A DNA stretch of 64,000 bases from assembly GCA_001312405.1 (NCBI GenBank), contig BBDR01000005.1, positions 186,001 to 250,000 on the forward strand, given 5' to 3'. Positions within the stretch are counted from its first letter, which is position 1; each line of letters begins with the position of its first letter. Positions 1 through 64,000 of the stretch are shown in pieces. The position numbers and the translations under genes were made by a program. The notes beneath the pieces were generated by a model that saw nothing but the letters and a program-made list of their open reading frames with translations, was not told where the DNA came from and ran no database searches. The stretch is from Clostridium sp. NkU-1 (lineage in GTDB: Bacteria > Bacillota_A > Clostridia > Lachnospirales > Lachnospiraceae).

Positions 1-525
1 TTGTGAGTCCCAAAGAGAAGCCTACCTCCGGTATAGCTGTGGCACAGTACGAATCGCCTCTTCTGATGTACGTATGATAGTAGGCAGAATCATGATAGCC
101 ATGGTTAATCCGCCGGACAAAATTGACCAGCCCATTTTTAAGTATATGACAAAGAAGATAAAACCAAAAAGTCCATATACAATGGATGGTATCCCTGCCA
201 GAGACTCGGCACTGAAGCGGATAATGCGGGTGACTCTGCTCTCACGTGTGTACTCCGTAAGATATATGGCTGTTCCAATTCCAAATGGTGTTGCTACAAT
301 AACGGCTACTGCAGTCACAATCAGAGTACCGACAATGGAAGAAGAAATACCCCCAGAACGGCCCATATCCCGCGGAATATCCGTTAAAAACTGCCAGCTG
401 AGCATAGGTATGCCCTTGACTAATATATGGATAATGATAGAAAAAAGAATTGCAATAACAAGAAGAGCAGCTGTCCAAATTAAAAATTTTGCTATCTTTT
501 CAGAAGTTTTTGCGTTAATACTCAT
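1..525 (-). CDS. pstA: Phosphate ABC transporter permease PstA (partial, runs off window start)
   Basis: This is the second membrane subunit of the high-affinity phosphate importer. The visible N-terminal 165 or so residues have one hydrophobic segment near residues 15-40, a periplasmic stretch (SWQFLTDIPRDMGRSGGI), then further hydrophobic helices, as in PstA. I start it at 525 because GAGGTGAGG lies 6-8 bases upstream; earlier codons have no ribosome binding site. It follows pstC with 7 bases between, so the two are co-transcribed. Near base 29 the reading frame breaks after residues TVPQLYR: one G is missing from a GGG run, and the expected continuation (EVGFSLGLT) is present in the next frame up to base 1. 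The C-terminal half, with the EAA loop that contacts PstB, lies outside the window. Confidence 0.9.
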
Positions 526-532
526 AGTGACC

Positions 533-1378
533 TCACCTCTTTCGTGTGATGTATTGGGCAGAAGCATTTAAAATCATGATAATAACAAACAATACAATAC
601 CAGTGGCGAAAAGCGCCTGCTGGTGTTCGCCAGATGCATATCCCATTTCAATACCGATATTCGTAGTCAGTGTCCTGACAGGGTCAAGAACCGATTCAGG
701 AAGTGCGACAGCATTACCCAGAACCATAATTACCGCCATAGTCTCACCAATTGCCCTGCCTAAACCTAAAATTACGGCAGCAACAATACCCGATTTGGCC
801 GCAGGTAACAGCAGGGAACGTATTGTCTGCCATTGTGTCAACCCTAATGCAAGCGCCCCATCCTTATAATGGCGCGGCAGAGCAAGGAGGGATACTTCGG
901 TGATGCTGATGATCGTTGGCAGGATCATAATACCCAAAATGATGGAACCGGCCAATATGCTTAAGCCCGGCCCTCCTAGGTAATTACGTATCATTGGTAC
1001 AACGAACAATACTCCCCAGAACCCATATACCACGGAAGGTATGGCAGCCAGCAGCTGAATGGCGGGTCTGAATATGTTTCTAAGTTTTGCAGGAGCAAAC
1101 TCAGCCAAAAAAATACTGCAGCAAATGGCAATGGGAACTCCCAGGATTGCTGCCCCTAAAGTGACCGATACAGATCCCACTATCATCGGGAAAATGCCAT
1201 AGGCACCTTGGCTGGGAGCCCATTTCATCCCAAAAACAAAGTTTATTATACCAACCTTGGCAATAATAGGGATACCTTTTATAAATATAAACACAGTGAT
1301 AAGCGCCAGCACCGATAAAGTCGAAAGAGCAATCAGAAGAAACACACGCTCAGATAATTTTTCTTTAAAACTTTTCAT
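533..1378 (-). CDS. pstC: Phosphate ABC transporter permease PstC
   Basis: This is the first membrane subunit of the phosphate importer, 281 residues, an intact frame and normal family length. An N-terminal helix at about 15-38 is followed by the binding-protein-dependent transport fold with about six hydrophobic segments. The EAA-type loop near residues 175-200 (HYKDGALALGLTQWQTIRSL) docks on the ATPase. The ATG at 1376-1378 overlaps the stop of pstS (ATGA), which implies translational coupling. It is one of the few genes in this part with no frameshift. Confidence 0.95.
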   Translation of the reverse strand: MKSFKEKLSERVFLLIALSTLSVLALITVFIFIKGIPIIAKVGIINFVFGMKWAPSQGAYGIFPMIVGSVSVTLGAAILGVPIAICCSIFLAEFAPAKLRNIFRPAIQLLAAIPSVVYGFWGVLFVVPMIRNYLGGPGLSILAGSIILGIMILPTIISITEVSLLALPRHYKDGALALGLTQWQTIRSLLLPAAKSGIVAAVILGLGRAIGETMAVIMVLGNAVALPESVLDPVRTLTTNIGIEMGYASGEHQQALFATGIVLFVIIMILNASAQYITRKR

Positions 1379-2222
1379 TTTCCTGCCCCCTCTGCTGATG
1401 GAATAAGTCCCTCATTGCTCAGTAATCTTTGCCCTTCTGAAGAAAGGGTAAAATCTATGAATTCTCTATTTAACCCGGTCGGCTCCCCGTCGGTGACAAA
1501 TAAAAACTGCCTGGACAGTCTGTAGCTGCCATTCATTATATTTTCTCGTGTCGCTTCGATGCCATCTAAATGTAAAGCTTTCACTTCATCCGTAACCAAA
1601 CCCAAAGAAATAAATCCTATGGCATTGGGATCATCCGCAACCAATTGGCGTACCGCCCCATTGGAGTCCTGGACGATAGCTTTCGGGGTTATCTCTTTTT
1701 CACCCATCAACAGCTCCGCAAAAGCACTTCTTGTACCTGATCCCTCTTCACGCGCTATGATATTGATTTTTGACTTTGAGCCTCCCAATTGACTCCAGTC
1801 GGTAATCGTAGCTGCGTAAATATCGCGAATCTGATCTGAAGTAAGGTCTTGTATCGGATTCTTAGGGTTCACTATTAATACCAATCCATCCTTGGCAATT
1901 TCTACATTCCACAGATTCTTTTCCTCATCGTTCAATGAACGGGAGGACATTCCAATATCAGCACTGTGTGTCTTGGTTGCCGTAATGCCGGCCGAAGATC
2001 CTCCACCCTGGATATCGATTACAGCGTCTGGATTTAAAGCCATGTACTCTTCTGCCAGAATCTCAGCATAGGGTTGTACGGAAGTTGAGCCGCAACAATC
2101 GTGGCTGGGCCAGATGCTTGGCTGCAGCCAGTCAGCACACCCATAGAAAGGATCAATATCACTACGCTGACAGAACCTTTTATTCGTCTTAATAATTTGC
2201 ACGTTACAATCTTTTTCCTCAT
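1375..2222 (-). CDS. pstS: Phosphate-binding lipoprotein PstS (one frameshift)
   Basis: This is the extracellular phosphate-binding subunit that hands phosphate to PstC/PstA. The N-terminus is a lipoprotein signal: MRKKIV, a hydrophobic core, then the lipobox LTGC at about residues 19-22. The mature part carries the PstS phosphate-loop residues (GSTSVQPY, GGGSSAG, REEGSGTR). The frame breaks near base 2085, where a GGG run has lost a G; restoring it gives IVAGSTSVQPYAEIL, the conserved start of the mature fold. Corrected length is about 282 residues. Start 2222 is chosen because it directly precedes a canonical signal peptide; upstream codons give no plausible signal. It lies between pstB and pstC. 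Confidence 0.9.
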
Positions 2223-2336
2223 GTCTCTCACAAAAATCAAACACCAAAATCATCAACTATGATAAAACTCCAATGCTTGATTTCCTCCATTTCTCAGAAT
2301 ATATTAACGAACTGCAAGTTCACATTTTAAAAATTT

Positions 2337-3134
2337 TTATCCGAACCGACCTGTAATATAGTCCTCGGTACGTTTATCCTTAGGATTCGCAAAAATTTCT
2401 GCTGTTGGAGCGTATTCGACCAAGGTCCCCGCTCTATCATGATCCATCATCATAAACGCAGTCATATGAGAAACCCTTGCCGCTTGTTCCATACTATGAG
2501 TTACAATAATGATCGTATATTTTTGAGCCAGTTCCTCCATTAACCCCTCAACCTGCATTGTAGATTCCGGATCAAGAGCACTGCAGGATTCATCCATTAA
2601 TAAAACCTCAGGCTCCACAGCCAGTGCACGGGCAATACATAGACGCTGCTGCTGGCCCGGAGAAAGATCAAAAGCAGATTCTTTCAGTTTGTCCTTAACT
2701 TCGTCCCATAAAGCCACCTGGTTCAAGTTCCTCTCCACAATCTCGTCAAGACGAGCTCTTTGCTTTATTCCATGATGCCTTGGGCCAAAAGCCATATTAT
2801 CATACACAGACATGGGAAAGGGATTAGGTTTTTGAAAAACCATACCAACTCTTTTTTTCAGTGCAACAACATCCATATTTTTATCATAGATAGAAACACC
2901 ATCAAGCAAAATTTCCCCCTCTACCCTAACTCCTGGTATCGGGTCATTCATACGATTAAAAAGACGCAGAAGAGAAGATTTACCGCATCCCGACGGCCCA
3001 ATTATGGCTGTTATAGCACATTCCGCTATATCCATTGTAACATTCCTCAGCGCTTGGAAGTTGCCATAAAAAAAGGTTTACCGCGTCTGTCTTTATCTTG
3101 GCTTTTGCCCAGATTTTAACATTTGATCATCCAT
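2337..3134 (-). CDS. pstB: Phosphate ABC transporter ATPase PstB (two compensating frameshifts near the N-terminus)
   Basis: This is the ATPase of the phosphate importer. It has Walker [10 protein letters not shown], Walker B LLMDE, and the H-loop in VTHSM. Two motif positions deviate: the ABC signature reads LSPGQQQR (family LSGGQQQR), and the residue after the Walker B glutamate is Ser (DESCSALD, usually DEPCSALD). The first part of the gene is out of frame between about 3075 and 3105: one A seems lost from CCAAAG and one T gained in a T run. With both corrected the protein starts [10 protein letters not shown] at 3134 behind GAGGGTG and is about 265 residues. It is the first gene of the operon (pstB-pstS-pstC-pstA), whereas pstB usually follows pstA. 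No phoU is visible. Confidence 0.88.
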
Positions 3135-3860
3135 TCGTCACCCTCGCTAATCGACTCCTTATTAAAACTTTAATTAAGAAGTTCTTATCCTTTATAATAT
3201 TTTAAATTTCTATTTTCTTTTTCACAACAATTATTAATTATACAATAATTAAAGATAATTAAAGCATTATCTATGTTAAGTATAGGTAAAATTTGTGTAA
3301 AATATTTCACTTCTGGAAAGACCAGCAGGTAAGGTAATATAAAACCCTCCCTGCGGGAATCATATGTTACCGATATTCTTCAATAAGAATTTCAAAGCAT
3401 TCTTGAAAACAATTCTTCGAATATAATCACATCTTGTCCTTTATAACTATCTTGTCCGTAATTCCAAATATATTTTCATATTTATACTGTTCAAATTCCC
3501 AAATTTTTGTTTATTTATACTGTATTCAGGTTCGTTTACAAGGAACTAGGCGCAGACCGTGAAATGGATTGCTGACAACAAACAGCGGTATGCACCTGAT
3601 AAAGTGCATACCGCTGTTTTGTTGTGGGGGAATCCAAAGGAGGCAGCGCCCCTTTTGGCACACGACTTTATGAAGCAGAGTGTAGTGTGTTATACATTCT
3701 GTAGGCGTTGCTGCTTCAAGTGCAATTGCCGTTTCAAATGCCGTTGCCGCCGGGGGCTTTTCTTTTTCAAGATGGAATGGGGCATGAAAGCCACACAGGG
3801 GCTTTCATGCCTTGATTTCCCATAAGCGAAAGCATGAGGGAGTGTCAAGGACTTCAACAT
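3135..3860. other. Long intergenic region upstream of pstB, with two perfect hairpins
   Basis: About 700 bases without a convincing gene. The part next to pstB (3140-3320) is very AT-rich and should hold the operon promoter, although I cannot pick one -35/-10 pair with confidence. Two strong inverted repeats follow. One spans 3575-3625, with about 21-base arms around a GATAAA loop. The other spans 3781-3811, with 12-base arms and T-rich flanks. Both could act as bidirectional terminators isolating the pst operon from the accessory region. A Cys/Arg-rich reading frame on the plus strand crosses the first hairpin and is not believable as a protein. Confidence 0.5.
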
Positions 3861-3865
3861 GAATA

Positions 3866-4246
3866 TTATTGTTTTACTTTGATCAACTTTTTCTTATTAA
3901 TATTATTGTTCTTTTTTCCTTCAGCAGATCCATGGGTATATCCTATAATATCAAAGTCTTTGGATAATGCATCCACAAACTCTTGATAATGCCCGCATTT
4001 ACTTCTAATGCATGAGGACAGATGAATCGTATCAACATCTGCCTTTTTGAATTTTTCAATTTTAATTAAAAGACTTTCCATCGGTGCCTCATCACATCCA
4101 GCGCAGTTGTTAAATGCTACCAGCTTATAATCTGATTCATCATAGATGCTAAAAGAATCTTTATTTTCATTAAGTGCTCTCATACATCCATTTGCCGTAC
4201 ACTTTTTCGAAATGTTTCCGCAAACATATATGCCTATTTTTTTCAA
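3866..4246 (-). CDS. CGGC domain protein, putative metal-binding
   Basis: A 126-residue protein of the CGGC family (Pfam PF08821 type), small cytoplasmic proteins thought to bind metal through conserved cysteines. Visible cysteines are at about 9, 15 and 21 (VCGNISKKCTANGC), the central NNCAGCDE motif, and CIRSKCGH near residues 75-82. The initiator is a TTG at 4246 with GGAGAG about 10 bases upstream; no ATG fits. The C-terminal tail is Lys/Asn-rich and probably unstructured. It lies downstream of the ABC-F gene on the same strand, with about 150 bases between. The substrate is unknown. Confidence 0.8.
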   Translation of the reverse strand: MKKIGIYVCGNISKKCTANGCMRALNENKDSFSIYDESDYKLVAFNNCAGCDEAPMESLLIKIEKFKKADVDTIHLSSCIRSKCGHYQEFVDALSKDFDIIGYTHGSAEGKKNNNINKKKLIKVKQ

Positions 4247-4395
4247 GTGTGTCTCTCCATTGTATACAATTTTAAATATTTATTATATCTATCTTTTTAA
4301 TAAATGTATGTCTGCTTATTTATGGGAAAGAAGTACAACCATCTCCATATGGGCTGGGACAACCGTTCTATACTGTATAATGAAACTTATGGAAA

Positions 4396-6151
4396 TTATG
4401 TCATTGATATTTTCATTTTTTTAATAATTTCTTCTAATGACTCCATCAGAACCTTTGCCTTTTCAAATTCATTTGTTCGAAGCAACTGTTGAATTCTGGT
4501 TTCTGTCTCTTTCTTCTTTTGCTCCAGCAGCAGATAGTCTTTGTCAAAATGATTGGCATAAATCATCTGTCGAAATTTGCGGATGCTCATTCTGCGCACA
4601 GTGTTGTTTTCTACCAAAAGTACATAGTCCATACAATTGGCCACCGTATAATAATCATGAGACACCATAAGAATTGCACCTTTGTACTCTGAAATCGCCT
4701 GCTCTAATGCAATCTGCGCATAAACATCCAAATGCCCCGTCGGTTCATCTAACAGCAGAAAGTTGGCTTTTTCTAATGAGAGCACTGCTAATTGAAACAA
4801 ATCCTTTTCTCCACCAGATAATTCACTCACTTTCTGGCTAAGCGTCTCTCCTTCAAAACCATATTTGTTCAAATAGTTCTCTATATCATTTTTTATACCA
4901 AAACCTTTTTCTTCAAAGATTTCAAGCAACGTTTTCGTATCGTCATATAATGAGCCGGTAATCTGGGAAAACATGCTAACCTTTGCTCCTTCACTAATCC
5001 TGATCGTGTCTTTCTTATTTTCAAAGATTTCACATAGCATTGTTGTTTTTCCTGTTCCATTACTCCCCACAATAGCTACATGCTCTGCAGACTTCATTTC
5101 AAAATCTACATGTTCTAAAAGCTGCTCATCAAATGCAACGCTGTAATCCGTCAATTCCAGAATATTTTCATCTGTCACTTCGTCTTCCAGTCCAAAATAA
5201 ATCTCCGGCTGTTTGATATCCACGAAAGGTGCCTTTGTTTTTCTTGCTTTCAGCCGGTCCACCAAGGTCTGTCTTGCGTGTACGGCTCTTCCAAGGGATG
5301 GGTTGTCCATTTCCGTCGCTCTCACTCTGGATTTTTGTAAGATTTTACTTTGACGGTCAATCTCAGCTTGGTCTGCAGCTGCTGCTTCTTCTAAATCAAT
5401 CTTTGTAGCCAGAAGTTCATAATTATATTCTGTATAGGTTCCATCAAATTCCTGAATATCCATATTTTCCATGTGAAGTATCTTGTTAAAGCAATGATTT
5501 AACAAATACCGGTTATGTGTGATAATAAGAAGTGTTCCCTTGTGGGCATTGATCAGATTTCTTAATGCATTTAGATGATTAAAATCCAAAAACACATCCG
5601 GTTCATCCATAATAAGAAACCTGAGGCTCAGCATCATCTCTTTGATTACCTGAACCAGCTTAAATTCTCCACCACTCAGACTACTGATTTTCTGTTCTTC
5701 TAATTTTTGCAGATCAGCTAGTTTTAATTGCTTCTTAATATTGATTTCGTGAGACTCTCCATCAATCGCATTCCATTCATCTAACTCTTTTTGATATTCC
5801 TCGAAGATTTTTTCCAGGTCTACAGCAGTCTCCATCTCCTTACAAAAGTCAAATATTCTCTGCTCATGCTTTACAAATTCATCGCTGATATACTGAAACA
5901 CGGTCATATCTTCTTTTGGATCTAATTGCGAAAATTGACTGACATATCCGATTCTGTCTGTATTGTCAATTATTATTTTCCCATCGTACAGATACTCTTC
6001 GGAGTGCATTAGTAAATCGAGTAACGTACTCTTTCCTGTACCGTTGGTACCAATCAATGCACAATGTACATTATCTTCTATTGTAAATGAAACTTTTTTT
6101 ATATAAATCCTTTTGCGGATATGAGTAGGACAAGTTTTGAACCTTAATCAT
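4396..6151 (-). CDS. ABC-F family ATPase (one frameshift near the N-terminus)
   Basis: A soluble protein with two ABC ATPase domains and no membrane segments, typical of the ABC-F translation factors, some of which protect ribosomes from antibiotics. First domain: Walker A GTNGTGKST, signature LSGGEFKL, Walker B FLIMDEP. Second domain: Walker A GSNGTGKTT, signature LSGGEKDL, Walker B LLLDEP. A charged inter-domain linker sits at about 235-310. The C-terminal 50 residues are a predicted coiled coil. Translation starts at 6151 (MIKVQNLSYSY) behind AGGAGGT, and an extra A in a 7-A run near 6098 breaks the frame. Corrected length is about 584 residues. Whether it confers resistance or is a housekeeping member cannot be told from the sequence. 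An rlmD-like tail ends 18 bases before its start codon. Confidence 0.9.
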
Positions 6152-6169
6152 GATTACCTCCTATGGTAT

Positions 6170-6265
6170 TTATTTACGATATAATTTGACACAAACTTCA
6201 CAATGTGATGCAACCGTTTTTTAATACTTCGTGCCAAAATCCCACTTTAACCCGCCTACTATTAA
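6170..6265 (-). pseudogene. Decayed rlmD-like 3' tail, copy 1
   Basis: The minus strand encodes a remnant reading KTVASHCEVCVKLYRK then stop, matching the C-terminus of the intact RlmD in this window (FPATEHCEVCVEICRVK). At DNA level a 20-base core at 6186-6205 differs from the rlmD core (18212-18231) at only three positions. Upstream of the core it still resembles RlmD (GLKWDFG) but contains a stop. No gene body precedes it. See the finding on tail accumulation. Confidence 0.75.
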
Positions 6266-6495
6266 TTAAACAAGATTATTTAGTTGTTGCATTGTCATTT
6301 TTATCACCTTATTATATCGGCGTTTTGGTATGACGTCAAGATATGCTGTAATAATCGGCTATTCAGGATTCTCAAAGCTATAGCTGGTAATCACATGACA
6401 TTTTTTATATGCTTTTCCTTTCCCTAATAAAAATATAAAAAAACATGAAGGCTGTTCAAACCTCCACGCTTTTTATATATCAGATATTCATTTTT
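6266..6495. other. AT-rich spacer with a short coding remnant and a probable terminator
   Basis: Between two rlmD-like tails. The minus strand holds a fragment reading SYSFENPE, stop, PIITAYLDVIPKRRYNK, which looks like the end of a lost gene but cannot be assigned. A hairpin at about 6437-6470, with arms near CGTGGAGG and CCTTCATG followed on the minus strand by seven T, would serve as a terminator for whatever was transcribed through tail copy 2. Confidence 0.4.
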
Positions 6496-6600
6496 CTATT
6501 TCTTCGTCCGTTGCAGTAGGACTACAACTTCTGTATGCCTTGAGTGTGCAATAATGATGCCGTATGTATCTGTTAACCCCTTTGCGGCAGGATATTACCT
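6496..6600 (-). pseudogene. Decayed rlmD-like 3' tail, copy 2
   Basis: The minus strand reads GLTDTYGIIIAHSRHTEVV followed by VLLQRTKK and a stop at 6496-6498. The HxEVV/LL pattern is the C-terminal signature of RlmD/RumA-type uracil methyltransferases in clostridia. It is preceded by GGAGGT but has no gene body. It belongs to the HVE-type subgroup together with the copies at 9456 and 10960. Confidence 0.6.
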
Positions 6601-6638
6601 CCAAAAATCTTCACTGATCAATCAGCAGAAAAATAGAA

Positions 6639-7505
6639 TTAGCTTCTATTCTGCCTGATTGTATGAATAAACAATCTCATTTTATATAACTCTGCATCTG
6701 AAAACTTGTGCCGCCATTCTCTTTCATAATACTTGCTTTCATCATCCAGTTTCTTAGCTTTTTCAAAGGAGGCTGCAACTTCTTTTACAAACTCAAGAAA
6801 TTCGCCATTTGTTTCAAAATCGATACGATATGTTTCTTCTTTCTCAAGATGTTTTCTACCCTTGGGAATTGTTTGTGATTCGTATATGTTAATGTTTATT
6901 GTTTCATTTTGTCTTTCTAATTTCCAAATATATGTACCGGGCTCATCATCCCAAGATATCCAGTTTGTTTTTGATTTATCATCTGTATTAACAATGGACA
7001 AGTCATTTACTGCTTTGAGAAGTTCAAAAGGAGCATCATGGCCGAGATAATTAGTAAACTGCATAGCTTCCAATAAATCTTTTGTGAAATCACATCCATA
7101 AGCTGAGTTATCTTTAAAAGTAAGATCATTAAATTACACAAACTTGAATTCTGCCGCATCAAGACAATTATTTTTAAATGTCAAATCATTAAGATCGCAA
7201 TAACTAAAATCACATATCTTCAGATTACATTTATCAAATACTGTTTTTGTAAGATTTGCACCGGAAAAGTCCGCAACAAAAAAACATCTTTCAAAGTAAA
7301 GACTGCTTAAGACCTTCAATCATAATTTGCATATCAGGGCAATACCCTAAAGCTCGGTTAAGCTATTCTTGAATATAATGCATATTGGTACCAGCAGAAA
7401 CCACACAACTACCATAGGTATCCAAAGGGTCAGCCAACATATCTTCATTTATAAAATACTCGTCACACAATAATGACTCAGCCCATTGTTCAAAAGCATT
7501 TTACC
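6639..7505 (-). pseudogene. Pentapeptide-repeat protein gene, interrupted by stops
   Basis: One minus-strand frame with coding character is broken by in-frame stops. From the upstream end: CDEYFINEDMLADPLDTYGS and MHYIQE, then a TAG, then LNRALGYCPDMQIMIEGLK. A frame change follows and leads into pentapeptide repeats (FSGANLTKTVFDKCNLKICD), then a TAA at 7134-7136, then further repeats in the same frame (FNDLTFKDNSAYGCDF), and a 120-residue non-repeat C-terminal part ending at 6639. Pentapeptide repeats form a right-handed beta helix, and some mimic DNA and inhibit gyrase. The stops are not homopolymer indels, so real decay is more likely here than in neighbouring genes. Confidence 0.65.
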
Positions 7506-7572
7506 AAAATGTATATTATCATTGGGTGCCAATGAAGCCCAAACAGGTATGTTCTCATGACAACCTCTAGCC

Positions 7573-8312
7573 TCACATTATGAATACGTATTTTGAGTTG
7601 CTGGAAAGCTCCTTGCAATAAGTAAATCCTAGCTCCTGAAAATCCTTGAGACCATTCAGATCAGAAATATTATTCTCCGCCATGAACCGCACCATATCAC
7701 CGCGAGCATCTTAGATACTGTTCCCTTTTGCTTCACTTTCCCTTCCACTAGCTGACCAAACTCAATCGTAATAAATCGATCCTTCGGTGTGATATATTTC
7801 TCGATGCATTGTGAGTATTCCTTGGAAGCCAAGTTAAGGATAATTCTGTCATCGTCCACTAGACTATGATACAACCGGTCTCCCCAGAAATCATATAAAT
7901 CTTTACAATCATTCACGGATAGCTTTGCCTGCATTTCTAGTCGATATGGCGTTACCCCATCAAAGGGCTTGAGTACTCCATAAAAGCCTGACAAAATCCG
8001 CAAATGATCTGACAGGTACGAAAGTGCCCTAGTTGTAAGCACTTTCGGAGCCATATGCTGATACTGCAAGCCCTCATATGCTATTACTGCCGGTGTCAGT
8101 CTACGCATCAAATCCATATCTTTGTAGCGCTTATAGTTTAATTCTGCCAATTTATCATTGCATTTCCATAATGCTTTTCCCTCTGATAAGGACAAGGACT
8201 TCATTTCATGCATCAATATTATAGCATCATTAATAAATCCGGGCACTCCGGTAACCTCAATGGAATCCGTATCCTCAATCATCTTCTTTGCCGGAGAAAT
8301 TATTATCTTCAT
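7573..8312 (-). CDS. yaaA: Peroxide stress protein YaaA (one frameshift near the C-terminus)
   Basis: A YaaA/DUF328 family member, which in E. coli limits free iron during hydrogen peroxide stress. It begins MKIIISPAKKM, the family's invariant start, and has YEGLQYQHM and LSGFYGVLKPFDGVTPYRLEM near residues 70-130, the most conserved block. The frame breaks near 7715: a GG has become G, and the correct C-terminus (ARGDMVRFMAENNISDLNGL) runs on to a TGA at 7573-7575. Corrected length is about 246 residues, normal for the family. The start lies 3 bases after the bcp stop, so the two form one peroxide-defence operon. Confidence 0.9.
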
Positions 8313-8315
8313 ATC

Positions 8316-8771
8316 CTAAAATTGCGCCAGCATTTGTGCCGGATTCTCCTCTGCCTTCACTTTGTCAAAGGCTTTTACCATTACTCCATCTTCATCGATG
8401 AGATATGTGGTTCGAACCACTCCCTTGCTAACCTTACCATAATTCATTTTTTTCCTGCCAGACATCATATGCCTGAATACAGGTAAGTTCCGTATCAGAA
8501 AGCAATGTAAATGGTAGTCCATACTTTTCCTCGAATTTTTTTTATGAGATGCAACACTGTCTTTACTCACCCCAAGAACCACAGCTCCCTTTTCCTGAAA
8601 CTGCGGATACAACGCTCCAAAGTTGCAAGCCTGCTTGGTGCAGCCCGGAGTATTGTCCTTTGGATAGAAATATAAAATAACCTTACTACCCTTGTACTCC
8701 TCCAACGTGTGCATCAATCCATTCTGATCCGGCAATGAAAATGCTGGTGCTTTTGTTCCTACCTGTACCAT
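8316..8771 (-). CDS. bcp: Peroxiredoxin of the BCP/AhpC-TSA family (two compensating frameshifts)
   Basis: A thiol peroxidase that reduces hydrogen peroxide and organic peroxides in the cytoplasm. The peroxidatic cysteine sits in NTPGCTKQACNF at about residues 42-53, with FYPKDNTPGC the family signature. Residues 78-106 are out of frame between two A runs (about 8530-8545 and 8447-8455); correcting both gives the expected LPFTLLSD and YDVWQEK stretch. It has a strong AGGAGG site. It is followed directly by yaaA and preceded by def, all on one strand. Confidence 0.9.
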   Translation of the reverse strand: MVQVGTKAPAFSLPDQNGLMHTLEEYKGSKVILYFYPKDNTPGCTKQACNFGALYPQFQEKGAVVLGVSKDSVASHKKNSRKSMDYHLHCFLIRNLPVFRHMMSGRKKMNYGKVSKGVVRTTYLIDEDGVMVKAFDKVKAEENPAQMLAQF

Positions 8772-8869
8772 GATCTTACCTCCTGGTTCTTATGTTAAGC
8801 ATAAAATCCTTCTATTCCGCCTTTTTAGTATTCATTTCACTATTACAACTTCCATCAATGCCTATACTT

Positions 8870-9280
8870 CTATATCACTATGCCATCGCAGTGGTCGATT
8901 TCATGTTGTATAATCTGTGCAATCCATCCGGAATACTTCTGGCACTGTTTATTGAAATTAATATCCTGAAACTCTACCTCGATATCCATATATCTGGTGG
9001 TCTTGCGAACTCCAATCAAAGAAAGACAGCCTTCCTCCGTCTCGTACGCACCAGACTTCTTCACAATCACCGGATTAATCATAGCAATATTAGCAAAACC
9101 CATACTCACTGCTATTATTCTCTTCTTGACACCAATCATGTTAGCCGCCAGTCCTACACAACCTACTTCATTCGCTTTTAAAGTATCAAGCAAATCCCGA
9201 ACCACCTGCTTGTCCGCTTCCGTTGCCGGTTCTGACTTCTGATTCAGAAAAACGACATCCTTCATTACTGATCTAATCAT
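8870..9280 (-). CDS. def: Peptide deformylase-like protein
   Basis: An intact 136-residue frame. Peptide deformylases remove the formyl group from nascent N-termini using a metal bound by one Cys and two His. Motif 2 EGCLSL (metal Cys) and motif 3 HEIDH (metal His pair and catalytic Glu) are both present near residues 90-95 and 125-130. Motif 1, normally GxGxAAxQ, reads GLAANM, so the oxyanion glutamine is replaced by Met. Start at 9280 is supported by AGAAGG six bases upstream. It is the short form (about 136 versus 150-170 residues), ending right after HEIDHCDGIVI. It may be an auxiliary copy, not the main enzyme. Confidence 0.82.
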   Translation of the reverse strand: MIRSVMKDVVFLNQKSEPATEADKQVVRDLLDTLKANEVGCVGLAANMIGVKKRIIAVSMGFANIAMINPVIVKKSGAYETEEGCLSLIGVRKTTRYMDIEVEFQDINFNKQCQKYSGWIAQIIQHEIDHCDGIVI

Positions 9281-9455
9281 TACAAACCTTCTTTCATTTT
9301 CTCAAGATAGTTGTATTTCAGAGCATTCTACCCCCAAGACATTAACGTATATTTACCCTACGGTACAATTACGCTAATGCCTATCTTTATTTACTGTATT
9401 ATTTACTTATCCGTTTTCATATGTCAGATTGGTATAACTTTTCTGTCCTTCTGCC

Positions 9456-9510
9456 TCAGGCTTTCTGCAACAGAGTTATTACCTCCACATGCCTTGGGTA
9501 AGTAAAAATA
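9456..9510 (-). pseudogene. Decayed rlmD-like 3' tail, copy 3
   Basis: The minus strand reads FTYPRHVEVITLLQKA then a TGA at 9456-9458, again the RlmD-type C-terminal HVE..LL pattern without a gene body. It lies between the end of the phosphodiesterase gene and the def gene. Confidence 0.55.
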
Positions 9511-9539
9511 ATGCTGAAAAGCCATACTTCTTCCCAGTT

Positions 9540-10843
9540 TTACGCTTTCGTATTAATTCTGAATATCTCATCCAACACTCTGCCGTCACAAGGACCGAAA
9601 TCAATGCCGAGAATTGCTGCAATCGTAGGAGCTATATCTACCATCTGGATTTCTCCCAACTGGTATTCTTTCTTAATACAATTTCCTGATACTACAAAGC
9701 CACATCGATACTCTGGTTTCTCTGGTGAATACCCATGAGTTGCATACTTTCTATTCTCTTTCTCCAAGTCAGTCACAAGGGACCCGGTAAGGCTGTCATC
9801 AAAACAGTATCCAGTCTTTGCTTCCAGCATATACCCCGAAACTGGGAACGCATGAAAACGTTCCAGTTCTTCTCTGGTATAGATCCTCTCAATACCTAAG
9901 TTCTTCTCTTCTACCGCTTTTAGAAGAATCTGTAGTACACGCTGCTTCGCATCCTCGTCATTTTCCTTCAGGTGCAAATAGGCAGACCCTCCTGTAGACT
10001 GTATATAGGCTCTCCAAAGCATTTCCCCTTTTTCTTCATAAATAAGGCCTTCTTCTTTTAACAAATGATTCAGCTTCACCTTGTACCTTACATTTTTCTG
10101 CCCATGATCTCCCAACACCAGAAAAACCGTTTCCTCAAAAATGCCGGCCTCCCGAACTGCCTCCATAATCCTACCGATTCTTTCATCCATCCGGATCAGA
10201 ACCTTGTCAATCTCAGGACTGTCTGTCCCATAATGATGCTTCGCATCGTCCAGTTCAATGAAGTGCATCATCAGAAGTTCTGGTTTTTTTGCTTAGAATG
10301 GTGTCTTTTCCGCACATGGCTGTAAAGTCATCCAGGTAAGGCTGTTCAATCCCCTTTCTTGATTTTCCATATTTTTTTCTCAAGCCCCATGCAAAAAATG
10401 GACTTCCATTTTTTTAAGATCTTAAGAGATTGATTCTCACGTCCGATTGCCTTTATCTCCGGAAGATTATAGCGAATGGAGGCCTTTCCGGTAACAGGCC
10501 ACAGGATTCCGGCTGATTTCATTTCACAATTTCTCAAAGCATCATACACAGCAGGTGCCTTGATATCCTTTTTAAACCAGAACCACGCCTGTTCTTCTTC
10601 ATCAATGAAAGGCTGGAGAGGGGTATTATGATAGATTCCATGCTTATCCGGATAAACGCCGGTCACCATAGTGGTATGCACTACATAGGTAAGAGTCGGA
10701 TAGACGCTTTTTAATTTTGTACTGAACGCTCCGCTTTTTATTAATCGGGAAAGGTTGGGAAGCCGACTTGCTTTTTCCCAGTTATCTTCAGAAAATGCAT
10801 CATAGGAGATCACTACCAAATGCTTTGCTTTTCCTTTGCTCAT
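9540..10843 (-). CDS. Alkaline phosphatase superfamily protein (nucleotide pyrophosphatase/phosphodiesterase type; two frameshifts)
   Basis: A predicted metal-dependent phosphodiesterase of the type I phosphodiesterase/nucleotide pyrophosphatase family. N-terminal metal site: VVISYDAFSEDN. The nucleophile Thr is likely in SVYPTLTYVVHTTMVTG, matching the family pattern YPTxTxxxHTxxxTG. The second metal motif is in the C-terminal half: HFIELDDAKHHYG, LGDHGQ and the His in YATHGYSP. Extra A bases in 7-A runs near 10415 and 10291 split the gene; the bridging frame reads KNGSPFFAWGL and then the family block RKGIEQPYLDDF. Corrected length is about 433 residues. No signal peptide is seen, so it is probably cytoplasmic. 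Start 10843 (MSKGKAKHLVV) has GGAG upstream; an ATG at 10867 is an alternative. Confidence 0.85.
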
Positions 10844-10959
10844 TTTTTCAGCTCCATCATCTTTCATCTTATTTTTGTTCTTTAGGAAGTTTCAGAAAAT
10901 CACTAATCCGTCAAAAACCACAATATTTTGTTGTCTATCCCCTGTTTTTCTTGTCAAAA

Positions 10960-11048
10960 CTACAACGCATCATCATTGTCACCGCTTCAACATGTGTTGA
11001 GTGTGTAATTCGGATGACCGCATCATCTGGTCTCCCTTGTCGTTAGGG
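10960..11048 (-). pseudogene. Decayed rlmD-like 3' tail, copy 4
   Basis: The minus strand reads DDAVIRITHSTHVEAVTMMM, an RlmD-type C-terminal remnant (ITxSTHxE). It aligns with copy 5 at 13012 in the segment reading ITASTHCEVCVEL. No methyltransferase body precedes it. Confidence 0.6.
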
Positions 11049-11246
11049 TATATTTTCAAATTGTGTTTCAGCATTGATTTCTGCCTGTTCTGCTGACATT
11101 CACCCTGCATCCATCAACAAATTTCGTCCGCTCACGGAATTGTACAGTTCTTTGATTAACGGCATCCATAAAGATTTTTTTTAGTTGATTTCAGTAGTTT
11201 CAACTATCCGTAAATTTCGGATAATTCGCCCCCTTGAATTCCAGAA
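11049..11246. other. Spacer between rhuM and tail copy 4
   Basis: About 200 bases. A short minus-strand reading (MPLIKELYNSVSGRNLLMDA, then MSAEQAEINAETQF) has coding flavour and may be a remnant of a DNA-associated gene, but it is too short to assign. No clear terminator is visible. Confidence 0.3.
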
Positions 11247-12236
11247 TTATTGTTTTTTCCCTTTTTGTTCTAATATCTTTATGCTATCCAAATAATCTTT
11301 CTCTACGTTACTGATCGTTTTTGCCTTATATCTCTTGTATTCTGTCTGTGCCTTTTCCATAGCCTGAAGATGGCTAACAGTTCCATTTCCTGTAAGGAGA
11401 TTCTCTCCCGTCGAAGTCAAAATCCCATCAAGATGTTTTGCCCAATCATCCATTGTCATGGGGATTTCTCTTTCTGCCTGTCTCTCCGCAAAATCCAAAT
11501 ATCCAGAAACAAGTTGCCCCATAGCTCGCAGTTCTTTTTCATTCAAATAATTCTTTGCTATTTTTGCCTCCCGCAGTGTAGGCTGGTCTCCTGAAAATGT
11601 CATCAGTCCCATAAAATCTTTTTCTGCATCCGCACGATGGTAAATTACCTCAGCTGCAGTTCCTCCGGAAACAGCATAATGAATTTTATTCTGTATTTTT
11701 TTTGAAAAATTGAATGGATACTTCTGCCTTGGGATTATAATCAACACTGGTTGCATAGATTTCGAGCACCTGACGGTAAAACACCTTTTCGGATGCCCGG
11801 ATATCTCGAATTCTTTCAAGCAGTTCCTTGAAATATCCGCCACCACCCAGTTCTTTCAGACGCTCATCATCCATCGCAAAGCCTTTTTTTAATATATTCC
11901 TTTAATATGCTTGCTGCCCATATACGGAACTGTACACCACGCTGAGATTTCACACGATACCCGACAGAGATGATGACATCAAGATTATAATATTCAACCT
12001 GATATGTCTTCCCATCAGAAGCAGTTGTTGCAAATTTTGCAACAACTGAACTTCTAACCAATTCACCCTCATCAAAAATGTTTTTTAATATGCCTTGAAA
12101 TTGTGGATTTATCTCTTTGAAACAAATCAGCCATCTGTTCCAATGACAACCACACTGTTTCATTCTGCATATTGACATTTATCTTCGTCAGACCGTCTTC
12201 CGTCTGGTAGATTATAATTTCTCCGTGATTGTCCAC
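11247..12236 (-). CDS. RhuM family (virulence RhuM) protein, three frameshifts
   Basis: RhuM proteins are found on pathogenicity and genomic islands and near restriction-modification loci; their biochemical role is not established. The reconstructed protein starts with a GTG at 12236 behind GGAGGGTG and reads MDNHGEIIIYQTEDGL, then VNMQNETVWLSLEQMADLFQ. The family's helix-turn-helix-like block DKSTISRHIKNIFDEGEL and TYQVEYYNLDVIISVGYRVK follow. The C-terminal half includes YAVSGGTAAEVIYHRADAEK and a DWAKHLDGIL block. Extra A bases in runs near 12090, 11888 and 11700 split it. Corrected length is about 328 residues, the normal size. It overlaps the end of an upstream remnant. Confidence 0.88.
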
Positions 12237-12420
12237 TACGTCACCCTCCAATCATTCAATTCCATATCTATCAGTGTCTTTCCAAACTCAATAGCCACAT
12301 AATTAACCCATTAATACTTGTACAGAATCCATTCCTGCCAGTTTAGTTTTAGTTTTCATCATGTTATATAAATCATCTAATACCTATTGTAAATATCTCA
12401 ATCGTTTATTTTAACATATA
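12237..12420. other. Remnant upstream of rhuM
   Basis: The minus strand contains WVNYVAIEFGKTLIDMELND ending in WRVT and a stop just before the rhuM start codon, preceded by a stop codon. It looks like the C-terminal end of a lost gene that was once coupled to rhuM. The family is not recognised. Confidence 0.35.
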
Positions 12421-12468
12421 CTATGGTTTTCAATAAGTTTTCTTGAAAATTTATTGAAAACCATAGTA
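12419..12468. repeat. Perfect 18-base inverted repeat
   Basis: Arms at 12419-12436 and 12451-12468 are perfectly complementary around a 14-base loop. The right arm encodes the last codons (YYGFQ, stop) of the adjacent hypothetical gene on the minus strand, so it most likely forms that gene's 3' hairpin. No long T run follows. Confidence 0.7.
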
Positions 12469-12870
12469 TGTAGCTTGAGACACTATTTTTTTCGTTAACA
12501 TATTAACGTCATCTATTACAAATGCTAATAAGTCCCCCTTTCTGAGCTTGTTAAATACACCACGCTTATTGCCTAGATCTTTTCGAATGCTAAACATAAT
12601 ATCTTCCATTATAAATAATATATTTTGAGGATTTTCATCTTTTGTTATAGATCCTTTGCGAAATTTTAGCCACTTCTTAATTACTTCATTGGATCCCCAA
12701 AGAGTTAACTTTTTTTGAAAATTCATTTAATGCTAAAATCATGTCTTCTCCATCAACAGGTAGGTTTTTCCTTGATATATCTAAAACATCATAATATATA
12801 TTAATAAATGCAACATATGCTGTTTCTTTTTTTCATATTGATATTTTTTTACATTATATCCTATATTCAT
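12451..12870 (-). CDS. Hypothetical protein of the accessory region (frameshifted)
   Basis: A reconstructed protein of about 139 residues: MNIGYNVKKYQYEKKETAYV at the N-terminus, then AFINIYYDVLDISRKNLP, NEFSKKLTLWGSNEVIKKWL and FSIRKDLGNKRGVFNKLRKG. It is helical and charged with no signal or clear membrane span. The frame is disturbed at A runs near 12830 and 12713. The pattern (a SNEVIKKW helix followed by IRKDLGNKR) resembles small proteins found beside defence genes, but I do not recognise a named family. It is flanked by rhuM and an rlmD-like tail. Confidence 0.6.
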
Positions 12871-13011
12871 AAATTTTACCTATAGTGGAACTAATTAAAA
12901 TACTAAGTACAAAAAGACATATTTATTATCCTCCCCCATTTCATGTTTAATTTAATCAGGTTTCAATTAGACTGATTTTTTCTTCACTCCCTCTTCCTCT
13001 CATACGCCCAT

Positions 13012-13100
13012 CTACTCTCGACGCAACTCGACACAAACCTCGCAATGCGTTGAGGCTGTAATTCCGATGGCCACAGTATCTGTTACCCCCTTAGAGATCC
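13012..13100 (-). pseudogene. Decayed rlmD-like 3' tail, copy 5 (closest to rlmD)
   Basis: The minus strand reads GVTDTVAIGITASTHCEVCV then ELRRE and a TAG at 13012-13014. The 20-base core at 13028-13047 matches the rlmD core (18212-18231) with three differences. Similarity extends past the stop side (CTCGACGCAACTCGACACAA here; CTCGACATATTTCGACGCAA in rlmD). Confidence 0.75.
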
Positions 13101-13480
13101 CTCCTATTTTTACAAACCCTTCTCAAAATCTCTTATATTACAGTTTTTTTAACTGACTGCTGAACCAAGGTAAATCAATAGTCGATACATATCAGCCCTG
13201 TTTTCTTCTTTACCTATGAAATATAAAAACCAGACACTTTAAGCACATATTTTTATAATACATGCTTCTTACTTTCATCATAGGCAGATTACGTTTACAC
13301 TATGGCAAAAACTCACATCAAAATCCACCTTTTTATAGCCCCTCTACCTTTTTAGAGAGAAAAGAAATAAGTCTCAACATTCAAGATCTGTTTTTACAGA
13401 AATTTCTTCATACACTCCAATTGAAAGTTGTAATTTTACCTCCAATTACTTTATTTATTTTACTTATAAAAAGTATGATC
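13101..13480. other. AT-rich spacer downstream of the helicase gene
   Basis: About 380 bases of AT-rich DNA between the helicase-HEPN stop and tail copy 5. A plus-strand frame of 74 residues starting at 13262 is low complexity, has no ribosome binding site and is not credible. I see no other feature. Confidence 0.4.
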
Positions 13481-16400
13481 CTATAAACATTTCCCAACAG
13501 TAGTTTTTAAAAATTCATTACATTTAAAAAGAATAAAAATCAATTTTTCTACCTTATCCCATCCAAAAAAATCCCGAATGACAACAAGTATTTCTTAAAT
13601 CCTTGAATTCAGATAGATTATTGTAATATATATCCCACCACTCTTTATCGCATAGCTCATCATTATACATTACCTGTCTCTGAGCTAACTGCTCTCGATT
13701 ACTTTCTTCCTTTAAAACCTGTGTGAAAGTTCCCACCATCGCCTTTTCAGGACGCACCTGAGACAAACTGGTTCTATTAACATTTAGGTTCGGAAAAAGT
13801 TGCTGAAAACCGAGCAGAAGGCAATCTTTTAGTTGCAGTTCCATTGTTTTACACAACAAGATTCCACTGCAGGAGTAATCCATATCATTAATCTCATATC
13901 GTTCTTTGAACAATGCGAAAAGAGAATAGAGTTTCAATCCCCATATCAGACTCTGCTTTATCTTCGGCTCAATATGCTGCAGATAAATTGACGAAAGTCC
14001 CCATTTACACAATTCTTCCTCGGACAAATGATTCTGGTCAGCCCATATGTCTGAAATTGCCTTCAAAAAGGTATTGACCATAACTTCGCCAATTTCATCT
14101 TCCACCTGAAAAGACTCACTTGATGGTACCTGCTTCAACAATGATTCTATTTGAGTTTGGTTCGCCTCCGACTCTGGATTCTTAGCAATTTCATGTAATG
14201 CACGGATAGCATAGCTGTCCATGATGCATTTTACTTGCTGCATCACATGAGAATGTTGCCAAACAGTATAATCTCCAATGATATACAAGCGGTACTTGGC
14301 TCTGGTGACCGCAACATTTATAATGTTTGTATTCACCCACCGAACTGCTGGAAGAGCATTTTTATCACAACCAAGCAAAAAGATTACCTCATCGGCCTCC
14401 TTGCCCTGAAAAGTGTGAACCGTACCAATATGGGTTCCCGCCCAATCCTGAATACGCTTATTATCACGGCATGCAGGTAAATTATTTAATTCTTTTCTGA
14501 AACCATCTTTTACCGTGGTAAAGGGAGTAATCACATACAAACTCGGTATACCATCAGTCTTTGAAAATGCTTGTAAAACTAGTTCTATTGCCTTTTGCCC
14601 TTGCAGCCCCACATAGTGATCTTTACCCCTGCTACTGTTTTCAGTACCGCACACGTTAATCCATCGGGAACTTTCCAGACAAAAGCGCGCTTCCATTTCC
14701 GGTTTTGGCTTCTGTGTTTGCTGCTTCATGGTGTTATTATACGAAATAGCATTTGATATTTCATACATAGGGCTAATACATCTTCGGTGTACTACCAGAG
14801 GACATCCGACCCATGTTTTATCATCACCCGATGGTTCTGTGTAATATGTACCAATAGGATTGATACGGTCTGCAAATTCCTGAATAGAATGTTTTTTTGA
14901 CTGATACATACAATTTTCATCGTTGCGAATGATTTTTTTAATTGTATCCATCTCTGCAGTAACAACCGGCTCCACCTGTTTCGGATCACCCACAACAATA
15001 GCACGCTGGCAGCGGTACAACGCCCCCAATGCCATTTGTGGCTGTGCCTGGCCTGCTTCATCAATAATTAACAGACCAAGCTCCCCTCGTTGCTTAATAT
15101 CCGAAAGCATGCTTCCCACAGAGGCAAAGGTCGTGGAAAGAACTGGCGTTAATAATAAGATGGTATTCAACAATGCGCTAAAACAGTTTTCCCGGTCTCT
15201 CAAAGAAAAGGTTGGCAACTTGCCTTCGTTGTCTTCAATCAAGCGCCACATCAGAGCAAGATTTTTGATATTAAAGAAACAGGATTTGGAAGACAAGATA
15301 AAGTTCTTATGTACCTGCAGAGCAAGGTAAAATAGTTTTTCTCTCTCTCGATTATATTCAACGGTAAACCAGGGGTTCAGCACCTGTGCTTTAGTGTTCT
15401 CCTCTTCTGATTTACTATCATACATCTCCCAAAACACTTCATCCAAAACAGTCATCTGATGTAAAATATCTTCCGTCTTTTTGGCAGATCGTAAAAAGCT
15501 CTGATACTCTGCACATGCTCTCTCAATCGCATTCTTTATATCATTTATCGATTGATACATTTGCTTTTCCCGGTTTTTAACTATCTCAGCTTGCTCGATA
15601 ACTTCTTTATGTTCTTTATCAAACTGCTGTACTTGTAAGGATAGTTCATCACAACGTTTTTCTTGCTCTTGCATTTGACCTAGAATTTGGTGTAACCAAT
15701 CACTATGTTCCTTGTACAGATTTTCCATGGGTGAAAGTTTTGCATACTTTTCATCAATAGTTTTAGTAAGCATGTTGACTTTTCCAATTAGTTCAAAAAG
15801 CCAGTCTTTTATGCCCCGCTTACTTTCAAGCTCCATGATTTCCTTTCGAATTTCTTGAATTTCACTCTCTAAACCACGTACAAGAATTGTTTGATGTTCT
15901 TTTTGTATCTCTAAGGAATCGACCTCTTGAATCGCCCCCTGTCTCAAATCTATAACTTCTTGTTGTCGTTGTTCCAACTCCACAGTCTTCTCTTGAAGCT
16001 GTTTAATATACTGCTGATTTTTAGCAATTGTTTCCAATAAATGAATACATTGCTGTTCAAGTTCATTTTTTTTCTCCTGAAACTGCTTTCTTGCATAACT
16101 AACAGTCCTAATACACCGTTGTATTTCTTCCACGATGGCAAGTTGCTCCTTGAACTGCCGTACAGTTTCGATATACTGCCCTTTGCGCTCTGCAATTTTA
16201 TCTTTTGTACCAAAATCCTGGATATATGGAAGTAAAACTTTTTGAGCATAGTGAGTTATATTGCTTGCCTTACCAAAAGGTGCAGATATAATTCCCCATC
16301 GACTCCGCTCTGTTTTTTTCCTTTAAATCCAACATATCATTAGCATATTTAGAAAAATAAATGTCAGGATATGATTCAAAGCAATATTGGTTTTGCTCAT

Positions 16401-17919
16401 CATTCCAGATTTTATGCTCTTCTGTATGAATGACTTCCTTTATATCAAACAGCCGCCGCACCTCGTCCAGCCCTTTTACAACAGCGGGTTTATCTTTCCC
16501 ATCAAACAGCAGGCCCTTACACAGAGCCGTTCCGTCCGGCAGCTCTTTTGTAATATTTTCAACTGCTGCATTATTGCAAGAAGCAACTAACATTCCATAT
16601 CTTTTGATCTCGTTATTTTTTTAATTCATAATATACATTATGATAATTGCTATATCCATTTTTGGATTTATCACCATCCTGAAAGCGTTTTTCTACAAAT
16701 GCCATATCAGGGTCATCATACTCTATCAGAAGCCGGGCCCTATCCACAAGATTACCAGCGATAATTTCCTTTAAAAGTGTAGTCTTCCCTGTACCGGGAG
16801 GTCCGTTGACAGAAAAAAATTGTTCCACCTATTTCCTCTGGATGCATACCAAAATTAATAGCTAGCTGCTGCATAAATGCCGGCATATATTTAGAAGGCC
16901 ATTTACCAATTGGTGCCATAGAAATATCAAAATACCGGTTGAAAAAGTCTTGTCTTCCAGCCTCGTTATTTCCCTCCCAGCCTTTACGAATATCTACTCG
17001 TTTAGAGAAGTCTATCCATTTAGTTTCCGGAAATTCTTCTGCATATGCACCTACAATATAATCAATAAATGCCTTTTGTTCAGTATCTTTACCATGGCGG
17101 GGGCGACGTAAAATATTACTATTGAGAATCATCTGCAAATCATTCGTAAAAAAGCTGTTACTTAAATCACTAAAATAAAGCGAATCACAATCTCTGGTCT
17201 TGTCCTCTTCTGTTTGGTATCTCTTATATATCATAACACCTTCCGATATCACCGAATTATCACTCCCGAAAAGTGAGATGATATATTTACTTACAGCGGA
17301 GCGAAACAGTTGTTGCAATAATTCAAAAGAAAGTTCTTTTCCACTACGCTTTCCATCCGCGTCACTGTACATCAGTTGTTCTTCCATTAAAGACATATCT
17401 ATGCTGTAATCTTTCAATGAAAGCAACTCCGCCAAGTCTTCATTGCTTGTCTCACCCATATGATATTGTAAGCGCTCAATTCCCCAAATCAGCGGTGAAA
17501 TACTGAGACTTTTTTTCAATATAAATACCCTGAGAGTCACATTTAAGTCCAATCAAACAAATTTTACTATGGTCCTCCTCAATTGTATCATCTTTCAAAC
17601 TAAACTTTTGCTTAAGATATTTATCACAGTCTCCCCGGCGCACCTTTCCCATGCAGATATCTATTTCATCCGATATTTCCCTAAGGTTCGAATAAATTTG
17701 AGCATCCTCCTCAAAAGCCATAGTTGGACTTTTCTCTCCTGGGGAAAAAGAATGATATACCGTGATTTTCTTATACCAATTTATTTTCCCCTCTACTACC
17801 CTTTTGTTACTTTCTCGATTTTCTTTACTTTCCACGGGGAAATTAATCTGATCAAGAAATTCAATCAAATACCAATACTTTAAAATTTTAGCCGCAAAAT
17901 CATATTTATCAATACCCAT
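13481..17919 (-). CDS. UPF1-like SF1 helicase with C-terminal HEPN-type RNase motif (five frameshifts)
   Basis: The reconstructed protein is about 1477 residues; the nucleotide length minus five single-base insertions divides exactly by three. Residues 1-360 are an N-terminal domain of unknown type. Walker A (GPPGTGKTT) is at about 372, followed by CNNAAVENI, a UPF1/Sen1-type motif. A long coiled coil occupies about 600-830. Motif II is DEAGQAQPQ at about 952 and motif III GDPKQVEPV just after. Motif V is TFQGKEADEV at about 1170 and motif VI NVAVTRAK at about 1206. The last 190 residues are helical and contain LRNTCCHSG at about 1443, the R-N-x3-H signature of HEPN ribonucleases. A T-run correction near 13566 extends the C-terminus (GWDKVEKLIFIL) to 13481. 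Indels lie near 17525, 16825, 16622, 16310 and 13566. Helicase-HEPN fusions are known as single-gene anti-phage systems, which fits this island setting. Start 17919 has AAGGGGAT. Confidence 0.85.
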
Positions 17920-18192
17920 AGTATCCCCTTTTGTAAAAGTATATATTTTTTATAATGAAAATTCAAAAAACAGACTCCCAGAACATTCTGCAAAAATTCC
18001 GGGAGCCAATACTTCTTCAATATATCTATGCATTTGCTTTGATAACATCTGTTTAAGATGTAAATCTTTATCGGCATAAGCAGAAATTCAAACCACAATT
18101 CCCAAGTAATATCAATCCTTTAAAATTAGTTTATAGTAATTACCTCTTCTTTTATTTTACCATATAGTGGATATAATATATATTACAAATTG

Positions 18193-19726
18193 TTATTTTA
18201 CTCGACATATTTCGACGCAAACCTCACAATGCTCCGTTGCCGGAAACAAATCCACCCCCCATCCCATCTTCGCCTCATACCCTTTCTTTCTAAAATACTC
18301 CAAATCCCTTGCCAACGTCTCTGGCCCGCAAGACACATAAACAACCCTTTCCGGTTTCACTTTCGCCACAGAATCAATAAATTCCTCCGTGCTTCCACTC
18401 CTCGGAGGATCCATAAACACCACATCCACCTGCTCTCCGTTTTCCGCCATATTCACCATAAACTTCCCTGCATCATTGCAGAAGAATCTGGCATTCTTAA
18501 TTCCGTTGATTTTGGCATTTTCCACTGCATCCCGTACTGCATCCCGATTTAACTCCACGCCAATAACTTCCTTAGCGTATTTGCTGGCAACAATCCCTAT
18601 GGTACCTATCCCGCAATAAGCATCAATCACCCGCTCCTTACCTGTAAGCCCGGCGGCTTCAATTGCTTTATTGTAAAGAATCTCCGTTTGCACCGGATTT
18701 ACCTGATAAAAAGATTTGGAAGAAATACGGAAACGGCAGCCACACAGGATGTCCTCAATATATCCTTTCCCATACAGCACGTGTTCCTTATCTCCCAGCA
18801 CCATACTTGTCCCCCTGCCATTTACATTCTGTATGATTGTAGTTATCTCCGGATGCTTTTCCCTCAGTGCTTTTACAAAGTTATTTTTAGAAGGAAAAAT
18901 TGGCGAGGCGGTTACCAGGACAACCATAATCTCTCCCGTGGCAAATCCCCTCCGTATCAATACATGGCGCAATAATCCATATCCTGTATCCTCATCATAA
19001 GTGCGTATCTTAAAAGACTTCAACATGCCTCTAATTGTCCTGATAATCTCATCCGCCTTCTGATCCTCGATCATACAGTTTTCCACCGGAACAACTCTAT
19101 GGGAGTTAGCCTCATAAACGCCTGAAATTGGATTGCCTTTTTTTGTCATGGTCAAATACTGCATGAACCTTATTACGATAATGATAAGGATTCTCCATTC
19201 CAATAATCGGTGCAACACTGCAATATGGCTTCAACAATTTTTCCAGATACTTCTGCTTCTGTTCCAGCTGTTTTTCATAAGGCATGTCCAAAAGCTGGCA
19301 GCCTCCGCAATTACGGGATACTGGACATTTTGAAGAGGAATTTCTTTCTCCCCTGCTTGCCTTATTAAGCATATTTCCACTCTGCCCGTTCCTGCTGCCG
19401 GTCTTGCTGGTATTCCTGCTGCCAGTCTTACTGCCAATGCTGCTGTCGTTTCTATCACCATTCCGACTACCAATGCTGCTATCGTTCCTGTTCCCATTCC
19501 TACTACCAATGCTGCTATCGTTCCTGTTCCCATTCCTACTACCAATGCTACTATCGTTCCTGTTCCCATTCCTACTACCAATGCTGCTATCGTTCCTGTT
19601 TCCATTCCTACTACCAATGCTGCTGCCGTTCTTACTGCCATTCCTATTATCGCTTTTACTGCTGTTCCTGCCACCTTCCTTTCCCTTTTTTCCCTCCACT
19701 TTCGCGTTATCACTGTCTTTTACCAT
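18193..19726 (-). CDS. rlmD: 23S rRNA (uracil-5-)-methyltransferase RlmD/RumA type, with repeat-rich N-terminus (one frameshift)
   Basis: A SAM-dependent methyltransferase that forms 5-methyluridine in 23S rRNA. Iron-sulfur cysteines: CPVSRNCGGC at about residues 137-146. SAM motif DAYCGIGTIG, then MDPPRSG and the catalytic Cys in YVSCGP near the C-terminus, ending HCEVCVEICRVK. The usual N-terminal TRAM domain is replaced by about 125 residues of Ser/Asn/Gly/Arg low complexity built from 12-residue repeats (NRNDSSIGSRNG). An extra A in a 7-A run near 19130 breaks the frame. Corrected length is about 510 residues. Five decayed copies of its 3' end lie downstream on the same strand. The ribosome binding site before 19726 is weak, so an internal start after the repeats is possible. 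Confidence 0.9.
19440..19660. repeat. 36-base tandem repeat inside rlmD
   Basis: About six near-identical 36-base units encode NRNDSSIGSRNG on the minus strand. Copies differ by a few substitutions only, so the array is recent or actively homogenised. The opposite strand carries an equally long hydrophobic reading frame, which is only a by-product of the repeat. Confidence 0.9.
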
Positions 19727-20059
19727 TCTATCTTTTCTGAATCTCTCTTTTTCAACCGGTTATCTATCATATCTGCAATCTATCCTTCCTACATTTAGTC
19801 TCTTCCTATTATTAGTCTCTTTCAAATCTTTAATCTCTTTCTATTCCTATCCCTTTACATAATAAAACCCCGGCCACCCCATAAAACACTTTCATTCCTA
19901 CCTTTCCGCCGGGTTTTTTACTTTATTTTTTCTCCACAGCTATTATAATACATCTCTATCTCCAAGACCACTAAAATCCTTCCACATCTTAAAAATGCTT
20001 GTAATTTTTTTCCCCCTCAGATATAATAGATCATAAAAAGACAAAAGGAAGTGTAACAA

Positions 20060-20642
20060 ATGATTCATACAAACGATACCTTTTACCTGGATAAAACCCT
20101 TTATGACGGGTGCCCCAATGATCTAACAGGGCGTCTTCCCAAGGAAATCCGCACCTATGAATTGCTGGATAAACTCAACATATCCTATCAGCGGGTGGAT
20201 CACTCCCCGCTTCCCACCATAGAAGCCTGCCAGGAGGTTGATGCGCTGTTAAAAATAGAAATCTGCAAGAATCTGTTTCTCCGTAATGCCCAGAAAACCG
20301 ATTTCTATCTCCTGCTGCTGCCAGGCGAAAAGAAATTCCGTACCGCTGCCCTTTCCAAGCAAATCGGCTCAGCCAGACTCTCTTTTGCTGAACCGGGAAT
20401 TTATGATGGAATTTCTGGACATCACCCCTGGCTCGGTTTCGGTCCTGGGGCTTATGAACGATAAAAACCGCCGTGTCAGGCTATTGATCGATAAAGATGT
20501 ACTGACCCACGAATTCTTTGCCTGCCACCCTTGTATCAATACCTCCAGCTTAAAATTTAAAACCGCGGACCTACTGGACAAGCTTCTCCCTGCAATCCAA
20601 TGTGAATACACTCTGGTAGATTTACCCTCCGAACAGAAATGA
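20060..20642 (+). CDS. YbaK/ProX-type prolyl-tRNA editing domain protein (one frameshift)
   Basis: A free-standing aminoacyl-tRNA editing domain that hydrolyses mischarged tRNA, usually Ala- or Cys-tRNAPro. Features: YELLDKLNISYQRVDHSPLP (family N-terminal block), EICKNLFLRN, a catalytic-region Lys in LPGEKKFRTAALSKQIG, and the C-terminal ITPGSVSVLGLMND. An extra G near 20396 (GGG for GG) splits it; corrected length is about 193 residues. The length and the N-terminal helix match the ProX/PrdX group better than short YbaK. It has AAGGAAGTG upstream of 20060. It stands alone between the divergent rlmD and a convergent GGDEF gene. Confidence 0.88.
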
Positions 20643-20689
20643 TCCCTGTTTATCCACAGGCATCTGCCAGATAGTAAAAATAAAAAAAC

Positions 20690-20895
20690 TTAAAATTAAA
20701 AATCATAAAGACGAAAGGTTTTAAAGGTAAAAGGTCTTAAAGATAAATGGTCTTAAAAATAAAAGGTCTTAAAGATAAAAGATCTTAAAAATAAAAGGTC
20801 TTAAAGATAAAAGGTCTTAAAAATAAAAGGTCTTAAAAATATAAGGTCTTAAAAATAAAAAGTCTTAAAAATAAAAGGTTTTAAAAACAAAATAT
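20690..20895. repeat. AT-rich tandem repeat of about 15-17 bases
   Basis: About twelve imperfect copies of a unit close to AAATAAAAGGTCTTA, varying between TTAAAAATAAAAGGTC and TTAAAGATAAAAGGTC. It occupies the gap between the YbaK-type gene and the GGDEF terminator and encodes nothing plausible. Confidence 0.9.
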
Positions 20896-20902
20896 TAAAG
20901 AA

Positions 20903-20940
20903 TAAAAAATGGGACAGGATACACACCTCCTGCCCCATTA
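20903..20940 (-). terminator. Rho-independent terminator of the GGDEF gene
   Basis: On the minus strand an 11-base stem (ATGGGGCAGGA with TCCTGTCCCAT, one G-U pair) is followed by six T. It lies about 50 bases past the corrected stop of the GGDEF gene. Confidence 0.85.
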
Positions 20941-20991
20941 CATATTCCAATCTCCTATAATCCCCGGCCACAATCCACATCCCATCAACCA

Positions 20992-21865
20992 TCACCAAAA
21001 AAGCAATCCGGTTCTTTCCGCCATGTTTTGCTTTATACATGGCCCGGTCTGCTTTGGAAAATAGCTTTTGATAATCCTCTCCCCGCTCTCCAGTGCTGGG
21101 AGCAATTCCAATGCTGACAGAAATATGCCATTTTTCTTCCGGTATGATCCTTTCTACCCTATCCAACAGATTATCCGCCTTTCCCGGGCATTTTCTTCGG
21201 TTGTAAAAACAACAAATTCGTCTCCGCCTGCCCTTCCCACCAGATCCGGTTCCGGATAAATATCACAGAGCATTCCGCCTACCTGCATTAAAATCCTATC
21301 ACCGGCCAGATGGCCGAAGCAGTCATTGATTTCCTTGAAATTATCAATATCGATCATGCAGAGCCAGCCCGATCCGCCGCTCTTTAACTTCTCCTCTACC
21401 CGGTATTTAAAGGCCATTTTGTTGTATAAACCGGTAAGTCCGTCTTTAAGGGACTGGAGTAAAAGCTGCTCTTCCCTTGCCTTCAGCCCGGTAATATCCT
21501 GAAGCTTTCCAATAAGCTTGACAGGATCTTCTGTCCGGTCTTCCCATTGGGCGGTAAGCTTACAGCTGCACCAGTGATATGGTTCTCCCGTTTTCCCCAG
21601 GCAAAAATCAAAGGAACGGATCTCCTTCTTGGGGGGCATTGTCCCTATGCTTATGTAGAATCCGTTCAAAAGCCAGCAGATCTATCTGTCCTTTGGCGTT
21701 TGGTGACAGATAGAGCCTCCTATCTATATAAGAATATTCAAATAAAACCGTATCTTTAAAAAGATTTATGTTTCTGTACATTTGCTCCGTCTCACTAAAA
21801 CGGAAGAACTCATGCTCGTTTACCGAATTCCACCTCTCGAACTGCCTTCCTGAATTTCCTGTCAT
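20992..21865 (-). CDS. Diguanylate cyclase (GGDEF domain) with N-terminal sensor region (three frameshifts)
   Basis: It synthesises cyclic di-GMP, a second messenger. The catalytic domain spans about residues 125-290: LLLQSLKDGLTGLYNK at its start, DIDNFKEINDCFGHLAGD, active-site loop GRAGGDEF (intact GGDEF) and SIGIAPSTGE, ending ADRAMYKAKHGGKNRIAFW. The N-terminal 120 residues look PAS-like (SFDFCLGKTGEPYHWCSC, then LIGKLQDITGLK). Indels: a C run near 21637, an A run near 21192 and a T run near 21000. Without the last correction the frame would read through the terminator and the tandem repeat, which supports the TGA at 20992. Start 21865 has GGGGGAAGG. Confidence 0.88.
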
Positions 21866-22036
21866 GATCCTTCCCCCTGTACCTGCTGGAATCATTCATT
21901 CCGCTTCTTTTCCATTCGTATATGGTATATGATAACGCTTTTCATCCGTATATGCAACCAATTTTTAAGCCATTATTACGCATATAATACGTAGCATTTG
22001 CATACAATATCCTTTATGATTAACCTAGAGGTGATA

Positions 22037-22380
22037 ATGTTGGATGAACAGTTTGTCAGGAATAGGATCACGGAGCTTCGTCTGAAAAAAGATATCTCCG
22101 AATATCAAATGAGCCTGGATCTGGGAAAAAACAAAAGCTATATCCAGGGAATTTCTTCAGGACGTTCCATGCCATCTATGAAACAATTTTTTTGAAATCT
22201 GCGATTATCTTGAAATTACTCCCATAGAATTTTTTTAAAACTGAAAAAAAAGAACAGCCTCTTCTAAGGGAAGCCGCTGCTTTGATGAAAGACTTGAGCA
22301 AAGAAGATTTGGAAGCAGTTTTCCCCATTTTACTGCGGCTCAAAGCAAATGCGGACATTCAAAAACAGACAGAACCGTGA
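22037..22380 (+). CDS. Small XRE-type helix-turn-helix regulator (two frameshifts)
   Basis: A 113-residue DNA-binding protein. The N-terminal helix-turn-helix covers residues 5-60 (RNRITELRLKKDISEYQMSL, then LGKNKSYIQGISSGRSMPSM), with YLEITPIEFF as helix 5. The C-terminal part (LLREAAALMKDLSKEDLEAV) is helical, likely for dimerisation. Extra T bases in two 7-T runs (about 22185-22195 and 22230-22237) break the frame. Start 22037 has GAGGTGAT. It is divergent from the GGDEF gene. Its last codons form the left arm of a terminator. Confidence 0.85.
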
Positions 22381-22400
22381 CTCACGGTTCTGCCTTGTTT
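22370..22400. terminator. Bidirectional terminator between the HTH gene and aminopeptidase gene
   Basis: A stem of 11 base pairs (CAGAACCGTGA with TCACGGTTCTG) is followed on the plus strand by CCTTGTTTT. It is shared by two convergent genes and includes the stop codon of the HTH gene. Confidence 0.85.
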
Positions 22401-22406
22401 TATCAG

Positions 22407-24193
22407 CTAAATAGCTCTTGTATTCTCTTTCAGCCATAATGCTTCCTCTCCTGTAAAATACGGGGAAAGGGCTTCATAAACGACTTTGTGATAATCATTT
22501 AACAGCTTTACGTCATTTTCCGTCATAATGGATTTATCAATGGCTTCCAGATCAATGGGAACCATGGTCAGGAATTCAAATTCCATAAATTGCCCATACT
22601 CATTCTTTTCAGCCTTCCTGCAAACAATCAGGTTCTCCGTACGGACGCCGTGGCTGCCCTCTATATATACTCCAGGCTCATCGGAAGTAATCATGCCTTC
22701 CTCCAGGATACCATTGTCCTGCGCTCCGGTACCATGCGCCACCGGATTCCATTGGGACGCTCATGGACATTTAGGAGATATCCTACTCCGTGGCCGGTCC
22801 CATGGTCAAAATTAATGCCGCGGCTCCAGAACGGCTCCCTTGCCACATAATCCAGGGTCAGTCCCCGGCATCCGTAAAGGAATTTCACTGCACCCAGCCG
22901 CAGCATGCTGATGACGGTAAGCGTAAAATGCTCTCTCTCTTTCTCTGTCAACGGCCCTACCGCAATGGTTCTGGTAACATCAGTTGTTCCTTCATAATAC
23001 TGTCCGCCTGAATCCACCAGATAAAGTCCCTTAGGCTCTATATTCACATCACTTTCCGCTGTAGCCTTATAATGGCACATAGCTGCATTGGCGCCATAGG
23101 CGGAAATCGTGTCAAAACTCAGTCCCAGATTTCCCTCCTGCTGGGAGCGCAGATGATCCAGATACTCCTGAGCACTGACCTCTGTGATTGTTTCCTTTCC
23201 CACATTCTTCTTCAGCCAGTAGATGAATTTTACCATGGCCACTCCATCCTTTATATGGCCTTTTCTCATATTTTCCACTTCCACAGGATTTTTCATGGCC
23301 TTTGAAAGGGCGGTGGGATTCATTTTATCAACAATGCTGTTGGAGCTGTCAAGATTTTTTACAATGGCATAATTGATCTTACCCGTTTCTAAAAGAACCT
23401 TCTGGTTTCTTAACTGAAGAACTGCCGTGTAAATGTCATTGTAAGGGCATACCGTTACTGATAGGTTCTTTAAATAGGCTTTCACTTCATCCTTTAACAC
23501 CTTTTCATTGATGAAGAGATAGAAACGATCCAGGGTTATCATTGCATAGGAAAGGACTACCGGATTGCATTCCACATCATTTCCCCGGATATTTAAAAGC
23601 CATGCAATGTCATCCAGAGAAGTAAGGATATGAACGGTTGCCTTTTCCTTCTTCATCTGGCTTCTCAATTCTTCTATTTTCTCTGCAGAAGATTTTCCGC
23701 TATACTTTTCATCAAGGATCCAGACCGGTTTTGCAGACAGCTGGGGACGTTCCTTCCACAGAACATCTACCAGGTCCTCCTGATAAGCCAGGGTCACATT
23801 TTTATCGGCCAGAAGTTTTTCCAGTTCCTGTCCTAACTGGCAATTTACCACCCGTCCGTCAAATCCCAGACAGCCGCCTTCCGGGAGGACCTGATCCAGA
23901 TATTCCCCAATTTCAGGAACATCAGGCTGTCCCATTCTCTGCAGGGTAATTCCGGTTCCCTCAAGCTGCTTTCCCGCCTGCACGAAATAACGGCCGTCAG
24001 TCCACAGACCGGCTCCAGCCTTTGTAATCACTGCCGTACCAGCTGATCCGCTGAATCCGGTCATAAATTCCCTGCATTTAAAATATTCTCCCACATACTC
24101 GGATTCATGAAAATCTGAGGTTGGAATCATATAAGCATCCATATGGTGCTCTGCCATCAGTTTTCTTAATTGTTCCAGTCTTTCCTGAATCAT
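22407..24193 (-). CDS. Aminopeptidase P family (M24) metallopeptidase (one frameshift)
   Basis: It removes N-terminal residues preceding proline. It is the long form, about 595 residues, with two N-terminal creatinase-like domains (about 1-300) and the catalytic M24 domain. Metal ligands: Asp in LYLVDSGGQYYEGTTDVTRT (two Asp), His in HGTGHGVGY, Glu in SDEPGVY and Glu in FMEFEFL. The frame breaks near 22738 (a GGG run missing one G). Start 24193 overlaps the stop of the dihydrolipoyl dehydrogenase gene (ATGA), so it is the last gene of the operon HAD - lpd - peptidase. Confidence 0.92.
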
Positions 24194-25621
24194 CGCTTTA
24201 TCTCTCCTTTGGTTTCAAAATAATTCTCTATGGCTGCCCCAATTCCTTCGCTGTAAGTAGGATGGGCCCGCATGGCAAGCATAAGCTGTTCTGCGGTCAG
24301 ACCGTTTGCAATAGCCGTTGCCATCTCGCTGATCATATCGGTTGCCCTGGGACATACGATCTGGGCTCCTATAAGAGTACCGGAATATTCCTCAAATACC
24401 AGATGAATGAACCCATTCTGCTCCCTGGTTATAATGGATTTTCCATTTCCGCTCATGGAGTAGCGGCCACAGCTCACCTTCATGCTGCAAGCGCTGGCAG
24501 CCTCCCTTGTAAGACCTACGGAAGCGATTTCCGGTTCCGTATAAATGCAGCTGGGTACCACAGGCAGCTTGACGAACATGCCGTTGGGCACAACAGAAAG
24601 CCGGATGGTATGACCGACTCCTGCAATCTTTTCCACTACATAGGTCCCCTGTGCGGCCGCCACATGAGCAAGCTTGATATTAGCCGCCACGTCGCCGATG
24701 GCATAAATTCCCGGTTCACTGGTTCTGAATTCTGAATCCACCTTCAGATGGCCATTCTCCATCTCAAGATTCACATCCTGTCCCATCAGCCATGCAGGCA
24801 AGGAGCCCGTCCCGCTGCCATGAGGACCTGTCCGGAACGAATGGTTTGTTCCTCTCCATTTACATCAAAGATACATGTCAGCCCTTGATTGGGTTCCTCC
24901 CGGATTTCCTTAACTTTTGCCCTGCAATGGATCGCGATTCCTTTCCTTTTAAGCTCTTCTTCCAGGGCCTGGGAGACCTCAGAATCCATAGGCCCTAATA
25001 AATGGGCCTCGCTCTCCAGTATGGTCACATGGGAACAGAGGGCGCTGAAAATGGTGGCAAATTCCACCCCGATCACCCCTCCTCCAATGATCGTAAGACG
25101 GTCGTAATTCCACGTATCAGAAGCTAACAGGCGGTCACTGGTCAGCACCCCGGAAGGTCTGCCCCCGGAATCTTTAGGATCACCGGTTTTGCCCCGGTGG
25201 CAATGATGATGTGATCTGCCTCATAATAATCCTTGCCTTCCGGGCTGTTCACCTCTATGGTCCGCCCCCGGCGTATGGTAGCTGTCCCGCAAATAACGGT
25301 TATCCCGGCAGCCTTAACAAGCTCGTCCACCTCCTTGCGGTATGCCTTTACGGAACGTTTCTTATAATTCTGCATCTTTTTAAAATCAAAAGAAATAAAA
25401 TCTGTGGATACCCCGAATTCATCGCTGTTTTGAAGAGATTCAAAGATACTGGAGGCATGAAGCAAAGCCTTTGTTGGAATACAGCCTTTGTTAATACAGG
25501 TTCCTCCCAGCTTGTCCTTCTCCACAATGGCGGTCTTAAGTCCCAGACCGGCTGCTTTTAAAGCCGCCGTATAACCGCCCGGCCCTCCGCCGATCACAAG
25601 AATATCATAATGTTCTGCCAT
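24190..25621 (-). CDS. lpdA: Dihydrolipoyl dehydrogenase (two frameshifts)
   Basis: An FAD- and NAD-dependent disulfide oxidoreductase that reoxidises dihydrolipoamide of 2-oxoacid dehydrogenase or glycine cleavage complexes. FAD motif GGGPGGY at residues 11-17; redox-active disulfide GGTCINKGCIPTK at about 38-50; NAD motif GGGVIGVEF; second FAD motif IYAIGDVAA; C-terminal catalytic HPTYSEG. A G is missing in runs near 25155 and 24797. Corrected length is about 477 residues. No lipoyl-complex genes are adjacent, so the partner complex cannot be named. Confidence 0.92.
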
Positions 25622-25631
25622 TTCAGTCCCC

Positions 25632-26412
25632 CTACCGGATTAACCCAAAATGCAGGCAGGCATTTTTAATCCCCTCCTGATCAATCGGATCCGTAACGTA
25701 ATCGGCTACTTTCTTTAGTTCAGCCATGCGTTGCCCATGGCAATGCCCTTGCCTGCCATTTTTATGATATCATAGTCATTCATGCTGTCTCCAAAAGCGA
25801 TTGTTTCCGAAAGAGGTATCTTATAATATTCGCAGAGCCTTATCAGCCCATGGCTTTAGACGCTTTCCTTTCCACCACGTCCGCTCCCCGTTTGTCAGCA
25901 AACATATGCACATGAATTTCCGGGAACTCCTCTTCCATGGCCTTTGCTCCTGCTTCATCTCCAATATATGCCATGGTTCTCACTTCCAGATCCATAAGCA
26001 TTCCTGGATCCTTAAATCTTCTTCCGCATTCTCCCCAGAGGTTTGCATCATGCCTTTCAACCACTTCCGGATGAACATAATAATCCCATTCCCCAACAGT
26101 AGTTCCGACGCTGTAAGGGGTTTTCTCCGTATAGGCCAGAATCTGTCTCAGCAGACCCTTATCAAAGGTATGCTCATAAATGATCTTATCTCCCACGGTT
26201 ACTTTTGTTCCATTGAGATGGATGATCGCCTCCGGCCTTACCTCATCCCGGATGGCAGTACTGAAAAGAGAATCCATATCTCTGCCCGTTGCCAGAACAA
26301 TGGTATAATTTTCTCTCAGCTTTTCTATGGTTTCCAAAGCGCTGGCAGGAATTGTCCAGTCTTTATGGTCCAGCAGTGTCATATCTACATCAAAGCTTAC
26401 AATTGGCTTCAT
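25632..26412 (-). CDS. Cof-type HAD hydrolase (two frameshifts)
   Basis: A haloacid-dehalogenase phosphatase with a type II cap, probably acting on sugar phosphates. Motif I SFDVDMTLLD carries Asp at residues 8 and 10. Motif II is in IVLATGRDM. The Lys of motif III is in the RKASKAMGL region, and motif IV is FGDSMNDYDII. Motifs III-IV are recovered only after restoring a G near 25855 and a C near 25718. Corrected length is about 260 residues and it ends 11 bases before lpdA, in the same operon. The substrate is not predictable. Confidence 0.88.
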
Positions 26413-26541
26413 CTATATTCACCTATTTTTCTTCCTAAAATAATCGTCTCTTTATCATAATATATTAAATTTGAAAATTTTTCAAGAAATATACTTTACC
26501 AATTGGAAATTTTCTGCTATAATGTCATAGTGTCAAGGGAA

Positions 26542-26615
26542 CGGAGTATGGCGTAGCTTGGTAGCGCGCTCGGCTGGGGGCCGAGAGGTCGCAGGTTCAA
26601 ATCCTGTTACTCCGA
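26542..26615 (+). tRNA. tRNA-Pro (anticodon GGG)
   Basis: A 74-base cloverleaf. Acceptor arms CGGAGTA and TACTCCG pair fully; D-arm GCGTAGCTTGGTAGCGC; anticodon stem CTCGG/CCGAG with loop CTGGGGG gives GGG; T-arm GCAGG TTCAAAT CCTGT. The CCA end is not encoded. It is followed by a terminator. Confidence 0.95.
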
Positions 26616-26632
26616 CTGACAATATACTTAAG

Positions 26633-26676
26633 AATGCCGGTTTGCCTTATTAATATAAGGTTCCCGGTATTTTTTT
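26633..26676 (+). terminator. Terminator after tRNA-Pro
   Basis: An imperfect hairpin with arms near TGCCGG..CCTTAT and ATAAGG..CCGGTA, followed by seven T. Confidence 0.8.
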
Positions 26677-26757
26677 GTATCATAATTGCGCGTACTGCCC
26701 GCGCTTTTTCTAACGATTTATGTTATAATTGGTTTATGAAATCAGGAGGTGTTTCTT

Positions 26758-27396
26758 ATGAGTTATCATTATCTTGACATGGAACATTATCTGCGTAAGG
26801 ATCAGTTTGACCTTTTCCGTAATCTCGCTTATCCATATGTAGGTATGACCGCAAATTTGGACATTACAAGTTTCATGAGCTACATAAAAGAAAAAAAGCT
26901 GCCCTTTTATTTAACTTTCCTTTACGCGACAGCCCAAACAGCCAACTCTATCCCGGAATTTCGCCGCCGTATCCAAGGAGACGGGATCATCGAATATGAT
27001 CATTGCATTCCTTCTTATACCCTGGCGTTAGAAAATGAAAATTATTGTTACTGCACTGCAGACGACCGGCTTCCCTTTGACGCCTTTTTAGAGGATGGGA
27101 AACAGCGGCAGGAAAAGGCCAGGCAGAGCCAGGTCCTATCAGACGGAAGAAACCAGAAACAGCTCTTTTTCTTTTCCAGCATTCCCTGGGTAAGCTACAC
27201 TTCCATCATTCAGCCGGTTCCCATTCCTGCAGACAGCAATCCCCGTATTACCTGGGGAAAATATTTTAAATCAGAGGGAAACATAAGAATACCGGTATCG
27301 GTCCTGGTTAATCATGCCCTTATGGATGGATTCCATATTTCCAAGTTTTTTATGGAACTTCAAAGCAGGTGTGACAACATGGATTGGCTGCTGTAA
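26758..27396 (+). CDS. Chloramphenicol acetyltransferase-like protein (CatA fold)
   Basis: An intact 212-residue frame of the CAT family, trimeric acetyl-CoA-dependent O-acetyltransferases. It begins YHYLDMEHYLRKDQFDLFRN, compatible with the CAT N-terminus, and carries the catalytic block VNHALMDGFHISKFF near residues 185-200 (family HHxxxDGxH). The first His of the HH pair is Asn, common in relatives that do not give chloramphenicol resistance. Start 26758 has AGGAGGTG; a TATAAT lies about 35 bases upstream (26723). I would not call it a resistance gene without testing. Confidence 0.85.
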   Translation: MSYHYLDMEHYLRKDQFDLFRNLAYPYVGMTANLDITSFMSYIKEKKLPFYLTFLYATAQTANSIPEFRRRIQGDGIIEYDHCIPSYTLALENENYCYCTADDRLPFDAFLEDGKQRQEKARQSQVLSDGRNQKQLFFFSSIPWVSYTSIIQPVPIPADSNPRITWGKYFKSEGNIRIPVSVLVNHALMDGFHISKFFMELQSRCDNMDWLL

Positions 27397-27463
27397 ATTC
27401 TTCAAATTTATGGAAGAATTTCGCTTGCCTTTTTTTTCAGATTTTCAGTTACAATGCTCTCAT

Positions 27464-27536
27464 GGAGACATAGCTCAGCTGGGAGAGCATCTGCTTGACG
27501 TGTAGAGGGTCGCAGGTTCGAGTCCTGTTGTCTCCA
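27464..27536 (+). tRNA. tRNA-Val (anticodon GAC)
   Basis: A 73-base cloverleaf. Acceptor GGAGACA/TGTCTCC, D-arm GCTCAGCTGGGAGAGC, anticodon stem TCTGC/GTAGA with loop TTGACGT giving GAC, T-arm GCAGGTTCGAGTCCTGT. No encoded CCA. Confidence 0.95.
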
Positions 27537-27541
27537 TCAGC

Positions 27542-27602
27542 TGATATAGGGTCGAAATTTGGAGCAGTTTGATTGGACTGCTTGGGATTTCGGCCCTATA
27601 TC
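27542..27602 (+). terminator. Long hairpin after tRNA-Val
   Basis: An imperfect stem of about 25 base pairs, outer arms GATATAGGG and CCCTATATC, immediately follows the tRNA. There is no strong T run, so it could be a processing or termination structure. Confidence 0.55.
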
Positions 27603-27861
27603 TATGTTAAAAACCTTGATATTATTTGGATTCCTGTTCAAAAGTAGTTGGGGTGTTTCCGATCCTATATAAGGACTGATAACCTTGTATACTGGGGATA
27701 CCGTCTTTAAGTGCTATCCATCGTTTACATGTATTTTCTCCAAGCCTGCTTGAAAAAGACTTTTCTCAATAGACCGTTCATGGCATCTGTGATATAATTT
27801 TAGCAAAAAATTAGTATTTATATTGTTACGTAATAGTAAAAGGTATGGGGAGGAGCTTAAA

Positions 27862-28382
27862 ATGAATGCATTTTTATTAATAGTACCTATCTTTCTCATA
27901 AGGTTCGGCTTGCTGAAAATGATTAATCAAGATGCCCTAAGCCGTGCCGCTTTCTTTGCCCCATTAGAGGATTGCGAAAAGGTTTTCTTCCTTTTTTTAC
28001 CAGCTTTCAAACGCTTTTATGATCTTATATTCGTTTTTTTCTGAAAATCCAGACCAAACCTCCCTTGTTTTTTATCGCCTTATTCATCTACATCTTAGGT
28101 ATCTCTGTTCTTATAATTGCTACTGTTAACTTTGCAAAACCTGGGCAAAGCGGAATAAATACAAACGGAATATATAAGATTTCCCGAAACCCTATGTATG
28201 TAGGATATTTCATATATTTCCTAGGCTGTGTATTGTTCACACATTCTATGTTGCTGCTTATATCACTGCTTGTTTTTCAAATATCTGCACACTGGATTAT
28301 TCTTTCCGAAGAAAGATGGTGCGCCAACAAATTTGGGACAGAGTATATAAACTACATGAACAAGGTTAAGCGGTACATTTAG
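27862..28382 (+). CDS. Membrane methyltransferase, isoprenylcysteine carboxyl methyltransferase/PEMT-like (two frameshifts)
   Basis: An integral membrane protein of about 172 residues with four to five hydrophobic segments. It carries the family signature GIYKISRNPMYVGYF and the C-terminal LSEERWCANKFGTEYINY, where the E-E/Y residues form the SAM pocket in this fold. Extra T bases in 7-T runs near 27997 and 28037 split it; the bridge reads YQLSNAFMILYSFFLK. Start 27862 is preceded by GGGGAGGAG. The substrate is unknown; bacterial members methylate lipids or small molecules. Confidence 0.8.
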
Positions 28383-28598
28383 TATACTTCTTCCTCAGAA
28401 CTACTCCTTAAGTATTCCCCCGCCCCACTCATCTGAATGTTATGAAAGGCTTCCAGAAACATTATTCATGAACTACACGGAACAATCAAATCTGCATTTA
28501 ATTATTTTAAAAGAGACCCAAACATTTTTCATCACTCCTTGATGCCACATATAGTAAGTGATATAATGTCTTTATTACGAATACAGGAGGTAACGCTT

Positions 28599-28873
28599 AT
28601 GGGCTTCACATATGGCTCAAACCAAATCGCTCTCTATCATTCCGATAATAACTTACTCGCCGAGGTCACTTTTCCAACAGTTGACCAGAATACCGTAAAT
28701 ATCAATCACACCTTTGTAGATGATTCTCTAAGAGGCCAGGGTGTGGCAGGACAGCTTATGGAAGCTGTAGCAAAACAGTTACGTTCTGAAAATAAAAAAA
28801 AGCTATTCTGACTTGCTCCTATGCTGTCAAATGGTTCGAAAAACATCCTGAATATAATGATTTGGTGAAATAG
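28599..28873 (+). CDS. Small GNAT-like N-acetyltransferase (YjdJ type, one frameshift)
   Basis: A protein of about 90 residues of the short acetyltransferase family. The acetyl-CoA loop is DSLRGQGVAGQLM (R/Q-x-x-G-x-G/A) at about residues 45-57; the C-terminus reads AILTCSYAVKWFEKHPEYND. The last 25 residues are out of frame after an A run near 28795. Start 28599 has AGGAGG. The stop lies within a palindrome (GTGAAATAG with CTATTTCAC) that may help end transcription. Confidence 0.85.
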
Positions 28874-29027
28874 TCCTCCCGCGGCTATTTCACCTCCTCA
28901 AATCTTCCCTTTCATTCTACCCCTCACTGTCTTTTTCCAGTTGTTCTATCTTTTCATTCTCAAAAAATACCAGTGTACTTAATCCAATAACTGATGTAAG
29001 ATATTTATAAATGCAAAAGGGGTACAT

Positions 29028-29195
29028 ATGATGCTAAATTCAAATAACAAGAACAGTGCATTCCATGACTATATGGCTTTGGCTGTCAGTCTGAGCCTAA
29101 TATTCGGGGCTGTAATAAACAATTTGGGAATAGGATTCATAATGGGGATATCTTTAAGCTTTTTGTTAAGCAAAGGCTACTTTCAAAGACGTTAA
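29028..29195 (+). CDS. Small membrane protein (about 55 residues)
   Basis: A short frame starting at 29028 or 29031 behind AAAAGGGG: a polar N-terminus (MLNSNNKNSAFHDYMA) followed by one or two hydrophobic segments (LAVSLSLIFGAVINNLGIG and FIMGISLSFLL). Size, ribosome site and hydrophobic pattern suggest a genuine small membrane protein. The family is not recognised. Confidence 0.55.
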   Translation: MMLNSNNKNSAFHDYMALAVSLSLIFGAVINNLGIGFIMGISLSFLLSKGYFQRR

Positions 29196-29929
29196 ATTTT
29201 ACATACAACATAGATCAATACTTTTCTCCGCCCGCCTTTATTGACACATATGCCTCCAAAAACGGCCATCATTCAATAGGTAAATCTACAATAGATAAAT
29301 CAACAATAGAAAAATCTGCAATTCAAAAATCTGCAATAGATAAAGCCCCACTCACATACCACTCTTCCACTTTGCAAAAAGCCAGGGCACGGTTTATAAA
29401 ATTTTGATTTATCTCATCACATCTGTTGTCATATAGAACTGCTTTAATCCTCATAAGACTATCTTCAGTTGAACATCAAAAACCGGTCCATCTTTATTTT
29501 TTTATACCCATTACATTAAAAATCCCATGCAAATCAAGCACTAATACGTATAATTTCAAATAAATTTAAATAATTCCTTAATCCGCGTCACAAAGTCTAT
29601 TTATTCCCGTTATTATATATGTAACATCATACGGGCGGAAGTTCTCCTTTGCTCTGCTTCCGCCCATCCCTTAATACACATGCTTTCAGCTTGTTCACAT
29701 ATTTTGTATAAATACATATATTATTATTACAGAACGGCTTATGGAAGCAGCGGCAGAAAGAAGCAATAACAACTCTCAGCCGCCGCCTTACCAATGACAG
29801 ATAACTCATTTTGGTTATGTCTTCTTTTCTTCTGCTTCATATAAGAAGTCCTGTAAAACTGCCCGATCATAAATATGAAACCTCAAAGGGGTGGAGACCA
29901 AGGCATCTGGTTTCCACCCTTTTTAAGAA
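29196..29929. other. Non-coding stretch with short repeats and hairpins
   Basis: No convincing gene. At 29280-29345 a unit of about 16-17 bases (near AAATCTGCAATAGATA) repeats four times imperfectly. A hairpin at 29634-29667 has arms GGGCGGAAG and CTTCCGCCC. Another at about 29884-29922 (arms AAAGGGGTGGA and TCCACCCTTTTT) would terminate the small minus-strand gene ending at 29930 and any plus-strand transcript. Confidence 0.55.
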
Positions 29930-30082
29930 TTAATCCGACCTTCTTTTTGTATTGGGACCCATGCCTTCCCGGCGGGAGTTATGAGTCTGATTCTGGTTTT
30001 CGGGCTTGCCTTTTTCTGACGTGCCATGAGACATTTCATTTTTATTTTTCTGGGAAAGCTTTTCCTGGCTGTTCTTCTCCAT
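29930..30082 (-). CDS. Small hydrophilic protein (50 residues)
   Basis: A short, strongly polar protein: MEKNSQEKLSQKNKNEMSHG at the start, then TSEKGKPENQNQTHNSRREG and MGPNTKRRSD. It is probably unstructured. GAGGTGAT lies at the right distance from the ATG at 30082, and a terminator hairpin follows the stop. It is divergent from the next small gene. I do not recognise a family. Confidence 0.5.
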   Translation of the reverse strand: MEKNSQEKLSQKNKNEMSHGTSEKGKPENQNQTHNSRREGMGPNTKRRSD

Positions 30083-30193
30083 TTCCATCACCTCACCAAT
30101 AGTATGTTCCGGGTACATAAGATTTATGTAAAAACAGCATTTACACGCATAATACGTTCCGCGGCTGTGCATCATAAAAATGAGGTGATGAAC

Positions 30194-30345
30194 ATGTCAT
30201 ATATAGCTCCCGCAGTCCAGGCCAAATTCGAGACGCTTTCCATCGACTTAAAAAAAATGAAATCCTGGAGCGAAACGTACAAATTAACACCATTTACGAT
30301 TTAATCCGTGTTTTGGAGGAAATTGTGAACGAAGAAGGTAAATGA
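30194..30345 (+). CDS. Small conserved-looking protein (about 50 residues, one frameshift)
   Basis: Reading across an A run near 30255 gives MSYIAPAVQAKFETLSIDLK, then NEILERNVQINTIYDLIRVL and EEIVNEEGK. It has amphipathic helices, a GAGGTGAT site and a terminator just after the stop. The clean continuation in the second frame argues for a real gene. Function unknown. Confidence 0.6.
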
Positions 30346-30351
30346 TTTCTT

Positions 30352-30397
30352 TAAAAAAACAGTCACAAGCCGTGATTGGCCTTATGGCTGTTTTTTT
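30352..30397. terminator. Bidirectional terminator
   Basis: The outer arms AAAAAAACAG and CTGTTTTTTT flank a GC-rich imperfect stem. It is shared by the convergent small gene at 30194 and the secreted Cys-rich gene ending at 30382. Confidence 0.75.
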
Positions 30398-30916
30398 AAT
30401 GCAAAATCCAAATATCTTTCAATAGAAAAGAGGCCGGACCCATACGGTCCGACCTGGTCAAGCGGATATTCGCAATCCGCTTTGCTGTTTGATTCAGTTA
30501 AAATGCAAAAATAATTATCTCCAACATCCGTAAGAGGATTTGCACTGACGTCCACTGTTTGTGGTTGCACCCTTGGTTTTGGAGCAGGAGCTGTTGTTCT
30601 TACCGCTGGAACAGGTGCTGTTCTTGCTGCTTCCGCAGTTACTGCCGGAACAGGTAGCACCCTTTGTGCCGGTTGAACCGTTGCTGCAGGTGGAACCATT
30701 ATTGGTGCAGGTCGTACCGTTGCTGCAGCTATTACCGTTACCGCAGCCAAGCTTGCTTAAAATGCTGTTGATATCCCCAGACTGTCCAAAGCAGTTTGAA
30801 ATGGTATAGCAATTGCCTGATGACACCGGGCAGGTTGCTGCCTGAGCGGTCATTGGAACACCTGCTACAGTAAGTACGGTTGCTGCTGCTAAAACGAATA
30901 CTGGTAATTTTCTCAT
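30382..30916 (-). CDS. Secreted Cys/Ser/Asn-rich protein (one frameshift)
   Basis: The signal peptide MRKLPVFVLAAATVLTVAGV plus PMTAQA has a probable cleavage after AQA at residue 26. The mature part starts ATCPVSSGNCYTISNCFGQS, then has a stretch of about 70 residues made of Cys, Ser, Gly, Asn and Thr (GNGNSCSNGTTCTNNGSTCS), then a folded-looking C-terminus (DVSANPLTDVGDNYFCILTE). About 17 cysteines suggest disulfide bonding outside the cell. The frame shift is an extra A near 30580. Corrected length is about 177 residues. It has an AGGAGGATAT ribosome site. Function unknown. Confidence 0.7.
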
Positions 30917-31015
30917 GGTAATATCCTCCTTATTTGTTACATAATTATTACATTTCTGTTACAAAATGTATCATAACATACAGGAAATGGAATATCACTA
31001 GGAGAAAATTGGCAA

Positions 31016-31897
31016 TTATCCTCTATTTTCCAGCTGGTATTCATTAACAGCCAATTTCAAGGCTCCCATGATGCCCTGATTATCATTTAAGCTGGGAAGA
31101 ACGATGTAATGCTCTATATCCTCAAGTTCTTTTGTCCTGATATATCCTGCCAGCTGGCGCCTCACTTCTTCTCTTACCAAAGGCATCATGTGTTCCTGAT
31201 GCATGACTCCTCCTCCAGAATAATTCGCTGGGGAGAAAGAACCATAATATAATCACAAGCGCCTGAGCAATGTAATAAGCCTCTAATTCCCACACTTCCT
31301 TTTGGTCTGCCAGCTCTGCACCCTTCTTTCCCCACCGGCTTCTATGGCAGGACCGGAGGCAAGGCCTTCCAGGCAGGTCTTGTGGTAAGGGCATTTTCCT
31401 TCATAGTTATCATCCGGATGCTTAGACAGCAGCAAGTGCCCTCCTTCCGGATGGAGCATTCCGTGAAGCAGCGTTCCATTGGTAATAATCCCCGCTCCAA
31501 CGCCGGTGCCGATGGTAATATACATACTGTTTTCAAGGCCCTTTGTAATCCCCCAGGTGGCTTCTCCCAGAGCAGACCCGTTCACATCTGTATCAAATCC
31601 AACCGGAACCTTAAGGGCTTCTTTTAAGACTCCTACGATGTTATAGTTGGCCCAGGCAAGCTTTGGCGTGGTGGTAATATAACCATAGGTCTTTGAGCTT
31701 CTGTTTAAGTCAATAGGGCCGAAACAGCCGATTCCCAGGGCTTCTATTTCCTTATCCTTAAAATACCCGATCAGCTTTGGCATGGTGATTTCCGGTGTCT
31801 CTGTAGGTATGGAAACGCGGTCCAAAATTTCGCCGTTTTCATTGCCTATAGCACAAACCATCTTTGTTCCGCCTGCCTCTAATGCTCCAAGTCTCAT
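31016..31897 (-). CDS. scrK: ROK family sugar kinase, fructokinase type (frameshifted)
   Basis: It phosphorylates fructose or another free hexose with ATP. The N-terminus GALEAGGTKMVCAIGNENGE is the ATP phosphate loop of ROK kinases. DTDVNGSALGEATWG holds the catalytic Asp, and TIGTGVGAGI is the second ATP motif. The zinc site is HPEGGH with CPYHKTCLEG. The C-terminal half shifts frame near 31340 (a C lost) and near 31215-31235. Corrected length is about 293 residues. Start 31897 follows the manA stop by 16 bases with AGGAGG, so both form one hexose-phosphate operon. Confidence 0.88.
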
Positions 31898-31913
31898 ATT
31901 TATTTGCCTCCTT

Positions 31914-32845
31914 TTACTCTGGGTTGGAACAGATGATAGAAATCTTTCCCTCAAATCTGCACTCTCCGCTTTTTGCCGGTACGATGAAATGCTGCCCTGC
32001 CTCCAGGGGAATCCCGTTTACCGAGCCTTTTCCGCTTATAACGCTTACATTGGTAAAATATTTTCCGGACTCCTTTGTAAAAACGCCGTCAATATCATAT
32101 TTATCTACTGAGTAAAACTGGCAGGTCACTAAATGGGTGTGCACTGTACCTGGCACTTTCTCTGTTTCCGGATCAGTCTGTCCTTCCTTAAATGGCGCCC
32201 TTATATTGGCAATGCTCTGCTCCACATGAAGCTGCTTGGTTTTCCATTGGACAAACGGTCATAGTCATATACCCGGTACGTAATATCGCTGCTTTGCTGA
32301 GTCTCCAGTACCAGAGTACCTCCCTTGATGGCATGAACGCAGCCAGGATCGATCTGGAAAAAGTCTCCTTTTTTTGATTGGAACGGTCCTGACAAATTCC
32401 TTCCACCGGTGATCCCGTATCATGCTTCCATCTCTTCCCGGTCCTTAGCATGATGGCCGATTGCAATTTCAGTTCCAGGCTCACAGTCCAGAATATACCA
32501 GCACTCTGTCTTTCCCAGAGAACCATTTTCGTGAATTTTCGCATAGCTGTCGTCGGGATGGACCTGAATGCTTAAATCCTTCTTTGCATCAATGATCTTG
32601 ATCAGAAGAGGGAACTTGTCTCCGGGATAATTCCCGAACAGCCCAGGCTCTTCTTTCCACAGGCTGCTAAGCCGTCTGCCGTCATATATTCCTCCCGCAA
32701 CTTTACATTCCCCGTTCTCATGGGCGCTGATCGCCCAGCATTCTCCGGTTGTATCGCTTGGTATCTCATAGCCGAATACATCCCGGAGTCTGGTGCCTCC
32801 CCAGATGGCCTCCATAAACACAGGCTCCAGAAACAAAAGTTCCAT
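31914..32845 (-). CDS. manA: Mannose-6-phosphate isomerase, class I (frameshifted)
   Basis: It interconverts mannose 6-phosphate and fructose 6-phosphate; zinc enzyme with a cupin fold. Zinc ligands: QVHPDD (His at about 96) and TECWYIL (Glu), then PGCVHAIKGG with the third His. The N-terminus FLEPVFMEAIWGGTRLRDVF is the family signature. Indels near 32415 and 32240 split it into three frames which join as KKGDFFQIDPGCVHAIK and LHVEQSIANIRAPFK. About 310 residues. Start 32845 has GGAGGAAG. Confidence 0.9.
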
Positions 32846-33053
32846 CTGTCTTCCTCCTTATGTAGTGATTTATGACCACTGCCTATATTTTACCTGAATA
32901 AACGAAAAAGGAAAAGAGGTATTTCTACTTTTTCTCAGAAATGCCAGAATCAGAAATAAAGAATCATGGAGACAGCGATGGGGTTTCCCAGGAATGAAAA
33001 AAAGTGCCGGAATGTCCGTTATCCGGATCATTCTGACACTCTTCTTTTTATTC

Positions 33054-33847
33054 TCACTGGGAGTCTTTTCCGTATACCTCAATCTGGGTGAGGGCTGGGA
33101 ATGGGGAAGGATCGTCTGCTTTTATCAGATCACTTATTTTCACCCATGTGATATTTTTTCTTTCCAGGGAAAACAGGTGAGGCTTCACGCTCTTTTCCAT
33201 TTCCACTGCCTCTTCCGTTCCGTCGGAAAACGTAAGCTTTGCCTTTACCCACCAGTTATCATGAGGGAAATCTGCACGTGTATATAAAACAATTTTATCA
33301 AAATCTACAGGACGGCCAAAGTCCAGGGTCATTTCCGCATCATCCTGACGGTTGATTCCCCATGACTCATAGGGCCATGCTCCGTGGGATTCGTTGGCGA
33401 GAACGCCGTCAATGGCATTGCGTGCCGCAAACACCGCTTCCCCTCTGGTTTCCACGTTGCGAAAGCATGAGGGAAACAGCCCGTATCACCGTGCTGGTCC
33501 ATAACATTCTTTGCCAGGTTCCTGTAAATGCCTGCTTCATGGTCAAAAGCTTCCCGTATGGTCAGATAATGACGCTCTCCTGTAAAGGCTTGCGGGTTAT
33601 AGGAAATCTTTTTCTCTCCAAATGGTATGGTATAAACTACTTCCGTCTTTGTCAGATATACAAAGGATTCATCCATGCAGTCATCAACGCGCACTACATA
33701 ATGAGCGCCTGGCTTGTCTGTTGTGAATACAATGGTATCTCCTTCTTCGTATTCTCCTTCAAACACGAGGATTGCCTGGTCCTCTCCCAATACGGAGGCC
33801 TTTACCCCGCCATTCTGGTTTCTTACAGCTATTGATACATTCGCCAT
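33054..33847 (-). CDS. Discoidin-like carbohydrate-binding domain protein (one frameshift)
   Basis: A protein of about 264 residues. The N-terminal part (VAVRN-like strands; ILVFEGEYEEGDTIVFTTD) is all beta. The C-terminal half resembles F5/8-type (discoidin) modules: AARNAIDGVLANESHGAWPY, then TLDFGRPVDFDKIVLYTRAD and NITWVKISDLIKADDPSPFP. There is no signal peptide, so it may act inside the cell as a sugar-binding or enzyme-accessory protein. A C is missing near 33455. Its start lies just before the gntR stop region (ribosome site inside the gntR end), so the two are coupled. Confidence 0.75.
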
Positions 33848-33848
33848 G

Positions 33849-34553
33849 ATCAGTCCTCCTGCTCTTCCTGCTCAAAATAGTCTTTATATTCTACTTCTAT
33901 CTGATACTTCATTCTCTGCATGCTGTAACACAGATGTTCTCTGAGGGACCGCTCCAGACCTTCGATGTCTTTTTTTTCTCCAGCAGTTCAAAAAGCTCTG
34001 TGTGCTCCCTGATGATTCTGGTAAAATCCGTTTCAGTCACAAAGTCAAGCATACGGAACCTTGTATAATGTAACTGTTGGGCCTGTATCATATCCCAAAG
34101 CTTCTGTTTGCCGGTAGCCTGATACCAGATCGCATGCATCTGGGCATCCATACGGTAAAACTGCTCCGGTTCAAATCCTTTTTCCTGAATCAGAGCCTGC
34201 TGCTTGCGGATCAAATACCGGACTTCCTCCATCCAGAGAGGCGTCGCCATATTCATAAAATCCCGCATTACCATGGTTTCCACCGCAACACGCATGTATA
34301 TCATCTGTTTAATTGTATCCAGGTTCAAAAGCGTTACCTGTGTGCCGGAATATGGCACCGAATTGACAAAGCCCTGTTCCTGAAGCCTTCTCACCGCTTC
34401 CCTGACAGGCGTCCGGGATACGCCAAACCGTTCACAGATTTCATTCTCGCTGATGATCTGCCCGGGCCTTAATTCCAGGTCCAGAATCTCCTGCTTTAAC
34501 GTCTCAAACACCAATTCACCGCGGTTTTTATAGGTTTTGGTCTTTCCTTCCAT
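33849..34553 (-). CDS. GntR family transcriptional regulator, FadR subfamily (frameshifted near the C-terminus)
   Basis: The N-terminal winged helix-turn-helix includes LRPGQIISENEICERFGVSR, then TPVREAVRRLQEQGFV, the classic GntR block. The C-terminal FCD ligand-binding domain has metal-type residues in YRMDAQMHAIWYQATG and IIREHTELFELLEKK. The end is frameshifted at an A run near 33975 and continues as LERSLREHLCYSMQRMKYQI to the stop at 33849. Such regulators usually respond to hexuronates or related acids. The adjacent SDR dehydrogenase promoter contains palindromes typical for FCD regulators (35577-35590). Confidence 0.88.
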
Positions 34554-34693
34554 TGAACCCTCTCCGTCTTCTATATTAGACCTGTTAAAAATATGCCATG
34601 ACCTCCGCCCTGAAAGCAGACATCATGGTCATATTTTTAGCATCAGGGCCGGCTCATGAAAAAGGGCCGGACCTGAATCTTGAAATCTGACTG

Positions 34694-35497
34694 TTACTGC
34701 GGCTGTTTGCCAATGTAAGCTAAGATACCGCCGTCCACGTACAGAATATGTCCGTTGACAAAGTTGGAAGCGTCAGAGGAAAGGAATACAGCCGGACCTG
34801 AGAGATCCTCTGCTTCTCCCCAGCGTCCTGCCGGAGTCTTAGAGATAATAAACTGGTCAAATGGATGTCTGGAACCATCTGCCTGAGTCTCGCGCAGCGG
34901 TGCGGTCTGCGGGGTAGCGATGTAGCCAGGTCCAATGCCGTTGCACTGAATGTTGAATTCACCGTACTCAGATGCAATGTTCTTGGTCAGCATCTTAAGT
35001 CCGCCCTTTGCTGCCGCATATGCGGATACGGTCTCACGGCCAAGCTCAGACATCATGGAGCAGATGTTGATGATCTTTCCGTGGCCTTTTTTGATCATGG
35101 ACGGAATAACTGACTTGGCAACAATAAATGGAGCATTCAAATCAACGTCAATTACCTGTCTGAACTGTTCAGCGGTCATATCGCACATAGGAATGCGCTT
35201 GATAATACCAGCATTGTTTACCAGGATGTCGATCACGCCGACCTCCTTCTCGATCTGAGCTACCATAGCGTTTACAGCATTTTCATCGGTAACGTCACAT
35301 ACGTAACCATGGGCTTTAATTCCCTCTTCCTTGTATGCATCAATTCCCTTATCTACTAATTCCTGCTTAATATCATTAAAAACAATGGTTGCGCCTGCTG
35401 CTGCAAGACCTTTTGCAATGGCAAAGCCAATGCCATAGGAAGCGCCTGTGACTAATGCAATTTTTCCATCAAGGGAAAACTGGTTTGCTAAATTCAT
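34694..35497 (-). CDS. SDR family oxidoreductase, gluconate 5-dehydrogenase-like
   Basis: An intact 267-residue short-chain dehydrogenase. Cofactor loop TGASYGIG at residues 18-25; NNAG at about 95-98; catalytic Ser in INICSMMSELG; YxxxK in SAYAAAKGG; C-terminal LYVDGGILAYIG. The closest named type by overall pattern is gluconate 5-dehydrogenase / 2-keto-gluconate reductase. Ribosome site AGGAGAG before 35497. It lies upstream of gntR on the same strand, and its promoter carries the candidate GntR operator. Confidence 0.88.
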   Translation of the reverse strand: MNLANQFSLDGKIALVTGASYGIGFAIAKGLAAAGATIVFNDIKQELVDKGIDAYKEEGIKAHGYVCDVTDENAVNAMVAQIEKEVGVIDILVNNAGIIKRIPMCDMTAEQFRQVIDVDLNAPFIVAKSVIPSMIKKGHGKIINICSMMSELGRETVSAYAAAKGGLKMLTKNIASEYGEFNIQCNGIGPGYIATPQTAPLRETQADGSRHPFDQFIISKTPAGRWGEAEDLSGPAVFLSSDASNFVNGHILYVDGGILAYIGKQPQ

Positions 35498-35576
35498 GAT
35501 TAATCTCTCCTTTGCTTATTTTTTGGGGTCAGTTATCTCATTATTTCCGTGTTTTGAAGTGTATCCAAACCATAAA

Positions 35577-35618
35577 ATTTGTATACAAATCTAACACCTT
35601 GTATATATGCTAGCATAT
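35577..35618. promoter_or_regulatory. Candidate GntR/FadR-type operators upstream of the SDR gene
   Basis: Two perfect 14-base palindromes: ATTTGTATACAAAT at 35577-35590 and ATATGCTAGCATAT at 35605-35618. The first matches the TTGTATACAA-type operators bound by FadR-subfamily GntR regulators of hexuronate and gluconate genes. A regulator of this family lies two genes downstream. Confidence 0.65.
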
Positions 35619-35788
35619 CCCTTCTCTTTTTTCAATGTACATATTTAACAAACAATAACACTTTTATTTATCTATAATTTTTCCAGGAATATTCCCTGTT
35701 TAAATATTCACCTGTTTTCTTAGCTGCCGGGGCATTCGCCCAAATAATAAGCAAGCATATTTGCCCGGACCATTGCTCACAGAAACCA

Positions 35789-35822
35789 AAAATCCCGGCT
35801 TTCTTAAAGAAAACCGGGATCT
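35789..35822 (-). terminator. Terminator after nrdD
   Basis: On the minus strand ATCCCGG and CCGGGAT arms with an A/T-rich inner stem are followed by TTTTTGG. It lies 40-70 bases past the nrdD stop. Confidence 0.8.
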
Positions 35823-35863
35823 TGTCATGGATCCTGCTCACTATGTATATCCGGCTTCTGATT

Positions 35864-37939
35864 TCAGTCTTCCAAAATCATCATTTTCCGGTTTTTAAAT
35901 TCCTGGATTTTTCCCTCATTCCAGTCATGTACGGGACGGTAATATCCGGCGATCCGGCTGTATACGTCTGTCTGCTTCCCGCATTTGGGGCAGATTTCCT
36001 CTCTTCCGGTAAGATACCCGCAGGTCTGGCAGATAGAATACACCGGTGTAAAGGTCATATATGGAATATCATAATTTTCCGCCATCTTCCTCAAAGAATC
36101 CCGGATTCTCTTCCAGTCCTTTGCCTCCGCTTCCATATAAACGGAAAATACGGTGCCTGCCGTATAAAGGGGCTGGACTGCATTCTGGTTTTCAAGGGCT
36201 TCTTTAAGTGTTCCTCCAAAATCAGAGGAAAGCTTGGTGCTGTTGGTATAATAAGGGATATCTCCCGCCTTTCCTCCTGTCTTAATCTCCGGAAATTCCT
36301 TCTTATCGATCATGGCCAGCCGGTAGGCCGCCGACTCCGCCGGAGTCGCTTCTAAGCAGTACAAATTCCCGTACTCCAGCTGATAACCAATCAATTTCTC
36401 CCTTAAATGCTTCAGCACATCCGCCGCAAAATCCCTTGTCCTTTGGGATTCCATTCCGGATTTTAGCCAGGAAGCATTAAGGCCCGCCTCATTCATTCCA
36501 ATGACACCTATAGAAGAAAAATAGTTTTCCAGGTTTCCCAGATAACAGGCCGTATAAGGATAAAGCCCTTTCTTTAAAAGCCTGCCTATCACATCCTGTT
36601 TAATCTTCAAGGACCTGGCTGCAATATCCGCCGCCTGGTCCAGACGTTTGTAAAAATCTGATTCATCGGAAGATAAAAAAACCGATCCTGGAAAGATTTA
36701 TGGTTACCACGCCAATGGACCCGGTATTTTCCCCATATCCGAAGAATCCTCCTGCCTTATTGCGCAGCTTTGTAAGATCCGGGCAACGCCGTGATAGGAA
36801 ACCCTCACATCTCCCGGTACCTGGCTGCCCCTGATATAGTTGGAAAAATAAGGCGTTCCATAGTGGGAGGCAAGGGTAAACAAAAGACGGTTATTCTCTG
36901 TATCTGACCAGTCAAAATCCTCAGACACACCATATACGGGAATCGGATACTGAAATCCCATGCCGCCTGCATCTCCGGCCAGCATAGTCTCTAAAAACCC
37001 GCGGTTTATCATATCCATCTCGGTCTGGCAGTCCCCATAGGTAAAGTCCATTCGCTTGCCGCCTACAATGGCCTTTTCCTCTTTCATATCCTCAGGAACC
37101 GTTAAATCCAGGGAAATATGGGAAAATGGCGCCTGGGTTCCCCAGCGGCTTGGAGTATTCACTCCAAACACAAAAGCCTCCATGCATTTTTTTAACCTTG
37201 TCATAGGCAAGGCCATCAGCCCTGACAAAAGGCGCCAGGTATGTATCAAAGGATGAGAAGGACTGGGAAGCAGCCCATTCATTCTGCATGATTCCGAGAA
37301 AATTAACCATCTGATTGCACAGGGTAGCCAGATGCTTTGCAGGAGAGGCTGTAATTTTTCCCGTAATTCCTCCCAGCCCGTCAAGCAGAAGCTTTTTTTT
37401 AAAGACCACCCGCAGCTGTATCCTGTCAGCATAGAAAGGTCATGGATATGGATATCGCCCCTGTTATAAGCATCTGCGATCTCCTTATCGTAAATTTCGG
37501 AAAGCCAGTAGTTTTCCGTCACTGCTCCGGAATTGTTAAGGATCAGGCCGCCGACAGAATAGGTCACCGTGGAATTTTCCTTTACACGCCAGTCTTCTAC
37601 CTTTACGTAATTATCCACCACATCCTTATAGTCAAGAGTGGTGGCTCCCAGACCCCTGATCTTTTCTCTCTGCTTCCGGTACAGGATATACGCCTTTGCC
37701 ACATCCGTATATCCTGTCTCCTCCAGCACCTTTTCCACACTGTCCTGGATATCCTCCACGGGGACCCGGTCTTCCCTGACCTTATCGTTAAAATCAGAAG
37801 CCACCCGTAAGGCCAGCAATTCCACAATGCTGTCCGTATAATACTTTTCGGTTGCAGTAAATGCCTTTTTCATAGCTTCTTTGACCTTTGACAAATCAAA
37901 GTCCGCTTCCGCACCATCCCTTTTTATAACCTTTAACAT
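35864..37939 (-). CDS. nrdD: Anaerobic ribonucleoside-triphosphate reductase, class III (several frameshifts)
   Basis: A glycyl-radical enzyme that reduces ribonucleotides without oxygen. An ATP-cone regulatory domain covers residues 1-90 (MLKVIKRDGAEADFDLSKVK). The central body includes HIHDLSMLTGYSCGWSL and FGVNTPSRWGTQAPFSHISL. The C-terminus has zinc cysteines CQTCG and CPKCG and the radical loop SRIAGYYRPVHDWNEGK, with the key Gly present. Frames shift near 37390 (7-T run), 37190, 36760 and 36690; the bridging reads LLLDGLGGITGKITASPAKH and ILDLTKLRNKAGGFFGYGEN. About 691 residues. No nrdG activase gene is adjacent. Confidence 0.92.
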
Positions 37940-37961
37940 GTTAGTCCTTCTCCTTCAAATC

Positions 37962-39918
37962 CTATTTGACCTGATAGATCATGATACGGTCCCTGCTATG
38001 TAATTCCTGCTGGAAATATCCGTTTTCCCCATTTACTTCCAATACTACCTGTCCAGTCACGTTTTTAAAATCCAATCCGGAATATTCCAGCATGTCCATG
38101 AGATAATATGGCTGGTGATCCGGCTTTAAGGGAAGGGTCAGGGGGTTGTCATTTAAAAAGAACGTGATCTTTCCCTTGCTTTCACCGGTCTCTTTTGCTT
38201 CCCCATTCCCTGCCCGGGAATCTGTGCTGTTGGAGCCGCATTAAGAAAGCTTAAATTGGCTTCCTCCTGCCTCTCCACTCCGGCATTCTTTTCCGGTTCT
38301 TCCTTTGTTTCAGCTGCTGTGCTTTCTATTATAATGCTGTCACCGGATTTCAGAGGCACATCCTCCTTCACCTCTTCGCCGTTTACCAGTACTCTGTTCC
38401 CTTCTGAAAGCTCTGCCACATCGGAAAGCATAGCAGAAGCGTTCTTTCCACGGCTGGCGGGCACAAATACGATCCAGTCCTCTGTATTTACCGGATCAGA
38501 AAGCTGTGTTTCTTCTCCATTGAGTTTTAATACAGACGGCTCTGCTTTCTCTCCATAAAAAACCGTTCTCTTTCCATTGACACTTACCACCAGGTTCTGG
38601 CCGGAATGGCCGATCATATCCTGATAATTGTAGCCGTTCATCATCAGAACATCCATTACGGTAAAACTGCCGCTCCGGAAGACCTTTGCCGGCCTGTCAT
38701 TTAAAGTAATGCGGAAGCTGTCATTGACAATGCTAAAGCCTGCGGATATGACGATTCCAAGAGGAGTGGCAAATTCCGGATTCTCAAGGTCATACTCGTC
38801 TGAATAGGCATTGATTTTAAAATTGTTGCCGGCAATGGCGACCCGTTTCGGGTCAATTTTTAAATGCTCTACGATCCCTTCCTTTAAACCGGAAAGCCTG
38901 CTTCCTCCCCCTGCCAGAAAGACTGCGACGGCACCCCGCCGTTTACCTCCAGGATTTTTGCTGATATCTCCTCGCAAAGCCTGGAAGATGCTTCCTTGAT
39001 GCACTCAAAGATGGATTCCCGTGTGATGATTTGTTCAAATCCCAGAATATCCGTAAAATGAAGCTCCTCCCTTTCGTCAATCTCTGATTTGATTTTTTTC
39101 TGCGGTATCAAAATCCACCAGATACTCCTTCATAATGGTCTCTGTGATCTCATCTCCGGCAAGAATTGCATGGTATAGCCGGTCACGCAGCCATCCCTGC
39201 AGACCGCAATATCAGAGGTTCCTGCTCCGATGTCCACCATTGCCAGGTTTAACAGACGGATATTCTGAGGAATCGCTGCATTGATCGCTGCAATAGGCTC
39301 TAAGGTAAGGCTTGACACCTCCAGATCGATTTTGTGCATGGCCGCATAAAGGCTTTCCACTACCTCTGTGGGAAGAAAGGTCGCAATGATGTCAGCTTTT
39401 AAGACCCGTCCATGATGGTCGATCAGATTGGATATCATGTAGTTGTCCAGGTAATAGCGGCTTACCGTATATCCGACCAGATAAAACTGCCGGTCTGATT
39501 CCCTGCCTTCTCTATTCATAAATAATTTTTCTGCTTCACTGATTGCACCTGCCTCTAAGCGGCTGACAGATTCCGCATCGATCTTCTGAGGCCTGGGAAG
39601 CTCCATCTCATAGGTCACGCTTTCGGTCCGCAGCGCTCTTCCGGCAGCAGCTACACTGACCTTATCAAGCCTGCACCCCAGCTTTTTCTCCAGCCTGTCC
39701 TTGACCTGGCCTGCGATCTTTGCCACCTGGTCGATATCCTCGATCTGGCCGTCAATCATCGCCCGTTTCGTGTGCTCGGCTCTCTCTATGGCAACGATAT
39801 GAATTCTGTCCCCATCAGGCATGCCCACCATGCCGATGATGCTCCGGGTTCCAATATCCAGAGCAAAAACAGCCTGATCCGGAAGTGTGTCTGTCAAAAT
39901 ACTATGTCTGTTATCCAT
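37962..39918 (-). CDS. FtsA-like actin-fold protein with long C-terminal extension (frameshifted)
   Basis: An actin-like ATPase of the FtsA/PilM group. N-terminal phosphate-1 motif AVFALDIGTRSIIGMVG; phosphate-2 in MVDIGAGTSDIAVCRDG; adenosine motif in AVFLAGGGSRLSGLKEGI. After the actin core (about 1-400) comes an extra region of about 250 residues. It includes ubiquitin-like beta stretches (DRPAKVFRSGSFTVMDVLMM), a Glu/Ala linker and a final domain ending ELHSRDRIMIYQVK. The total of about 652 residues is much longer than FtsA (about 420). Frames shift near 39160, 38950 and 38190. Probably a cell-division or envelope-assembly factor; the exact role is unknown. Confidence 0.8.
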
Positions 39919-40028
39919 AAATAATGCCCCATTCTCTTGTATATTTGTCTATTATTCTACTAGTATAAACAGCCTCCGTCAATCGAATAAAGGAAATTTT
40001 TGCGGAAAAACCACGTAAACTGCCGCAG

Positions 40029-40071
40029 AAAAACAGGCCGCAGCTTAAGGATTTACGCTGCGGCCTGTTTT
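40029..40071 (-). terminator. Strong terminator after cotJC
   Basis: A perfect 15-base stem, AAAACAGGCCGCAGC with GCTGCGGCCTGTTTT, lies immediately after the cotJC stop. It ends the cotJABC operon. Confidence 0.92.
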
Positions 40072-40073
40072 CA

Positions 40074-40591
40074 TTAGCACTGATTTCTAATATCAAAGCT
40101 TGGATTGAATGCGTAGAAATTCCTGCTGTCTAAATTATCCTGGGTGATTCTTAAAGCTTCCCCAAACCTCTGGAAATGAACGATTTCCCGTTCTCTTAAA
40201 TAACGAATCGGATCACAGATTTCAGGATCTGTTACAACACGAAGAATGTTGTCGTAAGTACTCCTTGCCTTCTGCTCTGCGGCCATATCTTCCACAAGGT
40301 CAGTAATAGGATCTCCCTTTGACTGGAATTGGTTGGCATTAAACGGGATTCCGCCTGCAGACTGCGGCCAAATTCCTGTGGTGTGGTCAATGTAGTAAGG
40401 GCCAAAGCCTGATTCCACCACCTGCTCCGGCGTTAAGTTTCTTGTCAGCTGGTGAACAATGGTCGCTACGATCTCCAGATGTGCTAATTCTTCCGTTCCA
40501 ATATCCGTCAAAAGTCCTTTACATTCCTTATAAGGCATGGCATAGCGCTGGGAAAGATAACGCATGGAGCGCCCATTTCTCCATCAGGTCC
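40074..40591 (-). CDS. cotJC: cotJC 3' part (manganese-catalase-like spore coat protein), separated from its 5' part
   Basis: This piece encodes the bulk of CotJC from GGPDGEMGASMRYLSQRYAM onward. It is a ferritin-like four-helix protein with metal ligands of the manganese catalase type (TEELAHLEIVATIVHQL; DMAAEQKARSTYDNILRVV; REREIVHFQRFGEAL). There is no start codon or ribosome site for it; immediately upstream of GGP is an in-frame TAA and then unrelated sequence. The missing N-terminus lies 2.63 kb away at 43310-43216. One T is missing at about 40572 (frameshift within GASM). Joined to the 5' part at the GGACC core and with that T restored, it gives exactly 203 codons (202 residues), the normal CotJC length. 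Confidence 0.93.
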
Positions 40592-40695
40592 ACCTTAAGT
40601 CAGAAACAGATAACCAGATTCCATACCTTTCCTTAAGCTCATAATTAAACCCATTTACCCATATATTATAGAAACCTTCCTTTTATGAGGCTCCC

Positions 40696-41357
40696 ATGCA
40701 GACAATCTCTAAAAAAACGCTGACAGATATTATGCGCCACAACGGGGTCACCGTTTTTACCTATACAATCCATTATCCCCATTTTACCACCACATGCAGC
40801 TCCACCTCTGCCCAGAGCATCAATAAGTTTTATGAATTCCAGTCCAGACAGACTGAGAACTACTGCCGCACCGTGCTTTACCCCCAGGCCGTTGATCAGG
40901 CAATGTTCGTACAAAAAAATCAGTTTCCCTTTAACAGTCATGAATTTTTATCAGTCTATCAGATCACATACAATAATGACTGCACCACCAGCCTCTTTAC
41001 CGATCAGTATTCTTATCTGGGAGGAGCCCATGGAACCACAACCCGGGACTCCCAAACATGGGACTTTTGCACCGGAAAACAGCTGGGGCTCATTGATTTC
41101 TTCCCTGGCAATCCTCAATTTACGGATTATATTTTTAAAGGTATCCAACAGCAGATAGAAGAAGAGATGAAAACATCTCCTTCCCAATTTTTTTGATGAC
41201 TATGCGGCGCTCCTGCGGGGCAATTTTAACATCAATGGATTTTTTTGCCAAACCATTGGGAATTGTCATCTACTATCAGCAGTACGATATTGCTCCCTAT
41301 GTAAGAGGAATCCCGGAATTTTTCTTTCCTTTTCAGGACTGCAATCCAAATGCCTGA
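40696..41357 (+). CDS. DUF3298/RsiV-like protein inside the cotJC element (frameshifted)
   Basis: A protein of about 220 residues with the DUF4163-DUF3298 arrangement found in RsiV anti-sigma factors and PdaC-type proteins. N-terminal ITYNNDCTTSLFTDQYSYLG, then GAHGTTTRDSQTWDFCTGKQ, the hallmark of DUF3298. The C-terminal AKPLGIVIYYQQYDIAPYVR appears after correcting indels near 41190 and 41245. There is no transmembrane segment or signal peptide, so it is not a classical membrane anti-sigma factor; the usual RsiV N-terminus is absent. Start 40696 has GAGG upstream. A GC-rich perfect hairpin (arms CCTGGCCGG/CCGGCCAGG, 41368-41397) follows as terminator. Confidence 0.8.
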
Positions 41358-41367
41358 CCTTGATCTG

Positions 41368-41397
41368 TATCCTGGCCGGCCCAGGTTCCGGCCAGGT
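41368..41397 (+). terminator. GC-rich hairpin after the DUF3298 gene
   Basis: Nine-base perfect arms CCTGGCCGG and CCGGCCAGG lie 11 bases past the stop codon. The T tract is weak. Confidence 0.6.
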
Positions 41398-41454
41398 TGT
41401 CCCCCCCCATCTTGCCGGCTCCCTCCATATTTGGCCTGTCCTCTCCCTCCGTTA

Positions 41455-41613
41455 TCAGCCTGAAGAGGTTATTCTTCTAAATCCCATGGATTCCATCATC
41501 TTATCCTGGATCATCAATGCAATTTCCCTGCGTTTTTCCTCTGGCAGAGAATCCATAAGAACATTTTTCCCGTCAATTTCCACGTAATTTTCGATCCTTG
41601 GTTTTTTGTTCAT
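41455..41613 (-). CDS. 52-residue protein of the cotJC element, candidate recombination directionality factor
   Basis: A small soluble protein: MNKKPRIENYVEIDGKNVLM, then DSLPEEKRREIALMIQDKMM, then ESMGFRRITSSG. The C-terminal half is a charged amphipathic helix. Start 41613 has GGAGGAG at ideal spacing. It is divergent from the recombinase gene (86 bases between the start codons) and is transcribed in the same direction as cotJC. Large serine recombinases need a small partner protein to excise; partners such as SprB of the SPbeta phage are about this size. Position and size make it the natural candidate, but I see no sequence evidence for that function. Confidence 0.75.
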   Translation of the reverse strand: MNKKPRIENYVEIDGKNVLMDSLPEEKRREIALMIQDKMMESMGFRRITSSG

Positions 41614-41698
41614 ATTTCCATCTCCTCCCTGGTAAAATGTATGTGACACGGATTGTACTTGTTTCCTGATGTTTTCCAGGTACAGCCGGAAAGAGGGG

Positions 41699-43163
41699 AT
41701 GGATTTTGAAAAAATGATACACCGGAAATCGGGGCCGCTTACATTCGCGTCAGCACCAATGACCAGACGGAGCTTTCTCCCGATGCGCAGCTGAGGGAAA
41801 TAAAAAAAAGCAGCAAAAGCAGATGGGATCTTAATCCCGGAAAAATTTATTTTCATTGAAGAAAAAGGGGTCAGCGGACGCCGTGCCGATAACCGGAAAG
41901 AATTCCAGAAAATGATTTCCATTGCCAAATCACAGCCTTCTCCCTTTCAGTATCTCTATCTCTGGAAGTTTTCCCGCTTTGCAAGAAACCAGGAAGAGAG
42001 CATGTTTTATAAAGGCGTTCTCCGGAAAAAGTGCGGCGTGACCATTAAAAGCGTATCCGAACCCATTATGGAAGGCATGTTCGGCCGTCTCATTGAAAGC
42101 ATCATCGAATGGTTTGATGAATACTATTCCATCAACTTATCCGGGGAAGTCACCAGGGGCATGACGGAAAAAGCTTTAAGGGAAGGCTATCAGGCCTCCC
42201 CCTGCCTGGGGTACCGTGCGGTGGGGGAAGGAAAGCCTTTTCTCATTTATGATGAAGAATATAAGATCGTGGAATATATCCACCAGTCCTATCATGATGG
42301 CATGGATCTGTCTGCCATCGCAAGGAGTGCCAATGAACTGGGATTTTTGACCAAAAGAGGAAACAGATTTGACCGCCGGGCGGTTGAACGCATTTTAAGA
42401 AACAAGTTTTATGACGGGATCGTCACCTGGAAAGATATCTCCTTTCATGGACAGCATGAGACCAGAGAAACGGTGACATCGGTTTTTAAAGAGAACCAGA
42501 TGCGGCTGCAAAGGGAATACAGGCCCGGGAAACGCCGGGAAGTGTCCGATTGCAAGCATTGGGCTTCCGGCCTCTTAAAATGCGGGTACTGTGGGGCAAG
42601 TCTTGTGTTCAACAAAGCTCCTGATACGAACCGCCATCCCAGCTATTTCCAGTGCTGGCGTTATGCCAAGGGATTTCATAAGGAATCCTGCAGCATTACC
42701 GCAAAAAAAATGGAGGGGCTTATTATAGAATCTCTACGCAATGCTCTTTCCTCCGAAGATATGAAATACAATTATGTAAGAGAACCTGTTTCCGTAACAT
42801 CTGATGAAAAGAAGAATATACAGGCAGCCATCTTAAGGATCACTCATAAAAAACAGCGGATAAAAGACGCTTATGAAAATGGAATTGATACGCTGGAAGA
42901 ATACAAAGCTGGAAAAAAAGCGCCTTGAAAAGGAGCAGGAAGAGCTTGAGAACCGTTTAACTGATTTAAACAGCTGCCCTGGCCGTGACAAGACCGCTGA
43001 TAAGATCCAGCTGGCATCCCGGATTCAAAATGCCTGTGACATCATCTCCGATCCAGGTGTGAGTAATGAAATAAAAGGAAATGCCCTAAGAAGTGTTGTA
43101 AAAAAAATTGTTTATGATAAACAGGAAGGAAAGCTGAAATTCTTCTATTATATCTCCTTATGA
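41699..43163 (+). CDS. Large serine recombinase of the cotJC element (frameshifted)
   Basis: A site-specific recombinase of about 487 residues. The N-terminal resolvase domain has the nucleophile Ser in AAYIRVSTNDQTELSPDAQ and the arginine motif in LYLWKFSRFARNQEE. The recombinase domain (PF07508 type) follows at about 160-260 (ALREGYQASPCLGYRAVGEG; NRFDRRAVERILRNKFYDGI). A zinc ribbon CGYCGASL...CWRY...C follows, then a C-terminal coiled coil (GIDTLEEYKAGKKRLEKEQE). Indels at A runs near 41712, 41815 and 42918. Start 41699 (MDFEKNDTPEIG) becomes in frame with the resolvase domain after restoring one A. It is opposite in direction to cotJC and ends about 50 bases before the right att core. 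Confidence 0.92.
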
Positions 43164-43172
43164 CCTTGTAAA

Positions 43173-43230
43173 AGGACCATGCTGCAGGCTTCCTGATTAT
43201 ACGGCACTGCAGTATGGTCCTCCATACTGG
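43173..43230. repeat. Inverted repeats at the right attachment site of the cotJC element
   Basis: AGGACCATGCTGCAG (43173-43187) and CTGCAGTATGGTCCT (43207-43221) are complementary with one G-U position; the second contains the GGTCC crossover core. Overlapping it, CAGTATGG and CCATACTG (43211-43230) form a second perfect 8-base inverted repeat around TCCT. The symmetry around the core is expected for a serine recombinase binding site; the first repeat may also end recombinase transcription. Confidence 0.75.
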
Positions 43231-43310
43231 CTCATAATAAAACTGGCAATCTTGGGATTGGGAGTCGTAATATTTACCGGATATTGTAATCTCTTTTCAT
43301 ACCTCCACAT
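43197..43310 (-). CDS. cotJC: cotJC 5' part (37-residue truncated frame)
   Basis: It begins MWRYEKRLQYPVNITTPNPK, IASFIMSQYGGP, the invariant start of CotJC proteins, then continues only five residues (YCSAV) into the intervening element before a TAA at 43197-43199. The ATG at 43310 overlaps the stop of cotJB (TAATG), as expected for the cotJABC operon. In cells where the element is in place only this peptide would be made. The cotJC portion proper is 43310-43216. Confidence 0.93.
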   Translation of the reverse strand: MWRYEKRLQYPVNITTPNPKIASFIMSQYGGPYCSAV

Positions 43311-43576
43311 TAGCCGCACACTCCTTCCCATGGCCATGGATCATTGATCCAGGTCCAGTAATTCTCATCCATGACTCCATCAACCATCAGGGGGCCGCAC
43401 TGCTCTTCATAAGCCTGCATTGCCTGCTGCCGCAGATCAGCCACATAGAAGTAATAGTTTAATGCCTCCTGATCGTCCGGATGAGTGTCAAGATACAAAA
43501 CCACATCATCCATTGCAAAGCTGGCTTCATATACCTGCCTTAACAGCATATCACAATCAACATTATAACCCATCAT
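43310..43576 (-). CDS. cotJB: Spore coat protein CotJB
   Basis: A protein of about 88 residues, intact frame and normal length. Family features: QVYEASFAMDDVVLYLDTHP, then DDQEALNYYFYVADLRQQAM and the C-terminal YWTWINDPWPWEG. It is needed with CotJA and CotJC for assembly of the inner coat. The ATG at 43576 overlaps the TGA of cotJA (TGATG) and its stop overlaps the cotJC start, so all three are translationally coupled. GTG at 43585 is an alternative start. Confidence 0.93.
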   Translation of the reverse strand: MMGYNVDCDMLLRQVYEASFAMDDVVLYLDTHPDDQEALNYYFYVADLRQQAMQAYEEQCGPLMVDGVMDENYWTWINDPWPWEGVCG

Positions 43577-44414
43577 CACTGGCACCCCCCCATAATAAAT
43601 GGTTTACTCAGATCCGGGAAGATGGTTCCCATGCTCAGGGCCGTATCCATCGGATAAACCTGCTGCCAGCACTGCCATGGAACATATGCCATTCCAACTG
43701 GAAACTGATCGATATTTTCGGCTGGACAAGGAGCTGGAGCCGGCATACCGGGGCACTTGACCGGAGCGGTACATGTCGGCATTTCCGGACACTTTATAAA
43801 AGCGGGGCTTGTTGCCATATTCGGACATTTCATGGGCATTGCCTCCTTTACTTTTTCCCTGCATTTTTCCGGCATTGGGCAGGCCGGCATTTCCCTGCAT
43901 TTTTCCGGCATGCATTTTTCTGGCATCGTGCGGGCTGGCATCTCTCTGCATTTTTCCGGCATTGGGCAGGCTGGCATCTCTCTGCATTTTGCTGGCATGC
44001 ATTTTCCGGCATCGGGCGAGCTGGCATCACCATGCTTTTTTCCGGCATGCACCTTTCCGGCATCGGGCGGGCTGGCATCTCCCCGCTTTTTTCGGGCATT
44101 GGACATAACAGCACTGGCTGGCAATTCATGGGCATGGGTGCTGCCTTGGTTTCAGATTCACCTCTTGTGTCTGAACACCTTGGTCTTTTTGGCGGCATCC
44201 ACGGGCAGGGACCTGCGGCCATATCCTGTTGCTTCATAAGTATGGGTTCTGCACCGGGTTCTGCGGATTTTGCAGGACCTGAGCCAAGGGGCATATCAGG
44301 GCGGATTACCGTACCAGGGCTTGCAGACATATCAAGCCCCATGGCATATTCCCAGCCGGCCGAGCCGGTGCCGGTCATATAACCGGGACACCATTGCTTC
44401 GTATAAGAATCCAT
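43576..44414 (-). CDS. cotJA: CotJA-type spore coat protein with long Cys/Pro/Met repeat region (one frameshift)
   Basis: The C-terminal 60 residues are CotJA: MAYVPWQCWQQVYPMDTALS, then MGTIFPDLSKPF, the family signature. Ordinary CotJA is about 70-90 residues; this protein is about 279. The first 110 residues are Gly/Met/Pro rich (YTKQWCPGYMTGTGSAGWEY). Residues 110-200 are made of repeats close to PMPEKCREMPA and PEKCMPEKC, each with a Cys. An A is missing near 44005 (GGAAAATGC), after which the correct frame reads CMPAKCREMPACPMPEKCRE. Start 44414 has AAGGAGT. The cysteine density suggests disulfide cross-linking in the coat. Confidence 0.85.
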
Positions 44415-44453
44415 AGGATGTATGACTCCTTTCGCTATTGAAAGTTTCTAATA

Positions 44454-45796
44454 TCAATCTATGAAAGGAATACTCTCTTGTGCAGGGCCTGCTGAAATTT
44501 TTCCATTAATTTCAAAGGAAGATCCGTGGCAAGGGCATTCCCAGCGCTTATCATACCGGTTCCATACCAGGCGGCAGCCCATATGGGGGCAGTTTACGGC
44601 TCCCTTCATGGTTCCTGCCGAAAGTCCCTTTACCGATTGCATGCCATGGGAAATCAGGGTACCGGCGGCAGCCTTCAAATGATGCCTTCTGGGGGAAAAC
44701 ACTTCATCATAGGGTGTTCTCCTTCCTGTTATCTGGGTACTTAATATTTTGGCTGCCACCATGGAGGAACTCATACCCCATTTTCCAAAGCCTGTAGCAA
44801 CGTACCAGTCCGGCCTCAGGGACGAAAACGGACCAATATAGGGAATTCCATCTAAAGTCATGCAATCCTGGGCCGTCCATCTTCCAATTTCTTCTGTCCC
44901 CGGAAACAGATGCTCTCCTGCACGTTTCATGGTAGAAAAGGGATTATCCTTTGGCGCTTTTCCTGTCCTGTGGCTTCCATATCCCAAGAGAAGCTTATCG
45001 CCGGCATTCCGGAAGGAATATGCCCTTTCGTCAATTCCAAGATACATTCCTTTTAAAGAATTGACCGGCTCAAGCTCCAGGACATAGCTTTTTTTCCTGA
45101 TACATTTTTGCAAAATAAAATCCCGGCACATTGACAAAGATAATGAGAAGCAAATACCACTTTTTCTGCCTTTACCACCCCTTTGTCCGTCACGACTTCA
45201 TGTCCCTGAACCTTAAGGACCTTTGTCCGCTCAAAAACCGTAAGGCCTGCAGATATATCTCTTAGAAATTCCAGAGGATGAAACTGAGCCTGTCCGGTAA
45301 AACGAACTGCTCCATGCACAGAAAAAGGAAGCCCGGTCTCCCTGACAAAGGAAGCCGGAAGCCCAAGCCTGGCAGCCCGCTCAGCCTCTCTTAAAAGGAC
45401 TTCCGACTCCTGAACCGAATACAGGTATGCATCCGTCTGTTCATAATGGCATTGTATGGAATAGCGTCTGATGAGTTTTCCATACTCATCTACTGCCAGC
45501 TGGTTTGCCTTTCCATACAGCCTTGCCGTTTCCTCTCCCATGGTGCGTGCCAGCTTTTCGTAGATCAGATTATGCTGGGATGTGATCTTTGCCGTTGTAA
45601 ATCCCGTCTGTCCGCTTCCTATGCGGTCTGCTTCCAGCACCACCACATGAAGCCCATGTCTTTGCAGATAAAAGGCAGTGAGTATTCCTGCCATTCCGGC
45701 TCCTATCACCGCTACTTCTGTCCGTTTGTTCCCTGTCAAAGAATTACGACCGGGAATTCTGGCTGATTCTGTCCAGATTGATTTCATTCTTTCCAC
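44454..45796 (-). CDS. FAD-dependent oxidoreductase with C-terminal Rieske domain (frameshifted)
   Basis: A protein of about 447 residues. The N-terminal DAO-type fold binds FAD: VAVIGAGMAGILTAFYLQRH. Middle: SGQTGFTTAKITSQHNLIYE and, near the end of the FAD domain, YIGPFSSLRPDWYVATGFGK. The C-terminal Rieske [2Fe-2S] site is CPHMGC with CPCHGS (C-x-H and C-x-x-H), complete. A missing C near 45135 and an extra A near 45095 shift the frame; corrected reading gives SHYPFVNVPGFYFAKMYQEK. The substrate is unknown; similar proteins occur widely in clostridia and bacilli. It is immediately upstream of the cotJ operon on the same strand, with its own ribosome site. Confidence 0.87.
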
Positions 45797-45961
45797 CTCT
45801 TGCCTTTACGTCTGAAATACCAAAAATATTCATCTTACCTTTATTATTCTCCCTATTTCCAGATTAATGCCTTTTTTTCCCTTTTCCAATTATTTCTTGA
45901 TTTCACCCTGCTTTTATAATACAATAAAATTTAACAACCGATAAAAGGAGGGGGAATCCAT

Positions 45962-47304
45962 ATGAATTGGTTTTGCAAAAAAAACGCCTCTGCCCCAGCA
46001 GGCAGAGACAGAAGACCAGGCTATAGAACATACTTCTTTGGAGGGCAAGCCGGAACGGGACGCCTGTTTAAAACATTTAAGCCAGGTAATGGGCTCCGCA
46101 GAACGGGGCACTGTGCTAAAGCTTCACATTGAGAATTTCAAACAGCTGAACCAGGTATTTGGTTATGAATACTGTGAAAACCTTCTGGACCAGATCCTTA
46201 CCTATTTAAAAGAAGTGACAGGAAAAAGCGTCTATCATTATATTGGCGTGGAATATATTATCATACTGGACCGATACACCCAGGGACAGGCTTTGGAGCT
46301 TGCGGAAGAAATTGCCGGAAAGTTTGACCACGTATGGAAGGTCAGCGGAACCGACTGCTTATGTTCCGTACAGATGGGCATCTGCTCCTATCCCGGACAT
46401 GCCTCTTCACCGGACCAGATGCTTAAATGCCTGGACTTAGCTGTTTTAAAAGCGGAGGAAGGCGGTCCCAACCAGGCAGTTGTCTTTGACAGCACCTTGC
46501 AGAAGCAGCTGCAGCGGCGCCAGGCCATTGCCCTTTATTTAAGGACAGCCCTGGAAAAGGAAGAGGTGGAAGTCCGTTACCGCCCTACCCTTAATATTGA
46601 TACAGGCATTTTTACCCGGGCCGAGCTTTATATGCGCATCTTTATTAAAGGCCTGGGACTGATCGGAGCCAGCGAATTTCTTCCTGTTGCAGAGGATTCC
46701 GGGCAGATCCGGGCCATTGAATACTATGCCCTGGAAAAGGCGGCCCAGTGCATCCTGGGGCTCCTTGAAGCTGGATGCGAATTTGAATCCATTGCCCTTC
46801 CCATTTCCCCCGTTCTTTTTTTTACAGGAAGATTTCCTTGACGAAGTGAAGCGCATTATGGATGCCTATCACATACCAGAGGGAAAACTTGCTCTGGAAA
46901 TCCAGGAAAGTGCCCTGATCATGGCTTATTTAAACATCAACGTGACCCTCCAGCAATTACAGGAAATGGGCGTAGAGATCATCCTTAACGAATTCGGTTC
47001 CGGCCACTCCGGAATCTCATCCATTCTGGAGCTTCCAGTGGATACCTTAAAGCTTGAGCGCCTGTTCGTTTGGCAGCTTGAGACCAATAAAAGGTCCCGG
47101 TCCGTCATTGAAGGGCTGGTCCGGATGGCAAGAGATCTTCATATGACCATCATTGCCGAAGGCGTGGAAACGGAAAACCAGGTCCAGATCCTGACAGAAG
47201 CCTGCTGCAATTACCAACAGGGATTTTATTATTCTCCTACTCTGGAAAAAGACACTCTGTTAAAAATCCTCGGCACATCCTTAACAGATTCCCAGCAGTC
47301 TTAG
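45962..47304 (+). CDS. Degenerate GGDEF-EAL protein (two frameshifts)
   Basis: A protein of about 446 residues with both cyclic di-GMP domains but with changed active sites. The GGDEF-type domain (about 40-185) has VYHYIGVEYIIIL where GGDEF should be. The EAL-type domain (about 195-440) has FTRAELYMRIF where GxEALLR is expected, and LNEFGSGHSGISSILELPVD and AEGVETENQVQ where catalytic EAL enzymes have DDFGTG and AEGVE. It is therefore probably a binding or regulatory protein, not an enzyme. Extra A near 45980 and extra T near 46818 split it. Start 45962 (MNWFCKKTPLPQ) has GGAGGGGG. Confidence 0.85.
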
Positions 47305-47384
47305 CAGAGGAAAAGGAAAAAAATGAGCCGTTAAAGCCTGTTTACCGGGAACCATGTCATTTATTATGGAAGGAGGATCCCCAT

Positions 47385-48298
47385 ATGGCAAAATCCGCAT
47401 ACTACCAACGACCCGACGACCGCTCCTTCCAGGGCAGAAAAGTGGAGGGCCTGTTAGAAAACGTAGAATATTCCCTTAATTCCAATATCCGCATCTGGCA
47501 TAACATTCAAACGGAAGGCTACGCACCTCACCAGCACAGCGCATTGGAAATTCTCATACCTGTGGAACAGGAATATACCGTTATCATCAACAAAAAGTCC
47601 TTCACTTTACAACCGGGCGACATTCTCTTTATCCCCCGGTTTTCCATCCACGAGATACTTCCAGCTGCCAGCGGTTCCCGCTTCATTTACATGTTCAATA
47701 TGGAACCACTGTCCAGTTTCTATGATTCCTCCTTTTTAGATGTGGTCCTGTTAGAACCTTGTCTTATGAACAAGCAAAACCATAGCCGGATTTATGAACG
47801 GATTTATTCCGGTTTCATGGAGATCAACGACATCTATTTTCCAAGCGCTATCTTTTGGGAATATTCTATTTATGCGATTTTAATCAACATCCTGACCACA
47901 ATCGGCGGAGAGTACTATCATGCCCTCTCCGCCAATTCACAAACCTCTCAGGAAAAACATTATGAGTATTACCAGAAGTTCACAGGCCTTTTATCCTACA
48001 TTGACACCCATTATGGGAGAACCTGACCTTAGAGAAAATGGCCGCCCACATAGGCTTTTCCAAATTCCATTTTTCACGCCTGTTCAAAGAACACACCAAC
48101 TCTACTTTTTATGACTATTTAAGCCGTAAACGCATTCAGGCGGCTCAGGAAATGTTGTTAGCAGGTGAATCCATTACCTCAATCGCCTTCCAGACCGGTT
48201 TCAACAATCCGGCTTCCTTTAGCCGGTGCTTTAAGAAGTATACAAAATACAATCCCACCGAGTTTCGCAGCCAATTTTCCCTTTCGCCTATCCCTTAA
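47385..48298 (+). CDS. AraC family transcriptional regulator with cupin sensor (one frameshift)
   Basis: About 304 residues. The N-terminal cupin (HQHSALEILIPVEQEYTVII; LQPGDILFIPRFSIHEI) probably binds a sugar. The C-terminal double helix-turn-helix reads LEKMAAHIGFSKFHFSRLFK and SITSIAFQTGFNNPASFSRC. A G is missing near 48007. Start 47385 has GGAAGGAGG. The next three minus-strand genes form a carbohydrate ABC transporter that is convergent with it (stops overlap by 11 bases), which it may control. Confidence 0.9.
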
Positions 48299-49130
48299 CG
48301 CCGCCCAGAGCAACACCGGCGATAATGTAGCGGGAAAGAAGCAAATAAACCACAATCAAGGGCAGCACCGTTAAAGCCAGCCCCATGTAAACAGAGCCAT
48401 ACTCTGTCTTATAAATATCCCCCCGAAGCAGGCTCACCATAATAGGCATGGTATATTTCTTCTGATCCGTCAAAAGCACCAGGGGAGTAAACAAGTTGTT
48501 CCAGCTGGACACAAAGCAGAAAATGGCCTGTGTTGCAATGGCCGGTTTCATAATCGGCATAGCAATCTGGTTAAAAATGAAGAACTCTCCGCCCCCGTCA
48601 ATGCGGGCAGCCTGAATGATTTCCATTGACAAAGCCGGCATCATATACTGCCTCATAAAGAACACCATGGAAGGTGAGGCAATGGCCGGTAATATAAGCA
48701 TAAGGAAATTGTTAGTCATATGTATCCGGTAAACCATCTGGTAAAATCCGATCATGGTTATCTGTGCCGGAATCATCATAATCGCCATAATAAAACTGAA
48801 AAATGGTCTGCGGAACCTCCAGTTGTACACCACCAGCCCGTATGCGGTCATGTTGGAAAAATACACCGCACAAAGGGTCGCCCCTATGGAAATGATAAGG
48901 GAATTCAAAAAAACCATTGGCAGGATTAAAGCTTTTCCCCAGTAAAATGGCCAGATTCTTCATCATATAAGTAGAGGGAAGAAGGGAGATCGCATGCTGC
49001 TGTATCTGTGTCGTAGACGGGTGGCGTTGATCACCATTATATAAAACGGGGCAATGCTTAAAACTGCAAGAAAAACAGATACCACGTAAATAATGATTTT
49101 AAGTATCAGTGAGCTGCGCCTTTTATTCAT
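48288..49130 (-). CDS. Carbohydrate ABC transporter permease (MalG/LacG type, frameshifted)
   Basis: A membrane subunit of about 280 residues with six hydrophobic helices. N-terminus MNKRRSSLILKIIIYVVSVF; EAA loop EIIQAARIDGGGEFFIFNQI at about 185-205; C-terminus RYIIAGVALGGVKG, typical of MalG-type permeases. Frames shift near 49010 and 48925; the bridging read is AISLLPSTYMMKNLAILLGK. Its ATG overlaps the end of the upstream permease gene. No ATPase gene is in the operon, as usual for this class where a shared MsmX-type ATPase serves several importers. Confidence 0.88.
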
Positions 49131-50105
49131 GTGATTTCCTCCGTTCCTTCTGCATTTTCCTATATTCCCGTTCCTGTTGTCTGGCCATCTTCTCCAGCTG
49201 TGCTTCGTCTTTATCTCTCATTGCAAAAACAGAATTGCAGATGCAGCGCAAATAATCACAAACATGATCATACTGGCGGCGGAAGCCCGGTTGTATAAGT
49301 AACTGCCGCTAAATGCCTGATTGTAGATAAATACGCTGGTGGTCAAGGTGGAATTGTCCGGTCCGCCAAGTAAAAACAGCTTCGGAATATCGAACATCTG
49401 TAAGCCGCCGATCAAACTGGTTACCAATGTGAACAGCAAGATGGTCTTTAAGTTAGGGAGTGTGATATGGAAAAAGGTCTGAATCCGGTTTGCCCCGTCC
49501 ACCTCTGCGGATTCAAAGATTTCAGGCTGATTCCCAGTACGCCGGAAATCAGGATAATCATGGTGTAGCATACCACATCCAGAACTGGATAAATGATACG
49601 CTTCCCCTTGCCACGGTTTTGTTGACCTGAAAATTGATTGGCTGATCCGTAATCCCTAACGTCATCAAAAGATCATTGACCGGTCCCATGGGATAGCCGA
49701 TAAGGGCGTTGAACAGAATGGCGATGGTGGCTGCGGTAATAATGTTTGGCATATAAAACAATATTTTAAACAGCCCTTTTCCTTTGATGTGGTTCCGGTT
49801 ATCCGTAAACCACGCCGTTAAAAGCAGGGCCAGACCAATCTGAGGGATAAAGTTGCATATCCACATTCCCAAAGTGTTCCGAAATGACTTCTGGAACGAG
49901 GGATTTGTCAAAATATTCCTAAAATTTAAAAAAAGGGTCGTCCGCCAGAAAATGAAACTTTACCATACCCAATCCCTTGCAATCCGTGAACCCAATAACA
50001 GCCGTAAAAATAATCGGATATAAAGAAAAAAATCAGAAAAGCAAGGGTAAAGGGCAGGCAAAATATGTATCCCCATTTCGCATATCCAGAATGCTTTCGT
50101 TTCAT
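49123..50105 (-). CDS. Carbohydrate ABC transporter permease (MalF/UgpA type, frameshifted)
   Basis: The partner permease, about 327 residues. N-terminus MKRKHSGYAKWGYIFCLPFT; middle NTLGMWICNFIPQIGLALLL; EAA loop ESAEVDGANRIQTFFHITLP; charged C-terminal tail EKMARQQEREYRKMQKERRK. Indels near 49940-49920, 49560 and 49225. Start 50105 has GGAGG. Order: binding protein, MalF-type, MalG-type. Confidence 0.87.
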
Positions 50106-50175
50106 ATCAGTTCCTCCATTCAACGCAGCCTGGCGGACAGGAAGAAACACACCCCTTCCTGTCCGCCAGGATTAT

Positions 50176-51604
50176 TTATTCAACAGTAATATCCAGATTA
50201 TCTGCTACCTGCTGTTTGAAATCCTTAATCGCCTGTTCCCTGCTCTTATTCCCTGCGGTGTATTCCCGCACCTGATCTCTCCAATACATATTAATGGTTT
50301 CATCATACTGTGTCAGGTTCGTACCCTTTGCGTACTGGTTTGCCGGAACAAATACATCAAACATATTCTGTCCGTTTAAGAAGTCGATAGAGCCGTCAGA
50401 TTTTGCCATAACCGTACCGGAAGCCACGGCATCCTTTGTTCCCGCATCATTCATGGTGCCGTTTGCCCACATATACTGCAAACCGTTTTCGGAAGAATCC
50501 AGGGTGATCCACTGGATAATGTCACCAACAGCCTTTTTAACCTCAGAGTCCTTATTTGCCAACACCCATGTGCCGCCCCAGAAAAAGCCGATCGGAGATT
50601 CGCATACCGCCCAGTCCCCAAAGGTGCCTTCGCCGATCTTTTCGCCGCCGGAATTAGGAGCCATAACATAGTTGATCAGCCATGCCGGACCAAAGAAGCC
50701 TAAAACCGGCTTTGTGCCCTGGCCCTTCATATCCGCAAACCAGGCGTCCTGCCAGTCCCTGGTATCATTGTGAAGTCCATCATCCATCAGTTCCTTAGAC
50801 AGGTCCAAAAATTCTTCCCGCTTGGGGTCAATGGTCAGCTTCCCATCCACGATCCAGCCGGTATCTGAGCTGTTTTCCACTGCGTGCCATAAGTCTCCGT
50901 CTCCGGATATGATACCGTAGCCTTTGGCCTTCAGATCCTTGGCAGCATTGAAAAATAAATCCCAGCTATTGGTTCCGGCTCCCAGCTTAGCGCCGATTTC
51001 CTTGGGATCATCGGTTCCCCAGGTATCCTTTGCAATGGAACGGCGGTAGATAAATGCGCCGCCTGTGGCCTGGTATCCTAAGGCAACCAGTTTGTTATCA
51101 GGATTGGTTCCAATGTCCATGGTGTATTTGGCAATGTCCGCTTCCTTTACCTTTGCAGCCACGTCAATTCCCAGATCCTCATAGGGTGCTGCATATTGTC
51201 TGGCATCTCCCTGCGTGTATTTAAGGACAAATGCGGCCTCCGCGCAATATAAGTCCGGTGCATCGTTCCCGCCTGCCGCCAGTGCCTGATCCAGTGCCGG
51301 CTGGTAAGCACCATCCGTTGTGGCAATAATTGTAGGGTTGATTTCGTAGTCAAAGTCCGGATGCAATTCCTTGTATTTTTCGATCATTTTGGGGACTTCA
51401 TCGGTAAATGACCAGACATTGATCACTTTTTTGCCAGCAGGTTCCGACGTCTCTGCCTTTTCCGCAGATTCGCTCTTTGCTGCTGTTTCAGTGGATTCGT
51501 TCTTTACTCCCGTTTCCGCGGATCCGCTCTTTGCTCCACTGCACCCCGATAATACCCCCGCCAGCACACATGCACCTGCCAGCAATATAAACCGTTTTTT
51601 TCAT
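50176..51604 (-). CDS. Sugar ABC transporter substrate-binding lipoprotein (one frameshift at start)
   Basis: About 475 residues. After restoring the frame in a 7-A run at codons 2-3, the N-terminus is MKKRFILLAGACVLAGVLSG followed by the lipobox cysteine (LSGC). A Ser/Glu/Ala linker follows, then the family 1 binding fold (INVWSFTDEVPKMIEKYKEL; DLYCAEAAFVLKYTQGDARQ). Tryptophan-rich patches (GFFWGGTWVLANKD) are consistent with oligosaccharide binding. Start 51604 has AAGGAGGAGG. It is the first gene of the transporter operon; the region upstream (51605-51940) is AT-rich and should hold the promoter. Confidence 0.92.
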
Positions 51605-51939
51605 GTTTATTCCTCCTCCTTATCATAATCAGCAAAATACTTTCTGTATTGATTTGTAAATTCAGTGTATCATACAAGATGTCTTTCTGCTTTACAAATC
51701 TTGCTTTATGATGTACAGAAATTGCTTTGTGATATAACTTATTGTTTTAGTTTATGGAGGTATTTTTTTATACAATATATTTTTTTGTGTATTTATATTT
51801 ATTAAACTCTATTTTTATAAATTTCTATATTTATTTTGTCCTCAAAACTCTTGTTTTTCATATTTTTATATAGCAAGAAATGCGCTGAGTTTCCACAGGT
51901 TTTAAAAATCTGGTATGAGTAAGCCGTTTTTTTAAAACA
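51605..51939. other. Promoter region of the sugar transporter operon
   Basis: A very AT-rich spacer of about 335 bases between divergent neighbours' ends. No gene. The minus strand should carry the transporter promoter, but several A/T-rich -10-like strings make a single choice unsafe. Confidence 0.4.
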
Positions 51940-51986
51940 AAAAAGCACTTCCTGCCAATCATATGGCGGAAAATGCTTTTTTAGTT
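51940..51986 (-). terminator. Terminator of the CBS-domain gene
   Basis: Arms near AAAAAGCA and TGCTTTTTT with an inner TGCC/GGCG stem, followed on the minus strand by a T run. It adjoins the stop at 51986. Confidence 0.8.
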
Positions 51987-52431
51987 TATTGAATGATTGC
52001 AGCCCGGCAGTTGGCTGTCGGCTGCTGCACCTCCAGGGATTTGTTGTAGAAATAACGGATGACATCTTTGCGGGTAATGATTCCGATAAAATTTTTCTGG
52101 TCATCCACAACCGGTACAAAATTTTGGTTTAATGCCTTATCAATCAGATCTTCCATATTGGAATCCGCGTACACCGGACGGTTATCCGACCTTCTGTCAA
52201 GGGCAGCTACCGTTACCTGTTCCGCTTCTTTTAAGCTGAGATTGAATTTGTTCTTGATTCCCCAAAGCATATCCCTTCGGTGATTGTCCCTACATATTTA
52301 CCCCGTCTGTTTATAACGGGTACTGCGGAGTATTTGTGATACTCCATCTTCTCAAGCGCCTGACGCAGAGTTTCATCCTCAAAAATATAAGCCACCTCAT
52401 TCTTAGGTGTTAAAAAAAACAGTATGTTCAT
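51986..52431 (-). CDS. CBS domain pair protein (one frameshift)
   Basis: About 148 residues made of two CBS motifs, which together bind adenosyl ligands such as AMP or cyclic di-AMP. First: LRQALEKMEYHKYSAVPVIN, RRGKYVGTITEGDM. Second: EDLIDKALNQNFVPVVDDQK, NFIGIITRKDVIRYF. A G is missing near 52273. Start 52431 has GGGGAGTG; a GTG at 52437 is possible. It stands alone behind a structured leader (52485-52560). Confidence 0.88.
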
Positions 52432-52499
52432 AGCCACACTCCCCGTTGATTCTTTGCAGGTACCAAACCAAGGTCAAGTGAACCTGACTTTAGCGGCTG

Positions 52500-52545
52500 C
52501 CTACAGGGCCAAATACTCCACAGTAACTGTGGGGTATTTGACTGA
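52500..52545 (-). promoter_or_regulatory. Structured leader upstream of the CBS gene
   Basis: A 15-base-pair near-perfect hairpin at 52511-52541 (outer arms CAAATAC and GTATTTG, inner CCACAG and CTGTGG). It is followed toward the gene by a second small inverted repeat (AGGTTCACTTGACCT on the minus strand, 52469-52483). It could be an attenuator or small riboswitch-like leader; no known class is recognised. Confidence 0.45.
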
Positions 52546-52634
52546 TCGGTTATAGTATAGCAGATGACTCTTAATCACATATGAACATTTTATTATTTTT
52601 TTATAACTTTTTCCTGAGATTTCCTATTTCTGGA

Positions 52635-53389
52635 TTACTGCATATGATCCAACGGATCAATGGCCTTATCATCATGAGTTAATTCAAAGTATACGTTGGC
52701 GCCTTCCACGGAATAATACTTGGTAGGCTCCTGTACGTAGCCTAAGACCTGCCCTTCTTTGATATATTCATTTTCTACAACCTGTAATTCTTTTAACTGG
52801 CCGCAGATGGCAGTATAATTGTTGCCTAAGTTTAAGACAACATAGCTTCCAATTTCTTCATTGGAGCCGACTTCCTGCACCTTTGCATTGGCAGGGGCTA
52901 CAACCGGAGTGCTTACATCTCCCTGGATCACAAGCCCTGGATTGCATTTATACTGATCCAGAGTTGGAAAATAAATCGTGTTATCCATGCTGTAGTCTAA
53001 AATCACATTTCCGCGGATTGGCCAGGTCATTCTGGTAGCATCACCAAAATTAAGTACCAGAGACTTTGCCGCATTTTTGTCTGTTCCGGCTTTTACTGCC
53101 GGTGCTTGTGTTTCCTGTTCTGCAGTAGCTTTATTGGAATCAGCCACCTGCATTTCCTCTTCCGCTGTTGCATTGGAGTCTCCTGCAACTGCCACTTGTG
53201 TTTCCTGGGGGACTGATTCTTCAACAATCATATTGCTCTGATCCGGCACTTGCAGATAAGGCTTTCTCCTCCACCATTTCCTCTTTGAACGGTAATGACT
53301 CCTGCTGCAGCTACTATAGTCAGCAGGCCTAGAACCAACAGGACAAGGAATACTTTATCCTTGAACAATTGACTTATTTTTTCCTTCAC
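52635..53389 (-). CDS. spoIIQ: SpoIIQ-like M23/LytM-domain sporulation protein (one frameshift)
   Basis: A forespore membrane protein that pairs with SpoIIIAH to hold the engulfed forespore. N-terminal GTG at 53389 behind GAGGTGAT, then KEKISQLFKDKVFLVLLVLG with one transmembrane helix, a Glu/Ala/Thr linker, and a LytM fold (residues 110-250). The zinc motif HxxxD is replaced by NPGLVIQG and the HxH motif by YTAICGQL, so the domain cannot be an active endopeptidase. Missing C near 53252. About 251 residues. It lies directly after spoIID, the conserved clostridial arrangement. Confidence 0.85.
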
Positions 53390-53429
53390 GTTTATCACCT
53401 CGATAATATTCTTACCAAGAGTGAAAGAG

Positions 53430-54350
53430 TTATTCAGAAATTAAAACAATATTTTTATAAAAATAGGGAAGAATTTGTTCTGCCGTCCACCCTTCTTCTG
53501 CTTTGCACCTGGCACCATACTGGCTCATGCCATATCCGTGCCCGATTCCCTGGCAGACCACCCGGATTCCGCCTTCATATTCTTCAAAACTATAGGCCGA
53601 GGTAGGAAGTCCCAGGACACGCTGGATTTCCTCTCCAGTATAAACTCTGGTGCCAATCTGGATCTGCCCCACATATCCTTCCTCATCCCGGAAAACGATC
53701 TGAATGCTTCCCGGAATCTGATCTGCCTTTACCGGCACGTCGCCGGAGATCTGATTGATTTTTTCCGCGAAATCTTCTTTTTTATATGTAATCATAGTGA
53801 GAAAACCTTCGGCTTCCACATCCTTAGGGCTTGCAGCTTCCTGCAAATATGGATGATTTTCATCTCCTGCCCTGGTCTTTCCGGTGCTGGCCCGGTGAAA
53901 CAGGGGATCGATCAGTTTTCCGTCATACATCATTACTGTTTTTGCAGTAGACCGGACCGCATTCTCCACTGCCTGGTAGCTGGCTACAAAGGATTCGCTC
54001 CCCCACAGCTTTTCCATCTGCTGTTCTTCCAGATATTCCATGTGAAGCTCCGATTCCTTCACTTCATTCTGACCGTTCATTTTTCCATAGATGTATGTCC
54101 GGGCAATGATCGCCTGGGATCTGAGAGCCTCTCTGCCGTAATCAGCCGGCATCTGCTTTGCCACCACACCGGGAAGATATTCTTCTACATCCATATAGGA
54201 TTCTCCGTTTTTCCTGTCCAGAATGATCTTCTTTCCGCTGGTGATAATGGGGATCTCCTTCTTCTCCTCAATCTTCCCCGTCCATGCCAGAGTGATTATA
54301 TATGGAAACAACAGCGCAAAGATACACGCCATAACCATTTTTTTTATCAT
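53430..54350 (-). CDS. spoIID: Stage II sporulation protein D (SpoIID)
   Basis: An intact frame of 306 residues. It is a membrane-anchored lytic transglycosylase that remodels peptidoglycan during engulfment. One N-terminal helix (MVMACIFALLFPYIITLAW). The SpoIID/LytB domain has MDVEEYLPGVVAKQMPADYG, EALRSQAIIARTYIY and the C-terminal GIGHGYGMSQYGARCKAEEG, all diagnostic, including the catalytic Glu in the EEYLPG block. I choose the start at 54350, where the hydrophobic segment begins; the ATG at 54425 would add 25 unlikely residues. Confidence 0.93.
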   Translation of the reverse strand: MIKKMVMACIFALLFPYIITLAWTGKIEEKKEIPIITSGKKIILDRKNGESYMDVEEYLPGVVAKQMPADYGREALRSQAIIARTYIYGKMNGQNEVKESELHMEYLEEQQMEKLWGSESFVASYQAVENAVRSTAKTVMMYDGKLIDPLFHRASTGKTRAGDENHPYLQEAASPKDVEAEGFLTMITYKKEDFAEKINQISGDVPVKADQIPGSIQIVFRDEEGYVGQIQIGTRVYTGEEIQRVLGLPTSAYSFEEYEGGIRVVCQGIGHGYGMSQYGARCKAEEGWTAEQILPYFYKNIVLISE

Positions 54351-54401
54351 ACCCAATCGCCGTCCTTTCTGCTTCCATGACCGGAACCCTTGTTCAATAT
54401 A

Positions 54402-54440
54402 TGCAAAAAAACGCCCCGGAATCACTTCCGGGACGTTTTT
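54402..54440. terminator. Bidirectional terminator after glgP
   Basis: Arms AAAAACG.CCCGGAA and TTCCGGG.CGTTTTT form a strong hairpin with A and T tracts on both sides, 7-45 bases past the glgP stop. Confidence 0.85.
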
Positions 54441-54446
54441 GCAATC

Positions 54447-56909
54447 TTATACTTCTTCCAGCTCCACCTTTACCTTCTCTAAATGCCAGATGTCCTTTAC
54501 ATATTCTTCAATGGTCCGGTCTGAGGTAAACTTGCCGCTGCATGCCACATTTAAGATAGCAGCCTTGGCCCACCAGCCTTCATTCCGGTAGGCCTGATCG
54601 ATTCGGCGCTGGGCCTCTGCATAGGATGGGAAATCCTTTAAAATAAAGTACGTATCCGCACGGTCACTGCTCTGGGTATTTAATAAGGAGTTATAAATAT
54701 CGCGGAACAATTCCGGGTTCTGGGGAGAATAGTAGCCGTTGATCAGCTGCATCAGCACTCTGCGGATCTCATAGTTGTTGTTGAAAATCTCCATGGGATT
54801 GTATCCGCCCTCATTTTCGTAACGGATCACCTCATCAGAGGACATGCCAAAGATAAATGCATTCTCCGCTCCCACTTCCTCTACGATTTCCACATTGGCT
54901 CCATCCATGGTTCCAAGGGTCAGGGCGCCGTTTAACATGAATTTCATATTTCCGGTACCAGAGGCCTCCTTGCTTGCCGTGGATATCTGCTCGCTCACAT
55001 CTGCCGCAGCAAAGATGATTTCCGCATTGGATACCTTATAATCCTCAATGAAGACCACCTTAAGCTTGCCACCGATGCTTCTGTCGTTGTTAATGACATC
55101 GGCCACCGCATTGATCAGCTTAATGGTCAACTTTGCACGCTTATAGCCTGCCGCCGCCTTTGCACCGAACAAAAAGGTTCTGGGAACCATATCAAGGTTT
55201 GGGTTATCCTTTAGCTGATTGTACAAATACATGACGTGTAGGATGTTCATAAGCTGCCTCTTATATTCATGGAGGCGTTTTACCTGCACATCAAACATGG
55301 ATCTGGGATCCACATCAATGCCGTTATGTTCTTTTATATATTTTGCCAGGCGCACCTTGTTCTGGTATTTGATGTCCATAAATTCCTGCTGACACCTGGG
55401 ATCTTCGGCATAAATTGCCAGACGGTGTATGTGAGGCAGATCGGTGATCCAGTCGTTTCCGATCTTTTTTGTGACCCATTCGGACAAAAGAGGATTTCCA
55501 TGAAGAAGGAACCTCCTCTGAGTGATGCCGTTGGTCTTGTTATTGAATTTTTCCGGCATCATCTGGTAGAAGTCTTTCAGCTCCTGATTCTTTAAAATCT
55601 CTGTATGGAGCCTGGCAACACCGTTTACTGAGAAGCCTCCCACAATGGCCAGATTAGCCATGCGGACCTGACCGTCATAAACGATGGACATTTTCCGAAG
55701 CTTTTCCTGGTTGCCGGGATAGGTCTCCATAATCTTTTGCTGAAATCTTCGGTTGATTTCTTCCACGATCTGATAGATTCTTGGAAGCAGCCTGGAAAAC
55801 AGCTCAATCGGCCATTTTTCCAGGGCTTCCGACATAATGGTATGGTTTGTATAGGCGCAGGTCTTTGTGGTGATCTCCCATGCTTCATCCCAGCTTAAGC
55901 TGTAATCATCAAGCAGGATTCTCATAAGCTCCGGAACTGCCACAGTGGGATGGGTATCATTTAACTGGAAAATCGTCTTCTCGAAAAACTTATGTATGTC
56001 TTTATGCTTTTCCATGTATTTCTTAACCGCTCTCTGTACACTGGCGGAAATGAAGAAATACTGCTGTTTCAGGCGGAGTTCCTTACCTGCATAATGATTG
56101 TCGTTGGGATAAAGGACCTCGACGATGGTTTTAGCCAGGTTTTCCTGTTCCACGGCCTTCTGGTAGTCGCCCCTGTCAAAGGAGTCCAGGCTGAAGGTGT
56201 TAATGGCCTGGGCATCCCAGATCCTTAAGGTATTGACCACATTGTTTCCGTATCCCACAATGGGCATATCATAGGGAACAGCCAGGACAGACTGGTATCC
56301 CTCCTGGACAAAGCGTTCCCTGCCGTTTTCCCGTATGGTATTTACATAACCGCCGAATTTAACCTCAGTGGCATATTCCGCGCGGCGAAGCTCAAATGGA
56401 TAACCGTTCTTCAGCCAGTCATCAGGTACTTCTACCTGATATCCGCCTTCTATTTTCTGTTTGAACATGCCGTAGCGGTATCGGATGCCGCAGCCATAGG
56501 CAGGATAGCCAAGGGTTGCCAGGGAATCCAGGAAGCAGGCCGCAAGACGGCCAAGCCCCCCGTTTCCAAGAGCAGGGTCCGGCTCCTGGTCCTCGATCGT
56601 GTTTAAGTCAAAGCCCAGTTCTTCAAGAACTTCCTTTACCTCCGGCTGGGCCATAATGCTTATGATGTTATTGCCCAGAGCGCGGCCCATCAGGAATTCC
56701 ATTGACAGATAATACAGGGTCTTTACATCCTGCTCTTCGTACTCCTTATGGGTTGCGATCCATTCGTCTATGATAACATCCTTTACCGCATAGGCAACTG
56801 CCTGGTACATCTGCTCCGGAGTAGCCTCATCAACTGTCTTACGAAACACATTCTTCATATTAAACAGAACACTTTTCTTAAAGATCTCCTTATCAAATCC
56901 CATACTCAT
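54447..56909 (-). CDS. glgP: Glycogen/starch/alpha-glucan phosphorylase
   Basis: An intact 820-residue frame, the longest unbroken gene in the window and normal for the family. It releases glucose 1-phosphate from alpha-1,4-glucans. Features: EDQEPDPALGNGGLGRLAAC, the pyridoxal phosphate lysine in EASGTGNMKFMLNGALTLGT, and FDVQVKRLHEYKRQLMNILH. Start 56909 has AGGAGG nine bases upstream. It stands alone between ileS and spoIID, all on the minus strand, with no other glycogen gene nearby. Confidence 0.97.
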   Translation of the reverse strand: MSMGFDKEIFKKSVLFNMKNVFRKTVDEATPEQMYQAVAYAVKDVIIDEWIATHKEYEEQDVKTLYYLSMEFLMGRALGNNIISIMAQPEVKEVLEELGFDLNTIEDQEPDPALGNGGLGRLAACFLDSLATLGYPAYGCGIRYRYGMFKQKIEGGYQVEVPDDWLKNGYPFELRRAEYATEVKFGGYVNTIRENGRERFVQEGYQSVLAVPYDMPIVGYGNNVVNTLRIWDAQAINTFSLDSFDRGDYQKAVEQENLAKTIVEVLYPNDNHYAGKELRLKQQYFFISASVQRAVKKYMEKHKDIHKFFEKTIFQLNDTHPTVAVPELMRILLDDYSLSWDEAWEITTKTCAYTNHTIMSEALEKWPIELFSRLLPRIYQIVEEINRRFQQKIMETYPGNQEKLRKMSIVYDGQVRMANLAIVGGFSVNGVARLHTEILKNQELKDFYQMMPEKFNNKTNGITQRRFLLHGNPLLSEWVTKKIGNDWITDLPHIHRLAIYAEDPRCQQEFMDIKYQNKVRLAKYIKEHNGIDVDPRSMFDVQVKRLHEYKRQLMNILHVMYLYNQLKDNPNLDMVPRTFLFGAKAAAGYKRAKLTIKLINAVADVINNDRSIGGKLKVVFIEDYKVSNAEIIFAAADVSEQISTASKEASGTGNMKFMLNGALTLGTMDGANVEIVEEVGAENAFIFGMSSDEVIRYENEGGYNPMEIFNNNYEIRRVLMQLINGYYSPQNPELFRDIYNSLLNTQSSDRADTYFILKDFPSYAEAQRRIDQAYRNEGWWAKAAILNVACSGKFTSDRTIEEYVKDIWHLEKVKVELEEV

Positions 56910-56930
56910 TCTACAAGGCCTCCTAACCGT

Positions 56931-59900
56931 TTACTGAAACTTCTCCACACCAAGAGTTACATTTTCACCGTTAATGTTCCATTCTTTTATATAACCAGCC
57001 AGTGTTTCAAGGCTGATATTTTCTGCAAGTACCTCGCTCTTTACTTCTTCTTCATGGCTCTTTAAGATACCGGCTATTTTTTTCATTGCCCTTGCTGTAT
57101 ACCAGGATGTGATCCGTCACTTCAAAACCGGCTTCCTTACGCATGGTCTGGATCTTGCTGATCAGCTCGCGCACAAATCCCTCCGCCAAAAGCTCTGGCG
57201 TTAAATTAGTGTCCAGGACAACCGTGATGGTGTTGTCACCCTCGGATACGTAACCCTCTGTCTGAGCAGTATCAATAAGAAGGTCTTCCTTGGTAAGCAC
57301 AACCTCTGTTCCGTCAAACGTAAAGGTGAGGGCGCCTGCTTCATTCAAGGTGTCCATGGCCTCATTGCCATTGACTTCTAAAAGGGCCTTTTTGATGGCT
57401 CCCAGCTGCTTGCCGTATTTGGGTCCAACGGTTTTTAACTGGGGTTTAAAGCTGTAGGATGTGAAATCCCTTACATCATCAGTAAATACCACCTTTTTTT
57501 ACGTTCAGCTCCTCTTCAATGATTTCCTGATAGAATACAGGAAGGACATGAGGTGCTTTCACGAACATCTGGCCAATAGGCTGGCGGTTCTTTAAATTGG
57601 CTGTATTTCTGGCAGACCGGCCCATGACTACGATTTTTAATACTTCATCCATGTCAGTTTCCAGCTGCTTATCGATATAGGCTTTATTGGCCACAGGATA
57701 ATCGCACAAATGGATGCTCTCCGGTGCAGTCTTATCCACGCTGCAGACCATGTTCTGATAAATCTCTTCGGTCATGAACGGGATGAGGGGAGCCGCTGTC
57801 TTGCTTACAGTAACAAGAGCTGTATAAAGAGTCATATAAGCGTTGATCTTATCCTGCTCCATTCCCTTTGCCCAGAAGCGCTCTCTGCTCCGGCGTACAT
57901 ACCAGTTGCTCATATCGTCAACAAAATCCTGAAGTGCTCTTGCAGCTTCCGGAATCTGATAGCCGGAAAGGAAAGCATCTACATCCCCCACCAAAGTGTT
58001 AAGCTTGGAGAGAAGCCATTTATCCATAACAGGAAGCTTATCGTATTCCAGACTGTATTTTGTGGGGTCAAATTCATCAATATTCGCATAAAGCACAAAG
58101 AATGCATAGGTATTCCAAAGAGTACCCATAAATTTGCGCTGTCCTTCCATAACCGCTTTCCCATGGAAACGGTTAGGCAGCCATGGAGCGCTGTTCACAT
58201 AAAAATACCAGCGGATTGCATCTGCCCCGTAGGTTTCCAGAGCATCAAAGGGGTCTACCGCATTTCCCTTGGACTTGCTCATCTTCTGGCCGTTCTCATC
58301 CTGGACATGTCCCAGAACGATTACATTTTTATATGGCGCCTTGTTGAAAATCAGAGTGGAGATGGCAAGGAGTGAGTAGAACCAGCCTCTTGTCTGATCC
58401 ACGGCCTCGGAAATAAAGTCAGCCGGGAACTGTTTCTCAAACAGCTCTTTGTTTTCAAAAGGATAGTGATGCTGTGCAAAGGGCATGGAACCGGAATCAA
58501 ACCAGCAGTCAATTACTTCCGGCACTCTCTTCATCTGTTTTCCGCACTTTGGACAGGTGATGGTCACTTCGTCGATGTAAGGGCGGTGAAGCTCAATGTC
58601 CTCAGGACAATCAGGGGACATTGCCTTTAATTCTTCAATGCTTCCGATGGAATGCTGATGTCCGCACTCACATTCCCAAACATTAAGAGGAGTACCCCAA
58701 TAACGGTTTCTGCTGATTCCCCAGTCCTGAACATTTTCCAGCCAGTCGCCGAAACGTCCTTTTCCGATGTTTTCCGGAATCCAGTTGATCGTATTGTTGT
58801 TGCGGATTAAGTCTTCCTTTACATCCGTCATCTTAATGAACCAGGATTCTCTTGCATAATAGATCAACGGGGTATCGCATCTCCAGCAGTGTGGATAGCT
58901 GTGCTCGAATACAGGCGCGGAGAATAAAAGTCCTCTCTCTTCCAGGTCCTTTAATATCATTGGATCCGCTTTCTTACAGAAGGTGCCTGCCCATTTGGTT
59001 TCCTCTGTCATCTCACCGGCTGCATTGACCAGCTGCACAAAGGGAAGATCGTATTTTCTGCCCACCTTGGAGTCATCCTCACCAAAGGCCGGAGCGATAT
59101 GAACCACACCGGTACCGTCTGTCAGAGTGACATAAGTATCACAGGTTACATAAAATGCTTTTTTATTTGGTTTTACAAAATCAAATAACGGCTCGTATTC
59201 CTTATATTCCAGATCTTTTCCGGTGTACCTTTCTAATACCGTGTACTCCTCTTCCAGGACCTTTTCACACAGGGCCTCTGCCATATAATAGGTATAGTTT
59301 CCTGTCCGGACCTTTACATAGGTCTCATTCGGATTCACGCATAAGCCTACGTTGGATGGAAGGGTCCACGGGGTTGTGGTCCACGCCAGAATATAGGCAT
59401 CTTCTCCCTTTACCTTAAAGCGGACAATGGCAGAGCGTTCCTTTACATCCTTATATCCCTGGGCTACCTCATGGCTGGATAAGGGAGTCCCGCACCGCGG
59501 ACAGTAGGGGACGATCTTAAAGCCCTTGTACAAAAGGCCCTTTTCCCAGATCTGCTTTAACGCCCACCATTCGGATTCAATAAAATTATTCTCATACGTT
59601 ACATAAGGATCATCCATATCGGCCCAAAAGCCTACGGTCTTGGAGAAGTCCTCCCACATGCCCTTATATTTCCAAACGCTTTCCTTGCAATACTTGATAA
59701 ATGCTCCAGGCCGTATTCCTCGATCTGTTCCTTGCCGTCAAGGCCCAGCATCTTTTCCACTTCCAGCTCAACCGGAAGTCCGTGGGTATCCCATCCAGCC
59801 TTACGGGGAACGTCATACCCTTTCATGGTCCGGTATCTTGGAATCATATCCTTAATAACTCTGGTCAATACATGACCGATGTGAGGTTTCCCATTGGCAG

Positions 59901-60045
59901 TGGGAGGACCGTCATAGAAGGTATATGTCTCCCCTTCCTTACGGTTTTCCATGCTCTTCTCAAAAATCTCATGGCCTTCCCAGAACTTTTCTACCTCTTT
60001 TTCTCGTGCTACAAAATTCAAGTCTGTAGGAACTTTCTTGTACAT
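56931..60045 (-). CDS. ileS: Isoleucyl-tRNA synthetase (frameshifted at both ends)
   Basis: It charges tRNA-Ile. Class I signature: HIGH in [25 protein letters not shown] in [20 protein letters not shown]. The editing domain includes [15 protein letters not shown] and [17 protein letters not shown]. There is no C-terminal zinc finger pair beyond the four-Cys element CEC..CPKCG at about residues 435-460. The C-terminus after correction is [20 protein letters not shown], ending at 56931. Indels near 59700, 57495 and 57080. About 1037 residues. Start 60045 ([20 protein letters not shown]) has GGAGGT. Preceded by a T-box leader. Confidence 0.95.
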
Positions 60046-60061
60046 CTTTTGCGACCTCCAT

Positions 60062-60310
60062 TTCTCCATATATAAAAAAAGCCCCCATCCCGTAATCAGG
60101 ACGAAAGCCTCACTATATCTCCGTTGTACCACCTATTACCGCATACCAGCATATGCTTTCCCTTAACGCAGAAAATACGTCCTGACCTACTGCCAATGCT
60201 TTCAGCCGGAAACTCCGGAGTGATATTCGAACCCACGCTACTTTCGCCAGGCTTCCACCCTCCCCGGCTCTCTTTGGATTTCCCATGGTTCTACTGTCTC
60301 CATCAAAGTT
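60062..60310 (-). promoter_or_regulatory. Isoleucine T-box leader of ileS
   Basis: A tRNA-sensing leader. T-box sequence AATAGGTGGTACAACGG at 60121-60137. Stem I contains the specifier codon ATC (60223-60225) in AATATCACTCC, matching isoleucine. The terminator at 60074-60110 (GGCTTTCGTCC ... GGGATGGGGGC followed by seven T) competes with the antiterminator. Uncharged tRNA-Ile would pair with it and allow ileS transcription. Confidence 0.9.
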
Positions 60311-60358
60311 TTTCTTCCTATTATGATGTGGTTATACTAATATTACTGTATTTTTTTA

Positions 60359-60388
60359 ATTATAGGGATTAAAAAAAAGAAATGTCAA
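60359..60388 (-). promoter_or_regulatory. Promoter of the ileS T-box transcript
   Basis: Perfect consensus boxes on the minus strand: TTGACA at 60383-60388 and TATAAT at 60359-60364, with 18 bases between. Confidence 0.85.
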
Positions 60389-61089
60389 GGCTATTTTGAT
60401 TTTCCGCCTGTGACGAGAATATACAAAGGAGAACGGGTACCGATTCACTTTCATGAAATTCGATACCCGTTCTACATGCTTTCATCCATTGGTTCCTAAA
60501 TACCTCTCACGTTTTGTTTTTTTGCATTGCGTTCTCTGAATGCTCTATATGAATTTTTCCCCGTACCTTTCGCTTAAAACCATCTACAATCAAATTTCTC
60601 TGCATCGCTATTTTCATTCTTCTATATTGTTATCCAGCTACCGAATAAAAATTCAATCGGGACGAATCAAAATTATCCATGGGATGAATATTTCTCTGCA
60701 GTAATAACGAATTATAGGCATATAAGAGATTGGTAGATTTTCATTTCGGCTTCAGCCACGGTTTTCTGCTAAGGTTTAACGGTTTGGCCTTTTGCCTGAA
60801 CAAGCCTTTTGCTCAATCAGGCGAAACTTATGTTTTCGGCGGAATCAACCCCCTTTTCTTTGTCATTATCCGAAACAAATTGAAAAATCGGATTTGAAAT
60901 TATTTTCTTTTGTTCATGGCTTTATTATATACTATCTCTTTATATTTTGCAAGACTTTTTTTAATAAAAACAGCAAATTAATTATTAATATTCAAATTGT
61001 ATCCGTTTATTTAGATTATTTAATCATTTGTGAATATTTATTTGATATTCGTGCCGCAAATTACATTGTTATTTTTTTTGTCAATTCCA
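60389..61089. other. Long intergenic region between ileS and pncB
   Basis: About 700 bases without a credible gene. It has a hairpin at about 60432-60474 (arms GAACGGGTA and TACCCGTTC). A GC-richer patch at 60745-60850 contains an inverted repeat (GCCTGA with TCAGGC at about 60796-60824); the remainder is AT-rich. A plus-strand frame of 103 residues beginning at 60792 overlaps these structures and has no ribosome site, so I do not call it. Confidence 0.45.
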
Positions 61090-61117
61090 TTGTTTTTTTG
61101 TAAACTTATGGTATAAT
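61090..61117 (+). promoter_or_regulatory. Promoter of pncB
   Basis: TTGTTT at 61090-61095 and TATAAT at 61112-61117, 16 bases apart, about 45 bases upstream of the start codon. Confidence 0.7.
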
Positions 61118-61161
61118 GTGCGAAAAGGTTTAGTAAATGGAAAAAAAGAAGGAGAACAGCT

Positions 61162-62621
61162 ATGAGCCAGCGCAATTTAACTTTATTAACAGACCTTTAT
61201 GAATTGACCATGATGCAGGGGTATTTTAAAGAGAAGGATGCCAACGAGACCGTTATATTCGATGTCTTCTACCGCAGTAATCCGGGAGGTAACGGGTACG
61301 CGATCTGCGCAGGCTTGGAACAGGTCATCGAATATGTGAATGAGCTCCATTTCAGCAAAGAGGATGTGGATTATTTAAGATCCACCGGCTTGTTCGAAGA
61401 AGATTTTCTGGAATATCTCCACCATTTTAAATTTTCCGGCGACATCTACGCCATTCCTGAGGGCACGGTCGTATTCCCTCGCGAACCCTTAGTAAAAGTC
61501 ATTGCCCCCATTATGGAGGCCCAGCTCATCGAAACCGCTTTGCTTAACATCATCAACCACCAGAGCCTGATCGCTACAAAAGCAGCCCGTGTCGTATTCG
61601 CTGCCGCCGGAGACGGGGTTATGGAATTCGGACTGCGCCGCGCCCAGGGACCGGATGCCGGTATTTACGGCGCCAGGGCTGCCATGATCGCAGGCTGCAT
61701 CGGCACCTCCAATGTGCTGGCAGGAAAAATGTTTAAAGTTCCGGTAAGAGGAACCCATGCCCACAGCTGGATCATGAGCTTCCCCGATGAACTGACCGCA
61801 TTCCGCAACTATGCAAAGCTTTATCCCACCGCATGCATTCTTCTGGTTGACACCTATGATACGTTAAAATCCGGTGTGCCCAATGCCATCAAGGTATTTA
61901 AGGAGATGCGGGAGGCCGGAATTACGCTTACCACTTATGGAATCCGTTTAGACAGCGGAGACCTGGCATACCTTTCCAAAAAAAGCCAAGAAGATGCTTG
62001 ATGAAGCCGGATTTACAGACGCAGTGATCTCCGCCTCCAATGATCTTGACGAAACTTTGATCAACAGCTTAAAGATACAGGGAGCTACGATTAACTCCTG
62101 GGGTGTTGGAACCAATTTGATCACCTCCAAGGACAGCCCTTCCTTTGGCGGTGTTTACAAGCTGGCAGCGATTTTGGATAAAAAGACCGGTCAGTTTATT
62201 CCAAAGATCAAGCTTTCTGAAAATGCGGAAAAGATTACCAACCCGGGAACAAGATCATCAAGCGCATTTACAGCCGGGAAACCGGCAAAATCATTGCCGA
62301 CCTGATCTGCCTGGAAGGGGAAGTCTTTAAAGAAAACCATTCCCTGCTCCTCTTTGACCCCATTGAAACATGGAAGAAAACTCACCTGGCACCCAACAGC
62401 TATACCATGAGAGATCTTCTGGTCCAGATATTCAAAGACGGGAAATGCATTTATAAGGCCCCTGCCGTTATGGACATCCAGTCCTACTGTAAAAAAGAAC
62501 TTGATACCCTTTGGATGAATCCCGCCGTCTGGTAAATCCTCACGAGGTTCACGTTGACTTATCCAATGAGCTATGGCACATGAAGAACCAGCTTTTGGAA
62601 AGCTATCATTTCAGAGAGTGA
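61162..62621 (+). CDS. pncB: Nicotinate phosphoribosyltransferase (frameshifted)
   Basis: It makes nicotinate mononucleotide for NAD salvage. N-terminus LTLLTDLYELTMMQGYF; substrate-site residues in YRSNPGGNGYAICAGLEQVI, EFGLRRAQGPDAG (family RR..Q) and GTHAHSWIMSF with the phosphorylatable His; phosphate site in TYGIRLDSGDLAYLSKK. Extra bases near 61980 and 62253 and a loss near 62520 break the frame. The C-terminus reads NPHEVHVDLSNELWHMKNQL, to the TGA at 62619-62621. About 486 residues. Ribosome site AAGGAG. Confidence 0.93.
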
Positions 62622-62767
62622 TTTATTCCGGCCTTTCCATTGTTCACACTCTGGTCATAATCTTTTTACAGCCTGGTCAAATTTTCTTCATATTTGGCCG
62701 ATATACTGAAAACATCAGAAAAAGATGTTGCCAACATACTTTGAGATAAAAATTTTTTTTCATAATT

Positions 62768-62808
62768 GCCGGTATTCCTCTATGGGATACCGGCTCCTCC
62801 CTTTTTTT
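62768..62808 (+). terminator. Terminator after pncB
   Basis: Arms GCCGGTAT and ATACCGGC around an 11-base loop, followed eight bases later by seven T. Confidence 0.85.
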
Positions 62809-62832
62809 AGGGCTTCTTTTGATTCTGTCTTC

Positions 62833-63015
62833 TTACATCTGCTTTCTCACGACCGAGTATTCATCCCCGAATTTAAAATGTGGACAGCTTTTATAAGAAT
62901 TGCTTAAAAACCGTATCATCTCATCCTCATCCAGATTGATCTCGCACTCATAGCATTCGTATTCCTCGTTATAATCATAGTGTATACAATATTCACACCC
63001 CGTCTTCCGGTCCAT
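62833..63015 (-). CDS. Small Cys-rich protein (DUF6472-like)
   Basis: 60 residues: MDRKTGCEYCIHYDYNEEYE, CYECEINLDEDEMIRFLSNS, YKSCPHFKFGDEYSVVRKQM. Five cysteines in CxxC / CxxC / C spacing and a very acidic centre suggest metal binding. Start 63015 has AAAGGAGAG. In the raw sequence it is joined in frame with the upstream acyltransferase only because an extra A in an 8-A run near 63075 hides that gene's stop at 63045. The internal ribosome site and known small family argue for a separate gene. Confidence 0.8.
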   Translation of the reverse strand: MDRKTGCEYCIHYDYNEEYECYECEINLDEDEMIRFLSNSYKSCPHFKFGDEYSVVRKQM

Positions 63016-63044
63016 GTTAATCTCTCCTTTTGCCTTTCTTCCTT

Positions 63045-64000
63045 CTATAATAAACCGCACCCATTGTATTTTTTTTAAAAGCCGTCCCACGGTTCCGTCA
63101 ATGACCCAGGCAGCTGCCAGGGAAATCAGAAACGTAAGGATGGTCTCGCAAATGATCCTGGGCACAAAATAATGTCTTATGAACGTCTTTTCCACAAGAC
63201 CACGGGCTGCCTGCCCCAGGACCAGATAATGGATCAGATATATGGAATAGCTGTACCGGCTTATGCAGCCAACAGCCTTTGCAAGGACAGGCGCCTTTAT
63301 ATCCCCGAAATGTTCAAAAAACAGAAAAACAGCCGCGGCCATTGCCATCATTGTGGGAGCCAGGTCATGGAGCCCCGGCGTAAAGGATGGGGTAACACAT
63401 TTTTGAACCATTGTGATGCAAAAGCCGGCAATGCCGAGAATCCCAAAGGGAAGATAACTGCTGCTGCCGTACAGGCGCTTTAATGCATATCCCAGGACAA
63501 AATAGATAAGCCAGCCTTTAAATACCATATACTCAAGGCCCTCTCCCACATCCAGGCCCAAAGCTGGAAGATAGGTGCAGATTCCCTGGACAATCACCAT
63601 AAGCACCAGGAAAAGCTTTAAATCCCTGTCACTCATTTCCTTCATCATACGGGCTAAAAAGGGCGCGCAAAGGTACAGTGCCATGATCACATACATGAAC
63701 CACAGATGGGGGGTCATGGGAATGGTTCCTGTTAAAAGCCTTTGCCAAAAGCCGCCAGATGCTCCTGCCACCTAAGAGGTTCCACTGCCAGATAAATGTT
63801 ATAATACCAGTAATAAATCCCGCTGTAGCATACAAAGGGGATAAGAATGGTCTGAAACCGGCTCCAGTAAAATCCAGGAATATCCTCTGTTCCAGATTTT
63901 AAAAGGAACAGGCCGCTTAACATAAAATAAATCCCTACAAATGCCAGAAGCACCGGCAAAATAGCTGCCGAAAACAGCCACTGCCTGAAATTCAGCGTCT
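63045..64000 (-). CDS. Acyltransferase family (OafA/acyltransferase 3) membrane protein, partial at window end
   Basis: A multi-pass membrane protein that transfers acyl groups to cell-surface sugars. Visible segments: ILIPFVCYSGIYYWYYNIYL, then GTIPMTPHLWFMYVIMALYL (family signature HLWFM), GWLIYFVLGYALKRLYG, SRYSYSIYLIHYLVLGQAAR. About nine hydrophobic helices are visible. The N-terminus with the catalytic His lies past base 64000. Indels near 63745 and 63075; corrected C-terminus GRLLKKYNGCGLL at 63045. Confidence 0.88.

Follow-up and report, generated by a model that had tools for sequence, protein, structure and literature searches.

A near-minimal recombinase element splits the coat gene cotJC at codon 32 and is predicted to excise in the mother cell

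Introduction

In Clostridioides difficile, the skin element interrupts sigK and carries a large serine recombinase (LSR; CD1231) and a small recombination directionality factor (RDF), the 72-residue CD1234, whose expression under sigma-E and SpoIIID limits excision to the mother cell; the interrupted gene is rebuilt (PMC5025042, in the part of the text available). That element holds 19 genes and is absent from some strains, and the same part of the text reports no database relatives of CD1234. In Bacillus cereus ATCC10987, gin interrupts gerE; it is not phage-like, depends on the serine recombinase GirC and the factor GirX, and rejoins its gene inside a 9-bp shared sequence, but it spans 28.6 kb with 31 genes and three recombinases and is described from certain strains of B. 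cereus and B. toyonensis (PMC5595907, available part). In Clostridium botulinum, yin is a prophage in yabG known from one strain, with a serine recombinase, a predicted 53-residue RDF and an observed excised circle (PMC10747680, available part). SPbeta, a whole prophage, interrupts spsM of Bacillus subtilis, which is rebuilt in sporulation (PMC4191935, available part).

Here we describe an element in a different gene, cotJC, of a spore-former that is probably related to Lacrimispora; the element is not phage-like and is predicted to work as skin, gin and yin do. Like skin, it has an LSR, a small candidate RDF (52 residues, against 72 for CD1234), a mother-cell-like promoter before the candidate gene and a host gene to rebuild, although here both the RDF role and excision are predicted from sequence. 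It has three genes in place of the 19 of C. difficile skin, is far smaller than gin, shares with gin a short sequence common to both junctions, and pairs its recombinase with a small protein as yin does. Whereas skin is missing from some C. difficile strains and yin is known from a single strain, the near-minimal cotJC element is inherited through its genus, with the codon-32 split in 17 of 25 genomes. Gin and yin are large or phage-like and, in the accounts available, known from some strains only; the near-minimal cotJC element has persisted for roughly as long as its genus while its recombinase stayed under constraint, which makes domestication testable by comparison and provides a compact candidate pair of recombinase and directionality factor. 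Judging by the search listings, no publication describes an interrupted cotJC in the open-access literature covered here, which takes in only a minority of subscription journals.

Results

In the window, the whole 64,000-nucleotide stretch of DNA that was analysed, cotJC is interrupted at codon 32, in a GGP motif, by an element of 2,629 bp (measured core to core). The 5' part (43216..43310, minus strand; MWRYEKRLQYPVNITTPNPKIASFIMSQYGGP) comprises codons 1-32, is coupled to the end of cotJB and reaches a stop soon afterwards, within the element. The 3' part (40074..40594, minus strand) begins GGPDGEMGA, runs from codon 30 to the stop without the normal start, and matches Mn_catalase (PF05067, E 9.5e-35). 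An earlier note on this DNA had described two parts with the first coupled to cotJB, and the rechecked coordinates agree, with both on one strand. It had also proposed GGACC as the shared junction; this is indeed common to both ends, but the core is somewhat longer, GG(A/T)GGACC, at attL (43216..43223, minus strand; GGAGGACC; codons 30-32) and at attR (40587..40594, minus strand; GGTGGACC). Upstream lie cotJB (43310..43585, minus strand; PF12652, E 3.5e-30) and a gene with Met/Cys/Pro-rich repeats followed by a CotJA-like end (43576..44414, minus strand), which from its position we take to be cotJA. This gene is broken into ORFs at 43848-44414 and 43576-44124 and corresponds to a single 364-residue ORF at the equivalent place in G001, the nearest genome compared (94% identical). 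A search of 39800-44600 against Rfam returned no family reaching its gathering score.

The same element interrupts cotJC at the same codon in G001, where the LSR gene is open. The earlier note expected joining to give a full-length cotJC after one homopolymer correction. As it stands, the window lacks one base shortly after the 3' part begins, and the uncorrected join stops at 57 codons; G001 is without this one-base gap, and joining its two parts gives an open frame of 202 codons followed by a stop. Over 36.7 kb aligned, the window differs from G001 by 85 frame-shifting indels; of its indels, 81 measure 1-2 nt, and 56 of these fall within homopolymers. Because shifts of this kind are so many and mostly homopolymeric, the frame breaks in the window look like sequencing errors.

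The interior of the element is as the earlier note had read it, with domain matches and ORFs agreeing on three genes, for an LSR, a DUF3298 protein and a small divergent protein. The LSR gene (41706..43163, plus strand; TTG start by comparison with G001) contains three homopolymer indels in the window. G001 has it as an intact 485-residue ORF, and so does P0001, a close match whose product is identical to the two longest window frames at 369 of 372 residues in one and 82 of 85 in the other. The window gene has the Resolvase, Recombinase and zinc-ribbon (Zn_ribbon_recom) domains of an LSR, and the serine and arginines R15, S17, R91 and R94, which we take to be catalytic, are invariant in the alignment. 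Among 50,697 phage records there was one match at E <= 1e-50, 35% identical. When the LSR profile was compared with PDB sequences, only YokA and a YokA-YotN fusion matched; we take YokA and YotN to be SprA and SprB, a likeness to SPbeta. The DUF3298 ORF (40696..41357, plus strand; PdaC/DUF3298, RsiV-like) is frame-broken in the window and 219 residues long in G001, and is apparently cargo. In the window and G001 elements, only these two genes and the small ORF were recognised, with no phage structural or lysis genes, so that neither qualifies as a prophage. What they share with intervening elements is a sporulation-specific gene, cotJC, interrupted with both parts kept, and an LSR of their own.

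The small ORF (41455..41613, minus strand; 52 residues), divergent from the LSR gene, is a candidate RDF that would allow excision. It was found in the window, in all 15 assembled codon-32 genus elements checked and in many larger relatives. Its AlphaFold2 model (pLDDT 88.9) has two strands and one helix. Searches matched it to no Pfam, NCBIfam or known RDF family, and PHROG returned a single weak match (E 0.0039), to a family of unknown function; against PDB sequences its profile gave six hits, none credible (E 0.02-0.99), a point of difference from SPbeta. Pointing at this ORF is a conserved 34-bp block (41632..41665, minus strand; GAAACAAGTACAATCCGTGTCACATACATTTTAC) that resembles a promoter for a mother-cell sigma factor (AACA-N16-CATACATT). 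Across 15 rows, 30 of its 34 columns are invariant, against 4 of 40 in the spacer. The motif occurs in 35 distinct contexts in 225 loci (1.87 Mb) picked around these elements, each time before a small ORF, where about 0.03-0.06 would be expected by chance; the window has one hit against 0.03 expected. The -10 box suits sigma-E and sigma-K equally and the -35 box is short. A CATAYA box is missing from 19 of the 47 ORFs of the small family at viral and named loci.

The split element is not peculiar to the window strain. The earlier note had suggested comparing the junction in related genomes, and this showed the split in G001 and in 17 of 25 genus genomes, a count that includes two (G002 and G017) in which the 5' part is missing from the assembly and element DNA precedes the 3' part. 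Of the others, four have a whole cotJC, one is split at codon 66 only, one is ambiguous and two yielded no copy of this gene (cotJC1). Three genomes (G005, G007 and G016) are split twice. Five single-contig assemblies (G001, G009, G010, G024 and G025) show the split. Of the genus elements, 15 were measured, and 13 of these are 2.5-3.4 kb long; each has one recombinase. The join is in frame in 17 of 18 elements compared, the exception being the window, which is in frame only if the one-base gap is an error; chance does not explain such agreement. Outside the window, joined CotJC is open for 202-203 codons in every one of the 12 genus genomes with a single split. One attL core, in G013, has CT instead of CC. 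A second, full-length copy (cotJC2) is present in 24 of 25 genus genomes, the nearest relative included, and missing from G012; across 41 genomes, 10 yielded cotJC in pieces only. Large elements with related LSRs occupy the same codon in other genera, with parts about 87 kb apart in G061 and about 36 kb apart in G050 and G253. A cotJC part is carried by 8 of 15 viral loci, and 14 of 79 named LSR loci have none in the sequence examined. G021 has a whole cotJC1 and, elsewhere in the genome, a 45% LSR.

Joined cotJC1 is under strong constraint (omega 0.025; 11 sequences, 43 of 55 pairs usable), comparable to intact cotJC2 (0.031; 61 of 78 pairs), and so is its 5' part alone (0.031, maximum 0.196; 31 of 55 pairs); for the LSR, omega is 0.075 (20 of 91 pairs). 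Only pairs with dS of 0.05-2.5 were counted, and the cotJC1 set left out G024 (near-identical to G023), the three twice-split genomes, G046, G152 and the window. LSR distances track host distances, as given by cotJC2 (Mantel r 0.80, n = 13, with 0 of 9,999 permutations as high; G012, lacking cotJC2, and G024 were left out), and on the host tree the whole-gene states form two nested clades. Because 17 of 25 genomes are split, the LSR follows host distances and constraint equals that on the intact paralogue, we conclude from these comparisons that the split is old and ancestral to the genus. In G003, cotJC1 is whole, the LSR is gone, the old 3' part is truncated and the small ORF is altered at two of its four best-conserved positions; by its sequence, this genome has regained a whole cotJC and its orphaned 3' part has decayed.

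Three assemblies hold possible traces of excision. An attP junction lies within a tandem array of the G019 assembly, and a contig of G002 ends at the core. In the ambiguous genome, G008, one contig is joined; a surplus base throws it out of frame and one of its ends is rich in errors. The LSRs of that genome are all distant (<=31%).

Discussion

We consider it likely, at a probability of roughly 0.87, that this is a minimal skin-like intervening element, whose predicted excision in the mother cell by its own LSR would rejoin cotJC in frame at GGP. This is the reading that the earlier note had put forward, and it is the best supported because the split is conserved in the genus, both halves and the LSR are under purifying selection, the join is in frame, the promoter is mother-cell-like and a relative's assembly holds an attP junction. 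The LSR would act on attL and attR, with the 52-residue protein as the directionality factor that permits excision. Sigma-E or sigma-K may read the 34-bp block, which would restrict excision to the mother cell. Once rejoined, the gene would yield CotJC, a coat protein resembling manganese catalase; its C. difficile counterparts belong to the sigma-K regulon (PMC3789822, available part). The mother cell's DNA would not be inherited and the excised circle would be lost; since the cell in which excision takes place is fated to die, the germ line would retain the element, just as it retains skin.

Could the element instead be a parasite that merely uses cotJC as its attB, excising rarely and without regulation while the host relies on the intact paralogue? 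Related LSRs in large elements at the same codon of other genera, the viral loci with a cotJC part and the near-universal cotJC2 are what such a history would leave, and rejoining may be dispensable because of that paralogue. The earlier note had named a second complete cotJC, in combination with the lack of any excision product, as evidence against its reading, and the second copy does exist in the relatives. However, selection holds split cotJC1 as tightly as it does the intact paralogue, 10 of 41 genomes yielded no whole copy at all, LSR and host distances are concordant, the block before the small ORF is conserved and mother-cell-like, and the 3' part decayed precisely where a whole gene was regained. 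We therefore regard the parasite as unlikely.

Less probable still, and in our judgement very unlikely, is that cotJC1 is permanently broken and its 3' part translated alone, as a shortened protein, from an internal start. The 3' part does contain an in-frame ATG, with AAGGAGG about 13 nt upstream of it in G001, but the 5' part is conserved as well, the GGP codons upstream of the ATG are retained at attR in 18 of 18 elements, and in G023 and G024 the codon is ATA, although the next candidate, TTG, could still serve as a start. A plain pseudogene was rejected, given the purifying selection on cotJC1 and the mostly homopolymeric indels of the window. Those indels might also raise the suspicion that the window was misassembled and that its split is an artefact; this we likewise reject, with barely any probability left to it, since independent assemblies, five of them single contigs, show the same split.

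Beyond the skin-like element itself, we lean, with distinctly less confidence, towards a wider proposal: that cotJC of Lachnospiraceae is a multi-site DNA-splicing gene. Serine recombinases of three kinds, distantly related to one another, would cut it at codons 32, 66 and 136, and those at codons 32 and 66, if not all three, would be accompanied by small-protein genes under one type of mother-cell promoter. In some species, CotJC could then be made only once two or three pieces had been joined in time with sporulation, and Lacrimispora would have retained its codon-32 element as a stable component of the sporulation programme, as old as the genus. If true, a gene with three recombination sites would in effect be a bacterial coat gene subject to programmed DNA splicing. 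Four of the 35 motif occurrences go with the codon-66 recombinase, which is distantly related to the one at codon 32.

The split gene and its predicted rejoining

In the window, a cotJA-like gene and cotJB on the minus strand lead into codons 1-32 of cotJC (43310-43216, minus), which close with QYGGP and meet a stop codon shortly after. The rest of the gene picks up at GGPDGEMGA on the same strand (40594-40074). Core to core, the intervening element spans 2,629 bp, with GG(A/T)GGACC at both ends (attL core, 43216-43223; attR core, 40587-40594), and contains a large serine recombinase (LSR) gene, a divergent 52-aa ORF (41455-41613, minus) and a PdaC/DUF3298 ORF. The earlier note's recombinase element of about 2.63 kb is thus borne out, as is the GGACC shared by its cores. 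Its comparison with skin is upheld, and the case is broader than that note had it. The 2,629-bp element, its excision predicted from sequence, counts as a variant within the skin, gin and yin group of sporulation-intervening elements. The cotJA-like gene has, at 43860-44136, long Met/Cys/Pro-rich repeats of the MPEKCREMPA type.

Of 18 elements, 17 have GGNGGNCC, the codons for Gly-Gly-Pro, at each end; the sole exception is attL of genome G013, with CT instead of CC. The attL and attR of one genome are often unlike at third codon positions, so that in those 17 elements the position of the crossover within the core would not alter the predicted protein. In-frame rejoining, as first proposed, holds for relatives: joined cotJC reads 202-203 codons in all 12 single-split genomes of the genus (likely Lacrimispora) other than the window, and 211 codons in G152 and G046. 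It fails in the window as read, where the parts joined unaltered give only 57 codons because of a one-base gap in the 3' part.

Across 36.7 kb aligned with G001, the nearest genome compared (one contig, 94% identical across this region), the window shows 85 frame-shifting indels, and 56 of 81 short indels lie in homopolymers. Since many genes here, an ftsA-like gene included, are broken by short, mostly homopolymer indels, the window assembly looks like uncorrected long reads. G001 has the same element with an open 485-aa LSR and an open 219-aa DUF3298 ORF, and a full-length LSR in the protein database (P0001) agrees with the two longest LSR frames of the window at 369/372 and 82/85 residues.

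Junctions in assemblies

Genome G019 contains a tandem array of elements, in which the LSR units compared are mutually identical. An internal junction reads left arm, GGAGGGCC, right arm, i.e. attP, the circle junction, and its codon-30 base matches attR while its codon-32 base matches attL. This junction requires either site-specific joining or an assembly that absorbed circle reads. The array also contains a duplicated cotJB and one N, which makes its size uncertain. In G002, one contig begins at the core and overlaps the next contig by 95 bp, its last base being the one at which attR and attP would diverge; we read these ends as assembly-graph branching. A G008 contig joins both cotJC parts, yet it has an additional base and its end is noisy, and the LSRs found in that genome reach 31% identity at most; we regard this as weak evidence. 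Locus L215 of G002 has further, partial copies of cotJC (codons 61-109 and 134-198) beside the 3' part.

Distribution, origin and selection

Among 25 genomes of the genus, 17 have an LSR relative at E 1e-60 or better, and in 15 of these it adjoins the codon-1-to-32 part; the G002 contig breaks off at the core, and the LSR of G021, with 45% identity, lies elsewhere. The copy in question, cotJC1, is split at codon 32 in 17/25 (counting G002 and G017, whose 5' part is missing from the assembly; the G017 LSR start sits at a contig end), split only at codon 66 in G006, ambiguous in G008 and not found in G015 and G018. Uninterrupted cotJC1, the kind of gene that the earlier note had proposed seeking in relatives, occurs in four (G003, G011, G020, G021); these, with G006 and G008, make up the 6/25 showing the joined-site pattern. 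Elements measure 2.5-3.4 kb in the window and 15 measured genus genomes, save G007 (5.1 kb) and the G019 array (9.3 kb).

In an even family sample of 298 genomes, mostly one per genus, 18 have the LSR at E 1e-120 or better. Each of the 16 among them that fall outside the genus has a cotJC part broken near codon 32 (for G063 the 3' part alone turned up), with elements of about 3 kb (G152), 9 kb (G046), 36 kb (G050, G253) and 87 kb (G061). A scan of named genomes confirmed at least 528 stretches; in the DNA around the best 79 of these loci, 65 have one or both halves of a cotJC cut near codon 32 (both in 17, 5' only in 21, 3' only in 27) and 14 have neither. This type of LSR also occurs at 15 viral loci; since 8 of them carry a cotJC part, the ancestor was probably a prophage integrase.

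Median omega (NG86, usable pairs) is 0.025 for joined cotJC1 (11 sequences, 43/55 pairs), 0.031 for the intact paralogue cotJC2 (13, 61/78), 0.115 for cotJB (14, 62/91), 0.075 for the LSR (14, 20/91), 0.106 for DUF3298 (13, 28/78) and 0.27, maximum 0.97, for the small 52-aa ORF (14, 36/91). LSR and cotJC2 distances correlate across 13 genomes (r 0.80; 0/9,999 permutations as high). Whole-gene states form two nested clades in a one-locus, 3.2-kb, midpoint-rooted host tree with some weak nodes and G008 on an odd long branch; the split therefore looks ancestral, and the whole gene would have been regained later. G003 lacks the LSR; behind its whole cotJC come, in turn, the promoter block, a small ORF altered at two of the four positions that are conserved best, the DUF3298 gene and what is left of the old 3' part, now truncated. 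We read this as a natural control, in which orphan parts may decay once the whole gene is restored.

A promoter-like block before the small ORF

The small ORF, a candidate excision factor whose modelled product has two strands and one helix (pLDDT 88.9), is preceded by a block (41632-41665, minus) that we compared with the sigma-K consensus. The block, AACA-N16-CATACATT, is invariant at 30/34 columns in 15 rows, versus 4/40 in the adjoining spacer, and at 23/34 with the divergent G007 added. It is close to C. difficile mother-cell promoters as given in PMC3789822, where the spoIIID promoter reads ATA-N16-CATATATA and CATATTAT is termed a canonical mother-cell -10 box. The motif AACARGTACA-N10-CATA occurs at 84 of 225 loci (1.87 Mb), in 35 distinct contexts; the loci overlap and were picked around these elements, so that the count is not genome-wide. 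All 35 sit directly 5' of a small ORF: 31 precede the small family of codon-32 elements (L063 included), and four (L115, L116, L137, L139) a second small family, beside the codon-66 recombinase. BLASTP found no similarity between the two families (E 0.69). As counter-evidence, 19 of the 47 small-family ORFs in viral and named loci have no CATAYA box.

Many genus elements (e.g. L123 of G019, L138 of G002) have, 5' of attR, one more ORF of some 53 aa that contains KPETFxNHWETGKFLGPNTLRYEEN; it had no match in Pfam or NCBIfam, and we did not find it in G001, G007, G009, G010, G012 or the window.

A gene with three sites

In 41 genomes (25 of the genus and 16 picked for the LSR), cotJC was found only in pieces in ten (nine from outside the genus, plus G012) and as a three-piece copy in nine (G005, G007, G016, G073, G119, G127, G188, G196, G235), counts in which several genomes have pieces on separate contigs and incomplete assemblies could conceal whole copies. 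The codon-66 element (L115 of G006, 1212-6753; L116 of G007, 1592-7336) has its own distantly related 530-aa serine recombinase; that of G006 aligns with a short stretch of the codon-32 LSR at 21% identity. Judged by eye, reading resumes across this gap at GTEE / ELAHLE or LAHLE (G005, G006, G007). The G006 cargo comprises a subtilase nearest the Csp germination family (below cut-off) and a sigma-factor gene; Both L115 and L116 carry Csp-like subtilase and sigma/anti-sigma-like genes, and in both the small ORF follows the same promoter motif. At codon 136, an element in L147 (9493-15434) encodes a third serine recombinase, of 539 aa, which shares 21% and 26% identity with the other two, and between lies a gene set that we take to be tripartite tricarboxylate transporter-like. 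The 5-kb codon-32 element of G007 (L116, 8121-9416) encodes a LysM and GH18 protein, presumably spore cortex-lytic and SleL/YaaH-like.
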